Assembly: GCA_036559195.1 (NCBI GenBank)
Contig: DATBTN010000001.1
Span: 1 to 64,000, forward strand
Source: Candidatus Baltobacteraceae bacterium
Lineage (GTDB): Bacteria > Vulcanimicrobiota > Vulcanimicrobiia > Vulcanimicrobiales > Vulcanimicrobiaceae
Length of the DNA: 64,000 nt
Direction: 5' to 3'
The translations under genes were made by a program, and so were the position numbers. The stretch's first letter is position 1. Each line of letters starts with the position of its first letter. This document shows positions 1 through 64,000 of the stretch, one piece after another. Under the pieces are notes generated by a model. It searched no databases and was not told the origin of the DNA. It saw nothing but the letters and a program-made list of their open reading frames with translations.

Positions 1-42
1 GCTCAGCATGACAGAACAGCGGGCTGGTTTTTTCGAGGGTGG

Positions 43-58
43 TGTTTCCCGTGAAACG
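43..58. promoter_or_regulatory. parS: parS-like centromere site
   Basis: The 16 bases TGTTTCCCGTGAAACG differ from the widely conserved parS consensus TGTTTCACGTGAAACA at one internal base and at the last base. parS is the site that ParB/Spo0J binds and spreads from during chromosome segregation. The site lies directly downstream of rsmG, where parA and parB are found in many bacteria, so the parAB genes are probably just outside the window. Only one copy was seen here. Confidence 0.6.
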
Positions 59-739
59 TTAGAGGCAGAGGGGGCGTTTTTCGGGGACGCCGATGCGGCG
101 TGGGAAGCGATCTGGGGTCGCTTGGAGTTTTCGGACGAGGATGATTCGGCGTTCGCCGTCGAGCGGGATCTCTTGCGCGACCTCGCCGCCTAACATGGGG
201 GCGGCATCGGCCAGCGCGTTTCGTTCGCGGTCGTTCACGGTGCCGCGCTGCAGGATCGCGACGCCGCCGGGCGCGAGAAACGGGAGCAGCAACTCGACAA
301 CGGCCGGGGCCGACGAAACGGCGCGGGCGGTGCCGGTCGTGAAGCGGCCGCGCAGTTCGTGATCGTGCCCGGCCGTTTCGGCCCGGTGCGCGACGACCCG
401 CCCCGGCAGTCCCAGGGCCGCCAGCATCTCCGTGAGGAACGCGGCCTTCTTGGCGGTCGACTCGATCATCGTCACGGGCACGCCGGTAGCAATCGCGAGC
501 GGGATAGCCGGTAACCCTCCGCCCGAGCCGACGTCGACGAGGCTATCGCGGACGTACGAAGCGATACTCAGGCTATCGAGCAGGTGGGGCAGGAGCTCCT
601 CGGCACTCTCGGCGCCGGTCAGGTTCATTCGGCGGTTGGTTTCCAAGAGTGCCTGGCCATAGGCGGCCAGGGGATCGCAGAGGATCGCCGCGACCCCCGC
701 GCCGGTAAGCCGCTGCCGAAGCTCTGAAGCGATGGACAT
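59..739 (-). CDS. rsmG: 16S rRNA (guanine-527-N7)-methyltransferase RsmG
   Basis: This 226-residue enzyme transfers a methyl group from S-adenosylmethionine to N7 of G527 in 16S rRNA (E. coli numbering). The Rossmann motif I reads DVGSGGGLPAIPLAIA near residue 68, and the upstream NRRMNLTGA stretch is typical of the GidB/RsmG family. The length fits the family. The ATG start lies 3 bases after the mnmG stop, so the two genes are probably co-transcribed in the classical mnmG-rsmG order. A parS-like site follows the stop codon. Confidence 0.95.
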   Translation of the reverse strand: MSIASELRQRLTGAGVAAILCDPLAAYGQALLETNRRMNLTGAESAEELLPHLLDSLSIASYVRDSLVDVGSGGGLPAIPLAIATGVPVTMIESTAKKAAFLTEMLAALGLPGRVVAHRAETAGHDHELRGRFTTGTARAVSSAPAVVELLLPFLAPGGVAILQRGTVNDRERNALADAAPMLGGEVAQEIPLDGERRIILVRKLQATPDRFPRRIGVPEKRPLCL

Positions 740-742
740 AGG

Positions 743-2614
743 CTAGAGGGCGGTCGAGGCCGGCGCGGCCGCGCGCCGCACGAAGAGGCCGAGAATCGCC
801 AAGTCCGCCGGCGTCACGCCCGGGATTCGGCCGGCCGCCCCGAGGGTCCGAGGCTGCTGAGCCGCCAGTTTCTCGCGCGCCTCGCGCGAGAGTGCGACGA
901 TCTCCGCGTAGGCGAATCCGCCCGGAATGGGCACGGCGTCGGTTTTGAACGCCTTTGCTATCGCCATTTCTTGCCGCCGCACGTAGCCTTCGATCTTGAT
1001 TTCAATCGCCACGCGCTCGCCGATCGGCGGCTCGAGCGGCGGTTCGAACGATCCCGCTATATCCTCAAACTCTATCGCCGGACGCCGTAGGGCCTCCGCG
1101 ATCGTCGTGCCCGGCGGCAATTCGGTCGCGCCGATGGTTCGTACGCCGGCGCGCGTGGACTTGGCGGCGGCGAGCCCGGCGGCAAGCGCCTCCCGGCGCT
1201 CGCGATAGGCGTCCCAGTCCGCATCCGGAACGAGCCCCAGCTCCCGGCCGCACGGGGTGAGACGCGTATCGGCGTTATCGTGGCGCAGGATCACGCGATG
1301 CTCCGCACGCGAGGTCAACATGCGGTACGGTTCGTCGACGCCCTTGCTGACCAGATCGTCGATCAGCACGCCGATATACGCGACGTCGCGTCCGAAACGG
1401 GCGGGTTCGCGGCCCTGCGCGGCGCGCGCGGCGTTGATGCCCGCAACTAATCCTTGCGCGGCCGCCTCCTCGTAGCCCGACGTACCGTTGAGTTGTCCGC
1501 AATGAAAGAGGCCCGCGATGCGCCGGGTCTCGAGCGTGTCGTGTAGTTCGGTCGGTGGCACCATGTCGTATTCCACCGCGTAACCGGCGCGCAGCATCGC
1601 GACGCCTTCCAACCCCGGCAGCGTCTGCAGCATCCGCAGCTGCACTTCCGCGGGCAGCGACGTTGAAAAGCCGCCGACGTACCACGTCGGTTCGTCCCAT
1701 CCCTCGGGCTCGATGAAGAGCTGATGCGCCGGATTGTGCGCGAACTTGATAACCTTGTCTTCGATCGACGGGCAATATCGCGGGCCGATTCCCCGAATTA
1801 AATCGAGTCCGTAGAGCGGCGAGCGATGCAGGTTTTCGCGCACGAGCGCGTGCGTCGTTTCGTTCGTCTGCGTGATATAGCACGGCAATTGCGGGCCGGC
1901 AAAGCGCGGCGCGCTGCGATACGAAAACGGCAGCGGCACGGCGCTGGGAGCCTGCACTCCCATCGCGGCGAGATCGACCGTACTACGATCGATGCGCGGC
2001 GGCGTTCCCGTCTTGAGACGGCGCGTTGGAAAACCCAACTCGCGCAGCCCGTGCGCCAAACCGATCGACGGCGCTTCGCCGAAACGCCCGGCGTCTTCAA
2101 CGTGATCGCCGCGAAACGTCTTGCCGCCCAGAAACGTCCCGGTTGCGAGCACGACGCGCCGCGCGTAGTAGCGCGCGCCGTCGGTGCAGCGCACGCCGCG
2201 CACGGCGCCGCCGCGCACGACGAGCGACTCCACCATTCCTCGCACGATCTGCAAGTTCGGCTGCGCGCGCAAAACGGCGAGCGCCAATCGCGCGTATGCC
2301 GGCTTATCGGCTTGCGCGCGCAGCGCGCGCACGGCCGGGCCTTTGGATTCGTTCAAAAAGCGCGCGTGCAGCGAACAGCCGTCGATCAGGCGGCCCATCT
2401 CGCCGCCCAGCGCATCGATCTCGCGAACGAGCTGGCCCTTCGCGCTTCCGCCGATCGAAGGATTGCACGGAAGCGTGCAGATGCGCTCCGGATCGCCGGT
2501 TACGAGCATCGACGGCACGCCCATGCGGGCCGCAGCCAGGGCCGCCTCGACCCCGGCGTGACCGCCGCCAACGATAATGACGCCCGCGTCGTCCGGGCGA
2601 AGAGCGCTCTCCAT
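743..2614 (-). CDS. mnmG: tRNA uridine-5-carboxymethylaminomethyl(34) synthesis enzyme MnmG (GidA)
   Basis: MnmG is the FAD-dependent partner of MnmE. Together they modify the wobble uridine (U34) of several tRNAs. The 623-residue protein has the N-terminal dinucleotide-binding motif [20 protein letters not shown] near residue 13, the family signature [18 protein letters not shown] near residue 49, and the second signature [11 protein letters not shown] near residue 377. The C-terminal helical domain is complete. The start ATG at 2614 sits only 8 bases downstream of an extended -10 promoter-like motif, so the message may have almost no leader. The partner gene mnmE lies 650 bases away on the same strand. 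Confidence 0.97.
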
Positions 2615-2622
2615 GACGTTCT

Positions 2623-2631
2623 ATTCTACCA
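2623..2631 (-). promoter_or_regulatory. extended -10 promoter of mnmG (near-leaderless)
   Basis: On the minus strand the sequence reads TGGTAGAAT, an extended -10 element (TGn followed by a hexamer matching TATAAT at five of six positions). Its 3' end is 8 bases before the mnmG ATG, which would place the transcription start 2 or 3 bases before the start codon. No good -35 was found, as is common for extended -10 promoters. Confidence 0.4.
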
Positions 2632-2674
2632 GAGCCGACAAAGCGCGCGGGCGGCGAACGTCGAAGAGCACGCC

Positions 2675-3016
2675 ATGCACCGTGCATCCACACTCTTGGC
2701 CGTCGGCGCGATCGCGCTGTTGGCCGGACACATTACCGACAAAACGACCGGTCAACCGCTCGTCGGCGTTACCGTCGCGACGCACGCCGCCGGCAAAACG
2801 ATCTCGGCCGTCACCGATCGCAACGGCCGGTTCGCCTTCACCCGCATCGCTCCGGGACGGTACACGCTCACGATGACGTCGAACGACGTCCCTCCGCAGA
2901 GCACGCACGTTACGGTGGTCCGCGGCGCGCAGTCCGTCACCGTCAAAGCGTGCAGTTCCACGCTCGACTATTTGTGCGGCGGCGACAACGCCTCGCCCGA
3001 CAACGGAAGCGGCTAA
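2675..3016 (+). CDS. small secreted protein with a carboxypeptidase-regulatory-like (Ig-like) domain
   Basis: This 113-residue product starts with a short hydrophobic signal-like stretch (MHRASTLLAVGAIALLAG). It continues with one beta-sandwich repeat of the carboxypeptidase regulatory-like type: GHITDKTTGQPLVGVTV near residue 18, then DRNGRFAFTRIAPGRYTL near residue 48. Such domains are found alone or at the N-terminus of TonB-dependent receptors and surface proteins, but no such partner is adjacent. It has two cysteines near the C-terminus (KACSSTLDYLCGG). The gene is divergent from mnmG and converges with the next minus-strand gene, sharing a 4-base tail overlap. Its function is unknown; the fold assignment is from motif only. 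Confidence 0.7.
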   Translation: MHRASTLLAVGAIALLAGHITDKTTGQPLVGVTVATHAAGKTISAVTDRNGRFAFTRIAPGRYTLTMTSNDVPPQSTHVTVVRGAQSVTVKACSSTLDYLCGGDNASPDNGSG

Positions 3017-3252
3017 GACTTTCGTTTCGAGAGCGCGATTCCCAACGCCGCAACGCCCGTTAGCGCCACGCCCGCGAGCATCAACAATCGGGACGCGAGC
3101 ACGAACGGGAAGAGCATCACGCCGAGCGCGATGAGCGTCGGACCCAGAATCAGCCGATAAGCGGCCTTGCTGCCGGTCGTGCGCGCGTGCGTTCGTACGC
3201 CGCTGAGCAAGAAGAAGACGCCGGCCACCACGACGAGCAGAATCAGCGTCAC
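3013..3252 (-). CDS. small three-helix membrane protein of unknown function
   Basis: This 79-residue protein has three predicted hydrophobic segments: about residues 2-18, 33-51 and 54-74, ending in a basic tail SKRKS. The GTG start at 3252 was chosen because the mnmE stop lies 7 bases upstream and a transmembrane segment begins at once. It is the last gene of the rpmH-to-mnmE minus-strand operon. I do not recognise the family. Confidence 0.6.
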   Translation of the reverse strand: MTLILLVVVAGVFFLLSGVRTHARTTGSKAAYRLILGPTLIALGVMLFPFVLASRLLMLAGVALTGVAALGIALSKRKS

Positions 3253-3259
3253 GTTCCGT

Positions 3260-4606
3260 TCACTTTCCGATGCAGAAGCGCGCGAAGATCGCGTCGAGGA
3301 GTTCCTCGTTCGCCTCGTCGCCGGTGAGTTGTCCGAGAGCGGCAAACGCCCGCTGCAGATCGGGAACCGCCAGATCGCTCGGATCGCCCGAGCCGATCGT
3401 GCGTTGCGCCTGCGCCAGCGCAACGAGTGCCGCATTCACGGCGTCGAACTCCCGCAGCGACGCGAGATGCGGGCGTTCGAGGTCGGGAGCTTCGCCGCCC
3501 CACGCCGCCTTTGCGATCGCGGCGCGCAACGCATCGAGCGTCGCGCGATCGCGCACGCTGCCGATCACGGCCGGCGACGCGTCGAGCTGCCGCGCTCCGG
3601 CACTGCCCAGATCGGCCTTGTTCCAAAAGACGACGCGCGAGCGCTTCGCCGTCCGATCCAGCATTGCAAGCGTCTCCGCGTCGACCGCGCGCGACCCGTC
3701 GAGGACGACGAGCGCGACGCGCGCGCTCGCGAGCGCGCGTTCCGTACGCTCGATACCGGCGGCCTCGAGTCGATCCGCGTGTGCCCGGATTCCCGCCGTA
3801 TCGATCAGGCGCACCGTTACGCCTTGCACGGCGATCGACTCTTCAATCGTGTCGCGCGTCGTGCCGGCAGTCTCCGATACGATCGCGCGCTCTTCGCCGA
3901 GCAACGCGTTGAGCAGCGACGATTTGCCCGCGTTCGGCGGTCCGACGATCGCGACGCTCACGCCCTCGCGCACGAGGCGCCCCACTTCGCCGTCGCGCCG
4001 CAGGCGCCGCAGCGCGTCGGCAACGTGCGCGATCGCGCCGTACAGGCGCGCGGGCTCGGGCTGCGCGATCTCATCGGGAAAGTCGATCGCGCCGGCTAAT
4101 TCTTCGAGCTGCGCGCGCAGTTGCGCGCGAATCGCGCGGACCTCGTTCGCGAGCCCGCCTCCCAGATTCGCGCTCGCGGCGCGGGCCGCCGAGCGGCTCT
4201 CGGCATCGATGAGATCGGCGACGGCCTCGACCGCGTGCAGATCGAGTTTCCCGTTGAAGAACGCGCGGCGCGTGAACTCGCCAGGAGCCGCATACCGCGC
4301 GCCGCACGCGAGCAGGGCGCGCACGAGTTCGGTCGCGATCGCCGGCGATCCGTGCACGTGCAGTTCGAGCGTGTCTTCGCCCGTGTAGCTGCGCGGAGCG
4401 AGCGCGAAAAGCGCCAGACCTCGATCGATTGGGCGGCCATCTTCATCGCAGATCGCGCCGTAGCGAGCCACGCGATGCTCGAGCGGCTCCTTAGATGCGA
4501 GCAGGCGCGTTGCAAATGCACGCGCCTGCGGACCGCTCACGCGCACGATCGCGATCGCCCCTTTTCCCGGCGGCGTCGCGATCGCGACGATCGTATCGTC
4601 GTTCAA
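3260..4606 (-). CDS. mnmE: tRNA uridine-5-carboxymethylaminomethyl(34) synthesis GTPase MnmE (TrmE)
   Basis: MnmE is a potassium-dependent GTPase that works with MnmG on wobble uridine modification. The 448-residue protein has the N-terminal folate-binding domain (ATPPGKGAIAIVRVSGPQA near residue 10, then GEFTRRAFFNGKLDL near residue 107). A GTPase domain is inserted in the helical domain, with G1 GPPNAGKSSLLNALLG near residue 217, G2 GTTRD, G3 DTAG and G4 NKAD. It ends with the invariant CIGK, whose cysteine is required for modification. The start is TTG, 7 bases after the jag stop, consistent with the tight operon. Confidence 0.96.
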   Translation of the reverse strand: MNDDTIVAIATPPGKGAIAIVRVSGPQARAFATRLLASKEPLEHRVARYGAICDEDGRPIDRGLALFALAPRSYTGEDTLELHVHGSPAIATELVRALLACGARYAAPGEFTRRAFFNGKLDLHAVEAVADLIDAESRSAARAASANLGGGLANEVRAIRAQLRAQLEELAGAIDFPDEIAQPEPARLYGAIAHVADALRRLRRDGEVGRLVREGVSVAIVGPPNAGKSSLLNALLGEERAIVSETAGTTRDTIEESIAVQGVTVRLIDTAGIRAHADRLEAAGIERTERALASARVALVVLDGSRAVDAETLAMLDRTAKRSRVVFWNKADLGSAGARQLDASPAVIGSVRDRATLDALRAAIAKAAWGGEAPDLERPHLASLREFDAVNAALVALAQAQRTIGSGDPSDLAVPDLQRAFAALGQLTGDEANEELLDAIFARFCIGK

Positions 4607-4613
4607 GTGCGGG

Positions 4614-5216
4614 TTATTTGGGATAGATGACCAAACGGCGCTCCGGCTCGACGCCCTCCGATTCCGTGCGCACGAATTCGTTGTCGGCGAGCGCGATGTG
4701 AACGATCTTGCGCTCCGACGGCAGCATCGGCTCGAGCCGCTGAGGCTTCTTCTCGCGAATCGTACGCTCGAGCATCACCTGCGCGAGGCTCTGCAGCTGC
4801 TCCGCGCGGCGAGCGCGGTACCCCTCCGCATCGATCGTATAGTATTTGCGATTGTTCTTCACGCCGACGTTGATGATGTTATTGAAGATCAGATTGAGCG
4901 CCTCGAGCGTGTTGCCGTGGCGGCCGATCAGCATAGCGAGGTCGGGGCCGTTGACTTCGAAGTACTCTCCCTCCGGGCGCGCGATGTACTCGATCTCGGC
5001 GTGCGGCACGCCCATCTTGCCCAAGATCTCCTCGAGCAGAGCGCGCGCCGGTTTGGCGGCGTCGGGCATCCCGGTTTTTCCGGCCACGGCCGGCGCGCTG
5101 CGAGCGCGGCGTGCGGCGGGTTTCGCGCGGCTCGCGCCGCCGCCCGAGCGTCCGGGAATCTGGCGGTCCGCAACGTCCGCGGGCTGCTGGTCTTCGAGTT
5201 CGAAATCGTCGTGCAT
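4614..5216 (-). CDS. jag: Jag/KhpB RNA-binding protein (KH and R3H domains)
   Basis: The 200-residue protein has a disordered, Ala/Arg/Pro-rich N-terminus (residues 1-55). A KH-like segment follows, with the RNA-binding GxxG-type loop IGRHGNTLEALNLIFNN near residue 98, and a C-terminal R3H domain containing ERKIVHIAL near residue 168. Jag/KhpB binds RNA and in Firmicutes is tied to cell elongation and division. The gene lies between yidC and mnmE in the conserved order rnpA-yidC-jag-mnmE. It starts 3 bases after the yidC stop. Confidence 0.92.
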   Translation of the reverse strand: MHDDFELEDQQPADVADRQIPGRSGGGASRAKPAARRARSAPAVAGKTGMPDAAKPARALLEEILGKMGVPHAEIEYIARPEGEYFEVNGPDLAMLIGRHGNTLEALNLIFNNIINVGVKNNRKYYTIDAEGYRARRAEQLQSLAQVMLERTIREKKPQRLEPMLPSERKIVHIALADNEFVRTESEGVEPERRLVIYPK

Positions 5217-5219
5217 GGC

Positions 5220-6107
5220 TTACTTCTTCGCGCCTTTCCGTTTCTTGTTCTTGTTCGCGCCGTTTACGGCGGCGCCGCTCTTGCTTCCGTTTTTCGAACC
5301 GTTGGCGTTTGCCACGAGCGCCTTCTGCATCGCTCCGTCGGTCGCAAGCTCCGTCACCGCGTGCTCGTTATCGAGCATCGAAAGCGGTTGATGGTACTTA
5401 CGCAACAGATAGAACTGCTGCGCCATCGTGAACGCGTTGTAGGCAAACCAGTAGAGCACCATCGCCGACGGCCACTGATATTTAAACCCGAAGACGCCGA
5501 GCAACACCGGCGACATGATCGCCATGATCTTTTGCTGATTGGCCATCGCCGGATCCGGCGAGGCCATCGTCGCGTAGCGCGAATACAGATACATCGAGAT
5601 CATGTAGAGCACGAGCAAAATCGCGTCGGGAGCCGCGAGGCTCGTCGCCAGAACGTTGACGCCGAAGAGATGCGGCGAATGAGCGGAGGCCGCGCTGCCG
5701 ACCCAAAGCCACTTCTGTCCGTTGAGCACTTCGCGATGCGCGATGACGGCGTAGTAGACGCTCAAAATCACCGGATACTGAATGAGCATCGGCCAGCAGC
5801 CGGCCATCGGATTGGCGCCCGATTCTTTGTAGAGCGCCATCGTCTCTTGCTGATATTTCTGCGGATCGCTCTTGCCGTACTTCGTCTGCAGCGCCTTGAG
5901 CTTCGGGCCGATCTTCTGCATGTTCATCATGCCGTTGAACTGCATGACGTTGAGCTTCCACGCGGCGAGCTTGAAGAGCAGCGCGAAGATGACGAGGCTC
6001 CATCCCCAGTTGTGTCCCGGCAGATACGCATGGATGAAGCTGATGATCGCGTAGACGACGTTGACGACCGGAATGAGGGGATTGGAAAAACCTAGGAACA
6101 GGTGCAA
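5220..6107 (-). CDS. yidC: membrane protein insertase YidC (short form)
   Basis: This 295-residue YidC/Oxa1-type insertase helps place proteins in the cytoplasmic membrane, alone or with SecYEG. The conserved core is visible: GWSLVIFALLFKLAAWKLN near residue 35, the cytoplasmic hairpin with MQKIGPKLKALQTKYG near residue 63, then GCWPMLIQYPVILSVYYA near residue 103, and a lysine-rich tail NKNKKRKGAKK. The large periplasmic P1 domain found in proteobacterial YidC is absent. That resembles the Gram-positive and cyanobacterial types, although the cell is clearly diderm. The start codon is TTG. Confidence 0.95.
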   Translation of the reverse strand: MHLFLGFSNPLIPVVNVVYAIISFIHAYLPGHNWGWSLVIFALLFKLAAWKLNVMQFNGMMNMQKIGPKLKALQTKYGKSDPQKYQQETMALYKESGANPMAGCWPMLIQYPVILSVYYAVIAHREVLNGQKWLWVGSAASAHSPHLFGVNVLATSLAAPDAILLVLYMISMYLYSRYATMASPDPAMANQQKIMAIMSPVLLGVFGFKYQWPSAMVLYWFAYNAFTMAQQFYLLRKYHQPLSMLDNEHAVTELATDGAMQKALVANANGSKNGSKSGAAVNGANKNKKRKGAKK

Positions 6108-6125
6108 GGGAGACCTTTCAGCGAG

Positions 6126-6356
6126 CTAATGTCGGGGCACTCGGCTATCGGGTACGGGGTCGACGCCGCCTGGGTTCAAGGGGTGGCAGCGCGCGAGTCG
6201 TTTCGCGGCCAGGATACTTCCCCGCAGCGCCCCGTGTTTCGCGATAGCCTGCGCCGCATACTCCGAGCAGGACGGATAAAACCGGCAAGCGGGCGGCAGC
6301 AAGGGCGAAAGTACGAGCTTGTAGAGACGAAGAACGGCGAGCAGCAGCGAGCGCAC
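6126..6356 (-). CDS. yidD: membrane protein insertion efficiency factor YidD
   Basis: YidD is a small membrane-associated protein that assists YidC. The family signature is present: [20 protein letters not shown], followed by SEYA and later the [13 protein letters not shown] motif. I chose the GTG at 6356, one base after the rnpA stop, giving 76 residues, because family members start right before the RxxL helix. An ATG at 6395 inside rnpA would give 89 residues. The tight rpmH-rnpA-yidD-yidC order supports the call. Confidence 0.93.
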
Positions 6357-6357
6357 G

Positions 6358-6678
6358 TTAGCCGAGGGCCCGCCCGAGCTCGGCGGCGAGCGCATCGAAG
6401 GGCGTGGCGGCCGCGTGGGGGCGTGGAACGATCAACAGGCGCATGCGCGTGCGCCCGTCGAGGGTTTCCTGAAGAATCGCCGCGAGGCGGCGGCGCAATC
6501 GATTGCGGACGACGGCCTTGCCGACGGCTTTCGAGACCGAGATCCCCACCAGGGGGCGGTCGTCGGCCGCGGCGGCGTCGCTGCGGTAGAGCATCAAGCT
6601 GGGAGTCGCAATGCGCCGGCCGCGCTGGCGAAGGCGGGAGAAGTCCGCCTGGCGCCGGAGGCTGGCAAAGCGTCGCAT
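6358..6678 (-). CDS. rnpA: ribonuclease P protein component
   Basis: RnpA is the protein subunit of RNase P, which matures the 5' ends of tRNAs. The 106-residue protein carries the family signature [20 protein letters not shown] near residue 45, with the N-terminal [15 protein letters not shown] segment. The ATG overlaps the rpmH stop by one base (TGATG), so translation is probably coupled. Confidence 0.95.
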
Positions 6679-6812
6679 CAGACCGTCAGGCGATGACGCC
6701 CTTTTTTGCGGCGCGCGGCGAGGACGCGGCGGCCATTCTTGGTGGACATCCGCTCGAGGAAGCCGTGGACGCGCTTACGGCGTCGATTGTGCGGCTGAAA
6801 GGTCCGCTTCAT
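6678..6812 (-). CDS. rpmH: 50S ribosomal protein L34
   Basis: The 44-residue translation begins [19 protein letters not shown] and ends KKGRHRLTV, the classic L34 sequence, at the classic position next to the origin. The ORF is very short but is unmistakable. It is the first gene of the minus-strand operon driven by the promoter at 6872-6901. Confidence 0.98.
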
Positions 6813-6840
6813 GGTGGTTCAAACACTCCTAGAAAACGTA

Positions 6841-6859
6841 GCCGCCAGATAACGGCGGC
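6841..6859 (-). promoter_or_regulatory. hairpin in the rpmH leader
   Basis: Six-base arms GCCGCC and GGCGGC enclose a 7-base AT-rich loop in the untranslated leader of rpmH, between the promoter and the start codon. It could affect mRNA stability or translation of L34. This is seen in sequence only. Confidence 0.35.
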
Positions 6860-6871
6860 ATACAGCCCCTA

Positions 6872-6901
6872 AGTATAGGACCCGCCCGCCACGGGCGTCA
6901 A
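6872..6901 (-). promoter_or_regulatory. sigma-70-type promoter of the rpmH operon
   Basis: On the minus strand TTGACG (-35, 6896-6901) and TATACT (-10, 6872-6877) are separated by 18 bases. Each hexamer matches the consensus at five of six positions, the best promoter seen in the window. It would start transcription about 50-55 bases upstream of rpmH. Confidence 0.7.
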
Positions 6902-6956
6902 TAGCGCCCGAGCAAAGATCGCCGACGCGCTCGTAGGCCATCCCCGTTTCACCGGA

Positions 6957-6974
6957 TGTCCACACGTGTGGACA
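6957..6974. repeat. 18-bp perfect palindrome built from two facing DnaA-box cores
   Basis: The sequence TGTCCACACGTGTGGACA is its own reverse complement. Its right half extends into a DnaA box (TGTGGACAA, 6967-6975) with one mismatch to the consensus. The two half-sites face each other, which would allow a head-to-head DnaA arrangement. Confidence 0.6.
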
Positions 6975-6975
6975 A
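6967..6975 (-). promoter_or_regulatory. DnaA box TTGTCCACA
   Basis: One mismatch to TTATCCACA. The TTGTCCACA variant is common in high-GC genomes. It overlaps the palindrome at 6957-6974. Confidence 0.6.
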
Positions 6976-6978
6976 CGC

Positions 6979-6987
6979 TGTGGAGAA
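6979..6987 (-). promoter_or_regulatory. DnaA box TTCTCCACA
   Basis: One mismatch to TTATCCACA, in the same orientation as the box at 6967-6975 and 12 bases away, about one helical turn. Confidence 0.45.
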
Positions 6988-7028
6988 GTTCCGCCGCTAA
7001 ATCGCGGCGCGGGCCCGCAGCGGCCCTG

Positions 7029-7098
7029 TTTACGGGCTTTTACGCGCCTGTCAATCCCCGCAAATCCGCGGTGGGGATGCGCGCTTTAAGCCCGTAAA
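7029..7098. repeat. three-tier inverted repeat (cruciform) in oriC
   Basis: Three nested pairs of arms match. TTTACGGGCTT (7029-7039) pairs with AAGCCCGTAAA (7088-7098), CGCGC (7043-7047) with GCGCG (7079-7083), and ATCCCC (7054-7059) with GGGGAT (7073-7078). The whole element is 70 bases and is immediately followed by the AT-rich segment with a DnaA box. Confidence 0.6.
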
Positions 7099-7114
7099 AT
7101 CAGCTTTTTTTGCC

Positions 7115-7123
7115 TGTGTATAA
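7115..7123 (-). promoter_or_regulatory. DnaA box TTATACACA in the AT-rich segment
   Basis: One mismatch to TTATCCACA. It lies within the T-rich stretch at about 7096-7146, which has the lowest GC of the region and is a candidate duplex unwinding element. Confidence 0.4.
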
Positions 7124-7204
7124 GTGCATAACAATTTGCCTTTTTCGCGCAGGATAGCAGGCCGATTAAGCCAACTCACGTGCCTCCACGCCGGACCGCC
7201 GTGG

Positions 7205-7216
7205 CGACTTAAGTCG
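7205..7216. promoter_or_regulatory. 12-bp palindrome upstream of dnaA
   Basis: CGACTTAAGTCG is a perfect palindrome 49 bases upstream of the dnaA start. It could be an operator for dnaA autoregulation or another factor. No matching second copy was found. Confidence 0.3.
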
Positions 7217-7265
7217 TCATCGTGTTTCCGACGTTAGCAGATACGAAGGGCGGTCTTGGTAGCGA

Positions 7266-8645
7266 ATGGCGCTTGCGATTGGCAACACCGACATCTCGAA
7301 CGACTTGTGGCAATCGGCACTTGCGGCGCTCGAGCAGAAGTTTTCCAAACCCATCTTCGAGATGTGGATCAAGCCCCTGCGCTTGGTCTCCCTCACCGGA
7401 AACGAGCTGCTCCTGGCAGTCCAGAATAACTTCGCGCGGGATTGGGTTGAGAACCGGCTTAAAGCCCAGATCTCGCAGGTCCTGACCGAAACCTTCGGTG
7501 CCGTACTCGAACTTCAATTTACCGTTATAGCGGAGAACGGCGAGCAGCAAGCGGCCGCCCTGTCGGGCGCTACCGCCTCCGCCCCGATGCCGACCCTGCG
7601 CCCGAACGACGAGTTTCGGCCCGGCAATTTGAACTCGCGATATACCTTTGAGGAGTTCGTGGTCGGCAACTCCAACCGGTTCGCCCACGCCGCCTCGCAG
7701 GCGGTGGCGGCCGCGCCGGCCCGCGCCTATAACCCGCTCTTTCTGTACGGCGGCGTCGGCCTCGGCAAGACCCATTTAATGCACGCCATCGGTCATCGCG
7801 TCATGCAGGACAACCCGACCGCAAACGTCGTCTACGTGTCGAGCGAGAAGTTCACCAACGAATTCATCATCGCCATCAAAAACAATCAAACGCTGGAGTT
7901 TCGCAATAAATACCGGCACGTCGACGTGCTCCTGATCGACGATATTCAGTTTCTCGAGGGCAAAGAGCAGACGCAAGAAGAGTTTTTCCACACGTTTAAT
8001 TCGCTGCACGAATCCGGCCGCCAACTCGTCATTTCGAGCGATCGCCCTCCCAAGGAGATCCAAACGCTGGAGTCGCGACTGCGCTCGCGCTTCGAATGGG
8101 GCCTGCTCACCGACATTCAGCCGCCCGATCTCGAGACGCGTGAGGCCATCCTGCGCAAGAAGGCGGAGTCCGAGAAGATCCCGGTCCCCGACGAGGTGAC
8201 CTCGTTCATCGCCAAAGTGATCCCCTCAAACATTCGCGAACTCGAAGGCGCGCTGATCCGCGTCGTCGCCTTCTCCTCGCTGACGAAGTCCCAGATCACG
8301 GTCGATCTGGCCGCCGAAGTCCTCAAGAACGCCGTCGCCAACGCTCCGCTGCGCCGCGTGACGATCGCTTCTATTAAAGAAAAGGTCGCGAAGGCGCACG
8401 GCCTCACGGTGAAGGAGATGGACAACTCGCGCCGCGATCAACGGTTGGCCGCGCCCCGGCAGATCGCCATGTTCATCTGCACCGAACTTACGGACTGCTC
8501 CCTCCCGCACATCGCCCGGGAGTTCAATAAGAAGGACCACACCACGGTCATGTACGCCCGTGACAAAGTCAAAGACCAGATGGTCCGCGACGAAGCGTAC
8601 CGCAACAAGATTCGTTCGCTCGTGGCACTCTGCCAGAACGATTGA
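7266..8645 (+). CDS. dnaA: chromosomal replication initiator protein DnaA
   Basis: DnaA binds DnaA boxes, forms an ATP-dependent filament at oriC and opens the duplex. The 459-residue protein has domain I (residues 1-85), a short linker, an AAA+ domain with Walker A GGVGLGKTHLMHAIGH near residue 164 and Walker B LLIDDIQFLEGKEQT near residue 225, and the C-terminal helix-turn-helix domain IV with DHTTVMYARDKV near residue 425. It is flanked by two non-coding regions carrying DnaA boxes, so it probably autoregulates. Confidence 0.98.
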   Translation: MALAIGNTDISNDLWQSALAALEQKFSKPIFEMWIKPLRLVSLTGNELLLAVQNNFARDWVENRLKAQISQVLTETFGAVLELQFTVIAENGEQQAAALSGATASAPMPTLRPNDEFRPGNLNSRYTFEEFVVGNSNRFAHAASQAVAAAPARAYNPLFLYGGVGLGKTHLMHAIGHRVMQDNPTANVVYVSSEKFTNEFIIAIKNNQTLEFRNKYRHVDVLLIDDIQFLEGKEQTQEEFFHTFNSLHESGRQLVISSDRPPKEIQTLESRLRSRFEWGLLTDIQPPDLETREAILRKKAESEKIPVPDEVTSFIAKVIPSNIRELEGALIRVVAFSSLTKSQITVDLAAEVLKNAVANAPLRRVTIASIKEKVAKAHGLTVKEMDNSRRDQRLAAPRQIAMFICTELTDCSLPHIAREFNKKDHTTVMYARDKVKDQMVRDEAYRNKIRSLVALCQND

Positions 8646-8785
8646 GCCGCAGGCCATGCCGTCGCCACCACCTCCGGCCCGGGGCACCACTGCGCTCCGG
8701 GTCGTTCCACACACGGCGATCGCCGCGATGAATAAAGGCGGCACCTGCGCCTTTCACCGTTCGGTGCACAGGGTGCCCCGCGCTG

Positions 8786-8794
8786 CGTGGATAA
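8786..8794 (-). promoter_or_regulatory. DnaA box TTATCCACG
   Basis: One mismatch, at the last base, to TTATCCACA. It lies about 140 bases downstream of the dnaA stop. Confidence 0.5.
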
Positions 8795-8916
8795 CTGCTC
8801 GAATGCCCTGCGCCGTGGAAATGTGTATGGTCGTGCAGCGGTCATGCACATCTTGTTCGAACCGCAAACCCGCATAGCGCCGGGAGATTTGGTGCTTCTT
8901 CGCAGAATGCACCGCA

Positions 8917-8953
8917 CTACTACGGATACGACTATCTTTCTATCTACTACCTA
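8917..8953. promoter_or_regulatory. possible DnaA-trio / unwinding element
   Basis: CTA triplets occur in one phase at 8917, 8920, 8932, 8944 and 8947, giving TAG repeats on the minus strand, in an AT-richer patch. A DnaA box lies about 24 bases away at 8977-8985 with a GC-rich block between. This resembles the box, GC cluster and DnaA-trio layout known from other origins. The orientation and spacing have not been tested against that model. Confidence 0.3.
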
Positions 8954-8976
8954 AGAAAAACGCCCCACCCCAAACC

Positions 8977-8985
8977 GGTGGACAA
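8977..8985 (-). promoter_or_regulatory. DnaA box TTGTCCACC
   Basis: Two mismatches to TTATCCACA, or one to the high-GC variant TTGTCCACA. It sits next to the CTA-rich segment. Confidence 0.35.
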
Positions 8986-9066
8986 ACCGCAAACCAACAT
9001 CCACGAGCGTAGATCAGTCATCCACGGGCGCCCACGGGGAGCGCACAAGTCAGCAAAAACATTCAG

Positions 9067-9110
9067 GCGCCCAAGCCCTCGTCGGGGGCCCCAGCAAAGC
9101 TGGGGGGCGC
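9067..9110 (+). promoter_or_regulatory. hairpin in the dnaN leader
   Basis: CCCCAGC (9089-9095) and GCTGGGG (9099-9105) pair around an AAA loop. The outer arms GCGCCC (9067-9072) and GGGCGC (9105-9110) extend the structure. It lies 27 bases upstream of the dnaN ATG and has no U-run, so it is a leader structure rather than a terminator. Confidence 0.45.
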
Positions 9111-9136
9111 GCAGCTTAGAGCGGAGCGCCTTTCCC

Positions 9137-10252
9137 ATGAAATTCACGGCCAACACCAAGGACATCGCGAGCGCAGTGGGCGCGGCGAGCAAGGTCGTCA
9201 ACGCGCACACTACGGTGCCGATTCTTTCCAACGTGCTGTTGCAAGCCGCGGACGGCAAGATCTCGGTACGGGCGACGGATCTGGAGCTGACGCTCGAACA
9301 CGCGTTTCCCGCCGAAATCGCCGAAGCCGGCAGCGTAACGATTCCGGCCAAGCTCTTTTCGAGTTATCTCGGCAATCTGCCGGCCGGGCTGCTGGAGTTA
9401 ACCGGCACGCCGACGCGCGCGAGCGTAAAGTGCGAGCGCAGCAATTACGACTTTCACGCGCTCCCGCCGGATGAATACCCGCCGCTCCCCTCGGCCCAAA
9501 AAGGGACGAACTTCAGCATCGCGGGCAAACGCTTTCGCGATGGCGTGAACGCCACGATCTTTGCGGCGTCGAGCGAAGAGGCGCGCGGTGCGGTGCTGAT
9601 GGGGACGCTACTCGAGATCGAGGGCGATTCGCTGACGATGGTCGCGACCGATGGATACCGGCTGGCGAAGTGGCAGACGACACTGGAGAACGGTATCACG
9701 GGGAGCGAGAAGTTCATCGTGCCGTCGCGCGCGCTCGCCGAAGCGGCCCGCAACCTCGGCGGCGGTGAAACGATCACCGTAACGGCGCTCGGCGCGTCGA
9801 GCAACCAGCTGATGTTCGCTTCGGGCGACACCTCGATCATCGTGCGGTTAGTCGACGGACAGTATCCTAACTACGGGCAGGTGATTCCGGCGAAGTTCGA
9901 TCGCTCGACCACGGTCAACACGGTCGCACTCATCGCCTCGCTCAAGCGCGCGGAGTTGGTCGCCGGCGATCGCGCCAGCATGGTGAAACTCGCGATGGCC
10001 AATCAAACGCTGATCGTGACGGCCAGCTCCGACGTCTCCGGCAACGCCTACGAAGAACTCGAGATCGAGCAAACGGGCGAAGATCTCACGATCGCGTTTA
10101 ACGCGCGCTACCTGGTCGAGATTCTCAATCACATCGATTCACCGCAGACCGTCGTGGAGTTTCTGGGAGCGCTCTCGCCCGCCGCGATTCGTCCGCTCGA
10201 GCCAACCGACGGCGCCGCGCAACTCTACGTCCTCATGCCGCTACGGCAATGA
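9137..10252 (+). CDS. dnaN: DNA polymerase III subunit beta (sliding clamp)
   Basis: The beta clamp encircles DNA and tethers the replicative polymerase. The start at 9137 (MKFTANTKDIASAVGAASKV) matches the family N-terminus and gives 371 residues. An in-frame upstream extension from 8978 runs through the structured leader and is not conserved-looking. Family landmarks include ATDLELTLEH near residue 46, MVATDGYRLAKW near residue 171 and the C-terminal YVLMPLRQ. It starts the dnaN-recF-dciA-gyrB run. Confidence 0.97.
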   Translation: MKFTANTKDIASAVGAASKVVNAHTTVPILSNVLLQAADGKISVRATDLELTLEHAFPAEIAEAGSVTIPAKLFSSYLGNLPAGLLELTGTPTRASVKCERSNYDFHALPPDEYPPLPSAQKGTNFSIAGKRFRDGVNATIFAASSEEARGAVLMGTLLEIEGDSLTMVATDGYRLAKWQTTLENGITGSEKFIVPSRALAEAARNLGGGETITVTALGASSNQLMFASGDTSIIVRLVDGQYPNYGQVIPAKFDRSTTVNTVALIASLKRAELVAGDRASMVKLAMANQTLIVTASSDVSGNAYEELEIEQTGEDLTIAFNARYLVEILNHIDSPQTVVEFLGALSPAAIRPLEPTDGAAQLYVLMPLRQ

Positions 10253-10264
10253 CGCCGCGGCGGC

Positions 10265-11380
10265 GTGCGACTCACTAACGTCACGCTCTCGAACGTTCGT
10301 AACTACGCGGCGCTGGATTTCGAACCGGCGCCGGGTCTCAACGTCTTCGTCGGAGCCAACGCGCAGGGAAAGAGCAATCTGCTCGAGGCCATCTCGCTGC
10401 TGGGAACCGGGAAGTCTTTTCGCACGAGTAAAGAGCACGACCTCATACGCAGCGGTCTGGAGCTCGCATCGATCTCCGGGCGCGCGCAGATTCGCGCCGG
10501 GTCGATCAACCTGGGATGCACGATAACGGCGAGTGCGCGCGGGACCCGAAAACTCTATACCGTTAACGGTCAGAGCGTGCGCTATGCGAAGTTTCTGGGC
10601 GCATTGCGCGTGGTCACGTTCGTGCCGGCCGATCTGCATTTAGTCGGCGGCCCGCCGAGCGAGCGGCGTGCGCTGCTCAACGTCGCGCTCGCGCAAGATC
10701 GCCCGCAGTACTATCGCGAGCTGGCGCGCTACCAAAAAGCGTTGGCCCAAAAATCGGCGGTGCTGCGCGGCGCGCAAGAACCCGACCGCGAACTGCTCGC
10801 GATCTACAATGCGACCCTCGTTGAGGCCGGCACCGAACTGATGCTCGCGCGCCGTCATTTTGTGGCCGCCGTCGGGGCCGCTGCGGCGCGCGTACACGCG
10901 CGCTGGACGAACCAGGCGGAGGCGCTGGAAGTGCGTTACGAGCCCAACGTTGCGTTTGAGGCGCCGACGCACGCCGCAGTCGCGTCCGCGTTCGCCGCAC
11001 GTTTACGAGCGGTCGAAACGGCCGAGCTCGCGCGCAAGGCCTCGCTCGTCGGCCCCCATCGCGACGATCTCGCGCTCGAACTCGACGGCGCGTCGCTGGC
11101 GGCCTACGGTTCGCAGGGGCAGCAGCGCACGGCGGTACTGGCCCTCAAGGTCGGCGAATACACCGTCATGCACGAACGGTCCGGCGAGGCGCCGCTGCTC
11201 TTACTCGACGACGTTCTCTCCGAGCTCGATGCGGCGCGGGCGCGAGCCTTTCTCGAGGGCGTCGGCGGCTACGAGCAGGCGTTCATCACGGCCACGCATT
11301 TGCCGCCCGAGCTCGCCGGGGCAACGATCTTTCGCATCGCCGGCGGCGGCGTGGCACCGGCTTCGGGGAGCGCGGCATGA
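10265..11380 (+). CDS. recF: DNA replication and repair protein RecF
   Basis: RecF is an SMC-like ATPase that loads RecA at gapped DNA. The 371-residue protein has Walker A GANAQGKSNLLEAISLLG near residue 33, the ABC-type signature in YGSQGQQRTAVLALKVGE near residue 282, and Walker B LLLLDDVLSELDAARA near residue 313. It starts with GTG 12 bases after dnaN. The last codons overlap the next gene by ATGA. Confidence 0.96.
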   Translation: MRLTNVTLSNVRNYAALDFEPAPGLNVFVGANAQGKSNLLEAISLLGTGKSFRTSKEHDLIRSGLELASISGRAQIRAGSINLGCTITASARGTRKLYTVNGQSVRYAKFLGALRVVTFVPADLHLVGGPPSERRALLNVALAQDRPQYYRELARYQKALAQKSAVLRGAQEPDRELLAIYNATLVEAGTELMLARRHFVAAVGAAAARVHARWTNQAEALEVRYEPNVAFEAPTHAAVASAFAARLRAVETAELARKASLVGPHRDDLALELDGASLAAYGSQGQQRTAVLALKVGEYTVMHERSGEAPLLLLDDVLSELDAARARAFLEGVGGYEQAFITATHLPPELAGATIFRIAGGGVAPASGSAA

Positions 11381-12219
11381 CGCTGCGCCCACTCAAGAAC
11401 GCCGTCGGAGCGTGGACGCCCGGCATAGCCGCCAGTGAAGACCCGCTCGTCGCGATTCGCACGGCCTGGCCCGCAATCGTCGGGGCCGACGTGGCCGCTC
11501 ATTGCCGGCCGGCGGAACTCGAGCGCGGCGCGCTGCTGATCGTAACGCGTACCAGCGCCTGGAGCCAGCAGCTCTCGTTCCTAAGCGAGCGGATTCTCGC
11601 GGCGGTGGGCGCGCGCACGGGCTCGCGCCCGGAGCGACTGCGGTTTCGCGTCGGCCAAATTCTCGAAGACGCGCCGGCGCGCGCCGCTGCTAACGCGCGC
11701 CGCGAGCGTCTGCGGCGCGTCGAGGACGATCGCGCGCCCTCCGTCACGCTCGATGCGGCCGTGGCCCGCTTTCGCGAGGACGTGACCGCGGCCCAGCGGG
11801 CCAAAGCCGCCGCCGGGTGGAAAGAGTGTGATCAGTGCGGAGTTTGGGTTGCGCCCTCCGTCGGAGCGCTTTGCGTGCCGTGCGTTAACGCACGGGCCGA
11901 GCGGCGCACGCAGGCGGTGGCGCAGCTGCTCTACGATGCCCCGTGGCTCGGCTTCGCCGGCGTCTCGGGCTTAGTCGAGGGCTTGCAATTATCGGAGTAC
12001 GAGTCGATCCGCAGGCGGCTGTTGCAACGCTGGTGGGACGTTCTTGTGCGCCTCGTCAAATCGGGCCGCCGCGCGATGACCCACCGCGAACGCATGATCG
12101 CGAGTTCCTACGTGTTGCTCAAGAGCGGGCTCGACCCCGAACGCATCGCACCTGCCGTCGTGCGCGACCTGCTCGGAGACGAGCTGCACGACATCCTATA
12201 CGGTAACGAGAGAATCTAA
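11377..12219 (+). CDS. dciA: DciA-like (DUF721) protein with a zinc-ribbon and C-terminal extension
   Basis: The N-terminal ~100 residues match the DUF721/DciA pattern: TAWPAIVGADVAAHCRPAEL near residue 29, LLIVTRTSAWSQQLSFL near residue 53 and LRFRVG near residue 88. DciA is the helicase operator that loads DnaB in most bacteria lacking DnaC. Here the 280-residue protein continues with a CX2C-X11-CX2C zinc-ribbon-like motif (C151, C154, C166, C169) and about 110 more helical residues ending HDILYGNERI. Typical DciA proteins are shorter. The position recF-dciA-gyrB is the one seen in Actinobacteria. The start ATG overlaps the recF stop. Confidence 0.75.
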   Translation: MTLRPLKNAVGAWTPGIAASEDPLVAIRTAWPAIVGADVAAHCRPAELERGALLIVTRTSAWSQQLSFLSERILAAVGARTGSRPERLRFRVGQILEDAPARAAANARRERLRRVEDDRAPSVTLDAAVARFREDVTAAQRAKAAAGWKECDQCGVWVAPSVGALCVPCVNARAERRTQAVAQLLYDAPWLGFAGVSGLVEGLQLSEYESIRRRLLQRWWDVLVRLVKSGRRAMTHRERMIASSYVLLKSGLDPERIAPAVVRDLLGDELHDILYGNERI

Positions 12220-12226
12220 AGAACGA

Positions 12227-14125
12227 ATGTCAGATAATTACGGCGCGGAACAGATCGAAGTCCTCAAAGGACTCGAAGCGGTCCGCAAACGTCCGGGAAT
12301 GTACATCGGCAATACCTCCGAGCGCGGGTTGCATCAACTCGTGTACGAAGCCGTCGATAACGCCGTCGACGAAGCGCTCGCCGGCCACGCCCACAACATC
12401 ACGGTCACGCTCTTTAAGGACGGCGCCTGCGCCGTCGAAGACGACGGCCGCGGCATTCCCGTGGACATGCACGCCGAAGAAAAACTGCCGGCCGTCGAAG
12501 TCATCATGACGATCCTGCACGCCGGCGGAAAATTCGGCAAAGGGGGCTACAAGGTCTCGGGCGGCCTTCACGGCGTCGGCATCTCGGTCGTCAACGCGCT
12601 CTCGCAAGAGATGATCACGCGCATCAGGCGCGGCGGCCACCTGCACGAGATTCGCTTCGAGCGCGGCATCACCACGCAGAAGCTCAAGAAGGTCGGGAAG
12701 GCCGACGGTACGGGGACCTATCAATGGTTTCTCCCGGACCGCGAGATGTTCGAGACGCTGGAGTTTCATTGGGACGTGCTCGCCAAACGCTTGCGCGAAC
12801 TCGCGTTCCTCAATCGCGGGCTCACGATCACGCTGCGCGACGAACGCCCGGAGACCGTGCGCGAGCGTTCCTTCAAGTTCGACGGCGGCATCGTCTCGTT
12901 CGTCGAGTGGCTCAACGAAAAGAAAGACCCGCTGCACGCCATCATCATGACGCACACCGAACGCGACGGCGTCGATGTGGAGGTCGCGATGCAGTGGACC
13001 GACACGTACACCGAATTGATCTACGCGTACGCCAACAACATCAACACGATCGAAGGCGGCATGCATCTGACCGGCTTCCGCACGGCGGTGAGCAATTCGG
13101 TCAATGGATACGCGCGCAAGCGCGGCATGCTCAAAGAGGCCGACGCGAACCTTTCAACCGACGACTGTATGGAAGGCTTGACGGCGGTCGTTTCGGTCAA
13201 GCTGCAAGATCCGCAATTCGAAGGACAGACGAAGACGAAGCTCGGAAACGCGAAAGTTCGAACGATCGTCTACGGCTTGGTCAACGAGCGCATGGATTTC
13301 TTCTTTGAGGAGAATCCCAAGTTCGCGCGAGCGATCATCGAAAAGTGCATGCAGGCGCAGCGCGCGCGCGACGCCGCCAAAAAAGCGCGCGATCTCTCGC
13401 GCCGCAAAAACGCGCTCGAAGGATCGGGCCTGCCCGGAAAACTCGTCGATTGCAAGAACACGAATCCGGCCGAGAGCGAGCTGTTCTTGGTCGAGGGCGA
13501 TTCGGCCGGCGGCACGGCCAAGGGCGGCCGCGACCCGAACTCGCAAGCGATCCTTCCGCTACGCGGCAAGATTCTCAACGTCGAGAAGGCGCGGTTGGAT
13601 AAAGTGCTCTCGAACGAAGAGATCCGCACCATGATCACGGCGCTCGGCACCGGATTCGGCGACGAGTTCGATGCCGGAAAACTGCGTTATCACAAGATCA
13701 TCATCATGACCGACGCCGACGTCGACGGCTCGCACATCCGCACGCTCTTGCTGACGTTCTTCTACCGGCAGATGAAGCCGCTGGTCGAAGAAGGCTACGT
13801 CTATATCGCGCAACCGCCGCTCTACGGCATCCGCAAGGGCAAGAAGCAGTGGTACGCGTTTAGCGACGGCGATCTCAAATCGATCGTCGGCGATTCCGAC
13901 GGCAAAGACTTTATGGTGCAGCAATACAAGGGCTTGGGCGAGATGGATGCCGAGCAGCTGGCCGTTACGACGATGGAAGTCGGAAACCGGCGCCTCAAGC
14001 AGATCACCGTTGAGGATGCCGTCGAAGCCGAGCAGATCTTTACCGATCTGATGGGCGATAAAGTCGAGGCGCGCAAGCAGTACATCTTCGAATTTGCGAA
14101 GTCCGTCAAGAATCTCGATCTCTAG
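12227..14125 (+). CDS. gyrB: DNA gyrase subunit B
   Basis: GyrB is the ATPase subunit of gyrase, which introduces negative supercoils. The 632-residue protein has the GHKL ATPase motifs (AVDNAVDEALAGHA near residue 43, DDGRGIPVD near residue 75, GGLHGVGISVVNAL near residue 115), the TOPRIM motif EGDSAGGTAKGGRDP near residue 422 and DADVDGSHIRTL near residue 500. The C-terminal signature YKGLGEMDAEQL is intact. It starts 7 bases after the dciA stop and closes the replication block. Confidence 0.97.
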   Translation: MSDNYGAEQIEVLKGLEAVRKRPGMYIGNTSERGLHQLVYEAVDNAVDEALAGHAHNITVTLFKDGACAVEDDGRGIPVDMHAEEKLPAVEVIMTILHAGGKFGKGGYKVSGGLHGVGISVVNALSQEMITRIRRGGHLHEIRFERGITTQKLKKVGKADGTGTYQWFLPDREMFETLEFHWDVLAKRLRELAFLNRGLTITLRDERPETVRERSFKFDGGIVSFVEWLNEKKDPLHAIIMTHTERDGVDVEVAMQWTDTYTELIYAYANNINTIEGGMHLTGFRTAVSNSVNGYARKRGMLKEADANLSTDDCMEGLTAVVSVKLQDPQFEGQTKTKLGNAKVRTIVYGLVNERMDFFFEENPKFARAIIEKCMQAQRARDAAKKARDLSRRKNALEGSGLPGKLVDCKNTNPAESELFLVEGDSAGGTAKGGRDPNSQAILPLRGKILNVEKARLDKVLSNEEIRTMITALGTGFGDEFDAGKLRYHKIIIMTDADVDGSHIRTLLLTFFYRQMKPLVEEGYVYIAQPPLYGIRKGKKQWYAFSDGDLKSIVGDSDGKDFMVQQYKGLGEMDAEQLAVTTMEVGNRRLKQITVEDAVEAEQIFTDLMGDKVEARKQYIFEFAKSVKNLDL

Positions 14126-14230
14126 GAGCCGCGTTCGCGAAACGGCCTCGTCTAACGCGAGGTGGTGACGGTGGGGCTTCGTCCGTCGTTGCGGGTATAG
14201 CCAGGGTACAACGGACGCGCGGAGGAGTGT

Positions 14231-17200
14231 TTGCGGAGGAACGTCTCGAGAGGTCTGGCCGCTGCGGCGGTCCTAATCGTGCTCGCCGTGGTGATCTGGC
14301 ACCACGCCGTGGCTCGCTTCGTGGTGGCTACCGCCATCGGCCTCACGACCGGCTATCACGTGGACATCGGCGAGATGCGCCTGGGGCGCGATCACGGCGC
14401 GCTCATCGACACGCACGTCTCCAAGCACGGCGAACCCGTGCTCGATGCCGCGCGCATCGATCTGTATTATCATCTGCGCGACCTCTTGCCGGGAAGCAAG
14501 CACCGGTTCGGGCTGCTGGCGGTCACGATCGACCGCCCGCAGCTCACGATCGTTCACCATCGGGACCGTACCTATAACATCAGCTCGCCCGGCGGCGGCG
14601 CCCCGGGTGCGCCGGGCCGGCCCGATACCGTGCCGCTCAACTTCACGGCGCGCATCCGCGGCGGAACGGCCCAGCTCATCGACGACTACCAGTACTACAA
14701 GGACGCGCGCGCGGTACGCGTGGATAACATCGATGCGAATCTCGCCGTCAACACCGAGACGAAGACGCACTACACGGTGACGGGCACGTTCGAAGACGTA
14801 CGGCCCGAACCGTTTGCGGCCGCCGGTTCGATCGACTACGGGAAGGGCTACGCGATGCACCGCGTACGCGCCGCCGCGATTCCGCTCAAAGCGATCGGCA
14901 ATTACATCATCGACTCGCCTGCGGCCCACATTCTCACCGGGACGGCGCGCGACTTTCACGCAACCATCTACGCGCTCGGGATCGCGCCGAACGTTCCGAT
15001 CGCCTATCACGTGATGGCCGGCGCGCAGGTCGCCGACGCGCAACTCTCTATTCACGGATTGAGCGATCCGCTCGACAACATTCGCGGGACCCTGCAGATT
15101 TTCGACGGAGGCTTAGCGGCCAAGGCGCTCCACGCGACGATCGACGGAATCCCCGTGCGCGTCGCGGGCGGCATCTTCGACTTCTCGAAACCGCAATTCC
15201 GCCTCGGCATGACCGGCGCGGGCGACCTGGACCAATTGCGCCACGTGCTGGCCTTTTCCGCGCATCAGCCGGTACGCGGACACGCGCAGATCAACGTGCT
15301 CATCGAGGGTCCGATCTCGCAGCCGCTGCTGCTCGTCGGCTTCGATTCGCAGCGCGCGTACTACGGGGCGCTGCCGTTCGATCGCGCGCACGGCGTTATC
15401 GCGCTCTACAACGGCGACGTCGCGATCGTACCGCTCAAGGCGTTTTTCGGCGGACTCGACGTGCGCGTTCGCGGGCGGCTGACGCTCGGCACGCCGCTGC
15501 AGACCGAACTCGTCGCGCACTACGAAGGTCCGTCGTCGCGCGTACCGTATCTGGGAGCGCTCGTGACGGATCAGCCGCTCGCAGGCGAGGGGATTCTCGC
15601 CGGCAGCGGTGCGGCCATCGGCGCGCGCGGCTTTCTTGCGTCGACGAACGCGCCGCTCGCGCTCAACGCCTTTTACGATATCGGCGGCGACGGCGTCGGA
15701 ACGATCGGCCCGCTCTCGGTGGTCGCAGCCAACGGCGGAACGCTCGACGGCGCGTACGCGATCGATCGCTCGCGCGGCACGAGCGCCTTTTGGGCGACGG
15801 CTCAAAATCTGCCCGTGCGCCAGCCGCATCCGATCGAACTGCCGGGCGTGCGTTTGCCGCAACTGCCCGCGCTCGGTGGAACGATCGTGGACGCGAGCGT
15901 GGTCGGAAGCGGCGGATTCAAAGATTTGGTGCTGGGCGGACGCGTCGTCGCCGACGGCGCGACGGTCGGCGGCGTGAGGTTTACGTCGCTCGACGCGCTG
16001 TTTGCGGGCCCGCTCGCGAACGTCGCGATGGAACGCGTGCACGCCGACGGCTCCTTCGGCACGTTCGACGGCGCCGGGTCGTTTGCGCCCGGACGGCTCG
16101 TCGCGCGCGGAACCTACGCCGGAACGTTCCAAGATCTCGCGCAGTTTACCGGCAACATCGGCGCGCGCGGAGACGTGAGCGGACCCGTTGCGGTCGCGCT
16201 GGTCGGCAACCGCACGATCGTGCAAGCGCGCGGCGTGCGCCTACGTGCGGCCAGCATTCACGGCATTCCCGTGCAGAGCGCGTCGGGGACGATCGCGGTG
16301 ACCGACGGCGTCTTGCGCGTCTATAACGCCAACGTCGCCGCGGCGGGCGGATCGCTCGTCGCCGCCGGAGCGTTCGGGACGAGCAAATCGGCGAGCGCCG
16401 GAAACGGCGCCGTCGCGCTTGCGACCACGCAGTTGGACGGCGCGCAATTGCGCGGCCTCGGCATACCGCTGCAGAGCGGCGACGTCAACGCCGTGGGAAC
16501 CGTGAAACCGGGCGGCAAGGTGCCGGCCTTCGACGGCGGCGTCGTCGTACGTAACGGTCGCGCGCAGGGATACGACGTCGCCGGCAGCGCTCACATCGCC
16601 GTCGCCAACGACGCGGTGCAGGTGCGTAACGGCGTGGCCGCGCTCGGTCAAACCTACGGAATTCTCGACGGCGCAATCTCGGGGCTGACCTCGGGCGCGC
16701 CGAGGTACGCGGTGCGCGCGCAGATTCCGGCGGGCGATATTGCGACCGCCGCTCAAACGTTCCACATACCGACGCACGTCACCGACGGCAGCTTCAGCGC
16801 CGATTTGCTCGTCGGCGGCCGCGGCAGCGATCCGTCGGTGAGCGGACCGCTGCAAGTCCCGGTGGGATCGACCAACGGCCTAGGATTTCTCGATGCGAGC
16901 GCGCTCATCGGCGCGAGCCGTGCGGGCGTGCGCGCGCGCGACGGCAGCGTGCAGGTTGGAAGTACGCACGCGTTCTTTAGCGCGTCGCTCGACCGCGGCG
17001 CGACCGCAGTCCACGTGCGCTCGCGCCGCGCGAACCTCGCCGATTTCAACGACTATTTCGATACGGGCGATACGCTCGCGGGCTCGGGGTATCTGGATCT
17101 CTCGCTCGCGCAAACGGCGCGCACGGTCTCGACGAACGCCGATCTGGATATCGAAACGTTTCGCTATCGCAGCCTGCCGATCGGCAACACCGACGCGCAT

Positions 17201-19462
17201 TGGAAAAGCACGAACAACGTCGCGCGCGGACACGTAACGGTCGGCGGCGAGCACGGGCTGCTCAAAGCCGCGGGCAGCGTCGCGCTGGTCGCGGCGCACA
17301 CGCTGCCGCAGACGATCGCGCGCTCGCGTTACGATCTGCGCGGAACGCTCGCCAACCTGGATCTCTCGACGTGGTTGCCCGCACTGGGGTTCCCGCAGGT
17401 TCCGCTGACCGGACGGGTCGACGGCGAGGCGAGCGTGGCCGGACGTTATCCGCATCTCGCCGTCGGCGGTCACGCCTCCATCGCGCACGGCAACATCGGT
17501 CCGCTGCCGATCGAGAGCGGCCAGGTGACGGCCCGCGCGAACGGCGCGCGCATCAACGTGACTAGCGCGCAACTGACCCTGCCGGCTCTCGTGGCGAGCG
17601 GGGGTGGAAGTTTCGGGCTCGCGCCCCGCGATCCGATCGCGTTGACGGTCCACGCGCAGACGAGCGATCCCAAGCGGCTGCTCGTCGAGTTGACGAAAAA
17701 AACCTACCCGGTCACGGGTGCCTTTACGACGACCGTGCAGATCGCCGGCACGTTCAAAGCCCCGGTCTTCTCGGCCGGGCTCGAAGCCACCGATGCGGAG
17801 ATCTACGGATTGAAAATACCGGCGGCGGTGGGAGCGCTGGCGTTGAACGGCCGCAGCCTCGTGGTTCGCAATGCGGAGGTAACCTTCGGTAAAGGCCAGG
17901 CGACGCTCGCCGGCGCGCTTCCGCTGCAGTTGCTGCCGTTCGGCATCGGTCCCAGCGGAGCGCCGATCTCGCTCGACCTGACCGCCCGCGCGGTCGAGCT
18001 CGCCGCGTTCTCGAACGCACTCGGAAACGCGACGAAGCTCGGCGGCACCGTCGACGGGCATCTCGGATTGGGCGGAACGGTCGGCGATCCGCGTATCTAC
18101 GGCCAGCTCGCCGTGGCCGATGGGAGCTACGTATCGGCGCTGGAGAAGACGCCGATTCACAACACCGTCGCGCAGGTGAGTTTCGACGGCACGAGCGCGA
18201 CGCTCGGCCGCTTCCACGCCTCGCTCGGCCGCGGCTCGCTCGACGGCGACGGGACCGTGGGTTTTCGCGGCGGCATCGAGCGCGGTGCGATCGCGTACGA
18301 TTTTCACGCCGCGGCGCACGGCGCCCAGCTGGATTTTCCAGCCTACGGATCGGGAACGCTCGACGCCAAGCTGCACCTCGCGCACACGCCCGGAACGCTC
18401 GCGCGGCTCTCGGGGACCGCCGCCGCGGCCGACGCCGTGGTCCCGTTTTCGGCCTTCTATCACCCGGCGGCGGCGAGCGCCGCGGGCGGCGCGGCGAGCC
18501 CCACCCTTCCCTTTAATCTCGCCTTCGATTTGCAGGTGACGGCGGGCCGCAACGTGCGCGTCCGCGCGGGCGGAATCGGCGCGGGTCTGGACATCACGGG
18601 CTCGGGGAAGGCGCTGCTCGCAGGCACGCTGGCCGCGCCGACGCTCGACGGCACGTTCAATTCCTCGGGCGGCGCGCTCACGTACTTCGACCACGCCTTT
18701 AAAGTGCAATCGGGCTCGATCCGATTCGATCCGGCCAACGGCCTGATCCCAACCGTCACCGCCGTGGCGACCACGCACGTCGTGAACCCCGACCCCAACG
18801 TGGCGCGCAATCCGACCGGCGGCGTCGATATCACCTTACGCGTCGACGGTCCGCTCGATGCGCTTTCGCTCAACCAAGCCTCGAACAGCGGAATTGCGAT
18901 CTCGTCGATTCCGGGCGGCTACACGCGCGACCAGTTGATCGCACTGCTCCTGCCGTTCGGCGGCTTCGTGACCAGCGTTCAATTTACCGACACGGGGCAG
19001 ATCATCCCACCGGGTCAGCTCAAAGGGGCGCCCCCGCCGGGAAGCGGCGCGCTCTTACCGCAACAACTCGGTCTGCTCCGCCAAACCGGAACGCTAACGA
19101 TCGGACAGGAGGCCTTCAACGTGCTCAACGCGCAGTTCGCGACCGGCATCTTCGGGCCGATCGAGCGCGTGCTGAGCAACAGCTTGGGCTTCTCCGACGT
19201 CAACTTCACGATCGATTACAGCGGAAACGTCGGCATGCAGTTACAACGGCGCCTCTCCCACGACATCAGCGCGTTTTACGGCACCACCTTCCGGACGCCG
19301 ATTCGCGAGAGCATCGGCGCAGAATATTCGCCGGGCCCATTTCAGACGGCTCAGTTTACGTTCTTCGTGCAGCAGGGCGCGCTCGATCCGCGCCGTGCCA
19401 AGGCCGGCCAGGCACTGCAGGGGACCAGCGGGTTTACCTTCAGCTATCAACGGTTATTTTAA
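14231..19462 (+). CDS. tamB: TamB/DUF490-type translocation and assembly module protein
   Basis: This 1743-residue protein is an AsmA/TamB-type bridge between inner and outer membranes, thought to support phospholipid transport or outer-membrane protein assembly. It has one N-terminal membrane anchor (residues 8-32). A very long beta-rich body follows with many repeating G-x-hydrophobic strands, then the C-terminal DUF490 region with GALTYFDHAFKVQSGSIRFD near residue 1480, and a terminal FSYQRLF. The start is TTG, chosen because GGAGG lies 5 bases upstream (14221-14225) and no better in-frame start precedes the membrane anchor. The gene is directly upstream of bamA, a common pairing. It is somewhat longer than E. 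coli TamB (1259 residues). Confidence 0.88.
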   Translation: MRRNVSRGLAAAAVLIVLAVVIWHHAVARFVVATAIGLTTGYHVDIGEMRLGRDHGALIDTHVSKHGEPVLDAARIDLYYHLRDLLPGSKHRFGLLAVTIDRPQLTIVHHRDRTYNISSPGGGAPGAPGRPDTVPLNFTARIRGGTAQLIDDYQYYKDARAVRVDNIDANLAVNTETKTHYTVTGTFEDVRPEPFAAAGSIDYGKGYAMHRVRAAAIPLKAIGNYIIDSPAAHILTGTARDFHATIYALGIAPNVPIAYHVMAGAQVADAQLSIHGLSDPLDNIRGTLQIFDGGLAAKALHATIDGIPVRVAGGIFDFSKPQFRLGMTGAGDLDQLRHVLAFSAHQPVRGHAQINVLIEGPISQPLLLVGFDSQRAYYGALPFDRAHGVIALYNGDVAIVPLKAFFGGLDVRVRGRLTLGTPLQTELVAHYEGPSSRVPYLGALVTDQPLAGEGILAGSGAAIGARGFLASTNAPLALNAFYDIGGDGVGTIGPLSVVAANGGTLDGAYAIDRSRGTSAFWATAQNLPVRQPHPIELPGVRLPQLPALGGTIVDASVVGSGGFKDLVLGGRVVADGATVGGVRFTSLDALFAGPLANVAMERVHADGSFGTFDGAGSFAPGRLVARGTYAGTFQDLAQFTGNIGARGDVSGPVAVALVGNRTIVQARGVRLRAASIHGIPVQSASGTIAVTDGVLRVYNANVAAAGGSLVAAGAFGTSKSASAGNGAVALATTQLDGAQLRGLGIPLQSGDVNAVGTVKPGGKVPAFDGGVVVRNGRAQGYDVAGSAHIAVANDAVQVRNGVAALGQTYGILDGAISGLTSGAPRYAVRAQIPAGDIATAAQTFHIPTHVTDGSFSADLLVGGRGSDPSVSGPLQVPVGSTNGLGFLDASALIGASRAGVRARDGSVQVGSTHAFFSASLDRGATAVHVRSRRANLADFNDYFDTGDTLAGSGYLDLSLAQTARTVSTNADLDIETFRYRSLPIGNTDAHWKSTNNVARGHVTVGGEHGLLKAAGSVALVAAHTLPQTIARSRYDLRGTLANLDLSTWLPALGFPQVPLTGRVDGEASVAGRYPHLAVGGHASIAHGNIGPLPIESGQVTARANGARINVTSAQLTLPALVASGGGSFGLAPRDPIALTVHAQTSDPKRLLVELTKKTYPVTGAFTTTVQIAGTFKAPVFSAGLEATDAEIYGLKIPAAVGALALNGRSLVVRNAEVTFGKGQATLAGALPLQLLPFGIGPSGAPISLDLTARAVELAAFSNALGNATKLGGTVDGHLGLGGTVGDPRIYGQLAVADGSYVSALEKTPIHNTVAQVSFDGTSATLGRFHASLGRGSLDGDGTVGFRGGIERGAIAYDFHAAAHGAQLDFPAYGSGTLDAKLHLAHTPGTLARLSGTAAAADAVVPFSAFYHPAAASAAGGAASPTLPFNLAFDLQVTAGRNVRVRAGGIGAGLDITGSGKALLAGTLAAPTLDGTFNSSGGALTYFDHAFKVQSGSIRFDPANGLIPTVTAVATTHVVNPDPNVARNPTGGVDITLRVDGPLDALSLNQASNSGIAISSIPGGYTRDQLIALLLPFGGFVTSVQFTDTGQIIPPGQLKGAPPPGSGALLPQQLGLLRQTGTLTIGQEAFNVLNAQFATGIFGPIERVLSNSLGFSDVNFTIDYSGNVGMQLQRRLSHDISAFYGTTFRTPIRESIGAEYSPGPFQTAQFTFFVQQGALDPRRAKAGQALQGTSGFTFSYQRLF

Positions 19463-19615
19463 GGATGTTCACAGGTTGCGGGCGACCCGGCCCCCTTGCA
19501 AGGACCCGTCGCGCCCGCCTAGAACAGCGCACCCGGGTCGAAACGGCGCGCACTCTGGGCGCGTTACACTGCTAACTTTCACGTTGGCGAGCGTACTCTC
19601 AAGGAAAGATTTTCG

Positions 19616-21889
19616 ATGACCTCTAGCCTCTGGCGTGCTCGCGGCGCGCTTGTCCGGTGCGCAGGCCTCGTCCTCGTGCTGGCGATTTTGACAACGCTGG
19701 TCTTCCCGACACCGGCGTCCTCGGCGACGGCGCCGACGATCGTTTCGGTCGACGTGTCCGGCAACGTCCACGTTCCGACGGACAAGATCCTAGCGGTCGT
19801 CCAGGCCAAGCCGGGCTTGCCGTACGATCCGGCCGTCGTGCAGGGCGACCTCCAGCGGATCTTCGCACTCGGCTATTTTGCCGACCAAGCGACGCCGCTG
19901 ATTCGCCAACGGCCAAACGGCATCGCGATCACCTACCGCGTGATCGAAAATCCGGTCATCACGAAGATCGACTTTACCGGCAACGCGCACGTCCCCAGCG
20001 ACACGCTGCTCGCCTTGATGGACACCTCCGTGGGTCAGGTGCTCAACACCGAGACGCTCAAGCAAGACTTTCTCAAGATCAACAGTTATTACAATCGCAT
20101 CGGTTACGAAGGCCAGCTCGCGACGCACGTCAAGGATTTGAATATCGATCCGAAGACCGGCGCGCTCGCGATCTCGATTCAAGAAGGCCTCACGATCAGC
20201 GCGGTGACCATCAGCGGCGATCCGCTGCTGCCGCCCAACGTCATCCTACCCGCGCTCTCGGCCAAACCAGGTGCGGTCTATTCCAACGAGATGCGCGATA
20301 AGGATTTCCAAGCCGCGCAGAAGCTCTACGATAAATACGATTTGGTTCTCTCCGATGCCGAGGGCGGCATCGACCCCTCGACGATCGATCTCAAAGCCGG
20401 TACGGCGGCGGTGAAGTACGACTTCTACGTCGCGCGCGTCGGCGCGGTCCAGATCACCGGCAACACCAAGACCAAGGATCAAGTGATCCGCCGGCAGCTG
20501 CGGCTGCGTCCGGGCATGGTCATCACGACCGGCGCGCTGCGCAACGATCGCGATCGTCTCAATAATACCGGCTATTTCTCGAAGGTCGATCTCAACGTCA
20601 AGGCGGGGCCCGATCCGAAGACGCATCCGGGCTTCGTGACGATCGTATGGACCGTGACCGAACAGCGCACGGCCTCCGCATCCATCGGCGCCGGGTACTC
20701 CGGCGGCATCACCGGGCAGGGCCTCTACGGCACGCTCGGTTATCAGGACAACAACCTGCACGGCACCGGCAACGGCGCATCGGTGCAGTTCCAGCGCGGC
20801 GCGCGCTCGTACGTGACCCAAGCCTCGGTCACCATTCCCTACGTCGGCAACACGCCGAACTCGCAGAAGTACAGCTTCGGCGCGACCATCTTCGCAAACG
20901 GTTCCACGTATTTCTATCCGGTCTATGCGACCTCGGCCGCCGTGGCCAATCCGGCTCCCGGCTCCGTGCAAGCGCCGATTCCGGTCACGCTGCTTCCCAA
21001 CGGAAACGCGCAGCTCATCAGCGGCGTCGTCGCCGACAGCACCGCGAAATCGAGCGGCCTCTCCGTGAACGTCGGCCGCCGCTTGACCGACTACACGACG
21101 GCGAGCGTCGGCGTGAACGCCGAGAGCGTGACCAACTCGACCTCGGTTCCCACGCCGTACTTCTTCCAGAGCGGCCAGCCGAACGTCATCGCAGGCCCAA
21201 CGCCCGGTCCGCTCTCGAACCTCTCGACCAATACGAACGGAAGCTTCGGGATCAACGCGACCTCGATTGCGAACATCAACACGGGCGCGCCGTATCGCCT
21301 CAACTCGCTGGTCTTCGGGCTCGCGAGCAATCCGGCCGCAACGCTCGACGACATATTTAATCCGCGTCGCGGCGCGACGTACTCGCTGCAAGAAGAGTTC
21401 AGTTCGCCGTCGATCGGTTCGAATTTCTCGTACACGAAATCGACGCTCGAAGTCAAGCGCTTCTTCCCAGTCCTCAAGACGGCCACGTTCGGCGTGCATT
21501 TGCGCGGCGTGACGACGACCGGCGCGATTCCGCCGAGCGCGCTCGACACGTTCTCCGATCAGCAATTGCGCGGCTATCAGAGCGTGTTCTACGGAACCGA
21601 CACGATTCTCGGACAAGCCGAGATTCGCGTTCCGCTCACCGCCGACGGGAAATTCGGCGTGGCCGCGTTCGTCGACGAGGGCGGGTTCCGCGTTCGCGGC
21701 GCGCAGCCGCTGCTCGATCCGTACACCAACCGGATCATCAACTACCCGGGTAACTGGTCGTACCGCGGCGACTACGGCGTCGGTCTGCGCTTCGACGTTC
21801 CGCAGCTCGGCCTCCACACGATCCGCATCGATATCGCCCACGGCGCGAACGGCACCCACACCAGCTTCGGCATCGGCCAAAGCTTTTGA
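19616..21889 (+). CDS. bamA: outer membrane protein assembly factor BamA
   Basis: BamA is the Omp85-family barrel that folds and inserts outer-membrane proteins. The 757-residue precursor has a signal peptide (cleavage near ASSA, residue 38). POTRA repeats follow to about residue 340, each with the G-N-x-x pattern (DVSGNVHVP, DFTGNAHVP, QITGNTKTKD). The C-terminal barrel contains the conserved GGFRVRG near residue 690 and ends GIGQSF, with the terminal phenylalanine typical of barrels. An AAGGA ribosome-binding site precedes the ATG. It begins the outer-membrane cluster with tamB. Confidence 0.93.
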   Translation: MTSSLWRARGALVRCAGLVLVLAILTTLVFPTPASSATAPTIVSVDVSGNVHVPTDKILAVVQAKPGLPYDPAVVQGDLQRIFALGYFADQATPLIRQRPNGIAITYRVIENPVITKIDFTGNAHVPSDTLLALMDTSVGQVLNTETLKQDFLKINSYYNRIGYEGQLATHVKDLNIDPKTGALAISIQEGLTISAVTISGDPLLPPNVILPALSAKPGAVYSNEMRDKDFQAAQKLYDKYDLVLSDAEGGIDPSTIDLKAGTAAVKYDFYVARVGAVQITGNTKTKDQVIRRQLRLRPGMVITTGALRNDRDRLNNTGYFSKVDLNVKAGPDPKTHPGFVTIVWTVTEQRTASASIGAGYSGGITGQGLYGTLGYQDNNLHGTGNGASVQFQRGARSYVTQASVTIPYVGNTPNSQKYSFGATIFANGSTYFYPVYATSAAVANPAPGSVQAPIPVTLLPNGNAQLISGVVADSTAKSSGLSVNVGRRLTDYTTASVGVNAESVTNSTSVPTPYFFQSGQPNVIAGPTPGPLSNLSTNTNGSFGINATSIANINTGAPYRLNSLVFGLASNPAATLDDIFNPRRGATYSLQEEFSSPSIGSNFSYTKSTLEVKRFFPVLKTATFGVHLRGVTTTGAIPPSALDTFSDQQLRGYQSVFYGTDTILGQAEIRVPLTADGKFGVAAFVDEGGFRVRGAQPLLDPYTNRIINYPGNWSYRGDYGVGLRFDVPQLGLHTIRIDIAHGANGTHTSFGIGQSF

Positions 21890-21909
21890 TACTAAGGAAT
21901 ACTCATAAC

Positions 21910-22716
21910 GTGAGATTGACGACAATTCGTACGCTCTTTGCGGCCGGCGTTGTGGCGGCGCTCGTGGCGCTCGCGCCGGGAGCGATCGCCGCGGATCTTT
22001 CCGACGTCGGATACATCGATCAGGCGGCGATCGGCGCGCTGCCGGCGTTCGCGCGCGCGAACGCGCAGATGGCGCAGTATCAAGCGCAGCTGCAAGCGCA
22101 GGCCGCATCGGCGATGAAGAAAGCCAAAACCGACGCGCAGCGCCAGCAGCTCTACGGACAATTTCAGCAAAAATTCGCCGACCGCCAGCGCGAGATTCTC
22201 GGCCCGCTCTTCGGGCGCGCGCAGGCCGCGATCGCGCAGGTTAGCTCGAGCAAGAATCTCTCGGTCGTCGTCGACAAACGCATCGTGATCTACGGCGGTC
22301 AAAACATCACCGGCGCCGTGCTCAACCTGGTAAAGGGAACGGGCGCGGTCGTGCCGCCCACGGCGACGCCGCCGCCGTCGGAGATCGGGTTCGTCGACCA
22401 GTCGCAGATCGACCAGCTCCCCAAAGTCAAGACGGCCAACGACGACTACTTGAAGTTCGCGAACGATCAAAAGCAGCAGGCCGAGAAGCAGATGGCTTCG
22501 GCGAAGACCGATGCGGATCGTCAAGCGATCGCGAAAACTTTCCAGAAGACGCTCGGCGACGAGCAAGACAAAGTGCTCAAGCCGCTCGTCGATCAGACGA
22601 AGTCCGCAATGGCCGACGTTGCGAAGAAAAAGAATTTGATTCTGGTCGTCGATAAGACCGACATCGTTTACGGGGGCACGGACATCACCTCGGATGTCCA
22701 AAATGAACTTAAATAG
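21910..22716 (+). CDS. periplasmic tandem OmpH/Skp-like protein
   Basis: The GTG at 21910 is preferred because it begins a clean signal peptide (residues 1-28, cleavage near AIA-AD) and has AAGGA 11 bases upstream. An in-frame ATG at 21886 overlaps the bamA stop. The 268-residue protein holds two copies of the OmpH/Skp unit. Residues 33-136 begin VGYIDQ and end VVDKRIVIYGGQNIT; residues 158-263 begin IGFVDQ and end VVDKTDIVYGGTDIT. Each has a central charged coiled coil. Skp-type proteins chaperone unfolded outer-membrane proteins. The tandem layout and the two neighbouring related genes are unusual. Confidence 0.85.
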   Translation: MRLTTIRTLFAAGVVAALVALAPGAIAADLSDVGYIDQAAIGALPAFARANAQMAQYQAQLQAQAASAMKKAKTDAQRQQLYGQFQQKFADRQREILGPLFGRAQAAIAQVSSSKNLSVVVDKRIVIYGGQNITGAVLNLVKGTGAVVPPTATPPPSEIGFVDQSQIDQLPKVKTANDDYLKFANDQKQQAEKQMASAKTDADRQAIAKTFQKTLGDEQDKVLKPLVDQTKSAMADVAKKKNLILVVDKTDIVYGGTDITSDVQNELK

Positions 22717-24007
22717 AAGCGGGGGACTCGCGTTGGTTCTCGCCGCGGCGCTTTTGGCCGGATGTTCGCATCCGGTCGATGTGAACGCGCCCGACGTTCG
22801 CGGCATCGGCTACGTGCGCCTCGACGAGGTCGTCAAGGCCCATCCGCTCTACGGTCAGCTCGCGCAACTCGATAACGCGATGAGCGCGCTCTCGCTCGCG
22901 AGCCTCGGCCCGGCGGTTCCGAAGACCGGCGCGCAGATCGCGGCCGAGACCACACAGCTCAACGCCGAGCTCAAGGCGGCGCAGGACCGCGCCAACTCGA
23001 TCCTGCAGAAAAAACAGGTCGACTACGGCCGCCGCGAACAGGCCGCGATTCGCGCGGCGCTGGTGGCTGCCGGAGAGGCCGGAGCCGGGTCGCAAGCGGG
23101 CGCGCAGATGCAACAAACTTCGAACGTTCAAGCCGCGCAAGTGACGGCGCAGGCGAATGCGGATTTCGCGGCCTATCAGCAGAGCGTGCTCGCGCAGGAT
23201 CGGGCCGCCGTCGCCGCGATCGACAAGCAGTTATCGACGCGCGCCGATCGCCAATATCGCCAGAAGGCGACGCAGTTGCAAGAGCGCGAGTCGCAGCTCT
23301 CGCTGCAGCTTTCGCAGCAAGACGCGAACCGGCGGCTCGAGCTGCGGACGAAGCTTTCGAATTTGGCGCTCGACGATGCGACGCGCAAGACGTATCGCGA
23401 TCAGCTCGACGCGCTCGACCGGCACGAGGCATCGGCGTTGGGCGCGCAGCGAAGCGCCGACGCGCGCGAACTGGCGGCATACCAGGCGCAGCTGCGCAAA
23501 CAAACCGGCGCCGAGATCGCGCAGCAGGCGGCCAAGATTCACGCGCAGACGCGCACGCTGCTGGCTAGCCGGCGCAACCAAGTGGGTTCGCAGATCACCA
23601 CGCAGTTGAAGGGTCTCGCGCCGCAGGCCGCCGTTCCGGCCAACGTTTCGCCGCAGACGCGGACGAAGCTCGCCGCCATCGACAAACAGTTCAAAGCGCA
23701 GTTCCAGGCCGACGCGCAGCAAACGGTTGCGCGATACCAGCAGACCAAAGCGGATCTCGACGCACGCTATGCGGCGCTGCACGGCGTCGATGCAAGCGCG
23801 GCGACCGAAGCCGGCTCGCAGATGAGCGCGCTGCGCAAGCAACGCGACGATCTGTATGGAAAGATCGTGGACCAGATCAAGCATGAGGCTGCGGCAATCG
23901 CGGTCAAGCGCGGGCTGCGCGTCGTGTTCGTGAGCCCGAGCGCGGCGAGCGGAGGGCTCGACCTAACCGACGACGTTACAAAGGACATCGAGAGTTTACA
24001 CCAGTGA
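22694..24007 (+). CDS. OmpH-like lipoprotein with a long coiled coil
   Basis: The 437-residue precursor has a lipoprotein signal with lipobox LLAGC near residue 23. An opening IGYVRLDEVVKAHPLYGQL segment like that of OmpH follows. About 300 residues rich in Q, A, E and R then form a predicted coiled coil, and the end LRVVFVSPSAASGGLDLTDD resembles the OmpH C-terminal strand. It is probably anchored in a membrane and may act as a long periplasmic spacer or chaperone. An alternative start at 22703 is equally possible. It overlaps the previous gene by 23 bases. Confidence 0.75.
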   Translation: MSKMNLNRSGGLALVLAAALLAGCSHPVDVNAPDVRGIGYVRLDEVVKAHPLYGQLAQLDNAMSALSLASLGPAVPKTGAQIAAETTQLNAELKAAQDRANSILQKKQVDYGRREQAAIRAALVAAGEAGAGSQAGAQMQQTSNVQAAQVTAQANADFAAYQQSVLAQDRAAVAAIDKQLSTRADRQYRQKATQLQERESQLSLQLSQQDANRRLELRTKLSNLALDDATRKTYRDQLDALDRHEASALGAQRSADARELAAYQAQLRKQTGAEIAQQAAKIHAQTRTLLASRRNQVGSQITTQLKGLAPQAAVPANVSPQTRTKLAAIDKQFKAQFQADAQQTVARYQQTKADLDARYAALHGVDASAATEAGSQMSALRKQRDDLYGKIVDQIKHEAAAIAVKRGLRVVFVSPSAASGGLDLTDDVTKDIESLHQ

Positions 24008-24408
24008 ATAAACGAAACGCTTTTCTGATCCTCGCCGCCGTCGCGGCGCTCGCAGGCTGCACCACCCAGCAAAGCCCGGTCGGTCTCGTCGACGTGAGCC
24101 GGCTCACGGCAAACTGGCCAAAGTACCTCGACGCGCAGAATCAGCTCAACGCCGACGAGCAAGGCATTCTCGCAAGCAAAGGCTCGCGCTCGCAGAAGCA
24201 GCGGCAAGTCATTCAGCTGCAGCAGAAGTACGCCGGGATCGAGAACGACCTCGTCAAACAGGTGCGCGACGCCGCCACCAAAGTCGCGGGCGACAAGCAG
24301 CTCAAGCTCGTGCTGACGCGCCAATTCGTCGGCTACGGCGGCACCGATATCACCCCCGATGTCGAGAAGATCTTGGGTATTACGGAGAAGGCGACTCCGT
24401 CGCCGTAA
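24004..24408 (+). CDS. small OmpH/Skp-like lipoprotein
   Basis: The 134-residue precursor starts with GTG overlapping the previous stop (GTGA). It has a lipobox ALAGC near residue 19. The remaining part is one OmpH unit: VGLVDVSRLTANWPKYLDAQ, a coiled-coil segment, then LKLVLTRQFVGYGGTDITPD. The YGGTDIT signature is shared with the upstream tandem protein. It is the fourth OmpH-like unit in a row. Confidence 0.8.
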   Translation: MNKRNAFLILAAVAALAGCTTQQSPVGLVDVSRLTANWPKYLDAQNQLNADEQGILASKGSRSQKQRQVIQLQQKYAGIENDLVKQVRDAATKVAGDKQLKLVLTRQFVGYGGTDITPDVEKILGITEKATPSP

Positions 24409-24413
24409 TCGCG

Positions 24414-25439
24414 ATGCTTGGGACGCTTGCGGAGCTTGCCGCGCGAGTCGGCGGCCGGGTTTCCGGCGAGGGCACGATCGCCATCGAACGCATCTCGTCG
24501 ATCGATGAGGCGGGTCCGGAATCGCTGACGTTTGCGACCACGGAGCCGTACGCCAACGCGGCGCTGGCCTCGCGCGCGGGCGCGGTGCTCATCGACGAAG
24601 CGTTGGTGCCGGTCCAAACCGCCGCCAAACCGTTACTCGTGGTACCCAGCGCGCGCGCGGCGCTGGCGATCCTGTTGCGCGCGTTCGACCGGCCGCGTCC
24701 GCAGGGGCCGTTTCGCCATCCTTCGGCCGTCGTTGAAGCGAGCGCCGTCGTCGCGCCCACCGCCTATCTTTCGGCGAACGTGTACGTTGGTGCCAACGCG
24801 CACGTCGGCGAGCGCAGCGTACTCGAAGCCGGCGTTCATCTCGGAGCCGGCGCGCGCGTCGGCGAGGATTGTCTGCTCTACCCGCGCGCGACGGTCATGG
24901 ACGGGTGCCTGCTCGGCAATCGCGTCGTCCTGCATCCGGGGTGCGTGATCGGCAGCGAGGGCTTCGGCTACGTTTTCGTCGACGGACATTTCGAACGCAT
25001 TCCGCAGGTCGGCAACGTCGTGCTCGATGACGACGTCGAGATCGGTGCGAACGCCTGCGTCGATCGCGCTCAAACGGGAAGCACGCGCATCGGGTGCGGG
25101 ACCAAGGTCGACAACCTGTGTCAGATCGGCCACAATTGCCAGATCGGCCGGCATTCCGCGTTCGCGGCGCTGGTTGGCCTTGCGGGCTCGACTATCGTGG
25201 GCGATTACGTGCAAGTCGGCGGCCAAGCGGGCTTTCGCGGGCACATCACCATCGGTTCGCGCGTGAAGGTGGCCGGTCAGAGCGGCGTCTGGCGCGATGT
25301 GGCCGACGACGAGTTCGTGAGCGGCCGTCCGGCGCGCCCCCACCGCGACGATCTGCGGCGAGAGGCATTGGTTCGAAACCTGCCTAAGCTCGTCGCTCGT
25401 GTGGATGCTCTCGAAGGCGAAACCAAGCGCGGCCAGTAG
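24414..25439 (+). CDS. lpxD: UDP-3-O-(3-hydroxyacyl)glucosamine N-acyltransferase
   Basis: LpxD adds the second acyl chain to UDP-3-O-acylglucosamine in lipid A synthesis. The 341-residue protein has the N-terminal uridine-binding domain (residues 1-95) and then hexapeptide repeats of a left-handed beta helix. Key motifs are GSEGFGYVF near residue 183 and the catalytic-His segment IGHNCQIGRHSAFAALVGLA near residue 238, with AGSTIVGDYVQVGGQAGF following. It starts 5 bases after the small OmpH lipoprotein, the usual skp-lpxD neighbourhood. Confidence 0.95.
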   Translation: MLGTLAELAARVGGRVSGEGTIAIERISSIDEAGPESLTFATTEPYANAALASRAGAVLIDEALVPVQTAAKPLLVVPSARAALAILLRAFDRPRPQGPFRHPSAVVEASAVVAPTAYLSANVYVGANAHVGERSVLEAGVHLGAGARVGEDCLLYPRATVMDGCLLGNRVVLHPGCVIGSEGFGYVFVDGHFERIPQVGNVVLDDDVEIGANACVDRAQTGSTRIGCGTKVDNLCQIGHNCQIGRHSAFAALVGLAGSTIVGDYVQVGGQAGFRGHITIGSRVKVAGQSGVWRDVADDEFVSGRPARPHRDDLRREALVRNLPKLVARVDALEGETKRGQ

Positions 25440-25460
25440 GCCCCCGATGCACGAGTCTCG

Positions 25461-26306
25461 ATGATGGATTTCCAGACGACCCTACGCGAGGCGATTGCCT
25501 TCCAAGGAGTGGGCCTGCACAGCGGCCTGCCGTGCTCCGTTCGCGTATCTCCCGCACGCCCGAACACGGGCCTAACGTTCACGCTCGACGGGGACGTCAG
25601 CTTTCCGGCGCACGCGGAGTACGTCATCGAAACGGCGCGCGCCACCGTGCTCGGCAAAGACGGCAAAACGGTGTCGACGGTCGAGCACTTGCTGGCCGCG
25701 CTCTTCGGTATGGGCGTGAGCAACGCGCGCATCGACGTTACGGGGCCCGAGATTCCGGTGGCCGACGGCAGCGCGCGACAATTTGCCGAGCGCATCGCAC
25801 AGGTCGGCATCGCGCCGCAGAGCGAACCGCGCGCGCGCTACGTGTTAAGCGCCCCGTTCTTCGTGCGCGACGGTGAGAAAACGCTCATCGCGCTTCCCGC
25901 ATCGAGCTTCCGCGTGAAGTTTGCGGTCGATTATCCGCCGCCGGTCGGCGCGCACTATTTCGATTCCGAGATCGTGCCCGACGTATTTAAGGAAGAGATC
26001 TCCGGCGCGCGAACCTTCGGGTACCTGCACGAGGTCGAAGCGCTGCTCAAACGCGGGCTCGCGCAGGGCGGCACGCTCGAGAACGCGATCGTTTTCTCAC
26101 CCGAGGGTCCGATGCAGCCGCTGCGTTGGCCCAACGAGGTCGTGCGGCACAAAGTGCTCGATCTGCTCGGCGATTTCGCGCTGCTCGGCGCGTGGCCTCA
26201 GTTCGAGGTGATCGCCATCAAGAGCGGCCACAAGCTGCACTGCATCGCCACGGGCGCCTTGCGCAAGCAGTTCGCCGGAACGCTCCCTTCCGTGAAAGTA
26301 CACTAG
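25461..26306 (+). CDS. lpxC: UDP-3-O-acyl-N-acetylglucosamine deacetylase
   Basis: LpxC is a zinc-dependent deacetylase and performs the first committed step of lipid A synthesis. The 281-residue protein has TVSTVEHLLAALFGMGVSNA near residue 71 with a zinc-binding histidine. RHKVLDLLGDFALLG near residue 230 carries the remaining histidine and aspartate ligands, and it ends with HKLHCIATGALRKQ. Two ATG codons (25461 and 25464) are possible starts. It is placed between lpxD and fabZ. Confidence 0.96.
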   Translation: MMDFQTTLREAIAFQGVGLHSGLPCSVRVSPARPNTGLTFTLDGDVSFPAHAEYVIETARATVLGKDGKTVSTVEHLLAALFGMGVSNARIDVTGPEIPVADGSARQFAERIAQVGIAPQSEPRARYVLSAPFFVRDGEKTLIALPASSFRVKFAVDYPPPVGAHYFDSEIVPDVFKEEISGARTFGYLHEVEALLKRGLAQGGTLENAIVFSPEGPMQPLRWPNEVVRHKVLDLLGDFALLGAWPQFEVIAIKSGHKLHCIATGALRKQFAGTLPSVKVH

Positions 26307-26307
26307 G

Positions 26308-26781
26308 TTGGCCGAACTCGATATCCGGCAGATCATGGAGATCTTGCCGCACCGTTATCCGCTCTTGCTGGTCGATCGCATTCTCGAACTGGAGCCGGGC
26401 GTTCGAGCGCTCGGCTTCAAGAACGTCACCAACAACGAGCCCGTCTTCACCGGACACTTTCCCGGCAATCCGCTGCTGCCCGGCGTCTATATGATCGAAG
26501 CGCTCGCGCAGCTCGGCGGCTGCGTCGTGCTCGAGCCCGGCGAGTTTTCGCGCAAGACCCCGTATCTTGCCGGCATTACGGCGGCGAAGTTTCGACGGCC
26601 CGTCGTGCCGGGCGATCGCTTTATGATGGAAGTAAAGCTGCTCAAGCACAAGCGTAATATCGGGTGGGTGCATGCGGAGGGCCGCGTGGACGATCAACTG
26701 GTTTGCACGACGGATTTGATGTTTTCGATCGCTTCGGATCCGCGGTTGTTTGGGTATGATGCGACGGTCTTGCATGCTTGA
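26308..26781 (+). CDS. fabZ: 3-hydroxyacyl-[acyl-carrier-protein] dehydratase FabZ
   Basis: FabZ dehydrates 3-hydroxyacyl-ACP in fatty acid synthesis and competes with lipid A enzymes for the same substrate. The 157-residue protein has the catalytic histidine in FTGHFPGNPLLPGVYMIEAL near residue 49, which also carries the catalytic glutamate. LPHRYPLLLVDRI near residue 12 is also typical. The start is TTG, one base after the lpxC stop. The last ~40 codons become T- and G-rich at third positions, unlike the start of the gene. Confidence 0.96.
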   Translation: MAELDIRQIMEILPHRYPLLLVDRILELEPGVRALGFKNVTNNEPVFTGHFPGNPLLPGVYMIEALAQLGGCVVLEPGEFSRKTPYLAGITAAKFRRPVVPGDRFMMEVKLLKHKRNIGWVHAEGRVDDQLVCTTDLMFSIASDPRLFGYDATVLHA

Positions 26782-27007
26782 GGTTCTTGCCGGTCGTTGG
26801 TTGGCGGGTGCGGGGGGTCGGGCTGACGGGACGCCCGCTTTTTCGCGTCGTGCGAAAAAGCTGCTCGCTGAGTCGTTCGCTCTCGCCATCCTGGCTTCGC
26901 TCCGACCTCAGACGCCCGTCAGCCCTACCCCTCCGGCCAGCCAAAAAAAGACGGTTCGTACAGGGTTGATTGGTTTGGGTTTTGGTTTTGGAGTGGGTGG
27001 GTTTTGA
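26774..27007 (+). CDS. possible 77-residue small protein between fabZ and lpxA
   Basis: An ORF from ATG 26774 overlaps the fabZ stop by 8 bases, and its TGA overlaps the lpxA TTG start (TTGA). That is the same junction style as real genes in this operon. The predicted product is basic and Ala/Leu-rich, then Pro/Thr-rich, and ends in a Gly/Phe-rich hydrophobic tail. I recognise no family, and the underlying DNA is dominated by strong palindromes, so it may be non-coding instead. Confidence 0.25.
   Translation: MLEVLAGRWLAGAGGRADGTPAFSRRAKKLLAESFALAILASLRPQTPVSPTPPASQKKTVRTGLIGLGFGFGVGGF
26814..26931 (+). repeat. folded 118-base palindromic element between fabZ and lpxA
   Basis: Outer arms at 26814-26830 and 26915-26931 pair over 17 positions with one mismatch. 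Inside are a perfect 9-bp hairpin (CTTTTTCGC, 5-base loop, GCGAAAAAG; 26838-26860) and a second branch closed by CTGAG (26868-26872) and CTCAG (26907-26911). Together they predict a three-way branched fold. It may be a structured RNA in the lpx message or a dispersed palindromic repeat. Only one copy was noticed here. Confidence 0.55.
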
Positions 27008-27771
27008 TTCATCCTACGGCTATCGTGCATCCGAATGCGAATATCGAGCGCGGGGTGGAGATCGGGCCTTATTGTATTGTGGGCGAGCACGTTTCGGTTG
27101 GGACGGGCACGGTGCTGCAGGCGCACGTCGTCGTTAATGGGTGGACGACGATTGGTGAAGGGTGTGCGATCTTTCCGTTTGCGACCATCGGGGCTTCTTC
27201 GCAGGATCGAAAGTATCAGGGCGAGATTGCGTTTACGAAGATTGGGAATCGGACGGTTATTCGCGAGTACGTGAGCATTCAGCGCGCGACGGGCGAAGGC
27301 GCGGTGACCGCCGTCGGCGACGATTGTTTGCTGCTGGCGTACGTGCATATCGCGCATAATTGCTTGGTCGGCAACGGCGTGACGATGAGCAATCTCGCGC
27401 AGGTGGCCGGACATTGCGAAGTCGGCGATAACGCGACGATCGGCGGAATGGCGGGGCTGCACCAGTTCTCGCGCGTCGGACGTTACGCGATGGTGGGCGG
27501 TGCGAGTAAAGTCAATCGCGACGTTCCGCCGTTCTTTTTGGTCGACGGGAATCCGATCGAGCCGCACGGACTCAACAGCGTCGGTCTGCGGCGCGCCGGT
27601 TTTTCGATCGAAGAGCGCGGCGAGATCAAGAAGTTTTACAAGACGCTTTACAGCCCGAAATTGAACGTTTCGCAAGCGCTCGAAGCGATGCGCGGTGAGG
27701 TGACGACCGAACCGGGCCGCCAGATCATTGCGTTTCTCGAGGGTCAATCGCAACTCGGCGTGCTGAAGTAA
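27004..27771 (+). CDS. lpxA: acyl-[ACP]--UDP-N-acetylglucosamine O-acyltransferase
   Basis: LpxA performs the first acylation of UDP-GlcNAc in lipid A synthesis. The 255-residue protein starts IHPTAIVHPNANIERGVEIG, runs through left-handed beta-helix hexapeptides, contains the catalytic-His segment AYVHIAHNCLVGNGVTMSN near residue 116, and has GLNSVGLRRAGF near residue 194 leading to the C-terminal helices. The start is TTG. The first ~90 codons use T/G-ending codons more than flanking genes do. Confidence 0.96.
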   Translation: MIHPTAIVHPNANIERGVEIGPYCIVGEHVSVGTGTVLQAHVVVNGWTTIGEGCAIFPFATIGASSQDRKYQGEIAFTKIGNRTVIREYVSIQRATGEGAVTAVGDDCLLLAYVHIAHNCLVGNGVTMSNLAQVAGHCEVGDNATIGGMAGLHQFSRVGRYAMVGGASKVNRDVPPFFLVDGNPIEPHGLNSVGLRRAGFSIEERGEIKKFYKTLYSPKLNVSQALEAMRGEVTTEPGRQIIAFLEGQSQLGVLK

Positions 27772-27790
27772 TAGCCGTGCCGCGCTAACG

Positions 27791-28906
27791 ATGCGATACT
27801 TTTTCTCCAGCGGCGAAGCCTCGGGGGAGCTGAGCGCGACGCTGCTCGCGCGGGCGGTTCGCGCGCTCGATCCGGGAGCGGAGTTCGAAGGCATCGGCGC
27901 CGCGCGCATGCGCGACGCCGGTTTTACGCTCTGGCGCGATCACTCGGGCTGGGCGAGCATGGGTCCGCTCGCGGCGATACCGCGAATTCCGAAATTGCTC
28001 GCCACGATGTACGTGACGGCGCTGCATATCGCGAAGAGCAAACCCGACCTCGTCGTGCTGGTAGATTTTGGCGCGTTTAACGTGCGCCTTGCCAAGACGC
28101 TGCGGCTGTTGGGCTATCGCGGAACGATTCTGGACGTCTTTCCGCCCGCGACGTGGCTCGACAAGGCAAAAGCCGCACGCGACGTGGCGCGCGTGATGCT
28201 GCCGCTCACCGCCTTCGCGCACCAGCAGCGCTTCTACGAATCGCTGGGTCTGCCCATCGCGTACTTCGGCCATCCGTTGGTCGGACAATATACGATGCGG
28301 ACCTCGCGGCCCGCGCCGCCCGCCGATGCGGGTTGCGTCGCGCTCTTGCCGGGAAGCCGCGGCGGAGAGTTGCGCTTCCATCTGCCCGCGCTCTTCGAGG
28401 CGCTGGAGCTGCTGCGCGAGACGCGGCCGAAGGCACGCGCCGTCGTCGGCGCCGCCGACGAGCGCGCGGAGCGAATCGTCGCCGCCGCGATCGCGCGGCA
28501 CGGCGTGCGCGATGTGACGATCGAACGCGGAACGATTCGGGCGATCGCCCAGGCCGACGCGGCGTGGGTCTCGTCGGGGACGGCGGTGCTCGAGACGGCG
28601 CTGTGCGGGGTTCCGTCCGTCGCGCTCTACATCATTACGCCGCTGCTCGTGCGGCACGCGCGCCGCGTCTATTCCGGCCGTTTCATCGCGCTGCCGAATT
28701 TGGTGCTCGAGCGCGAAGTGATTCCCGAACTCTTGCAGCAGGACGCGACGCCTGAACGGCTGGCCGCGGCGATGGACGCGATTCTGCGCGCCCCGGCGCG
28801 GCAGTATCGCGAACTCGAGGCGCTGCGCTCGGCGCTGGGACCGCCCGACGCGCTCGAACGCTGCGCGGCTTTTGCCGTCGCGCTGGCGAAGGACGCTCGC
28901 AGCTGA
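27791..28906 (+). CDS. lpxB: lipid-A-disaccharide synthase
   Basis: LpxB condenses UDP-2,3-diacylglucosamine with lipid X to form the lipid A disaccharide. The 371-residue GT19 enzyme has the N-terminal SSGEASGELSATLLARA near residue 5, the VDFGAFNVRLAKTLR stretch near residue 92, LLPGSRGGELRFHLP near residue 187 and the sugar-nucleotide motif SSGTAVLETALCGVP near residue 260. It begins 19 bases after lpxA and its stop overlaps the start of the phosphoesterase gene. Confidence 0.94.
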   Translation: MRYFFSSGEASGELSATLLARAVRALDPGAEFEGIGAARMRDAGFTLWRDHSGWASMGPLAAIPRIPKLLATMYVTALHIAKSKPDLVVLVDFGAFNVRLAKTLRLLGYRGTILDVFPPATWLDKAKAARDVARVMLPLTAFAHQQRFYESLGLPIAYFGHPLVGQYTMRTSRPAPPADAGCVALLPGSRGGELRFHLPALFEALELLRETRPKARAVVGAADERAERIVAAAIARHGVRDVTIERGTIRAIAQADAAWVSSGTAVLETALCGVPSVALYIITPLLVRHARRVYSGRFIALPNLVLEREVIPELLQQDATPERLAAAMDAILRAPARQYRELEALRSALGPPDALERCAAFAVALAKDARS

Positions 28907-29631
28907 TGCGCATCTATCATACGTCGGATCTGCACGATCACCGCGGCTTCGTCCCGCGTTTGCAGGAGTTGCGCGCGCGAGAGCCCGGATTGCTCTTCGA
29001 TTGCGGCGACTCGCTGCGCGGAAGCCAAACGGTTTATCGTCGCGACGAGCCCATCGTCGCGGAGATCGACGCCGCCGGATACGACGCTCAAGCGATCGGC
29101 AACCGCGAGTTTCACTATATCTTCGGGCTGCTGCGCGCGCGCGCGCGTTCGATGCGCCATCCCTTGCTCTGTACGAATCTTCTCGATACCAAGGGCCGCG
29201 AGCTTCCGTTCGATCGAACGCTGGTGCTCGAGTACGACGGCGTACGCGTGCATCTGCTCGGGCTGCTGATCATGCAGTACCCGGTAGGCAGTCCGTGGGA
29301 GCGCCTCTTCGGGTGGCGTTTCTTGCTCCCCGAAGAGGCGGTCGGCGCGTATGCCGACGCGATGCCCGAAGGCGACCTGCTCGTCGTGCTTTCGCACGTG
29401 GGGCTCGCGCTCGATCGCAAGCTCGCCGCGGCCGTGCCGCGCATCGATCTCGTTCTCGGCGGACACAGTCACGATACGTTGCGCGAACCGGCCTACGTGG
29501 GCGACGTGCCGATCGTGCACGCCGGCCCGTACGGTGCGTACGTTTCACAGACCGAACTCGCCTACGACGCGGCCGCGCGCCGTTTTCGCATCGCGCGATT
29601 CGCGCTCGTTCCGCTGCTGCACGCCGAATGA
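28906..29631 (+). CDS. calcineurin-like phosphoesterase with an LpxH-like GNR motif
   Basis: The 241-residue protein has the five metallophosphoesterase motifs: D8-x-H10 (TSDLHDH), D32/D35 (FDCGDS), G65-N66-R67-E68 (GNREFHY), H164 (LSHVG) and G186-H187-S188-H189 (GGHSHD). The overall pattern, including HPLLCTNLLD, is closest to the N-terminal domain of 5'-nucleotidase/UshA enzymes, but there is no signal peptide and no C-terminal nucleotidase domain. In that family motif III is normally GNHE; here the histidine is arginine, as in LpxH (GNRD). It lies between lpxB and an LpxB paralog with 1- and 4-base overlaps. No lpxH or lpxI is otherwise seen, so it may cleave UDP-2,3-diacylglucosamine to lipid X. 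That role is inference. Confidence 0.8.
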   Translation: MRIYHTSDLHDHRGFVPRLQELRAREPGLLFDCGDSLRGSQTVYRRDEPIVAEIDAAGYDAQAIGNREFHYIFGLLRARARSMRHPLLCTNLLDTKGRELPFDRTLVLEYDGVRVHLLGLLIMQYPVGSPWERLFGWRFLLPEEAVGAYADAMPEGDLLVVLSHVGLALDRKLAAAVPRIDLVLGGHSHDTLREPAYVGDVPIVHAGPYGAYVSQTELAYDAAARRFRIARFALVPLLHAE

Positions 29632-30791
29632 CGCGCGCGCTTTTCGTCAGCAACGGACACGGCGAGGAAGCGATCGCGACTCGTTTGGCGAGCGAACTGC
29701 AAAACCTCGCGCCGATCGAATGCGATCACCTCGCGCTGGTCGGCGATTTCGGACACCCGTCGGTTATGCGGGATGTCGGCCCGCGGCGCGTTATGCCGAG
29801 CGGCGGACTGATCGCGATGGGCAATCTTCCGAACATCGCGCGGGATTTGGCATCCGGCCTCGTCGGACACACGCTCGCGCAATGGCGCTTTTTGCGCTCG
29901 GCGCGCGGTGCCTACGACGTGACCGTTGCGGTCGGCGACGTCTTCGCGTTGATGATGGCCCTGCAGGCGCGCGCGCCGGCCATCTACGTCGGTACCGCCA
30001 AGAGCGTGTACGTCGCACCGTACGGGCCGTTCGAAGCGCGCGTGCTGCGCCGCGCGCGCGCGGTCTTCGTGCGGGACGCGGCCACCGCACAAAGCCTGCA
30101 GGACGCGGGCGTAGCGGCGCAAGCGCCGGGAAACGTGATCGTGGATCTCAACGCCGCAGACGACGAGCGGATCGAACCGCTCGCGAGCGGTTTCGCGCCG
30201 CTGCTGGGGCTTTTCCCGGGCAGTCGAGCGCCCGCCGCCTATGCCGACGCGCGCTTCCTCTGCGGCGTCGTTCGCGGCTTGGCTCGCACGCAGCCCCACG
30301 TCGGCGGCATCCTTTCGATCGCTCCGGGGCTGGAAGTCGCGCGCTTCGCGGAGGCGCTCGCCGCCGACGGTTGGGATATCTCCCACGCGTCGGATCCGGT
30401 GGCGCCGTTCGTCTTGCGCGCCGGTGCGCGGGAGGTCGTGCGCGCGTGGCGCGGCGGCGTCGGCCCGATCGTCGCCCGCGCGACGGTCGTGCTGGGTCAA
30501 GCTGGAACGGCCAATGAGGTCGCGGCGGCCGGCGGCGTTCCGGTCGTCGCGTTCGAACTCGCCGGCGAGAAAAAAACGGCGTGGTATCGCAAGCGCCAAG
30601 CCGGCCTGCTTGGCGACGCCCTCCAACTCGGTCCCGGCGGCGAAGTGGAAGCGGCCGCGTGCGTGCGCGGCTTGCTCGACGACGCGCCGCGGCGCGTGCG
30701 TATGGGCAGCGTCGGACGCCAACGGATGGGACCGCCCGGCGGCGCGCGCGCGATCGCGCAGTGCATAGCGGAGATCGCTCGTGCGACGTAG
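29628..30791 (+). CDS. LpxB-related glycosyltransferase-like protein
   Basis: The 387-residue protein begins TRALFVSNGHGEEAIATRLA and has GDVFALMMALQARAPAIYVG near residue 103. It also has LLGLFPGSRAPAAYADARF near residue 192 and a C-terminal LGQAGTANEVAAAGGVPVVA near residue 288. This is the layout of the lipid-A-disaccharide-synthase-related family found in cyanobacteria and Deinococcus, distinct from true LpxB. The ATG overlaps the preceding stop (ATGA). Its substrate is not known; its place in the lipid A operon suggests a glycolipid. Confidence 0.75.
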   Translation: MTRALFVSNGHGEEAIATRLASELQNLAPIECDHLALVGDFGHPSVMRDVGPRRVMPSGGLIAMGNLPNIARDLASGLVGHTLAQWRFLRSARGAYDVTVAVGDVFALMMALQARAPAIYVGTAKSVYVAPYGPFEARVLRRARAVFVRDAATAQSLQDAGVAAQAPGNVIVDLNAADDERIEPLASGFAPLLGLFPGSRAPAAYADARFLCGVVRGLARTQPHVGGILSIAPGLEVARFAEALAADGWDISHASDPVAPFVLRAGAREVVRAWRGGVGPIVARATVVLGQAGTANEVAAAGGVPVVAFELAGEKKTAWYRKRQAGLLGDALQLGPGGEVEAAACVRGLLDDAPRRVRMGSVGRQRMGPPGGARAIAQCIAEIARAT

Positions 30792-31992
30792 GCTCGCCGC
30801 CATGCCGGCGGCGCTCGCTTTCACCTATTTCGTGGTGCCGCTTTTCCCATCGTTCATTACGTTGACGGCGGTAACGATTCCGGGCGTTTCGCTCGTTCCG
30901 ACGAGCGTTTCGATCGCGCTGCTCGTCCTCGTCGGGCTGGTAGCGATCTACGCGATCGCGATGCTCGCGACGCCGCCGCGCGAGACGCCGCCGACGTTGA
31001 CTCCGCTGCTGCTTTGGGTTGGCGCGGCGCTGCTTGCGGCGGTACTCGGGTTCGATCCGCGCGGCGGCGCGCTCTTCATCGGCATCTTCGGGCTTTCGGT
31101 GATCTGGCATCTCGCGCTCGTGCGCTACTATCGCGCGCCGGGCGTGGCGCGCGCGATCTTCTGGAGCTACCTGCTTTCGGGTGCGATCGCATCGCTAACC
31201 GCCATCGTGATGGTCGTAACGCGAATTCCGGCCGATCAATACACGATCGGCCACGGGCGCGCGATCGGAACGTTCATTCTGCCGGGCGAACTCGCGGGCT
31301 ATCTCATCATCTTCCTGCCGATCGCCTACGGCGTCACGCAAGTCTCGCGCGACGCGCGGCTGCGCGCGTTGGCTTGGGGGGCGCTCGTGTTGGGTGCCGC
31401 AGCGTTCATCCTTACGTTCTCGCGTGCCGGCTGGATGGGCTTCGCGGCGGCGCTCGCGTTCTTCGTCTTTTTCACGCAGCGCGTGCGCCGCCGCTACGCC
31501 GTCGGCGTGCTGCTCGCGGGCGTCGCGGCGATTCTCGTTGCGTTCAACGTCCATCACAACCCGTCGGAGAACTACACGCGGCTTTCGATTTGGCAGGCCG
31601 CGCTCGAGATCATGCGCCGCTTTCCGCTCACGGGAGTGGGTCCGTTTGACTTCGCGCGAATCTATCCGTTGGTGCGCTTGGCCGACGGCGATGCGACGGC
31701 GTTCCACGCGCATAGCTTCCTGCTCACGATCTTCGCCGAGACCGGCATCGTCGGCGTGCTCGCCGTGCTCTACGCGTGGTGGCGCTTCGTGCTCGCCCTG
31801 CGCGACCGCCTGCGCTCGGCGCCCCGCGCCCACCAGCTGCTCGCCTACGCGGTGGCGGCGGGACTTGTTGGAACGTGGGTGCAAGGCCTCATCGACACGG
31901 TGAGCGTTGTAATTTTTGGGCTGTGGTTACCTTCCATGGCCCTCGCCTTAGCCTGCGCGAGCGACGGACTCGGCGAAGGGGCGCCGCAATGA
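30781..31992 (+). CDS. O-antigen ligase / polymerase-like membrane protein
   Basis: The 403-residue protein has about ten to eleven hydrophobic segments. It has a C-terminal periplasmic loop with LTGVGPFDFARIYP near residue 285 and AFHAHSFLLTIFAETGIVGV near residue 307, the pattern of the Wzy_C/WaaL family that ligates or polymerises surface polysaccharide. The start is GTG and overlaps the previous gene by 11 bases. Whether it attaches O-antigen to lipid A or works on another polymer cannot be told from sequence. Confidence 0.8.
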   Translation: MRRRLAAMPAALAFTYFVVPLFPSFITLTAVTIPGVSLVPTSVSIALLVLVGLVAIYAIAMLATPPRETPPTLTPLLLWVGAALLAAVLGFDPRGGALFIGIFGLSVIWHLALVRYYRAPGVARAIFWSYLLSGAIASLTAIVMVVTRIPADQYTIGHGRAIGTFILPGELAGYLIIFLPIAYGVTQVSRDARLRALAWGALVLGAAAFILTFSRAGWMGFAAALAFFVFFTQRVRRRYAVGVLLAGVAAILVAFNVHHNPSENYTRLSIWQAALEIMRRFPLTGVGPFDFARIYPLVRLADGDATAFHAHSFLLTIFAETGIVGVLAVLYAWWRFVLALRDRLRSAPRAHQLLAYAVAAGLVGTWVQGLIDTVSVVIFGLWLPSMALALACASDGLGEGAPQ

Positions 31993-32534
31993 AGCGCGTC
32001 TGGCTTCTGGCCGCGCTCGCGCTCGCCGGGTGCAACCCGCAGCCGCAGCACGCGCTACAGGCCGCGCCGACCACCACGCCGAGCGCCGCCGCGACGACCT
32101 TGCCCATCCGCATCGTCGGCAAGGGAACCGCGAAGCGGCAGATCGTCATCGGCGAGCAGCAGGGCAATCGCAAGCTCTACGAACTGCATGCGAAATCGTA
32201 CGTCAGCAAATCGACGCAAACGACTGCCGAGGCCCGCTTCTCGCAGACCCACGTGACGTTTTTCGGCAAAGACGGTTCGACGCTGCTCGCCGCGGCGCCG
32301 GTGGCAACGGTGGACGAGCGGCGCCGTGAGGTCGTGATGACCGGCGGCGTGCGGGCCACGAGCAGCACGGGGATGACCCTGACCTGCGACCAACTCACGT
32401 ACTACAGCAAGAGCGGGATGCTCCACGGCGAGGGGAACGTGCGCATAACCAAACTCGCGGGCGGCACGCTGACCTCGGCGACCGGCAACAGCTTCGACTC
32501 GGACGTCAAACTTACGCGAATGGTGATGCAATAA
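31989..32534 (+). CDS. lptC: LptC/OstA-like lipoprotein
   Basis: The 181-residue precursor has a lipobox ALAGC near residue 14, a Pro/Thr-rich linker, and beta strands resembling LptC and the OstA/LptA jelly roll (YELHAKSYVSKSTQTTAEAR near residue 64, GMLHGEGNVRITKLAGG near residue 140). In the Lpt pathway LptC receives LPS from LptB2FG. In E. coli it has a transmembrane anchor, whereas here it is probably lipid-anchored. It sits directly before lptB. No separate lptA is seen in the window. Confidence 0.75.
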   Translation: MKRVWLLAALALAGCNPQPQHALQAAPTTTPSAAATTLPIRIVGKGTAKRQIVIGEQQGNRKLYELHAKSYVSKSTQTTAEARFSQTHVTFFGKDGSTLLAAAPVATVDERRREVVMTGGVRATSSTGMTLTCDQLTYYSKSGMLHGEGNVRITKLAGGTLTSATGNSFDSDVKLTRMVMQ

Positions 32535-32537
32535 CCG

Positions 32538-33287
32538 ATGCAAACAGCGACCAAGCGCCAAATCAAGCTTCGTAATCTCGTCAAGCGCTACGGCGAGCGG
32601 GCGGTCGTCAACGGCGTGAGCGCCGAGGTGGAGACCGGCGAGGTGGTGGGGTTATTGGGACCCAACGGTGCGGGCAAGACCACGACTTTTTATATGGTCG
32701 TCGGTCTGGTCAAGCCCGATGCGGGCACGGTCGTACTGGACAACGGTCAAGGGGACGCCGATCTGACCGCCGCCCCGATGTACCAGCGGGCGCGCAACGG
32801 GATCGGCTATCTCGCTCAGGAGAATTCGATCTTTCGCAAGCTCTCGGTCGGCGACAATATCCGCCTGATTTGGCAGATGAACAACGTCCCCAAAGACGAG
32901 CAGGAAGAGCGCCTTCCGGCGCTGCTCGAGGAGTTCGGCTTGCGCCGGTTCATCGACGCGCGCGGCGATAGTCTCTCGGGCGGCGAGCGCCGACGCGTCG
33001 AAATCGCGCGAGCCATCGCTACCGAACCCGCGTTCCTGTTGCTCGACGAGCCGTTCACGGGGATCGATCCGATCGCCGTTGCCGACATTCAAACGATGAT
33101 CCGCCAACTGCGCGATCGCGGTCTGGGGGTACTCATCACCGACCACCAAGTGCGCGAGACGCTCGCCATCGTAGACCGCGCCTACATCTTGAACAACGGA
33201 AAGATCGAAGTCTCGGGAACCGCCCAAGAAGTGCTCGACAGTCCGATCGCCCGCCAATTCTATCTGGGCGAAGGGTTCCGTCTCTAA
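32538..33287 (+). CDS. lptB: LPS export ABC transporter ATP-binding protein LptB
   Basis: LptB is the cytoplasmic ATPase that powers LPS extraction. The 249-residue protein has Walker A GPNGAGKTTTFYMVVGL near residue 38, the Q-loop LAQENSIFRKLSV near residue 95, signature LSGGERRRVEIARAIA near residue 146 and Walker B FLLLDEPFTGIDPIAVADI near residue 168. The family-specific FYMVVGL and YLAQE stretches separate LptB from other ABC proteins. It begins 3 bases after lptC. Confidence 0.95.
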   Translation: MQTATKRQIKLRNLVKRYGERAVVNGVSAEVETGEVVGLLGPNGAGKTTTFYMVVGLVKPDAGTVVLDNGQGDADLTAAPMYQRARNGIGYLAQENSIFRKLSVGDNIRLIWQMNNVPKDEQEERLPALLEEFGLRRFIDARGDSLSGGERRRVEIARAIATEPAFLLLDEPFTGIDPIAVADIQTMIRQLRDRGLGVLITDHQVRETLAIVDRAYILNNGKIEVSGTAQEVLDSPIARQFYLGEGFRL

Positions 33288-33314
33288 CATGAGCGCTTAC
33301 GAGGCGGGCCGGTA

Positions 33315-34445
33315 GTGCGGCGTCCGGGCGGCTCGGCGCTGCGCTTTACGATTCTGGACCGCTACATGCTCGCGGAGCTCGCGGGGCCGTTTCTCTTCGG
33401 GCTCTCGGCGTTCGTGTTGATCTTCGCCGCGGCGCAGATTCTGGCGATCGGGCGGCTCGTCTCCGACGCGCACGCCCCGCTCTTCGCCGCGATCGAAGTC
33501 TTCTTGTGGCAGTTGCCCTATATCGTCGTCGAAGTATTTCCGATGGCGATGCTTTTGGGCACGCTGCTCGCCATGCAGCGTCTCTCCGGCGAGAGCGAGA
33601 TCACGGCCATGAAGGCCGGCGGGATTACGTTTCTGCGCATCATCGCGCCGCTGCTTGCGGCGGGTTTCGTTCTATCGCTCGTGACGCTGGTGCTGCAAGA
33701 AGGCGTCGTGCCGTTCGCCAACGATCGCGTGACGGCGATCCAGGACACGGTGATCAACCATATCAGCGCGTTCGGACGCGATCTCACGGTGCGCGCTCCC
33801 TTGCCGAACAACGCGGGGTTCCAAGAGACGATCGCGCAGGGTTTCGAGCAGCATTCGCAGGCCCTCTTGCACGTTACGATCGTGCAGTACGACGAGCGAA
33901 GCCACCCGACGCGCGTACTCTTTGCCGACCGCGCGCAGTTTACCGCCGATCGCTGGACGCTCGATAACGTGAGCGCGTACGCGTTCGCACCCGACGGCAG
34001 CGTCACCGTCGAGCCAAACACGCCGCAGCTGCAGGTCGATATCGGCGAAAAGCCAACCGATCTTCTCAAACGCGTGGCGGGGAACAACCCCGACAACATG
34101 AGTCGCTCGACCATCGCGGATATCATTCGGTCGGGACAACTCACGCCGTCGGAATATAAAAAGTACGTCACGACGTACTGGCAGAAACTGGCGCAGCCGT
34201 TTGCGTGCTTCGTCTTCGTGCTCATCGCCGTTCCGTTCGGCATCCGATCGGTTCGCGGCGGCGGCAACACGTCGATCGGCTTCGGTCTCGCGGTGCTCAT
34301 CGTGTTCATCTATTACGTGGTGCTGACGATCTTTTCGTACGTTGGGGAGGCGCTCGTGCCGATTGCCGCGCTCGTCGCGTGGATGCCGAACATCATCTTT
34401 ACCGCAATCGGCCTGCGCCGGCTACAAATGGCGGCATCGGTCTGA
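33315..34445 (+). CDS. lptF: LptF/LptG-family LPS export permease
   Basis: The 376-residue YjgP/YjgQ family protein has a conserved N-terminal LDRYMLAELAGPFLFGLSAF near residue 14, three N-terminal membrane segments with SGESEITAMKAGGI near residue 94, a periplasmic jelly-roll domain (about residues 135-275), and three C-terminal membrane segments ending at AWMPNIIFTAIGL. Only one family member is in this cluster. Either the permease forms a homodimer or the second gene lies elsewhere. The start is GTG, 27 bases after lptB. Confidence 0.92.
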   Translation: MRRPGGSALRFTILDRYMLAELAGPFLFGLSAFVLIFAAAQILAIGRLVSDAHAPLFAAIEVFLWQLPYIVVEVFPMAMLLGTLLAMQRLSGESEITAMKAGGITFLRIIAPLLAAGFVLSLVTLVLQEGVVPFANDRVTAIQDTVINHISAFGRDLTVRAPLPNNAGFQETIAQGFEQHSQALLHVTIVQYDERSHPTRVLFADRAQFTADRWTLDNVSAYAFAPDGSVTVEPNTPQLQVDIGEKPTDLLKRVAGNNPDNMSRSTIADIIRSGQLTPSEYKKYVTTYWQKLAQPFACFVFVLIAVPFGIRSVRGGGNTSIGFGLAVLIVFIYYVVLTIFSYVGEALVPIAALVAWMPNIIFTAIGLRRLQMAASV

Positions 34446-35386
34446 TGAGCGTCGCCGATTTCTTCCGCGGCGCGGGACTCGTGCTGTTCATCGTGGCGCT
34501 CGCCGGAGCTATCGCGTACGCCGGCGATCGCGTCGGCCACCAAGTCGGCCGCAAGCGGCTCACGCTCTTCAATATTCGCCCGCGCTACACGTCGACCATC
34601 ATCGCGATCGGTACGGGCATGGTCATCGCGCTCGTCGTCACGCTGGCCGCGATCCTTGCCAGTCAAGAAGTGAAGCTGGCGTTCTTTCACTTAAACGCCA
34701 TCAATCAGCAAATCCAGTCGCTGCAAGCGCGCGCGCGCGAACTCGAAAACAAAGTCAACAACAGCCGGGTCGTCGCCACGACCGACACGCTCATGTGGCC
34801 GGCGATCGCAAACATTCCGCAGAAGAGCACGCCCGCGCAGCGGCGACAGATCGTGCAGCAGTACTACACCGATACCGTGCGCGCCGTGGATCAGACGTGG
34901 ACGAAATTCGGACTCAAGCCCTACAAGCCGCCGAGCGATATCGAGGCGAAACTGCAAGAGCTCGCCAACGGCTCGAAAACGGAGGCCGCGCTCTCGCAAA
35001 GCGACGTGCTGCTGCTGACCACGGCCGGCCAGAACCTCTACGAAAAAGACCGCATCTCGTTTACGATCAACGGCGTGCTCAACAAGCTCGTCTATCGCTC
35101 GGGCGAAGGCATCGCGCAATTGACGATTCCGGCCAACAAGAATTTCAATATCAGCGCGGCCTACCAGCAACTCTTCCTCGACGTCCGGCGCGCCGCGAAT
35201 ACGCGCGGCCTGCCGCAGTACTTCGAAACGATTACCTCGGTGCGTTCGCTGCAGGATGCGGCCGCGATGCAGCGGACCGTGAGTCAAGGAACCGGCTCCT
35301 ACGTGCTCACCGCCTTCGCCGCCTCCGACATCTATCCGAGCACGGGCATCTCGATCGTCGTGACGCTCAGTAAGGTGCAGGCTTGA
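34445..35386 (+). CDS. DUF3084-type membrane protein
   Basis: The 313-residue protein has two N-terminal membrane segments (about residues 7-27 and 52-75). Between them is the cytoplasmic motif GRKRLTLFNIRPRYTSTII typical of DUF3084. A coiled coil (residues 85-110) and a soluble domain to the C-terminus follow. DUF3084 proteins are best known from cyanobacteria, often near envelope genes and ruvX. The ATG overlaps the lptF stop by one base. Its function is unknown. Confidence 0.75.
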   Translation: MSVADFFRGAGLVLFIVALAGAIAYAGDRVGHQVGRKRLTLFNIRPRYTSTIIAIGTGMVIALVVTLAAILASQEVKLAFFHLNAINQQIQSLQARARELENKVNNSRVVATTDTLMWPAIANIPQKSTPAQRRQIVQQYYTDTVRAVDQTWTKFGLKPYKPPSDIEAKLQELANGSKTEAALSQSDVLLLTTAGQNLYEKDRISFTINGVLNKLVYRSGEGIAQLTIPANKNFNISAAYQQLFLDVRRAANTRGLPQYFETITSVRSLQDAAAMQRTVSQGTGSYVLTAFAASDIYPSTGISIVVTLSKVQA

Positions 35387-35805
35387 TTGGCGAACTGGTT
35401 CTCGGCATCGACCCGGGAACGCGCAAGGCCGGATACGCGGTAACCGACCCCTCCGGGCGCGCTCTCGAACTGGGCATCGAGCCGGTCGGCTCCCTGCTGG
35501 CGCGCCTCGAGCTGCTGGTCGGCAGCCATCGCATCGCCGCGGTCGCGCTCGGCCGCGGGACCAATGCCCTCCCAGTTCGCGACCAAATCAGCGCGCTCGG
35601 AATCCCCGTCCATCTCATCGACGAGACCGAGACCACGCTGCGGGCGCGGGTGCTCTACTTTGCCGACCACCCGCCGCGCGGGTGGCGGCGCTTGATCCCC
35701 CTGGGCCTCCAGCTTCCACCCCGGCCGATCGACGATTACGCCGCCCTGCTGATCGCCCGGCGGTACATCGAACGGGGAGCCGGGGACCCGGCGTCGTACC
35801 TATAG
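35383..35805 (+). CDS. RuvX/YqgF-family nuclease-like protein
   Basis: The 140-residue protein has the RNase H-like fold motifs of the RuvX/YqgF family: LGIDPGTRKAGYAV near residue 7 with the first catalytic aspartate, LIDETETTLRAR near residue 79 with a glutamate, and IDDYAALLIARRYIE near residue 117 with the last acidic residue. RuvX processes the 5' end of pre-16S rRNA in E. coli. The TTG start overlaps the DUF3084 stop (TTGA). A RuvC-like resolvase role is possible but not shown. Confidence 0.75.
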   Translation: MIGELVLGIDPGTRKAGYAVTDPSGRALELGIEPVGSLLARLELLVGSHRIAAVALGRGTNALPVRDQISALGIPVHLIDETETTLRARVLYFADHPPRGWRRLIPLGLQLPPRPIDDYAALLIARRYIERGAGDPASYL

Positions 35806-35843
35806 GGTCCACCTTTTACGTCCGATACTAAGGAGTGAAGGGC

Positions 35844-35860
35844 ACCCGCGTTTTGCGGGT
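35844..35860 (+). promoter_or_regulatory. hairpin abutting the ribosome-binding site of the outer-membrane protein gene
   Basis: ACCCGC and GCGGGT pair around a GTTTT loop and end exactly where the purine-rich ribosome-binding segment AGGGAGAGGA (35861-35870) begins. Such a hairpin could protect the message of an abundant outer-membrane protein or tune its translation. Confidence 0.4.
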
Positions 35861-35872
35861 AGGGAGAGGAAC

Positions 35873-37141
35873 ATGATTCGCTTCGCTCGCTTGGCCTTAG
35901 CGGCAGCGCTCGTTGTAGCGCTCGGCTTCGGTATGGCAGCGGCGTCGCCGATGGATCAAGTGCATCTCTCCTACGCGCGCGTCTTCGATCGCACGAACGC
36001 GAGTTTCTTACGCGGCGACGCCGCCCCGCTGGCCTCCAACGATCTGGTGAGCGACTCCGTCTTCGGCATCGACGTGCAATTACCGATCTTCATGCCGACC
36101 TCCATGCGCGCGCTCTATGCGGGCACGGCGGGCGCTCGTTTGGACGAGCGCTTACCGCGTCTGCAATTGCGAACCGTCGCCGCCACACCGTGGGTGACCG
36201 GCGTGACCTTCCGGCTGCACGGCGCGAAGATTCAAATGCAGTATCAGACGTTCGATACCTCGAGCGGGAGCATCGATGCGGCCGCGCCGCGCGAAGAACC
36301 GACCGTCGGGCCGCTCGATCCACAGGCGTTCGGCCGTTTTTCGCCGACTGACGTTGCGGGTTCGATCGCGCCGACGTTTGCGTACGCTTCGCCGTCGCCC
36401 TTCGAGCTCGCGCCGGCCGATAGCGGGGTCGCACCGCTCTTTACACCGCAGGCGCCGGTCGCGCAACGGTTAACGCTTCCGGTTCGCGTCGGCCCCGTAC
36501 GTTTTGCAAGCAGCGTCGAAGAATCGGCACTCTCGTCGGGAACGCCCAGTTCCTTCGACACGATGAGCCGGTGCGGAACGGCCGATCCAAACGGCGCGTG
36601 CGCGGCGTTGCGCCAGCAAGACAGCCGCGTCGCGGCCGGCACGTCGTTCGACGTGCGTGCCGGGCAACACCATCTCAACGTGAACCTCGGCGGATCGCTC
36701 GAGCATCAATCGCTGCCCGACGAGACGTCGTTCCCGTACATCCCGCTCGATCCGCAATCGCCGCAGGCGAGCACGCAGGCGGCGCCGCTGCGCGGCGGGA
36801 GTGCGATCTCCTATCCGAACTTGGTCGACGTAACCAAACACGGGCTCAATGCCAACGTCGCGCTGCCCGTGACCACCCACGTCACCGTCGACGTCGGCTA
36901 CGACACGCAGCACCTTCAGGGCGGGTACACCGCGACGAACTCGACGGTCAACGCGTCGACGCTGGTGCCGGGGATCGATGCGCGCAAGGAGACGTACCTC
37001 GGAAACATCACGTATCAACTGCCGCACACCAATAGCGCCATCACGTTCTCGGCCCGCCAATACCGCTATCAGGACAACTTTATTCCGAATCTCAATCTCA
37101 CGCAGACGCGCGCCGACGTGAACTTTACGGTGAAATTCTGA
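35873..37141 (+). CDS. predicted outer-membrane beta-barrel protein of unknown function
   Basis: The 422-residue precursor has a signal peptide (residues 1-24, cleavage near AAA-SP). The C-terminal half is rich in alternating hydrophobic strands (LNVNLGGSLEH, VTVDVGYDTQHL, AITFSARQYRYQD) and ends RADVNFTVKF, with the terminal phenylalanine that BamA substrates carry. The middle section (about residues 130-200) is Pro/Ala/Ser-rich. A strong ribosome-binding site and adjacent hairpin suggest good expression. I do not recognise the family. It is followed by a TPR gene with a 4-base overlap. Confidence 0.75.
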   Translation: MIRFARLALAAALVVALGFGMAAASPMDQVHLSYARVFDRTNASFLRGDAAPLASNDLVSDSVFGIDVQLPIFMPTSMRALYAGTAGARLDERLPRLQLRTVAATPWVTGVTFRLHGAKIQMQYQTFDTSSGSIDAAAPREEPTVGPLDPQAFGRFSPTDVAGSIAPTFAYASPSPFELAPADSGVAPLFTPQAPVAQRLTLPVRVGPVRFASSVEESALSSGTPSSFDTMSRCGTADPNGACAALRQQDSRVAAGTSFDVRAGQHHLNVNLGGSLEHQSLPDETSFPYIPLDPQSPQASTQAAPLRGGSAISYPNLVDVTKHGLNANVALPVTTHVTVDVGYDTQHLQGGYTATNSTVNASTLVPGIDARKETYLGNITYQLPHTNSAITFSARQYRYQDNFIPNLNLTQTRADVNFTVKF

Positions 37142-38013
37142 CCCAGAGCCGCCGCGTCAGCATCGTTTACGGCATCCTCACCATCATCGTTCTCGCGCTG
37201 ATTCTCGTCCTAGGCACCGTGCAGGCCGCCTCCGACGCGATTTTCGCAAGCGCCGGGTCGGCCATCTCGTTGCCGGCGCATCTGCCGGCGGCCGCGGGGA
37301 TCGGTATCTATCGCGCGATCGAGCGCATCGCTCCCGCACAATACGTCGAAGGCATGCTGGCCCGCGCCGAACTCGCGCGCGGCAACCTGGATGCCGCGCA
37401 GCAGCACGCGTTGCGCCTCCCGTCGGCGGGTCTGCGCGACGAGTATCTCGGGCGCATCGCGCAAGCTCGCGGTGACGAGTCCGCGGCGCAGGCCTACTTT
37501 CTCGCCGGGGCCGACTTTTTCGCGATTCAAGACGACGTCGATCGCCTCGCCAAGAGCGATCCGGCGGCAGCCTACGACCTCGAACGAACGTTGAAGAACC
37601 GGCTGCAGGCGCTCACCACGCATCCCGACGCGGTTGCGGAGTCGTATTGGCATTTGGGACAGATCGCGACGATGCGTTCCTGGCCGTACGCGGTGGGCTC
37701 GACCGCGCGTCGCCATTGGACGCAGGTCGGAATGCGCGACTATCGGCGGGCCGTCGCACTCTCGCCCTTAGCCGAACGCTATCTCTTGGCGGCCGGAACG
37801 CAAGCGCTTGCGTTGGGCGACCTGGCCGGAGCGCGCGGCTTTTACGCGCGGGCCGTCGACGTTAATCCCGCGAGCGCCGATGCGTTCGCCGGGCTCGGCG
37901 TGGTTGCGCTGCGCGCGGGCGATCGTGCGAGCGCGCAGCGTTACGCGGCGCGGAGCCGCACGATCGATCCGAACTCCGCGATGCTGCGCGCGCTCCAAGC
38001 CGACCTGCGATGA
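37138..38013 (+). CDS. membrane-anchored TPR-repeat protein (probable CTG start)
   Basis: A conventional GTG at 37219 would start in the middle of a hydrophobic helix. Extending in frame to CTG 37138 gives 291 residues with a basic N-terminus and a clean membrane anchor (VSIVYGILTIIVLALILVLG). The CTG overlaps the previous stop as CTGA, matching the ATGA, GTGA and TTGA junctions elsewhere in the window, and GGTGA lies 4 bases upstream. The C-terminal part has TPR-like helices (GDLAGARGFYARAVDVNPAS near residue 220, then AFAGLGVVALRAGDRASAQR). Its role is unknown; TPRs usually mediate protein binding. Confidence 0.75.
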   Translation: MTQSRRVSIVYGILTIIVLALILVLGTVQAASDAIFASAGSAISLPAHLPAAAGIGIYRAIERIAPAQYVEGMLARAELARGNLDAAQQHALRLPSAGLRDEYLGRIAQARGDESAAQAYFLAGADFFAIQDDVDRLAKSDPAAAYDLERTLKNRLQALTTHPDAVAESYWHLGQIATMRSWPYAVGSTARRHWTQVGMRDYRRAVALSPLAERYLLAAGTQALALGDLAGARGFYARAVDVNPASADAFAGLGVVALRAGDRASAQRYAARSRTIDPNSAMLRALQADLR

Positions 38014-39053
38014 TCGTTGCGGTGGATGCCCAACTCGCCGTCGGCACCGCGACGGGGATCGGCGAATACGCGCGCGGGCTCATCGATGCGCTGCGCGCGC
38101 AGGGCCGCGAGATACGCGAACTCGCCGAGCCGGCGCTCGACCCGTGGCGATTCGATCGGCGCGTACTCTGGGATCAGGTGCTGCTGCCGCAGCGCGCGCG
38201 CCGCAGCGGCGCCGACCTCTTGCATTGCGCGTCGGGAACGATGCCGTTGCTGCTGCCGCTGCCGGCGGTCGTCACCGTGCACGACGTCGCCTGGCTGCGC
38301 GTTCAGGCGCACGCGAAAGCGTACGCGCGCGGCTATTTCGGGGCATTTTCGGTGCGCCAGTACCGGCGCGCCCGAGCCGTCATCGTGGACTCGCAATTTT
38401 CGCGCGCGGAATTGCTCGACGCGCTCGATCTGCCCGCCGAACGCGTGCACGTCGTGTATCCCGGCGTGGCCGCGGACTTTTGCGCCGTGCGGCGCGAGAG
38501 CGCCAACGGCGAACCGCTGATTCTCGTGCCCGGAACCGTCGAGCGGCGCAAAAACCTCGAAGTACTCGTTCGCGCGCTCGTCGCAATCCCGGGCGCGCGC
38601 CTGGTTTCGGTGGGGCCGCCCACGCCGTACCGCGATGAATGTCTCGCGCTCGCGCGGCGCGTCGGCGTCGCCGATCGCTTCGAGGCGCGCGGCTACGTCG
38701 CACGGGCCGAATTACTCGCTCTCTACGCCCGCTGCAGCGTCGTCGCGGTGCCTTCGCGCTACGAAGGCTTCGGGTACGCCGCCGCCCAAGCGCTCTGCGC
38801 GGGCGCGCCGGTCGTTCTCTCCGATCGAAGTTCGCTGCCGGAGATCGCCGGCGGCGACGCGCGCGTCGTTCCCGTCGACGACGTCGCCGCATGGTCGCGC
38901 GCCCTCACCGAGACGATCGCCGATCCGTCTTCGCAGGCCTCTGCCGACCGCGCGCGCCTGCGCGCTCGGGAGCGCTTTGCGTGGCCCGCGAGCGCGCGGG
39001 CGATGGGCCGCATCTACGATGGCGTAACGGGGGCGCTGAACCGCCGTGGTTGA
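38010..39053 (+). CDS. family 4 glycosyltransferase
   Basis: The 347-residue GT-B protein has TGIGEYARGLIDALRAQGRE near residue 14, VTVHDVAWL near residue 88, the phosphate-binding VPGTVERRKNLEVLVRAL near residue 173, and the donor-binding PSRYEGFGYAAAQALCAGAP near residue 248 with the E-x7-E-like pattern of GT4 enzymes. It overlaps the TPR gene by 4 bases and the next gene by 8. The sugar donor and acceptor cannot be predicted. Confidence 0.88.
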   Translation: MIVAVDAQLAVGTATGIGEYARGLIDALRAQGREIRELAEPALDPWRFDRRVLWDQVLLPQRARRSGADLLHCASGTMPLLLPLPAVVTVHDVAWLRVQAHAKAYARGYFGAFSVRQYRRARAVIVDSQFSRAELLDALDLPAERVHVVYPGVAADFCAVRRESANGEPLILVPGTVERRKNLEVLVRALVAIPGARLVSVGPPTPYRDECLALARRVGVADRFEARGYVARAELLALYARCSVVAVPSRYEGFGYAAAQALCAGAPVVLSDRSSLPEIAGGDARVVPVDDVAAWSRALTETIADPSSQASADRARLRARERFAWPASARAMGRIYDGVTGALNRRG

Positions 39054-39294
39054 GAATCTCGGTCTGCTGGCGGCGCTCCTGACGACCGCCTCGTTCATTC
39101 CGCAGGTCTATAAAGTCGTGATGACGCGCGATACGACGAGCATTTCGCGCAGTATGTACGTCGTGCTCACGTGCGGCGTTGCGTGCTGGCTAGCCTACGG
39201 CGTTCTCACGCGCAACCTGCCGATCACCTTGGCAAACGGTGCGACGCTGTTCTTAGCCGGCACCGTGCTGCTCTACAAAATGCGCTACCGGTAA
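39046..39294 (+). CDS. SemiSWEET family (PQ-loop) sugar transporter
   Basis: The 82-residue protein has three membrane helices and the PQ motif in SFIPQVYKVVMTRDTTSIS near residue 16. SemiSWEET proteins form dimers that move sugars by facilitated diffusion across the cytoplasmic membrane. It starts with GTG inside the end of the glycosyltransferase gene, so the two are co-translated. Its tail meets the convergent gene at 39296. Confidence 0.88.
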   Translation: MVENLGLLAALLTTASFIPQVYKVVMTRDTTSISRSMYVVLTCGVACWLAYGVLTRNLPITLANGATLFLAGTVLLYKMRYR

Positions 39295-39295
39295 C

Positions 39296-40948
39296 TTAGT
39301 AGATCGGCGAACCCGGCGCGCCGGGCGGAACGCTGCCGTCATCGGGCGCAAAAATCAATTGGAGCGGCAGCGTCGAGCCGCTATCGGGAATCGTCTCGAT
39401 GGTCACGCGCACGAATCCCCTGGCGGGTACGACGTATTGGCGAACCTTGTAGCGTGAAAACGGCGGCGTTTGGTGCGATTGAATGAGCACGCCGTCGATC
39501 AAATAGGTTCCGGTCGCGCGGCCGCCGCGTGGACTCTCGTAGATGGCGATCGGCTGGGGGCGACCCGTCGGGTTCTGCACCTTAACGACGAAGCTTTGCA
39601 GAACGCCGTAGTCGCCCGCAAGCGCCTGCCCGTAGAGCAGATTTGGGAGCGGAATCTTCCCGACGGTCAACGTTAAATAGGGATCGGTCGTGTTCCACAG
39701 CGCGCTTTGATGAAACTCCGGAATCGTGTAGACGCCGCGCGCGTGCGGATGGGTGCCCATAAGCAGCAGCATCGTCGCTAGCGGCGCGTCGGCCGATTGC
39801 GTCGCATTCTGCGCGAAAAGCGTCAGGTGAACCGTGCCGCCGTTGAGCACGCGCAACTGCAGCACGTTCGTGTCGATGGACTTGGCCGGTAAGTCCTGCG
39901 TGAAAAGATTGAGCGATCCGTTGGCCGGAATCGTGATGATGCGGCCTTCGTTTTGAACGTAGCGCACGAGAAAACGCTTGGTCGAGGTGTGACCGACCTC
40001 CATCTCGTTGGGGCCGGGACCGCCGTCGCCGCTGATAAACTGCACGTCGGCGGGCTCGTGCGAGAGATTCTCCGCGCGCAAGACGATGCGGCGATCGGGT
40101 TCGCCGGGCGGATTGTAGTGAAAGTAGAGGAACCGCGAGGGCTGTTCGGCCTTGAGATCCGCGGTAAAGAGCACGCCGTCTTCGGTCAGCGTCTCGGGAT
40201 AATCGCTCACCAGCAGGAGATCCGGCTGAATCTTCGGCGCCGCCACGTTCTCGACGCGCACGTGCGTCGTCCCGTCGATCGGGAGATAGTCGTTGCCTTG
40301 AATCAGGACCGGAACGTCGAGGGTCGCGACGTCGTCCTGCGCGAGTTGCGCGTTGTAGGCGACCTGATCGGTCGAAACCACGATCTGCGCGTCCGGCCGG
40401 GCGCGCGCGACCGAACGCGCGACTTCGATCGCGATTTCGCGCACGTAATCGGGGCTCGCGGGATCGCCGGTGATTCGCACGCTCGCGTTCTGCGCGATCG
40501 AGCCGGCGTTATAGGCGACGCGGACGGGAACGCTCGCGCTGATGCCGCGCGCATCGGCGATGGTTACGACTGTCGAGCCGGGCGCGAGCCCGGTGAGCAC
40601 GACGCTTTGCCCCGACGGGTCGACGCGCGCCGCGACCACCTTGGGGTTGCCCACCGTAGCCGTGACCGCTCCGAGCGTCGAGCCGACGCGCAGCGTTGCG
40701 TCGAAGCCGACCGCTACCACCGCGGATTGGGGCGCGACGACGATCGGCGGCTGGGTGGGCGACGGCGTCGGCAGCGGCGTCGCGGTGGGCGCACCGGGCA
40801 GGAGCGCCGGCGGTCCGGCCGGCGTCGGCACGACGGGCGCGTTCGTCGCCGCCGGTGCCGGCGGATTGACCTGCGCGCCTAGTGGCGGCGCAGACACAAA
40901 CAGGCAACCGGCCGCGGTAATGACGGTCAGTATCGACGCTCGGTGCAC
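39296..40948 (-). CDS. secreted protein with a pilus/secretin N-terminal domain
   Basis: The 550-residue precursor has a signal peptide (about residues 1-25) and a Pro/Thr/Ala-rich stretch (27-70). A domain like the N-terminal region of CpaC/RcpA-type secretins (about 72-145) follows, with FDATLRVGSTLGAVTATVG and GLAPGSTVVTIADARGI. The remaining ~400 residues form a beta-rich region I do not recognise (LFYHYNPPGEPD-type strands, VQNPTGRPQPIAIYESPRG). No secretin core or pilus gene is adjacent. It begins 6 bases after recQ in the same direction, so the two are probably co-transcribed. Confidence 0.65.
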   Translation of the reverse strand: MHRASILTVITAAGCLFVSAPPLGAQVNPPAPAATNAPVVPTPAGPPALLPGAPTATPLPTPSPTQPPIVVAPQSAVVAVGFDATLRVGSTLGAVTATVGNPKVVAARVDPSGQSVVLTGLAPGSTVVTIADARGISASVPVRVAYNAGSIAQNASVRITGDPASPDYVREIAIEVARSVARARPDAQIVVSTDQVAYNAQLAQDDVATLDVPVLIQGNDYLPIDGTTHVRVENVAAPKIQPDLLLVSDYPETLTEDGVLFTADLKAEQPSRFLYFHYNPPGEPDRRIVLRAENLSHEPADVQFISGDGGPGPNEMEVGHTSTKRFLVRYVQNEGRIITIPANGSLNLFTQDLPAKSIDTNVLQLRVLNGGTVHLTLFAQNATQSADAPLATMLLLMGTHPHARGVYTIPEFHQSALWNTTDPYLTLTVGKIPLPNLLYGQALAGDYGVLQSFVVKVQNPTGRPQPIAIYESPRGGRATGTYLIDGVLIQSHQTPPFSRYKVRQYVVPARGFVRVTIETIPDSGSTLPLQLIFAPDDGSVPPGAPGSPIY

Positions 40949-40954
40949 GCTGCT

Positions 40955-42613
40955 CTAGGCGATCTTGGCTTCTTCGCGGGAGACCGCGGAAGCGAGCAAC
41001 GTTTTGTAGCCAACGGTCGGAAATAGCACGGTGACTAAATCTTTCTCAGCCCGCTCGACGGTGCCTTGTCCCCACTTCGGATGGTAGACGACGTCGGCGA
41101 TCCGGTAGCCGCCGGTGGGCTCCGGCACGGGCGCCAGCAGGCGCTCCGCGGGTGAGAGCGATTCCGACGGAGCGCGCAGGCAGTTATCGCACGCCCCGCA
41201 GCGCGGCCGTTCGTAATCTTCGCCGAAATAATTCAAGATAAACTTGCGCCGGCAGGACGTCGTTTCGGCGTACTGCAGCATCATCGCGAGTTTACTCTGA
41301 TCGTAGGATTTCTTGGTATCGTAGTTCGCGAGGTTGAGCACCAGCTCGCGATTCATGCGCGCGCCCTCGGTCAGCGCGTACTTCGAGCGGCTCGGCGTCT
41401 CGATGAATCCGCCTTTTTTGAGAAGCGCGAGAATGACTTTGAGTTTGGTTAGCGGCAACTGCAGGATCTTGCGCAGGTCGGTCATCGAGACGCCGCCCTC
41501 TTGCGTGCCGAAGATCTCGAGCGTGCCGAATACTTTTTGCACTTCCTCGATATCCGGATACTTGCCGGTGAGAAAGTAATTCTGCACGCGCGTGTCGCTC
41601 ATGCGATAGATCAGCATGCACTTCGAACTCAATCCGTCGCGCCCCGCGCGGCCGGCTTCCTGCGTGTAGGCCTCGACCGAGCCCGGCAAGTCGTAATGCA
41701 CGACGAACCGGATGTTCGGTTTGTCGATGCCCAAGCCGAACGCGTTGGTCGCCACGACCGCGCGAATATGCTCTTCCATGAAAAGCTCGTGAACCGACGT
41801 CCGATCGTGTTTCTGCAGCTTCGAATGATAGACGGCGGCCGGGACGTCGAGCTGATCGTGCAGGTATTTCTGCACCTCGAGCGCGTTCTTGATGGTCGCC
41901 GTATAGATGATGCCGGTGCCTTCGAGTTCGCCGCGCACGAAGAGCGCTTTGAGGATCTTGAGTTTGTCGGCCTCTTTCTCCGCGCGGCGTACGTCGTAGA
42001 CCAGGTTGGGCCGATCGAATCCCTTGACGATCGGTTTGACGCTCGGAATGCCGAGTTGATGGAGGATGTCTTCGCGTACCGCCGGCGTCGCGGTGGCGGT
42101 GAGCGCGAGGACGGTCGGATGCCCGAGGCGCTCGATCACGCTGCCCAGCGCGAGATACGCCGGGCGGAAGTCGTGCCCCCATTGGCTGATGCAATGGGCT
42201 TCGTCGACGACGAAGAGCGGCACGTGCAGCGTTTGCACGATGCGCAGGAACGCGTCGTCCTCGAGTTTTTCCGGCGTCACGAAAACGATCTTGATGTTGC
42301 CGCCGCGCATACGCGCGACCGCCGCGAGTTCCTGTTCCTCCGAGAGGGTAGAATTGAGCGCCACGACCTCGGTAACGTCGAGATCGCGCAGCATATCCAA
42401 CTGGTCTTTCATCAGGGCGATGAGCGGCGAGACGACGACCGTCGTCCCCTCGAGCAGCAACGCGGGCAGCTGGTAGGTGAGGCTCTTGCCCGCTCCGGTC
42501 GCGAGAATTGCAAGCGTGTCTTCGCCCGCCATGATACGGGAGACGACCTCTTCTTGGCCCGGCTGGAACGATTCGAAACCGAACTTCTCTCGAAGCGCAG
42601 CCCGGAAATCCAC
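40955..42613 (-). CDS. recQ: ATP-dependent DNA helicase RecQ
   Basis: RecQ unwinds DNA 3'-5' in recombination and replication repair. The 552-residue protein has motif 0/I ([29 protein letters not shown]), motif [17 protein letters not shown] near residue 137, motif [12 protein letters not shown] near residue 325, and the RQC zinc cysteines in [11 protein letters not shown] to RCGACDNC near residue 460. There is no HRDC domain. Instead it ends with a small domain containing [20 protein letters not shown], like the tudor-type tail of PcrA/UvrD helicases. The GTG start has GGTAGGAG upstream. Confidence 0.94.
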
Positions 42614-42621
42614 GATTACTC

Positions 42622-42654
42622 CTACCTTATCGCCGCTGCCAAACGACGAAGCAT
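42622..42654 (-). CDS. 10-residue upstream ORF before recQ
   Basis: The short ORF encodes [10 protein letters not shown] and has an almost ideal ribosome-binding site (AAAGGAGG) 8 bases before its ATG, better than that of recQ. Its TAG stop lies inside the recQ ribosome-binding site, in a different frame from recQ. It may be a leader peptide that couples or limits recQ translation. This is inferred from sequence alone. Confidence 0.35.
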
Positions 42655-42681
42655 GTAGCGCGCCTCCTTTATAACGTTAAA

Positions 42682-42722
42682 GGGGCGCCCGTGGTTCAAG
42701 TATACCCGACGGCAGGCGCCCC
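42682..42722. repeat. inverted repeat in the recQ-dnaX divergent promoter region
   Basis: GGGGCGCC (42682-42689) and GGCGCCCC (42715-42722) are perfect arms with 25 bases between, and CGTT/AACG extend the symmetry on both sides. A TATACT -10-like hexamer for the minus strand lies in the loop. It may be an operator or a leader hairpin of dnaX. Confidence 0.4.
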
Positions 42723-42741
42723 GAAACGTGCTAAAGTACCA

Positions 42742-44379
42742 ATGAGGGTGTCCCTTTACCGAACCTGGCGACCCAAGACGTTTGCCGATCTCGTCGGCCA
42801 AGACGCCGTCGTACGTACCCTTACGAGCGCGATCGAGAGCGGCAAACTCGCGCACGCGTACCTTTTTTCGGGCCCGCGCGGCTCGGGCAAGACCTCGGCG
42901 GCGAAGATCCTCGCGCGCTGCATTAACTGCGCCGCCGGACCGACGGCCACGCCGGATAACAGCTGCGAATTCTGCCTGGCCATGCTCTCCGGCACGGCGC
43001 TCGACGTGCTCGAGATCGACGCGGCCAGCAATCGCGGCATCGACGAGATTCGCGCGCTGCGCGACGCGGTGAAGTTCGCGCCCTCGGCGATGCGGATGAA
43101 AGTCTACATAATCGACGAGGCGCACATGCTCACCAAGGAAGGCGCGAACGCGTTTCTCAAAACGCTGGAAGAGCCGCCCGCGCACGCGGTGTTTCTGCTC
43201 GCTACGACCGAACCCGAGAAGCTTCCGGTGACGATCCTTTCGCGATGCCAGCGGTATGCATTCCGGCGCATTTCGATCCCGGTGATGATCGAACGGATGC
43301 GCGAGATCGCCGCGGCCGAGGGTATCGCCATCGACGATACGGCACTCTCGGCGATCGCGTATCGTGCCGACGGCGGATTGCGCGACGCACTCACGATGCT
43401 CGAACAAGCGGCATCGTTTGCCGACGGCGCCATCGACAGCGCAACGATCGATCTCGCGTTCGGGGCGACCGGACGTAACTCGGCGCGCGCCCTGCTCGAG
43501 CGGGCTCTCGCGCGCGACGCCGCCGGAATGCTCGCGGCGATCGACGACGCGAGCGACGCCGGCACCGACATGCAGGTGCTCATCCGCAGTTTGATCGCGG
43601 AGTTTCGCAATCTGCTCGTCGGGCGTATCGATCCCGCGCTGCTCGCGCGCGATCTCGCACCCGAAGACGCGCAGCTCGCGGCCGAACGTGCGCGCGGGGT
43701 CGCACAGGTGCAATTGGTGCGGGCGCTGCGTTTGCTCACCGAAGCCCTAGCGACGGCGCGCACCTCGGGTCATCCGCGTCTGGAGTTGGAGAGCGCGCTG
43801 CTGCGCTTCGTTCTGGCGTCGGAAGATCCAACGCTCGACGCGCTCTCGGCCCGCGTAGCGACGCTCGAAATGGGCTCACCGCTCTCCGCCCTCACCGTCG
43901 CGCCACCGCCTTCGCCGCCCGTCGCGCAGCCCAAGCCCGTGCCGAAACCCGAACGCGAACCCGAACCCGAGATCGAGCCCGAACGCGTGCCCGAATCGCC
44001 CGCGGCCGCCCCCGCGCGCGGCGGCGAGATCACGATTCAAAAGGTACGCGCCGCCTGGCAATCGATACGCACCAAAGTCGAAAGCGAGAAACAATCGCTC
44101 AAGGGTGCGCTCTCGCGCGTCGTCGTCGACTCGATCGAGGGCAACGCCGTCATTCTCAAGCCGATCAACTCGATCTCCGCCGACATCCTAAAAGACAGCG
44201 CGAAACTCATCGAAACGGCCATCGCCGACGTCGTAGGCGCACCGCTGCGCGTCACGCTGCGCGTCGACGCAGCCGTCACCCGCGCCAAAAGTGCCGCCCC
44301 GCCGCCGCCGACACCCCCGCAATCCGAAGACGATCCCGACCAACTCTTCACCTACCTCAACGAAAGAATAAAAGAATGA
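42742..44379 (+). CDS. dnaX: DNA polymerase III subunit gamma/tau
   Basis: DnaX is the clamp-loader ATPase. The start at ATG 42742 (MRVSLYRTWRPKTFADLVGQ) matches the family N-terminus and gives 545 residues. An in-frame extension to 42691 would cross the inverted repeat. Motifs include Walker A GPRGSGKTSAAKILARC, zinc cysteines in CINCAAGPTATPDNSCEFC, Walker B IIDEAHMLTKEGANAFLKTL and the arginine-finger region LSRCQRYAFRR. The linker around residues 390-440 is rich in Pro/Glu. No obvious slippery frameshift heptamer was seen. It heads dnaX-ybaB-recR. Confidence 0.95.
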   Translation: MRVSLYRTWRPKTFADLVGQDAVVRTLTSAIESGKLAHAYLFSGPRGSGKTSAAKILARCINCAAGPTATPDNSCEFCLAMLSGTALDVLEIDAASNRGIDEIRALRDAVKFAPSAMRMKVYIIDEAHMLTKEGANAFLKTLEEPPAHAVFLLATTEPEKLPVTILSRCQRYAFRRISIPVMIERMREIAAAEGIAIDDTALSAIAYRADGGLRDALTMLEQAASFADGAIDSATIDLAFGATGRNSARALLERALARDAAGMLAAIDDASDAGTDMQVLIRSLIAEFRNLLVGRIDPALLARDLAPEDAQLAAERARGVAQVQLVRALRLLTEALATARTSGHPRLELESALLRFVLASEDPTLDALSARVATLEMGSPLSALTVAPPPSPPVAQPKPVPKPEREPEPEIEPERVPESPAAAPARGGEITIQKVRAAWQSIRTKVESEKQSLKGALSRVVVDSIEGNAVILKPINSISADILKDSAKLIETAIADVVGAPLRVTLRVDAAVTRAKSAAPPPPTPPQSEDDPDQLFTYLNERIKE

Positions 44380-44693
44380 CCCCACTAAACCAGGCGCAAC
44401 TGATGCAGCAGATGAAAAAAATGCAGCAAGACATGGCGGCGGCGCAGGAAGAACTTGCGAGTACCGTCGTGTCGGGCAGCGCGGCCGGCGGCAGCGTAAC
44501 CGTCGAGATGACCTGCGACCATCGCGTTAAAAGCGTGAAGATCGCCAAGGAAGCGATCGATCCCGAAGATGCCGAGACGCTCGAAGATCTCGTCGCCGTG
44601 GCACTCAACGACGCGTTAAAAAAGGTCGAGGAAACGGCCGCGACGCGTATGGGGCGTTTGACCGGCGGCATGCGTATTCCCGGGCTCACGTAG
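44376..44693 (+). CDS. YbaB/EbfC nucleoid-associated protein
   Basis: The 105-residue protein has the family pattern LMQQMKKMQQDMAAAQEELA near residue 8, then GGSVTVEMTCDHRVKSVKI and LEDLVAVALNDALKKVEE. YbaB dimers bind DNA without strong sequence preference. The ATG overlaps the dnaX stop, and the gene lies between dnaX and recR as in most bacteria. Confidence 0.95.
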   Translation: MTPLNQAQLMQQMKKMQQDMAAAQEELASTVVSGSAAGGSVTVEMTCDHRVKSVKIAKEAIDPEDAETLEDLVAVALNDALKKVEETAATRMGRLTGGMRIPGLT

Positions 44694-44702
44694 CGCAGTT
44701 CG

Positions 44703-45311
44703 GTGGCCAATTCCGGGGCGATTGCGGGGCCGGTCGCGGCGCTGATCAACGAGTTTAGCAAACTGCCGACCGTCGGACCGAAGACGGCCGCGCGGCTCGT
44801 TTTTTACTTGCTCAATCGTCCGCGCAACGAGGCGCAGGCGCTCGCCGAGGCGATCCTCGCCGTCAAAGACAAGGTCCGGCTCTGCTCGATCTGCTTCTCG
44901 ATCACCGAAGAGGATCCGTGTCCGATCTGCACCGACGAACGGCGCGATCCCAAGGCGATTTGCGTCGTCGCCGAAGCGAAAGATATCTTCTCGCTCGAAC
45001 GGACCTCGGCGTACAAGGGCAAGTACCACGTACTCGGCGGATTGATCTCGCCGATGGACGGTATCGGTCCGGGGCAGCTGCGCGTCAAGGAACTGATCGA
45101 GCGAATCAACGATGAGTCGCCGACCGAGATCATCATCGCGACCAATCCAAACGCCGAGGGCGAAGCGACCGCGCTCTATCTCTCGCGGCTGATCGCGCCG
45201 ATCGGCGTGAACGTGACGCGGCTGGCGTACGGGCTTCCGATCGGCGGCGATCTCGACTACGCCGACGAAATGACGCTAGCCAAAGCGCTCGAAGGCCGCC
45301 GCACGCTGTAG
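44703..45311 (+). CDS. recR: recombination mediator RecR
   Basis: RecR works with RecF and RecO to load RecA on gapped DNA. The 202-residue protein has the N-terminal helix-hairpin-helix (LPTVGPKTAARLVFYLL near residue 21), a zinc finger with C61, C64, C73 and C76, a TOPRIM domain with HVLGGLISPMDGIGPGQLR near residue 109 and EIIIATNPNAEGEATALYL near residue 140, and the end LPIGGDLDYADEMTLAKALE. The start is GTG. Confidence 0.96.
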   Translation: MANSGAIAGPVAALINEFSKLPTVGPKTAARLVFYLLNRPRNEAQALAEAILAVKDKVRLCSICFSITEEDPCPICTDERRDPKAICVVAEAKDIFSLERTSAYKGKYHVLGGLISPMDGIGPGQLRVKELIERINDESPTEIIIATNPNAEGEATALYLSRLIAPIGVNVTRLAYGLPIGGDLDYADEMTLAKALEGRRTL

Positions 45312-45321
45312 CAAGTCGATG

Positions 45322-45951
45322 CTACAGGATCGCGAGCGCGCCTGCGTACCGGAGGCCCAGCGCGGCGATCTCGCCGCGTGCGATCGCGGCGCGTTCGAGC
45401 GGCTCGGTCGCGGGGTCGCCGAGCTCGAAGCTTACGTAAGGCCCCCACTCGAAGACGCCTTCGTCGAAACGCGCGGTCAACGCATCGTGCATCGCGCGAC
45501 CGGTGTGACATTCGCGTTTGCTCGTCCGCCATTCGTCGAGAAACTGCTCGAAGCTCGCCGGGGGCGGTCCTTTGCGCGTCACGCCGAGCGTCTTCCAGCG
45601 TTCCCAGAACCAGCGCGCCGTCGTTTCGTCCATCTTTTCGATCGCAAAATCGTCGATAAAGATCTTGCCGTCGGAACGTAAGAGTTCGGCGATACGATCG
45701 AGCGCCGCGTCGAGGTCGGGCAGATGATGCAGGACGCGCTGCATGACCGCGCAGTCGAACGAACGCTGCGGTGCGTCGAACGCCTCAAACGCAATCCGCG
45801 AGAGTCCGGGCTCGTCGGGCGCGCGGGGATCGATGCCCAGAACGTCGTGGACGGCCCCCAGCTGCCGCGTCAGTTCGCCCGATCCGGCGCCGATCTCGAG
45901 GATACGCGAGGGGCGGCGAACGCGCGAGAGCACGAAATCGCAAAAACTCAT
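45322..45951 (-). CDS. class I SAM-dependent methyltransferase
   Basis: The 209-residue protein has motif I ILEIGAGSGELTRQLG near residue 17, GIDPRAPDEP at motif II and the motif IV region VMQRVLHHLPDLDAALDRI near residue 69. This matches small-molecule Methyltransf_11-type enzymes. The substrate cannot be told. It is divergent from the membrane protein gene at 46029 and convergent with recR. Confidence 0.85.
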   Translation of the reverse strand: MSFCDFVLSRVRRPSRILEIGAGSGELTRQLGAVHDVLGIDPRAPDEPGLSRIAFEAFDAPQRSFDCAVMQRVLHHLPDLDAALDRIAELLRSDGKIFIDDFAIEKMDETTARWFWERWKTLGVTRKGPPPASFEQFLDEWRTSKRECHTGRAMHDALTARFDEGVFEWGPYVSFELGDPATEPLERAAIARGEIAALGLRYAGALAIL

Positions 45952-46007
45952 CTGGCTGTGTGACTCGCCGCAGGCGAATCCCGGTTGCGGCGCTTGCGAG
46001 GCGCGTT

Positions 46008-46024
46008 ACTTTGTGTTACAAAGT
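46008..46024. promoter_or_regulatory. operator palindrome for the adjacent winged-helix regulator
   Basis: ACTTTGT and ACAAAGT are perfect 7-base arms separated by GTT, 4 bases upstream of the ATG at 46029. TACTTT within it could serve as a -10. Its position and symmetry fit a dimeric repressor site, most likely that of the regulator encoded as the second gene of the unit. Confidence 0.6.
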
Positions 46025-46028
46025 GATT

Positions 46029-46631
46029 ATGACCGACCTCGAGCGCGCGTTGGCCGATATCGCGGAGGTTCGCGACCGTCTCGGTCACGCGCAGCGCTTC
46101 AAAGGCTACTCGGGCGTCGCCGCCATGGTCTCGGGCGTCTTCGCGCTGGCGGCCGGCGTCGTGCAATTTGCGCTCGTGCCGCATCCGCGCGGCGCGCACG
46201 CCGAGCACCTCTATTTCGCGATTTGGTTTGCGTGCTGCGCCGCGGCGGCCGTCGTAAACTACGGCGCGATCGCGCACTGGTACGTGAACGACGCCACCGC
46301 GCGCGAACGCTGGCAGACGGCAACCGCCGGATACTCGATGCTGCCGGCGCTCGTGCTCGGCGCCGCACTCTCCGCCGCGTTTCTGCTGGCAAACTCGTTT
46401 GCGTATCTGCCCGGCATCTGGTACGGCTGCTACGGCGTCGGACTCTTCGCTTCGCGCATGATGGTCCCGCGAGCGGTCGCGCCGATCGCAGCGGCGTTCA
46501 TGCTCTTGGGGATGGGGCTGTTTTTCGTACCGCCCGCGATCGGTCTCGCATGGTGGGTTCTGCCGTTCGGCTTCGGGTTGGGGCAGATCCTTATCGGTTT
46601 CTTCGTCGTGCGCGAGGGACGTCATGAGTGA
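46029..46631 (+). CDS. five- to six-helix membrane protein of unknown function
   Basis: The 200-residue protein has a charged N-terminal helix (MTDLERALADIAEVRDRLGH) and then hydrophobic segments at about residues 30-50, 66-85, 100-122, 125-140, 145-165 and 172-192. It overlaps the downstream regulator by 8 bases and is preceded by an operator-like palindrome, so the pair forms a self-regulated unit. I do not recognise a specific function. Confidence 0.75.
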   Translation: MTDLERALADIAEVRDRLGHAQRFKGYSGVAAMVSGVFALAAGVVQFALVPHPRGAHAEHLYFAIWFACCAAAAVVNYGAIAHWYVNDATARERWQTATAGYSMLPALVLGAALSAAFLLANSFAYLPGIWYGCYGVGLFASRMMVPRAVAPIAAAFMLLGMGLFFVPPAIGLAWWVLPFGFGLGQILIGFFVVREGRHE

Positions 46632-46995
46632 TGCGCCGTTTGCCTTCCCGGGACTCGATCGCGTCTTTCACGAGCGCGGACGTTTGGCGATCTGCAGCGC
46701 GCTTATCGGCAGCGCCGACGGCGCGACGTTCACGCAATTGCAAGAGGCTTGCGATCTGACCGACGGCAATCTCAATCGGCATTTGCACGCACTGGCCGAG
46801 ATGGGTATCGTCGAGATGACGCGCGTCACCGGTAACGGCCGCCCGCAAACGGTCGTACGTATCACCGCCGGCGGCCGCGAGCGATTTCTCGCCTACATCG
46901 ACGAACTCGAAGCGATCGTGCGCGACGTCGGGCGCGCGCGCAAGCGTAAGGCGTCGCCGACGCGCACCGTGCCGGCCAACTCCACTTCGCAGTAG
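46624..46995 (+). CDS. winged-helix transcriptional regulator (PF13601-like)
   Basis: The 123-residue protein has a winged helix-turn-helix: RLAICSALIGSADGATFTQL near residue 19, the recognition region EACDLTDGNLNRHLHALAEM near residue 40, and the wing TRVTGNGRPQTVVRITAGGR near residue 65. This pattern fits the MarR/ArsR-related winged-helix family often paired with a membrane protein. It probably binds the palindrome at 46008-46024. The last 103 bases lie antisense to the end of the MOSC gene. Confidence 0.85.
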   Translation: MSDAPFAFPGLDRVFHERGRLAICSALIGSADGATFTQLQEACDLTDGNLNRHLHALAEMGIVEMTRVTGNGRPQTVVRITAGGRERFLAYIDELEAIVRDVGRARKRKASPTRTVPANSTSQ

Positions 46996-47588
46996 GCGCC
47001 CATAACGTTCCCGCGGTGGCGCGCGACGTACCGCAGCACCTCGTCCTCGTGCGCGCCCGTTTCGACGTCGTACGTCGTCGTGACGCAACGGCCGATCGTC
47101 GAGCTCACGCGCAACCGCACCTCGCCGAGCTCGAGGATCGCGCCGAGCAGCTCGGGCTCGCTCCAAGCAAAGCCCTTCGCCGCACGCACGTAAAAGTTTG
47201 GCCGCCAGCGGCGCGGATCGAGCGCGCTGCCGACGTGCGCGCTGACCTCGTCGATCCAGCGATCGACGATCAGCGAGACCGGCGCGTCATCGAAGACGTG
47301 ACCGTTGGGTTCGCCGCGATATTCGACGCGCACGTTCGCTTCGGCGGCGTAGCGGGCAGCCTGGGCCACGTCGCTCGTAAGATGGAGGCGGTCGCTCTCT
47401 TTCCCGCGATAGGGCTTCCCCGTGCGTGCGTGTTCCGAGGTGACGTACAGCGCCCCCGCGCGATCGCCCGGTAATCCGTCGATGTCAACCCGCGTCGAAT
47501 CCAGCGGCACCGCGGCCAAGCTCTTCACCGGGTAGCGCCAGATTGAGGCGAGCGTGCCCAATATCTCCATGCTCCCTACGTGTACCAT
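46893..47588 (-). CDS. MOSC domain-containing protein
   Basis: The 231-residue protein starts with the MOSC N-terminal beta barrel (GTLASIWRYPVKSLAAVPLD near residue 10, GLPGDRAGALYV near residue 38) and has the MOSC core with the conserved cysteine segment GRCVTTTYDVETGAHEDEV near residue 166, ending GTVRVGDALRL. MOSC proteins handle sulfur or act with molybdenum cofactor enzymes. The ATG at 47570 (MEILGT) is an alternative start. Its 3' end overlaps the regulator gene on the other strand by 103 bases. Confidence 0.85.
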   Translation of the reverse strand: MVHVGSMEILGTLASIWRYPVKSLAAVPLDSTRVDIDGLPGDRAGALYVTSEHARTGKPYRGKESDRLHLTSDVAQAARYAAEANVRVEYRGEPNGHVFDDAPVSLIVDRWIDEVSAHVGSALDPRRWRPNFYVRAAKGFAWSEPELLGAILELGEVRLRVSSTIGRCVTTTYDVETGAHEDEVLRYVARHRGNVMGAYCEVELAGTVRVGDALRLRARPTSRTIASSSSM

Positions 47589-47625
47589 AGGAAGGCGTCG
47601 GAATCCTCAAGAAAGCGCCGCCACC

Positions 47626-48561
47626 ATGAGCGCCACGGTCGATCCCGTGCAGCTTCGCCCGTTGGGCCTCGGCGAGATCTTCGATCGCGCCGTGACGCTG
47701 TACGTCCGCAACTTCGCCGGCTTTTCCATTATCGCGCTCTTTCTGCTCGTGCCGATCAGCATCGCGAACTACTTCGTGCTGGCCGATCAGTCCACGATCT
47801 CGACGATCTTCATGCAGCAGATCGCGCACCCGCATCCGGGTGCCGCGCCGCCCGCACTGCCCTTCTCGCCGGCACTCGTGTGGCTGCTCGTAGCCGCACT
47901 TCTGCTAACGCCCTTCGCAAACGTCGCGACCGCGATCGGCGTCGCGCGGCTCTACGCCCGCGAGCCGGTCGATTGGCAGAGCTGTTACCGGCGCGCGCTC
48001 GCGCGGTGGCCGCAGATTCTGCTCGTGCTCTTGGTCGAGTTAGCGATCGTGACCGGCGCCATCTTCGCAGGCGCGCTCGGCATCGGCATTTTCACCGGGC
48101 TCGCGATCGTGCTCTTTCGAGCGAGCGCCGTCGCCGGCGTGGTTGCCGGCGTCGCGGCGTTCCTGGTGCTGCTCGCCTGGCTCGTTTCGCTGATGCTGCT
48201 CTATCTCGCGGCCATGTTCATGTTCGATGCGGTCGGCATCGAAGGCGTGCCGGTCGGCGCGGCGATCGGATCGGGGTTCGCGCGCATTTTCAATCGTTCG
48301 GAGTTTTGGCGCGCGGTGCTCGCCGGTCTTGCGATCTTTGCGATTCAATTCGGCTTGATTCTCGTCGCCACGATCGCGGTCGGAATCGTTGAGGCGGTTC
48401 TCAAATCGCATCTGGTCGACACGATCGCGCAAGGCTTGGTCTCGCTGCTCTCGACGGCGTTTTTGGCGGTGCTCATCGCCGTCTACTATTACGACGTGCG
48501 CGTACGGCGCGAAGGACTCGATCTGCAGGCGAGCGTCGAGCGGCTCACCGCGGGGACGTGA
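47626..48561 (+). CDS. multi-pass membrane protein of the MoxR/DUF58 cluster
   Basis: The 311-residue protein begins PVQLRPLGLGEIFDRAVTLY, a stretch common to glycerophosphodiesterase-membrane-domain-like proteins (DUF7544/DUF7847 type). It has about six membrane segments, with YRRALARWPQILLVLLVELA near residue 125 and a short cytoplasmic tail. It overlaps the next gene by 4 bases and starts the plus-strand cluster that runs to 52551. Its function is unknown. Confidence 0.7.
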   Translation: MSATVDPVQLRPLGLGEIFDRAVTLYVRNFAGFSIIALFLLVPISIANYFVLADQSTISTIFMQQIAHPHPGAAPPALPFSPALVWLLVAALLLTPFANVATAIGVARLYAREPVDWQSCYRRALARWPQILLVLLVELAIVTGAIFAGALGIGIFTGLAIVLFRASAVAGVVAGVAAFLVLLAWLVSLMLLYLAAMFMFDAVGIEGVPVGAAIGSGFARIFNRSEFWRAVLAGLAIFAIQFGLILVATIAVGIVEAVLKSHLVDTIAQGLVSLLSTAFLAVLIAVYYYDVRVRREGLDLQASVERLTAGT

Positions 48562-49199
48562 TTCCCGCGCACGATCCCTCGGCGCTGGCGCGAGCGATCG
48601 TCGCCGGCGCGCGTTTCCATTTGGGCGTGCAGCACGTGCGGCCGCGGCCGAAGTCGTGGCTCGCGATCGCCTGGGACTGGGTGCGCGACCGGTACTCCGC
48701 GCTGATCGACGCATTCAACGCGCACGTACACGTTTCGCACGCGGCCGGGATCGTGACCGGCGACCTGGCGTTGGCCGCAATCGCGGCGCTGCTCGTCGTC
48801 GTCGCGGTCCGTTTGCTGCGCGAACTCGTGCCCGGCAATCGGGCCGGATCGCACGGCGTTGCGATCGATAAGTTACCGGATGCGTTCGCCGTCTACGACC
48901 GCAGCGTTCGCGCGGCCGCCGCCGGCGAGTACGCACGCGCGATCGCGCTGCTTTTTAACGCGACGGTTGCGGCCTTGGGCCTGCGCGGCGTCGTGAGCGG
49001 CGATGCGAGTGCGACGGTCGGCGAATTCGAGCGAACGTTGAGCGCGCGCGGTCCGGCGCTAGCCGCGCCCTTCGAAACGATCGCGCGTGCGTTTACCGCC
49101 GCGGCCTACGCGCAGACGCCGATCGGCGAAGCGGAGTGGACGCGCGCCCGCGACGCGTTTGCGCGGCTGCTTCGGGAGAGCGCCCCGCATGTTCCCTAA
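48558..49199 (+). CDS. DUF4129-like membrane protein
   Basis: The 213-residue protein has a soluble N-terminus with WLAIAWDWVRDRYSALIDAF near residue 34, one membrane segment (about residues 70-87), and a helical cytoplasmic domain ending in the DUF4129-like pattern (ARAIALLFNATVAALGLRGV, then FERTLSARGP). DUF4129 proteins sit next to MoxR and DUF58 genes in many Actinobacteria and relatives. The start is GTG. Confidence 0.65.
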   Translation: MIPAHDPSALARAIVAGARFHLGVQHVRPRPKSWLAIAWDWVRDRYSALIDAFNAHVHVSHAAGIVTGDLALAAIAALLVVVAVRLLRELVPGNRAGSHGVAIDKLPDAFAVYDRSVRAAAAGEYARAIALLFNATVAALGLRGVVSGDASATVGEFERTLSARGPALAAPFETIARAFTAAAYAQTPIGEAEWTRARDAFARLLRESAPHVP

Positions 49200-50268
49200 A
49201 CGCAGCCGGGATATCGTCGCGGGGTGTATCGGGCTCGCGATGCTGTTGGGGTTTGCCGTCCTGCAGAGCCAAGAACGGACGCCTCCGCCGCCCAGTGTGT
49301 TTTCCACCTACGACTTCGGGCGCAACGGCTATGCGGCACTCGCCGAGCTGCTCGACCGCGAAGGCATCCGAACCGCCGCGTTCGCGCGCCCGCTCGCGCT
49401 CTTGAGTTCGGAGGTTCGCACGCTCGTGATTAGCGCGGATGCGACGAACCAGCCCGAGGGCGAGTTTACTCGCGGCGACGCGGATGCGCTCTTGGCCTGG
49501 GTAAGACGCGGCGGCCGGCTCGTCGCGCTCGGCGACCCGGCGGTAACCCGCGACCCTCGCTTCAAGGTTCCCTTCTCCCAACCGCAGCGGCGGGCGTCGG
49601 CGTACGCAACGGCGGTCGCGCGATTCGCGCCCGTTGCGGTGCGCCGCGTCGACGGCGCGTTCGCGCGCGCTTATCCGGCGCGCGTCGCGCGTCGCGTTGC
49701 CGTGGAGTTGAAGGCGCGCGGAAAGATCGTTGGGATCGCCTACCCCTTGGGGCGCGGACGGGTGATTGCGATAACCGACGCATCGATCTTCAGCAATCGC
49801 ACGCTCGCGCGCGCCGGGAACGCCGGCTATGCGTACGATCTGCTCGCCGTGGGCTTCGTCGCGTTCGACGAACGCGTGCACGGATACGCGGAAGATCGCA
49901 GTTTTTGGGCGGCGCTGCCAACGCCCGTACACGTGGCGATCTTCATCGCGCTCGCGATCGTCGCACTCGTCCTCGTCGGCGCCAACCTGCGGTTTGCGCC
50001 GGCGCTGCCGGCGGATTCGGCCGGCGATCGCGATTCCGCGGCGTACATCGATTCGATGGCGCGACTCTTGGCGCGCGGCGGCGCGGCGCGGCGGGCGCTC
50101 GCCGATTGCGTGGACTCGGTGGCCCGCGCCGCCGCGCGGATCGATCGCGACGGATGGCGCGAAACCCTTCGCGAACTGGAAGCTCTGCGACGGGTGGAGC
50201 GGCCCTCTGCGGCCGATCTCGTGCGCGCGGGACAGTTAAGCACGCGGCTGCGAAAGGACCTCGAATGA
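49189..50268 (+). CDS. DUF4350-like protein
   Basis: The 359-residue protein has an N-terminal membrane anchor (residues 8-25). A soluble domain follows with STYDFGRNGYAALAELLDRE near residue 39, ALLAWVRRGGRLVALGDPAV near residue 99 and GRGRVIAITDASIFSNRTLA near residue 188, the DUF4350 pattern, followed by a second membrane segment (about 246-264) and a cytoplasmic tail. It overlaps the DUF4129-like gene by 11 bases and moxR by 4. Confidence 0.75.
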   Translation: MFPKRSRDIVAGCIGLAMLLGFAVLQSQERTPPPPSVFSTYDFGRNGYAALAELLDREGIRTAAFARPLALLSSEVRTLVISADATNQPEGEFTRGDADALLAWVRRGGRLVALGDPAVTRDPRFKVPFSQPQRRASAYATAVARFAPVAVRRVDGAFARAYPARVARRVAVELKARGKIVGIAYPLGRGRVIAITDASIFSNRTLARAGNAGYAYDLLAVGFVAFDERVHGYAEDRSFWAALPTPVHVAIFIALAIVALVLVGANLRFAPALPADSAGDRDSAAYIDSMARLLARGGAARRALADCVDSVARAAARIDRDGWRETLRELEALRRVERPSAADLVRAGQLSTRLRKDLE

Positions 50269-51227
50269 CCACATCGGCTCACGGGCTGGCGACGCGCCTT
50301 CAGGCGGCGATGGGCGAGATCATCGCCGGCGGCGAGGCGACGACGTTCGGATTGCTCGTCGGTCTGTTAGGACGCGGGCACGTGCTCGTCGAGGGCGTGC
50401 CCGGTACGGGCAAAACGCTCGCCGTTCGCGCTCTCGCGCTGCTGCTCGGGCTCGAGTTCAAGCGCGTGCAATTTACGCCCGACCTTATGCCGGCCGACGT
50501 CGTTGGAACGACCGTCTTCAATCCGCAGACGCTGCAGTTTTCAACTCGGCCGGGCCCCATCGTCGCAAACATCGTCCTGGCCGACGAGATCAACCGCACT
50601 CCGCCGAAAACGCAGTCGGCGCTGCTCGAAGCGATGGAAGAAGGGCGCGTGACGATCGACGGCGCGGCGATCGTGCTGCCGCGCCCGTTCATGGTCTGTG
50701 CGACGCAGAATCCGATCGAGTACGAGGGCACCTATCCGTTGCCCGAAGCGCAGCTCGACCGCTTTATGATCAAGGTCGAAGCCGATTACCCGTTGCCTGC
50801 GCAAGAGCTTGCGCTGATCGCCCGCGCGGCAGCCGGCTTCGACGCGCGCGATCTCGAGACGGCCGGCGTGCGGGCGGTGACTTCGGCGGACGAAGTGATT
50901 GCGGCGCAGGAAGAGTTGCGCCGTACGCACGTTTCGCCGAGCGTCCAGAAATACGTCTACGACACCGTCGCCGCGACGCGTTCGCACCCGCACGCAGCGT
51001 TGGGCGCGAGCCCGCGCGCCGCGCTCGCGCTGTTGGTCGCATCGCAGGCCGCCGCGCTGATCGACGGACGCGACTTCGTTACCCCCGACGATGTAAAAGC
51101 GGTCGCGCAACCGGTACTAGCGCATCGCTTGATCGTTCGGCCGCATGCGGAGATCGAGGGCGTGAGCGCGCGCGACGTGCTGACCGACGTTCTCGCCGCC
51201 ACGCCGGTCCCGCGTGAAGCGGCCTAA
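50265..51227 (+). CDS. MoxR-family AAA+ ATPase
   Basis: The 320-residue protein has Walker A VEGVPGTGKTLAVRALALLL near residue 42, Walker B NIVLADEINRTPPKTQSALL near residue 102, sensor 1 ATQNPIEYEGTYPLPEAQLD near residue 145 and the C-terminal lid with SPRAALALL. MoxR ATPases act as chaperone-like factors for von Willebrand or DUF58 partners. The gene overlaps DUF58 by 14 bases. Confidence 0.92.
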   Translation: MTTSAHGLATRLQAAMGEIIAGGEATTFGLLVGLLGRGHVLVEGVPGTGKTLAVRALALLLGLEFKRVQFTPDLMPADVVGTTVFNPQTLQFSTRPGPIVANIVLADEINRTPPKTQSALLEAMEEGRVTIDGAAIVLPRPFMVCATQNPIEYEGTYPLPEAQLDRFMIKVEADYPLPAQELALIARAAAGFDARDLETAGVRAVTSADEVIAAQEELRRTHVSPSVQKYVYDTVAATRSHPHAALGASPRAALALLVASQAAALIDGRDFVTPDDVKAVAQPVLAHRLIVRPHAEIEGVSARDVLTDVLAATPVPREAA

Positions 51228-52551
51228 GCCATCCCTGCGGCTCTGGTTCACCCCGCGCGCGTATTGGCTCGCGAGCGGTGTGGCCGCGCTCTTCGCCATT
51301 GCGGGCGTGTTTCCAAACGCATTCGCACTCGCGCTGCTCGCGGCGATTGCGCTCGCGGCCTGCGTCGCGATCGACGCATCGATCGGACCCGCCCGTTCGC
51401 GGATCGCACTCGAGCGCACCGAACTCGAGCACCTGGCGCTGCGAACCGCGGCGCGGCTCGGGTACGTGCTGACGAACGCGTCGGCGCGCGCGATCCGTTT
51501 CGGGGTCGTCGACACGCCGGTCGAAGCGATCGCCTACGATGTCGACGAGGTCGAAGCGATCGCGCCGCCCGGCAGCCGTACGACGCTCGAGCGGCCGGTG
51601 ACGCCGCGCACGCGAGGAACCGTCGTCTTCGGCGCGCTCTATCTCTGGTTCGAAAATAGCCTTGGGCTGCTGCGCCGGCGAATGCGGGTGGAGGCGCCGG
51701 CGCGCGGGCGGGTCTATCCGGATCTCTCGGCGGTCGAACGGTACGGCGCGTTGCGTGCGCGCAACCGGCTCATCGACGCCGGCTTGCGCAAAATGCGTCA
51801 GCGCGGCGCGGGCGCCGAGTTCGAGAGCCTGCGCGATTGGAGCGCGGGCGACGCGTTTCGCGGCATCGACTGGAAGGCGACGGCGCGCCGCGGCCGCCTA
51901 ACGGTCGCCGACTACGAGGTCGAACGCAGTCAGAACGTCATGCTCGTTCTCGATGCCGGCCGATTGATGACGCCGCGATGCAACGACCAGCGAAAGTTCG
52001 ATTTCGCGATCACCGCGGCGCTCTCGGTCGCCTCGATCGCGGGACTCGCGAGCGACCGGGTCGGTATCGTTGCGTTCGCGCGCGAGATTCTCTTAGCGCA
52101 GGCGCCGCGAGCGAGTTCGGCAGGCTTGGGGCGGCTCGCCGCCTCCGTGCACGATCTCGAACCGCGCTTCGAAGAGTCGGACTATGTTGCCGCGTTTGCC
52201 TATCTGCGCGCGCACCTTCACAAGCGAAGTCTGATCGTCTTCTTTACCGACATGGTCGATCCGGTGGCGCAGAGTACGGTGCTCGCGGAGATCGGTACGC
52301 TCGCGCGACGCCATCTAATCGTGATCGCGTTCATGAACGACGCCGCCATCGACCGGGCGATCGCGACGCCGCCGGAACGGCCGCTCGACGTCTACGCGAC
52401 GAGCGTCGCACTCGGACTTCGGCAGGAACGGCGTGCGGCGGCGGCCGTGCTCGAACGTTTGGGCGCGCACGTCATCGACGTTCCGGCGCAACGGTTGAAC
52501 ACCGCGCTCATCGATGAATACCTGCGGATAAAACAGCGCGGACTACTCTAG
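51214..52551 (+). CDS. DUF58 (von Willebrand A-like) protein
   Basis: The 445-residue protein has two N-terminal membrane segments, a linker, and the DUF58 signature GAGAEFESLRDWSAGDAFRG near residue 197, followed by IDWKATARRGRLTVADYE. The VWA-like core follows, with MLVLDAGRLM near residue 244 and SLIVFFTDMVDP near residue 340. It is the standard partner of MoxR. The start is GTG, inside the end of moxR. Confidence 0.92.
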   Translation: MKRPKPSLRLWFTPRAYWLASGVAALFAIAGVFPNAFALALLAAIALAACVAIDASIGPARSRIALERTELEHLALRTAARLGYVLTNASARAIRFGVVDTPVEAIAYDVDEVEAIAPPGSRTTLERPVTPRTRGTVVFGALYLWFENSLGLLRRRMRVEAPARGRVYPDLSAVERYGALRARNRLIDAGLRKMRQRGAGAEFESLRDWSAGDAFRGIDWKATARRGRLTVADYEVERSQNVMLVLDAGRLMTPRCNDQRKFDFAITAALSVASIAGLASDRVGIVAFAREILLAQAPRASSAGLGRLAASVHDLEPRFEESDYVAAFAYLRAHLHKRSLIVFFTDMVDPVAQSTVLAEIGTLARRHLIVIAFMNDAAIDRAIATPPERPLDVYATSVALGLRQERRAAAAVLERLGAHVIDVPAQRLNTALIDEYLRIKQRGLL

Positions 52552-53520
52552 CGAATCGCGCGCGCGCCCCGCGAAGCCGTAGTAGAGTACGAGCGCGATT
52601 GCCGTGAGTAGCCCGACGCTCGCGCGCACGCCGGCGGAGAACCGCAGCGGCGAGAAAAATCCCTCGATGGTGCCGGCAACGAGCAGCATGGCGACGACGC
52701 CGCCGAAGAGCACGCCCGCCCGGCGCGCGTTGCGCGCGAGGGCGTCTTTACGCCGCAACCGGCCGGGATAGATCACGCCGGCGGCGAGCAGCAGACCCGC
52801 GCCGCCGGCGATTTGGATGGCCGTCAGTTCGATAACGCCGTGCGGCGCGATCGTCGCCCAAAAATCGTAGCCAAAGCCGGCGCGCGCGAAGAGCGCTGCC
52901 AGCGCGCCGAGCATCAACGCGTTGAAGACGATCTCGTACACCGTGCCGATGCCGAGCGTCACGATGCCGCCCGCGAAAGCCAGAATACAGACGCGAACGT
53001 TGTTCTGGATGATCAGACTCGCCATCGCCGGCGAGTTTTGCGGCGCGAAGGCGAAGTTGGAATCGTGCAAGCTCTTCGCGATGTGTCCGGGAACGATCGA
53101 GGCCGGCAGCAGCGCGTAGGCGTCGGCCGGACGCTGCGCGACGACGGCGTAGGCGATCGCGCTCCACAGCACGGTCAGTGCGATGCAGATGAAGATGAAG
53201 CCGAACGATCGGCGAAACTCGTTCGGAAGCGTTCGGGTGAAATACCGCAGCGCGCGCGCGCGGCCGCTCTCGAGCGTACCGGCGTAGACGCGGGCGTGCG
53301 CGCGAGCGGTCAAACGATTGAGGTAGTGTTCGAGCCGCGCGCTGTATCCGCGGCCTTGCGCGTACGCGAGATCGGAGGTCACCCAGCGATAGAGCCGCCC
53401 GAGTTCGATCAGTTCGTCCGCGCCGAGGCGCCGCAGGCCGCGGCGCGCGGCGCGCGTCAACAACCCCTCGAGGCGTTCCCACGAGGCCTGGCGTCGAGCG
53501 ACGAAGGCGGATTCTTGCAC
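52543..53520 (-). CDS. stage II sporulation protein M-like membrane protein
   Basis: The 325-residue protein has the SpoIIM/DUF95 pattern. The soluble N-terminus has LGADELIELGRLYRWVTSDL near residue 32. The membrane part has FGFIFICIALTVLWSAIAYA near residue 106, LIIQNNVRVCILAFAGGIVT near residue 169 and APHGVIELTAIQIAGGAGLL near residue 225. In non-spore-formers this family occurs with RDD, MoxR and DUF58 genes. Its tail overlaps DUF58 by 9 bases. The start is GTG, and it is divergent from the RDD gene. Confidence 0.85.
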   Translation of the reverse strand: MQESAFVARRQASWERLEGLLTRAARRGLRRLGADELIELGRLYRWVTSDLAYAQGRGYSARLEHYLNRLTARAHARVYAGTLESGRARALRYFTRTLPNEFRRSFGFIFICIALTVLWSAIAYAVVAQRPADAYALLPASIVPGHIAKSLHDSNFAFAPQNSPAMASLIIQNNVRVCILAFAGGIVTLGIGTVYEIVFNALMLGALAALFARAGFGYDFWATIAPHGVIELTAIQIAGGAGLLLAAGVIYPGRLRRKDALARNARRAGVLFGGVVAMLLVAGTIEGFFSPLRFSAGVRASVGLLTAIALVLYYGFAGRARDSLE

Positions 53521-53561
53521 GCAGGTCGTGCGTTCGAGCGGGTCCCGGCGGGGCCTGTCGA

Positions 53562-54311
53562 ATGTCGCGCGCGGTGGATCGCAGCATCAGCGTACGAACT
53601 CCGGAATCGATTCGATTCTCCTACGATCTGGCTGGATTGGGGAGCCGCTTTCTTGCCGTCGCGCTCGATTTAGCGATTCAGCTGGCGGTGATCGGCGCGA
53701 TCTTTTGGGCGCTCGCGTTGCTCGCCGCGCACGTACCGCACGCCAAGAGCGCGGCCGCCGGCGGCCGGCTCGCCGGCTCGATCGGCGTGGCGATCGTCGT
53801 CGGCATCGTGTTCCTCGTTTTTTTCGGGTATTTCATCGTCCTCGAGACGTTTTGGGACGGTCAGACGCCCGGCAAGAAGGCGCTTGGAATCCGCGTCGTG
53901 CGCGACGGCGGCTATCCGCTGGATTTCGGCAGTTCGCTGATTCGCAATCTGGTTCGAGTCGGCGAAGCCGCAGCCGGTTTTTACGCGATTAGCGCGATCG
54001 CCACGCTGCTCTCGGCGGAGAATAAACGCCTCGGTGATTTTGCCGCGGGGACGATCGTGGTGCGCGACGCGCGCGTGGAACGCGCCGCCGATTTATCGCC
54101 GGCGGTCCCGCACTCGACTGCCGGCTTCTCGATGCTCGACGAGGACGAGCGTGCGTTGATCGCGCGCTTCTGCGCGCGGCGCGATGCGATGGCACCGCAG
54201 TACCGGGCGCGGATGGCCGCCCAGCTCGCAAACCTGCTGCGCCCGCGGCTCTCTCGCGACCTTCAAGTGCTCGACGACGACGATCTGCTGGGGCGGCTTA
54301 ACGCTTCGTGA
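53562..54311 (+). CDS. RDD family membrane protein
   Basis: The 249-residue protein has the RDD pattern GLGSRFLAVALDLAIQLAVI near residue 25, a second segment with FVLETFWDGQTPGKKALGIR near residue 90, and a third ending in NKRLGDFAAGTIVVRDA near residue 153. It has a soluble C-terminal tail of ~80 residues. RDD proteins are usually encoded beside SpoIIM, as here. Confidence 0.88.
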   Translation: MSRAVDRSISVRTPESIRFSYDLAGLGSRFLAVALDLAIQLAVIGAIFWALALLAAHVPHAKSAAAGGRLAGSIGVAIVVGIVFLVFFGYFIVLETFWDGQTPGKKALGIRVVRDGGYPLDFGSSLIRNLVRVGEAAAGFYAISAIATLLSAENKRLGDFAAGTIVVRDARVERAADLSPAVPHSTAGFSMLDEDERALIARFCARRDAMAPQYRARMAAQLANLLRPRLSRDLQVLDDDDLLGRLNAS

Positions 54312-55281
54312 TACGCGTCACCAGGTCGCGTGCGAAGTTAAGCGCTTCGGTCTTCGTGCTCTCGTAGATCGAGCTGGCCTCACCCGGGGTCATGTGTTTG
54401 CCGTGTTCGAGAAAGAACGCAACGCCTTCGCCAACGACGATCGTGCCCGCATAGGCGATCGCGCCTTTGATCGCAATTCCGGCGACCGGAATGAATCCGG
54501 AAAGCTCGCGCGCGAGCATGCGCCAGCCAAACCCGCCGCCGACGACCGGCAGCAGCGCCCACATGCGCCCCACATCGGGATCGCGGCCGTAGGTCGCCTC
54601 GATATGCAGTAAGAGCATCATCTGAATGCCGGTGATCGCCACCATGTCGCCGGCCGAAGCAAAGGCTCCGAGCACGAACCCCGCGATGGGAATGTGATCG
54701 ACGACGGCGCTCGCGAGCGCGACCTTTAGCGCGTTATTGGCGGCGTCGCGCGTGAGCTTGGCCGCGACGCTCTCGCGCAACACGGGCAAGCGCCGCCCGA
54801 CGGCGATCTCCACGCGTTTGCACGCATCGACCACGTGCGGGAAAACGCGGCCGCGCAGCGCGTCGCGCGATATCGCCGGAACGGCGTACTCCGCGACGGT
54901 GCCCGCATCCGGCGCGTTCGGCGGCCCGGCCGGCGAGGCGCTCTCGTCGACGGTAATGGCGAAGATCGGCAGTCGCATGGCGCGCAGCGACGCCAAATCG
55001 GCGCCGGCGAGATCGCCCGCTCTGGCCAAAAACAGCACCAGGGTTCCCGCCCGCGTATCGGTCGCGACCGGCCGCCCCGGTACGAGCGTTTCGAGACACG
55101 CGCCCGCGTCGAGCGGCACCGAATCGTCGTGGCCCGAGAGCAAGAGCGTCCGCATCGCCGCCACCAGCGCCGGATCGCCCGCGAGATAAAAGCGAAATGG
55201 TTTGCGCACGTTCGCACTCACGGCATTGACGTCGATGCCTTTTCGAACCATGCGCAAGATGTCGCCCGCAGCAGCTGCCAT
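54298..55281 (-). CDS. DUF697 membrane protein
   Basis: The 327-residue protein has an N-terminal soluble half with a degenerate nucleotide-binding-like fold (FYLAGDPALVAAM near residue 31, LVLFLARAGDLAGADLASLR near residue 81) but no P-loop. The C-terminal DUF697 region follows: VDHIPIAGFVLGAFASAGD near residue 194, QMMLLLHIEATYGRDP near residue 220 and SGFIPVAGIAIKGAIAYAGT near residue 260. DUF697 is usually fused to GTPases; here the GTPase half seems to have lost its motifs. It probably shares a transcript with the M48 gene 20 bases upstream. Confidence 0.75.
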   Translation of the reverse strand: MAAAAGDILRMVRKGIDVNAVSANVRKPFRFYLAGDPALVAAMRTLLLSGHDDSVPLDAGACLETLVPGRPVATDTRAGTLVLFLARAGDLAGADLASLRAMRLPIFAITVDESASPAGPPNAPDAGTVAEYAVPAISRDALRGRVFPHVVDACKRVEIAVGRRLPVLRESVAAKLTRDAANNALKVALASAVVDHIPIAGFVLGAFASAGDMVAITGIQMMLLLHIEATYGRDPDVGRMWALLPVVGGGFGWRMLARELSGFIPVAGIAIKGAIAYAGTIVVGEGVAFFLEHGKHMTPGEASSIYESTKTEALNFARDLVTRITKR

Positions 55282-55301
55282 GAACGCCCCTTACCCAGAA
55301 A

Positions 55302-57356
55302 TCAGACGTCGCCGTAGGTGCCGCCGGTTGAGGTTAGGCGCGACTCTTTGAGCGGATCGTCGGTGTAGTCGAGGTAGACCAGCCCCATGAAGATTTCGAG
55401 CGAGAGCGATTCCATGCCGCGCGCGTTGGCGACGTCGACGATCGAACGGTGCGTACGTTCGGCTTCGCGTACGATCGCTTCCGGAGTCGTCTTCGTATCG
55501 GCGGCGACGATCGTGGCTTCGGCAACGTCACCCGGCGTGAGGTTGCGATGGAGCATGTCCGCGTAACTCATCGCTTCGACGCCGTCGGCGGCGAAGCGCA
55601 CGTCGAGGGCTTTTTGCAGCGTGGCGTACCGCGGTTGCGAGGTTCCGACGCCGAGCATCGTAACGCGCGCGCCGAGTTGCCGGGCTTTGGCCATGTTGAA
55701 GAGCTGGTCGGCCTCCGACGCGGAGGTCGCCGCCTGGCCGAGCGAGGTCGAGGCTTTCTGCATGAGCGGAACGAGCTCGTTGTAATCCTGTTGGCTGATG
55801 TCGCCGAAGTAGTTGAGCTGTACTTGCTGCAGGCGCTTGAGGAAGATATCGAGATCGCCGAGACCCGAATCGATCTGCAGCGCCGAGCCCCGTCCGGCAT
55901 CGACCGCGCGAACCATATCGCCGTCGGCCGCCGAGAGTTCGGAGAGCATGTGCGGGTAGGACGGAAAGACCGCGATCGATTGCGATGGAATGGGAGAATC
56001 GCGCAGCGGCGCGTTCATCTCGGTGAGGATATCCGCGTTCTCTTGGAGCAGTCCGCTGAGTTTGCCGGTCTTCGGGTCGGTGGTTCCGACGCCGCTAATC
56101 GTGCTGTTCGCGTCGTCGAGCGCGCTGTTGATCGCGCGCGACATCGTCGAGAGATTCTTGACGACCGCTTCGAGCCGCGATCCGCGTTTGATCTCGATGC
56201 GGCTGAAGTCGGGAATCTCGTACGAGATGCTGTCGAGCCGGTTACGCAGCGATTTGAGCTGGTCGCGACCCTGGTCGTGGCGCGCGCCGATCTGGGCGAC
56301 CGCTTGCGATTGCGTCGAATGCGCCGCGACGAGTTTGGCGCGCAAGTCGCCGAGATTGGGCTGCGTTAAGTTGACGCGTTTATCTTCCACCTGGCGCAGC
56401 GCCGCGATGCGCTCTTTGGCCGCGACTTGCACCTCCGGCGTGCCGTTTTGGGCGACTTCCCCGAGCGTTTGCTCGCTCTTGTTGAATTGACCGAGTGCGA
56501 GTTGGCTCTGGCCGAGCGCGAACATGGCCTGCTGGTTCTTGGGGTCTTCCTTGACGATCGTCTGCAGGTCCATCATGGCGATGTTGTATCGTGCGGTATC
56601 GAGATCGTGCAGCGCACGCACCGTGCGCTGCTGCTCGGTCACGACTTTGGGATCGAGTTCGGTGTAGCCGAGCATGTGCGAGAGGCGCGCGGGTGCGCCC
56701 GGATGGTCCTCGAGATAGTGCGTGACCAAATCCGAGTGCGCGTTTTCGAGCGCGCCGAGATGCTGCATCATCGTCATCATGGCCGCGGGATCGTAACCGG
56801 CGCGCGACATGAGGAGCAATCCGTATTGGTCGGCCTGCAACTCGTCGGCGCGCGACATTTTCGCCATGATGCCCGCCTGCATCAGATTTCCGAAGTGGTA
56901 GATAATCGGCGAAAAGAGCGACGCGATGCCGAAGAGCAGATTGAGGATTTGCGCCTTGGCTTGCATCGTGACGGCATGGCGGCGCTCGATGTGTCCGGTT
57001 TCGTGTCCCAGGACGCCCGCGAGTTCGTCGTCGGATTGAACGAAGTCCAAAAGGCCGGTCTGCGTGTACAGATAGCCGCCGAGCGTTGAGAACGCGTTAA
57101 TCCCGGAGTCGTGGATGATCTTGATGTTGTAGGGAACGTCTTTACGCGCCGTCTGTTTCCAGAGACTCTCGCTCACGCGCTGCACCCACTCGTTGAGGAG
57201 CGGATCGGTATCGATGGCGCTCTGCGCGGTGATTTGTTCGTCGGTCTGCTTGCCGAGTTGAATCTCGGCGGCGGTCGAAAGTGCAAGCGCCGGTGCCGGG
57301 CATATGGCACTCAGAAGTGCGACGATCAACGCGATGGGGACGATGCGGCGGTACAT
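55302..57356 (-). CDS. periplasmic M48 metalloprotease with a long C-terminal extension
   Basis: The 684-residue precursor has a signal peptide (residues 1-26). A BepA-like M48 domain follows with the zinc motif H118-E-T-G-H122 and the third ligand E172 in SRADELQADQYG. DHPGAPARLSHMLGYTELDP lies near residue 217. After about residue 240 comes a TPR-like pair and then a coiled-coil-rich region to about residue 560, much longer than in BepA, and a final alpha/beta segment. It may degrade misfolded outer-membrane proteins. The extra region is of unknown function. Confidence 0.85.
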   Translation of the reverse strand: MYRRIVPIALIVALLSAICPAPALALSTAAEIQLGKQTDEQITAQSAIDTDPLLNEWVQRVSESLWKQTARKDVPYNIKIIHDSGINAFSTLGGYLYTQTGLLDFVQSDDELAGVLGHETGHIERRHAVTMQAKAQILNLLFGIASLFSPIIYHFGNLMQAGIMAKMSRADELQADQYGLLLMSRAGYDPAAMMTMMQHLGALENAHSDLVTHYLEDHPGAPARLSHMLGYTELDPKVVTEQQRTVRALHDLDTARYNIAMMDLQTIVKEDPKNQQAMFALGQSQLALGQFNKSEQTLGEVAQNGTPEVQVAAKERIAALRQVEDKRVNLTQPNLGDLRAKLVAAHSTQSQAVAQIGARHDQGRDQLKSLRNRLDSISYEIPDFSRIEIKRGSRLEAVVKNLSTMSRAINSALDDANSTISGVGTTDPKTGKLSGLLQENADILTEMNAPLRDSPIPSQSIAVFPSYPHMLSELSAADGDMVRAVDAGRGSALQIDSGLGDLDIFLKRLQQVQLNYFGDISQQDYNELVPLMQKASTSLGQAATSASEADQLFNMAKARQLGARVTMLGVGTSQPRYATLQKALDVRFAADGVEAMSYADMLHRNLTPGDVAEATIVAADTKTTPEAIVREAERTHRSIVDVANARGMESLSLEIFMGLVYLDYTDDPLKESRLTSTGGTYGDV

Positions 57357-57458
57357 AGGGTTTCATCCTTTACCCGCGGCCGGGCGCGATGTTGCGGAGG
57401 GTGCTCTCCCAGAACGTCGGAGCGGGTTCCTGCGTTACGCCGGGCATTGTGGATTGGA

Positions 57459-57467
57459 TGTGGATAA
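57459..57467 (-). promoter_or_regulatory. consensus DnaA box upstream of the min operon
   Basis: The minus strand reads TTATCCACA, an exact match to the DnaA box, in the 184-bp gap between the divergent M48 and minC genes. It is 74 bases upstream of minC and overlaps a -10-like hexamer GATAAT (57463-57468). The origin itself contains only variant boxes, so this is the only exact one noticed in the window. Confidence 0.5.
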
Positions 57468-57540
57468 TTCTAACGAACTTGTGGGGCGGGTGTGGAGGGC
57501 GCAGGGCGTTGCCGGTACTCCCTAGGAACCGCAGCACACG

Positions 57541-58380
57541 ATGACCTTGTTGCGCGGAAAGGGGCTCGGCCTCGAAGTGGTGTTTGCCGAGCGCGACCTC
57601 GACGAAGCTCTGACCGAGTTGGAGAGCCGCTTAGGCGAGCGGCCCGGCTTCTATCGGGGCAGCTCGGCGACGGCCGCCTTCGGCACCGCCGTTCCCACGC
57701 CGGCCCAGTTCGAGCGGTTGCGCGCGACCCTCGAAGGCGGCGGGATCGCATTGACCCGTCTCTGCGGAACCGCACCTCTCGAGGCCATCGCCGTCTCGAG
57801 CGGCGTCGCCTATGCGCCCGCCGTCGATGGCGGTCAGGAGCTCGCCCGGCGCCGCGCGCTGCGGCCCAAACGTGAGATCCAGCTCTCGGAGGCCGCGAAA
57901 TCGCTCGATCCCGACTTCGCGGGCGCCCGCGCGGATATTGCGGAGCGCCGCAAGCGCGGTGAGGCAAGCGTCCGCCACGTCGTTCTGCCGCACGCGCAGT
58001 TGAGCGTGGTCGCACCGCCCGCGAGCCTCCCGGGCACGCTCTACCACGTCGGCACGCTTCGCGGCGGCCAATCGCTGCACAACGTCGGCAACATCGTGAT
58101 CGTCGGCGACGTCAATCCCGGTGCCGAGCTCGTCGCCAGCGGCGACATCGTCGTCTTCGGAGCGCTGCGCGGCGTCGCCCACGCCGGCGCGCAGGGCTTG
58201 CAATCTGCAAAGGTGTACGCACTCGAACTTGCGGCGACGCAACTGCGCATCGCAACGTTCATCGCTGCAGAAAACGAAAACCGGCGCAAACTCGCACTCG
58301 TACGGCCGGAAGCGGCGTACGTTAAAGACGAGCGCATCGTGGTCGTTCCGCTCGACCGTGTCGAACACGTCGCAACTTAA
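57541..58380 (+). CDS. minC: septum site-determining protein MinC
   Basis: MinC blocks FtsZ assembly away from midcell. The 279-residue protein has an N-terminal domain (residues 1-100) and the conserved C-terminal beta-helix domain with TLYHVGTLRGGQSLHNVGNI near residue 166, IVIVGDVNPGAELVASGDIV, and VFGALRGVAHAGAQG near residue 206. That stretch carries the R-G-G and VGDVNPGA motifs that bind MinD. It begins the min operon, 8 bases before the first minD. Confidence 0.94.
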   Translation: MTLLRGKGLGLEVVFAERDLDEALTELESRLGERPGFYRGSSATAAFGTAVPTPAQFERLRATLEGGGIALTRLCGTAPLEAIAVSSGVAYAPAVDGGQELARRRALRPKREIQLSEAAKSLDPDFAGARADIAERRKRGEASVRHVVLPHAQLSVVAPPASLPGTLYHVGTLRGGQSLHNVGNIVIVGDVNPGAELVASGDIVVFGALRGVAHAGAQGLQSAKVYALELAATQLRIATFIAAENENRRKLALVRPEAAYVKDERIVVVPLDRVEHVAT

Positions 58381-58388
58381 GGGGGCCA

Positions 58389-59183
58389 ATGAGCGCAACA
58401 CGCAAGATCGTTCTGACATCGGGCAAGGGCGGCGTCGGTAAAACGACGACGACCGTCAACGTGGGCGCGGCGCTCGCCAAGCGCGGGCATCGCGTGGTGC
58501 TGGTAGACGCCGATATCGGCCTGCGCAATCTCGATCTGGTGCTCGGCTTGGAGAAGCGCATCGTCTTCGACTTGGTCGAAGTCGTCGAGGGCCGCTGCCA
58601 ACTGCGGCAGGCGCTCATCAAAGACAAACGTTTCGAATCGCTCGCGATCCTTCCGGCGGCGCAGACGCGCGACAAAGACGCGGTAACGCCCGAGCAGATG
58701 GCTGCGGTGATCGACGATTTGGAAGAGTTCGCGGATTTCGTGCTCATCGATTGTCCCGCCGGTATCGAAGGCGGCTTTCGCAACGCGATCGCGGGTGCCG
58801 GCGAAGCGATCGTGGTGACGACGCCGGAGGTTAGCGCCATTCGCGACGCCGACCGCGTGATCGGCAAGCTGCAGGAGCGTTCGATCCCGATCCGGCTGAT
58901 CGTCAATCGCATCCGGCCCGAGATGGTGCGCAGCGGCGACATGCTCTCGGTCGAAGACGTCTGCGAGATCCTCTCGGCGGAGCTGCTTGGTATCGTTCCC
59001 GACGACGAAGAAGTGATCGACATGACCAATCGCGGCGAGCCGATCGTGCTCAACGATCAGAATCGTCTCAAGAGTATCTACGAAAAGATCGCGCGCCGGC
59101 TCGACGGCGAGATCGTTCCATTTACCACTCTCGATAACCAAGGATTCCTTGGGCGCCTCTTCGGTGCGCTGAAAGCAGGCTGA
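58389..59183 (+). CDS. minD: septum site-determining protein MinD (first paralog)
   Basis: MinD is a membrane-cycling ATPase that carries MinC. The 264-residue protein has the deviant Walker A SGKGGVGKTTTTVNVGAALA near residue 11, VDADIGLRNLDLVLGLE near residue 39, IDCPAGIEGGFRNAIAGA near residue 118, and a C-terminal amphipathic helix NQGFLGRLFGALKAG for membrane binding. It is followed 2 bases later by a second, similar MinD. Confidence 0.95.
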   Translation: MSATRKIVLTSGKGGVGKTTTTVNVGAALAKRGHRVVLVDADIGLRNLDLVLGLEKRIVFDLVEVVEGRCQLRQALIKDKRFESLAILPAAQTRDKDAVTPEQMAAVIDDLEEFADFVLIDCPAGIEGGFRNAIAGAGEAIVVTTPEVSAIRDADRVIGKLQERSIPIRLIVNRIRPEMVRSGDMLSVEDVCEILSAELLGIVPDDEEVIDMTNRGEPIVLNDQNRLKSIYEKIARRLDGEIVPFTTLDNQGFLGRLFGALKAG

Positions 59184-59185
59184 TC

Positions 59186-60055
59186 ATGCACGTTCTCCGA
59201 CAGACTCCCGACGACGGCACGCAAGGCGCGAGCGACGCGCCGGCGACCGCACCCGCGACGCTCGGCCGCGCGATCGTGATCACCTCGGGCAAAGGCGGCG
59301 TCGGCAAAACGACGACGACCGCGAATCTCGGCACGGCGCTCGCGCGGCGCGGCGCGCGCGTCGCGCTCGTCGATGCCGACGTCGGCCTGCGGAACCTCGA
59401 TATCGTGCTCGGATTGGAGAGCCGCGTGAAATATCACGTGCTCGACGTGCTCGAAGAGAAGGTCTCGCTCGACGAGGCGCTCGTCACCGATAAGAATTCG
59501 CCGACGCTGCAGTTGCTCGCGGCCGCCCAAACGCGCGAGAAGGACGAGGTCGATACCGAAAAGATGCGCGCGCTCGTGCAAAGTCTGCGCGAGCGATTCG
59601 ATTACGTGCTCGTCGATTGTCCGGCGGGTATCGAGATGGGCTTTCGCAATGCGGTCGTCGGCGCCGACGAAGCGATCGTCGTCTGCACGCCCGAAGTCTC
59701 CGCCGTGCGCGACGTGGACCGGGTCGTCGGATTGCTCGGCAACCGCTTTCGCCCGCAGCTGGTCATCAATCGCGTACGTCCGCAGCTGGTGCGCAAGGGC
59801 AAGATGCTCTCGGTCGACGACGTCAATGCGATTCTCCGGCTCCCGCTGCTCGGCGTGATCGCCGACGAGCCCGAGGTGATCGTTTCGACGAACAAGGGCG
59901 AGCCGCTCGCATTGCGCGACGACTCCAAGACGGCCGCCGCCTATCACGCCATCGCCGCGCGCATCGCGGGCGAAGACGTGCCCGCGCCGACGGTCGATTG
60001 CCGGGAGTCGTTCATGGACAAGCTCGGCTCGATCTTCGGGGGGCGCCGCGCATGA
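59186..60055 (+). CDS. MinD paralog (second copy)
   Basis: The 289-residue protein is a full MinD: Walker A SGKGGVGKTTTTANLGTALA near residue 34, VDADVGLRNLDIVLGLE, VDCPAGIEMGFRNAVVGA, and a terminal amphipathic helix RESFMDKLGSIFGGRRA. It differs from the first copy by a 25-residue Ala/Pro/Thr-rich N-terminal extension and many substitutions, though motifs and length are otherwise matched. Its ATG lies 2 bases after the first minD, and its end overlaps minE by ATGA. Confidence 0.9.
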   Translation: MHVLRQTPDDGTQGASDAPATAPATLGRAIVITSGKGGVGKTTTTANLGTALARRGARVALVDADVGLRNLDIVLGLESRVKYHVLDVLEEKVSLDEALVTDKNSPTLQLLAAAQTREKDEVDTEKMRALVQSLRERFDYVLVDCPAGIEMGFRNAVVGADEAIVVCTPEVSAVRDVDRVVGLLGNRFRPQLVINRVRPQLVRKGKMLSVDDVNAILRLPLLGVIADEPEVIVSTNKGEPLALRDDSKTAAAYHAIAARIAGEDVPAPTVDCRESFMDKLGSIFGGRRA

Positions 60056-60426
60056 TCGAATTTTTCAATAAACTCTTCGGAAAGCAGACCTCGAGTTCGA
60101 CCGCCAAAGAACGATTGCGGCTCGTGTTGATGTCCGATCATCTTTCGCTCGCGCCGGATATGATCGACCGCATGAAGCGCGATCTCGTCGACGTTATCTC
60201 AAAATACGTCGAAGTCGATCGCACGCGAATCGAAGTGAACTTCGAACAGCAAGATAAGGCGCTGGCGATGCTTGCCAACATTCCGATCTTGGGCGTCAAT
60301 CGCAACCGCGACGACGGCCCGGGCGGCGCCAAGCCGGACGAGCCCCAGGCTGGATCCGCGCCGCCGAAGCCGGCGACGCCCCGCCGCCGTCGCCGCAAGA
60401 AAGCGAATCCGGCTCCGGCGACGTAA
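60052..60426 (+). CDS. minE: cell division topological specificity factor MinE with a basic C-terminal tail
   Basis: MinE stimulates MinD ATPase and drives Min oscillation. The 124-residue protein has the membrane-targeting N-terminus MIEFFNKLFGK, the anti-MinCD segment TAKERLRLVLMSDH and the topological domain through MLANIPILG near residue 73. About 40 extra residues follow, rich in Pro and Gly with a basic tract RRRRRKK at 111-117. The core length is normal; the tail is not. Confidence 0.93.
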   Translation: MIEFFNKLFGKQTSSSTAKERLRLVLMSDHLSLAPDMIDRMKRDLVDVISKYVEVDRTRIEVNFEQQDKALAMLANIPILGVNRNRDDGPGGAKPDEPQAGSAPPKPATPRRRRRKKANPAPAT

Positions 60427-60436
60427 CAGCATTGCC

Positions 60437-61570
60437 GTGGCAAGCATAACGCTCGGCTCTCAGACGCGGCGGTCGCTTCGAAACTTCAATTGGGCGCTCG
60501 CGGTGCCGTGCGTCGTCTTGGCATTGCTCGGGATCGTCGCGATTCAGTCGGCGGACCTTCACGCCGCCAACCCGTCGGCCGAGTTCAAGAAGCAAATCCT
60601 CTACGCGGTCGTCGGCATCGGCGTTATGCTGGGCTTCGCCCGAATCGACTATCGGATCTGGCAGCGCTGGGCCCCGTGGCTTTACGGCTTGAACCTGTGT
60701 CTGCTGCTCTTCATTTTGGTTCACGGGCATAGCGCGCTCGGCGCACAGCGCTGGATCTCGCTCGGCCCGCTCGGCACATTCCAGCCATCGGAGTTCGCAA
60801 AGCTCGTCCTCGCCATCTCGCTCGCGTGGATCCTGTGCCGCGGCGAATACGGTCATCTCAAGGAGATTTGGCGGCCCTTGGCGCTGGTCGCGGTTCCGGC
60901 CCTGCTCATCCTCAAGCAGCCCGACCTCGGCACGACGCTGGTCGTGCTGGCGATTCTCTCCTCGCAGCTGTTCTTCGGCCTCGAAAGCCTGCAAGATTTC
61001 GGCATCTACGCGGCGTCGGTCTTTGCGGCGGCGCTGGTGACGGTCGGCACGAAAATCATTCTCAAACCGTTCCAAAAAGCGCGCTTGCTCGTGTTCCTCA
61101 ACCCGAAGGCCGACCCGCAAGGCGCCGGGTACAATCTCAATCAGTCGAAGATCGCGGTCGGAAACGGTGAGTGGTTCGGGCGCGGCCTCCATCACGGCAC
61201 CCAAACGCAGCTCAATTTCGTGCCCGAGCACTCTCGGGATTTCATCTTTACGGTGATCGGCGAGGAGCTGGGCTTCATCGGCTCGGTCGTGTTGTTGGCC
61301 CTCTATGCCTTCGTGCTCTACGGGGGAATTGCGTCTATGCTGGCCGCGCGCGACCGCTACGGCTTTTTGCTCGCGACGGGGTTGGTCGCCATGCTGACCT
61401 TCCATATCGTCGTCAATATCGGAATGACGATCGGGATCATGCCGATCACCGGGATCCCGCTGCCGTTTTTGTCGTACGGCGGCTCGGCCGTCCTCACCGA
61501 TTTTGCCGCCGTGGGGATGCTGCTGAACATTTACTCCCAGCGCGACCGCGACGTCTTGGGCAACGCCTAA
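60437..61570 (+). CDS. rodA: peptidoglycan polymerase RodA (SEDS family)
   Basis: RodA polymerises lipid II glycan strands during elongation. The 377-residue SEDS protein has about ten membrane segments, with ALGAQRWISLGPLGTFQPSE near residue 98, ILKQPDLGTTLVVLAILSSQ near residue 157, FVPEHSRDFIFTVIGEELGF near residue 261, and PITGIPLPFLSYGGSAVL near residue 336. The start is GTG, 10 bases after minE, so it is in the min operon, a link between division-site and elongation control. Confidence 0.94.
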   Translation: MASITLGSQTRRSLRNFNWALAVPCVVLALLGIVAIQSADLHAANPSAEFKKQILYAVVGIGVMLGFARIDYRIWQRWAPWLYGLNLCLLLFILVHGHSALGAQRWISLGPLGTFQPSEFAKLVLAISLAWILCRGEYGHLKEIWRPLALVAVPALLILKQPDLGTTLVVLAILSSQLFFGLESLQDFGIYAASVFAAALVTVGTKIILKPFQKARLLVFLNPKADPQGAGYNLNQSKIAVGNGEWFGRGLHHGTQTQLNFVPEHSRDFIFTVIGEELGFIGSVVLLALYAFVLYGGIASMLAARDRYGFLLATGLVAMLTFHIVVNIGMTIGIMPITGIPLPFLSYGGSAVLTDFAAVGMLLNIYSQRDRDVLGNA

Positions 61571-61579
61571 CCCGGCCGG

Positions 61580-61608
61580 GGCCGGCGCCTCGCGAAAGGG
61601 GGCCGGCC
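61580..61608. repeat. GC-rich hairpin after rodA
   Basis: GGCCGGC (61580-61586) and GCCGGCC (61602-61608) form a stem in the 63-base gap between rodA and the next gene. No U-run follows, so it is at best a weak or factor-dependent terminator. Confidence 0.4.
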
Positions 61609-61633
61609 TACCGATAACCCTCAAAGATTAGCA

Positions 61634-63538
61634 ATGAGGGAACTGCGACCGAACGAGAGTCCGAGCAACGTCACCGAGCTCGAGCGGCTTTTCGAAATTA
61701 CCCGCGACGTACTGAGCGCCGAGAGTCTTGATGCGGCGCTCTATTCGCTCGCCCGCGGCGTGCACGAACTCTTCGGTTTCCGCTGGGTGAGCATGGTCGC
61801 CGCCGACGAGCCGGACGGGCAGCTGCGCCGCCGCGTGGTCTTTGGCTATAGCGAAGAGGTCGTTCGCGAGCGGCTCGGCGAGCCGGTGGAACGCGCCGAA
61901 TTGGAACGGCTGCTCGCGAGTGCGACGCGGTTCTTCGACGATTGCTATTTCTTCCCGGCCGAGACCGAGGTTCACTGGGAGCAGTCGATCTATACCGGCA
62001 TCCAGCCCAATCACGCCGTTCGCCAGTTTCCCAACCAGTGGCTCGAACGCGACGCGATGCTGCTCGCCTTGCACGATCGCGACGGCCGCATGATCGGCTA
62101 CATGTCGCCCGACGGCCCGGCCAACGGGAAGATCCCCGACACGCTTACGCTGCGCGCGATGCAAGTCTTCGTAAATCTGATGGGCCTGGCGCTTGCGAAC
62201 GCGCGTTCGCAGAATCGCCTGCAATACGAAGCGACGCACGACACGCTCACCAACCTGCCGAATCGCTCGGTCTTCTCCGCGCGGCTCGCGCAGTCGCTCG
62301 CCGAGGTGCGCGAAGATCCGAGCATCCAGTACGCGGTGCTGTTTCTCGATCTCGATGAATTCAAAGCGATTAACGATTCGCTCGGACATCTGGCGGGCGA
62401 TCGCGTGCTGGTCGAGGCCGCGAATCGTCTGCGGCGCATCGCGGGCGACAGCCACGTCGTCGCGCGTTTGGGCGGCGACGAATTTGCCGTGCTCATCACC
62501 GATGCGACGCCCGAACGGCTCGACCGAATCGGCGAGGCGATCGAAGACTCGCTGCGGCGTCCGCACGCGTTGATGGGCCGCACGCTCGACATGACCGCGA
62601 GCATCGGTATCGCGCCGATGCTGCCGCGCTACGAATCGATCGACGACGTCCTGCGCGACGCCGACACCGCCATGTACCGTGCGAAAGCCCTCGGCCGCGC
62701 GCGCCGCATTTACTTTACCGAAGCGATGCACGAAGAGGCCGCGCGGCGGCTCGCGCTGCGCTCCAATCTGCGCCGCGCGATCGAGGAGCGGCAATTCTCG
62801 CTGGTTTATCAGCCGATCGTTTCGTTCGAAAACCGCCGCATCGTGAGTGTGGAAGCGCTGCTGCGTTGGAATCTTCCCGACGGAAGCACGCTCGGGCCCG
62901 CCGAGTTTTTACCGTTGGCCGAAGAGTTGGGTTTGATGGTTCCGGTCGGGCGATTCGTACTCAACGCCGCCTGCGCGCAACTGGCGCAATGGAAGCGCGC
63001 GATTCCCGGATTGCATCTCGGGCTCAACGTGAATCTCTCCGTGCAGGAAGTGCTTCATCCCGGATTGCCGGAGTTTTTGAGCAAATTGTTTTCCGACTAC
63101 GGACTCGCTCCGGGGCAACTCTCGCTCGAGATCACCGAAACGTCGATTCTCGAAAGCGAACGCTACGAGGGCGGCGTGCTGCAGCGGCTCAAGGCGACCG
63201 GCGTCGAGCTGTGCATCGACGATTTCGGAACCGGATATTCGTCGCTGCGCTACATTCAAGAGTTTCCGATCGATTGGTTCAAGATCGATCAATCGTTCAT
63301 CATCGATTTGCCCGACGGCCGAACGAGCCGCTCGATCGTGGAGATGCTCGTGCGGTTGGGAGCGGCTTGCGGTCTCTGCGTGGTCGCCGAAGGTATCGAA
63401 ACGATCGCGCAGTCCGACGCCTTGCGCGAACTCGGCTGCCAGTACGGACAAGGCTATCATTTCGCGCGGCCGCTTCCGCCCCACGACTTGCTCGCCGCGC
63501 TGCACGCCGATCTTTCGGCAGCGGGCGCGCCGCTCTAA
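61634..63538 (+). CDS. GAF-GGDEF-EAL protein (cyclic di-GMP turnover)
   Basis: The 634-residue protein has a GAF-like sensor domain (about 15-190). A GGDEF domain follows with RLGGDEFAVL at 278-287 (active-site GGDEF intact, no RxxD inhibitory site upstream). A complete EAL domain then has SVEALLRWNLPDG near residue 405, LSLEITETSILES near residue 500, DDFGTGYSSLRYIQEFPIDW near residue 527 and EGIET near residue 590. Both synthase and phosphodiesterase activities look possible, so it may be bifunctional. No transmembrane segment is present. It starts 63 bases after rodA. Confidence 0.93.
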   Translation: MRELRPNESPSNVTELERLFEITRDVLSAESLDAALYSLARGVHELFGFRWVSMVAADEPDGQLRRRVVFGYSEEVVRERLGEPVERAELERLLASATRFFDDCYFFPAETEVHWEQSIYTGIQPNHAVRQFPNQWLERDAMLLALHDRDGRMIGYMSPDGPANGKIPDTLTLRAMQVFVNLMGLALANARSQNRLQYEATHDTLTNLPNRSVFSARLAQSLAEVREDPSIQYAVLFLDLDEFKAINDSLGHLAGDRVLVEAANRLRRIAGDSHVVARLGGDEFAVLITDATPERLDRIGEAIEDSLRRPHALMGRTLDMTASIGIAPMLPRYESIDDVLRDADTAMYRAKALGRARRIYFTEAMHEEAARRLALRSNLRRAIEERQFSLVYQPIVSFENRRIVSVEALLRWNLPDGSTLGPAEFLPLAEELGLMVPVGRFVLNAACAQLAQWKRAIPGLHLGLNVNLSVQEVLHPGLPEFLSKLFSDYGLAPGQLSLEITETSILESERYEGGVLQRLKATGVELCIDDFGTGYSSLRYIQEFPIDWFKIDQSFIIDLPDGRTSRSIVEMLVRLGAACGLCVVAEGIETIAQSDALRELGCQYGQGYHFARPLPPHDLLAALHADLSAAGAPL

Positions 63539-64000
63539 CTGCGCCGGCGGTAGACGCGGCCGAACGCCTTCTGCGCCGTCAGTTCGAACGCCGGGTCCAG
63601 ATCGATCGAAGCGCGCCCTTCGGGCGTGTGATACGCGATAAAGAGCCGGTCGCGAGGCGAACGTGTCTGCACGATGCGCGCCACGGTACGCGCGAGCGTT
63701 GCCGCTCCAAACGGATTGTAAAGAAAGACGACGAGGTCGCCGGGCGGATACGCAAACTCCGCTGCGTTCGCGCGCGCGAGGCGCACGTCGCGGCAACGCA
63801 GGCCGTCGCGTTTGCGCCAAACGGCGAGATTCTCGGCGGCAATTTCGTGGAGCGCCGGCGAAACTTCGACGCCGACGATCGCGCGAAACGGCCGCAGCGT
63901 GGCGAGCATCACCGCGCGCCCCATGCCCGAACCGGCATCGACGAACGTGTAGCCGTCGTACGGCTGCGGCACGGCGGCCAGCAGAACGTCGAAGTCGGCG
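63535..64000 (-). CDS. SAM-dependent methyltransferase-like protein (5' end outside the window)
   Basis: The reading frame is open to the window edge and continues past it. The visible part begins ADFDVLLAAVPQPYDGYTFV and has motif I FVDAGSGMGRAVMLA, GVEVSPALHEIAAENLAVW at motif II and FLYNPFGAATLARTVARI at motif IV, like histone-methyltransferase DOT1-type or rRNA small methyltransferases. The gene ends at 63535, overlapping the GGDEF-EAL stop by 4 bases. Start and total length cannot be given. Confidence 0.8.
   Translation of the reverse strand, partial: ADFDVLLAAVPQPYDGYTFVDAGSGMGRAVMLATLRPFRAIVGVEVSPALHEIAAENLAVWRKRDGLRCRDVRLARANAAEFAYPPGDLVVFLYNPFGAATLARTVARIVQTRSPRDRLFIAYHTPEGRASIDLDPAFELTAQKAFGRVYRRRS

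Follow-up and report, generated by a model that had tools for sequence, protein, structure and literature searches.

The lipid A operon and its metallophosphoesterase gene

The window, meaning the whole 64,000-nucleotide stretch of DNA that was analyzed, carries on its forward strand an operon in the order lpxD-lpxC-fabZ-lpxA-lpxB-metallophosphoesterase (MPE)-TIGR03492, beyond which lie O-antigen ligase-like, LptC-related, lptB and lptF/G genes. Profile matches identified lpxD (24414..25439), lpxC (25461..26306) and fabZ (26308..26781), and lpxA (27004..27771) was recognized by both Pfam and NCBIfam profiles. Assignment of lpxB (27791..28906), encoding a lipid A disaccharide synthase that would consume lipid X, rests on profiles and on an alignment in which the catalytic residues are kept. 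These five genes bear out the original prediction that all other cytoplasmic steps leading to the lipid A disaccharide are encoded here. Downstream of MPE lie its partner gene for a TIGR03492 LpxB-related glycosyltransferase without several LpxB catalytic residues (29628..30791) and genes for an O-antigen ligase-like (Wzy_C) membrane protein (30781..31992), an LptC-related protein (31953..32534), LptB (32538..33287, profile match) and an LptF/LptG permease (33315..34445). The interval from bamA to lpxD (21886-24408) holds three OmpH/Skp-like genes in a row, one of them with a Pfam OmpH match.

The MPE gene, for which we propose UDP-2,3-diacylglucosamine pyrophosphatase activity, is a forward-strand open reading frame at 28906-29631 with an ATG start and a TGA stop, encoding 241 amino acids; its assignment draws on the reading frame, profiles, orthologues and a structural model. 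The lpxB stop codon (TGA, 28904-28906) overlaps the MPE start codon in the sequence TGATG (28904-28908), and the MPE stop codon overlaps the start of the TIGR03492 gene in ATGA (29628-29631). From these stop/start overlaps we infer that the three genes are probably translationally coupled.

The encoded protein matched PF00149 over residues 1-189, PF12850 weakly and no other Pfam family, and a Pfam search of its 241 residues gave no match to a C-terminal nucleotidase domain. It is cytoplasmic, lacks a signal peptide and begins motif I at residue 8. The MPE motifs are D8xH10, GD35, GN66-R67-E68, H164 and GH187xH189. Motif III, whose codons G65-N66-R67-E68 occupy 29098..29109 on the forward strand (28906 + 3*(65-1) giving the first position), reads GNREF instead of the expected GNH(E/D), with arginine replacing the usual MPE histidine; the corresponding motif of E. 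coli LpxH is GNRDF.

Ancestry and active site of the metallophosphoesterase

The original prediction of a cytoplasmic UshA-type enzyme at this reading frame agrees with profiles, fold and tree. All 51 members of the MPE family matched models of SoxB and of UshA-like proteins, with scores of the window protein far below the cut-offs of these models (93.3 bits versus 550 for TIGR04486, SoxB), and a profile search of solved structures returned only enzymes of the 5'-nucleotidase, UshA, CD73, SoxB and NadN types. An AlphaFold model of the protein (pLDDT 96.7, pTM 0.94) best matched YunD, UshA, CD73 and SoxB, with TM-scores to the query of 0.72-0.83. In a phylogenetic tree built without the motif III arginine column, the GNRE proteins fell on one side of a single branch with support of 100/99; a first quick tree that included three long outgroup branches had given 69% at this point, and removal of those branches raised the value. 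The family belongs to the UshA/5'-nucleotidase branch and not with LpxH. Membership in LpxH is excluded by the TIGR01854 profile and by direct comparison with the E. coli enzyme, which revealed no sequence relation (hhalign probability 0.6%, BLASTP E 0.63). A substrate therefore cannot be transferred to MPE from LpxH by homology and, given the fold and the tree, any LpxH-like function must have been acquired independently. It follows that the origin of MPE is independent of that of LpxH, provided that both catalyze the same reaction. UshA itself converts UDP-sugars to UMP and sugar-1-phosphate, which is LpxH chemistry on a simpler substrate.

Residues D8, H10, D35, N66, R67, E68, H164, H187 and H189 are invariant in 42 of 42 orthologues and in all 14 families, so that the replacement of the motif III histidine by arginine noted in the original prediction, GNR-E here and GNR-D in LpxH, is a fixed trait of the family. 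None of 30 UshA/SoxB-type relatives has arginine at this position, which is occupied by histidine in 18, tryptophan in 10, alanine in one and asparagine in one. Relatives on plasmids are UshA/SoxB-type proteins only, and the arginine was found in none of the eight examined. E48, R79 and Q124 are further residues specific to the family and, like R67, are not shared with nucleotidases. The ligands of Pseudomonas LpxH are Asp8, His10, Asp41, Asn79, His114, His195 and His197, and its Arg80 replaces the catalytic MPE histidine and forms a bidentate salt bridge to the substrate beta-phosphate (PMC5016852). This arginine substitution has been reported as unique to LpxH (PMC5016852; PMC3087551). Aromatic residues are modestly enriched at MPE positions 120-142 relative to paralogues; no inserted helical domain resembling the hydrophobic, lipid X-binding insertion of LpxH was evident in the predicted secondary structure.

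Conservation across the phylum and the lipid X step

Among 121 Vulcanimicrobiota/Eremiobacterota genomes with a completeness of at least 80%, MPE was matched in 117. A contig ends inside lpxB in two of the other four (G058 and G103) and lpxB is also missing from the remaining two (G097 and G101), a pattern expected from gaps in the assemblies. The gene is a single-copy orthologue kept universally in a lipid A context, and a chance or misread open reading frame is excluded by conservation of the gene, its position and its arginine across the phylum. A conserved-motif scan of 84,980 species genomes from GTDB recovered 93 stretches, 80 of which are covered by our context counts. The titles of these 80 loci are mostly Eremiobacterota, with several Armatimonadetes, Burkholderiales, Chloroflexi and Bacillota; several of the oddly labelled loci, not all of which were checked, match genomes placed in the phylum by another collection.

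Over these 80 loci MPE is bound more tightly to TIGR03492 than to lpxB, a pairing that had not been noted originally. TIGR03492 lies directly downstream in 79 loci, the exception being a contig edge, and lpxB lies upstream in 74, immediately so in 56 of them and at a greater distance in 18. In families f8 and f14 MPE and TIGR03492 have been displaced together, away from lpxB or onto the other strand, and in f14 they adjoin an lpxD-like gene. TIGR03492 was matched in all 121 phylum genomes, mostly beside MPE; it keeps PGSR but is without E15, S17, D98 and E281 of LpxB, and is therefore excluded as a second or spare LpxB. An alternative that we consider unlikely, though not excluded, builds on this linkage: MPE and TIGR03492, a GT-B protein, would serve a separate envelope glycolipid route, MPE cleaving for instance a nucleotide- or polyprenyl-diphosphate-linked sugar, and the position beside lpxB would reflect only a common envelope operon. 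The residues missing from TIGR03492 do point to a different reaction, and UpsH, a cytoplasmic MPE of Bacillus, reportedly frees lipid carrier from diphosphate-linked polymers (PMC11898649, where the name UshA is applied to an unrelated protein). In family f4, however, TIGR03492 lies elsewhere while MPE stays behind lpxB as the last gene of lpxC-fabZ-lpxA-lpxB-MPE; MPE is thus not simply a satellite of TIGR03492. Moreover, TIGR03492 is present in Synechococcus and Deinobacterium, groups absent from the 80 loci, and a separate route would provide no enzyme for lipid X formation.

Several loci depart from the arrangement in the window. A GFO/IDH/MocA oxidoreductase gene lies between fabZ and lpxA in f4 (L196:5028-6005 and L046:3312-4298, both on the reverse strand), a place that we take to recall gnnA and that would imply lipid A based on 2,3-diaminoglucose. 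Some f14 genomes have LpxB fused to a C-terminal part of more than 400 amino acids without a Pfam match (L051:7520-9970, reverse strand; also L052 and L053), and where MPE and TIGR03492 are displaced in f14, a second lpxD-like gene lies ahead of them (L051:3369-4355, L199:1680-2639). In deep-branching families lpxB and MPE are separated by an additional LpxB-like glycosyltransferase gene (L096:4690-5949, L071:2690-3973).

Three enzymes are known for the formation of lipid X, namely LpxH, LpxI and LpxG (PMC12444477). The original prediction that lpxH and lpxI are lacking extends to the whole source genome (2.48 Mb, 96.9% complete), where neither LpxI (PF06230) nor LpxH (TIGR01854, at E 0.001) was matched, and to the phylum, where each was found in 0 of 121 genomes; both profiles were positive in the expected control genomes. 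LpxI was also not found in ten further genomes with an MPE family member, the kinship of which was not given. Six PF00149 MPEs are encoded by the source genome, and a PF12850 search added none. Of the other five, two are YfcE-like, one is CpdA/SpdA-like and has a signal-like N-terminus, one is a TIGR00282 protein and one is long and hydrophobic at both termini; none of them has a GNRD/E motif, likeness to LpxH or the layout of LpxG. As for lpxG, which was to be sought along with lpxH and lpxI, inspection of the six thus revealed no LpxG-like or other LpxH-like MPE, although no LpxG sequence was used as query. That LpxH and LpxI are missing is not in itself proof of the MPE assignment, as an unknown enzyme could perform the step: cyanobacteria, where the step is likewise unassigned, are without both and yet make lipid A (PMC3087551).

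A demand for lipid X is indicated by LpxB, whose profile was matched in 116 of 121 phylum genomes. The window LpxB scored 200 bits with PF02684 and fell under the TIGR00215 cut-off of 190. D98, PGSR201 and E281 are kept in this protein and 28 relatives; S17 is kept as well, except in two sequences truncated at the start. A non-functional LpxB is excluded by the presence of D98 in all proteins compared. With the catalytic residues and acceptor role taken from PMC5785501, retention of these residues implies that LpxB needs lipid X as acceptor, a requirement read from the residues.

Later enzymes of the pathway are mostly missing. For LpxK (PF02606) the 121 genomes gave no more than three weak matches, and only one genome had a strong match to WaaA/KdtA (PF04413). 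Lipid A synthesis in the phylum therefore probably ends close to the disaccharide stage, like that of cyanobacteria, whose "four-enzyme" lipid A the pathway resembles. In Vulcanimicrobium alpinum, a member of this phylum, the outer membrane is covered with LPS and 3-hydroxy fatty acids are abundant (PMC9758169). The lack of LpxK and WaaA, shared with cyanobacteria whose LPS is without phosphate (PMC3087551), and the position of the MPE gene after lpxB would also suit a 1-phosphatase that acts on lipid A or its disaccharide after LpxB to give a phosphate-free product, with lipid X made by an unknown enzyme. We find this very improbable, though not excluded: it calls for a second unidentified enzyme, and the arginine fits the diphosphate-cleaving LpxH, whereas monoesterases keep histidine. 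Least credible of all is a general salvage or house-cleaning hydrolase of nucleotides or UDP-sugars, placed in the operon by chance or co-regulation, for although fold and profile matches are those of 5'-nucleotidases, UshA and SoxB, the protein has no C-terminal nucleotide-binding domain or signal peptide, is single-copy in a universal lipid A context and has invariant R67, R79, E48 and Q124 not common to nucleotidases.

Proposed reaction and comparison with known systems

Taken together, the gene context, the universal presence of MPE, an LpxB that is intact and the invariance of the arginine are read most economically as lipid X formation by MPE, the substrate itself being inferred. As a cytoplasmic dinuclear-metal phosphoesterase, MPE would hydrolyze UDP-2,3-diacylglucosamine and release UMP and lipid X (2,3-diacylglucosamine-1-phosphate); this reaction follows LpxD, precedes LpxB and is performed elsewhere by LpxH, LpxI or LpxG. 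The mechanism predicted by analogy has two metal ions bound by D8, H10, D35, N66, H164, H187 and H189, attack on the alpha-phosphate by a metal-bound hydroxide and neutralization of the beta-phosphate by R67, as by Arg80 in Pseudomonas LpxH. On this reading the enzyme arose from the UshA/5'-nucleotidase branch with loss of the C-terminal nucleotide-binding domain. We hold with good confidence that MPE represents a fourth class of UDP-2,3-diacylglucosamine pyrophosphatase that evolved independently, although its substrate, its product and the part played by R67 are inferences. The fuller statement, that this class is phylum-wide and descends from the UshA/5'-nucleotidase branch with a histidine-to-arginine change parallel to that of LpxH, we judge likely. 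Computation supports the original suggestion of an LpxH analogue; no activity has been measured.

If correct, this assignment would supply a missing essential step of lipid A synthesis in a phylum with one reported cultivated genus and add a fourth solution to a step for which three are known. It would also represent parallel active-site evolution, an arginine gripping the beta-phosphate, and make the role of that residue testable. The range of LpxH alternatives matters because LpxH is an antibiotic target, and the finding suggests where to look in cyanobacteria, likewise without LpxH and LpxI.

Each known system shares part of its character with MPE. LpxI of alphaproteobacteria and others resembles it in expected reaction and in a gene within the lpxA/lpxB cluster but is an unrelated family, MPE being without PF06230. 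LpxG of Chlamydia has in common the superfamily and expected reaction; it carries an N-terminal membrane helix and a GNHD motif (PMC4807358), whereas MPE lacks the helix, opens directly with motif I, carries GNRE and is of UshA type. The 5'-nucleotidase branch of UshA, CD73 and YunD, together with SoxB, shares catalytic-domain fold and profile matches, from which MPE departs by its lack of a C-terminal nucleotidase domain and signal peptide, its arginine in place of histidine or tryptophan and its lipid A operon. LpxH of beta- and gammaproteobacteria belongs to a different MPE branch, its model threshold is not reached by MPE and its lipid-binding insertion has no evident counterpart, but the two have in common the superfamily, seven metal-ligand types, the motif III arginine (GNRD versus GNRE) and the expected reaction.
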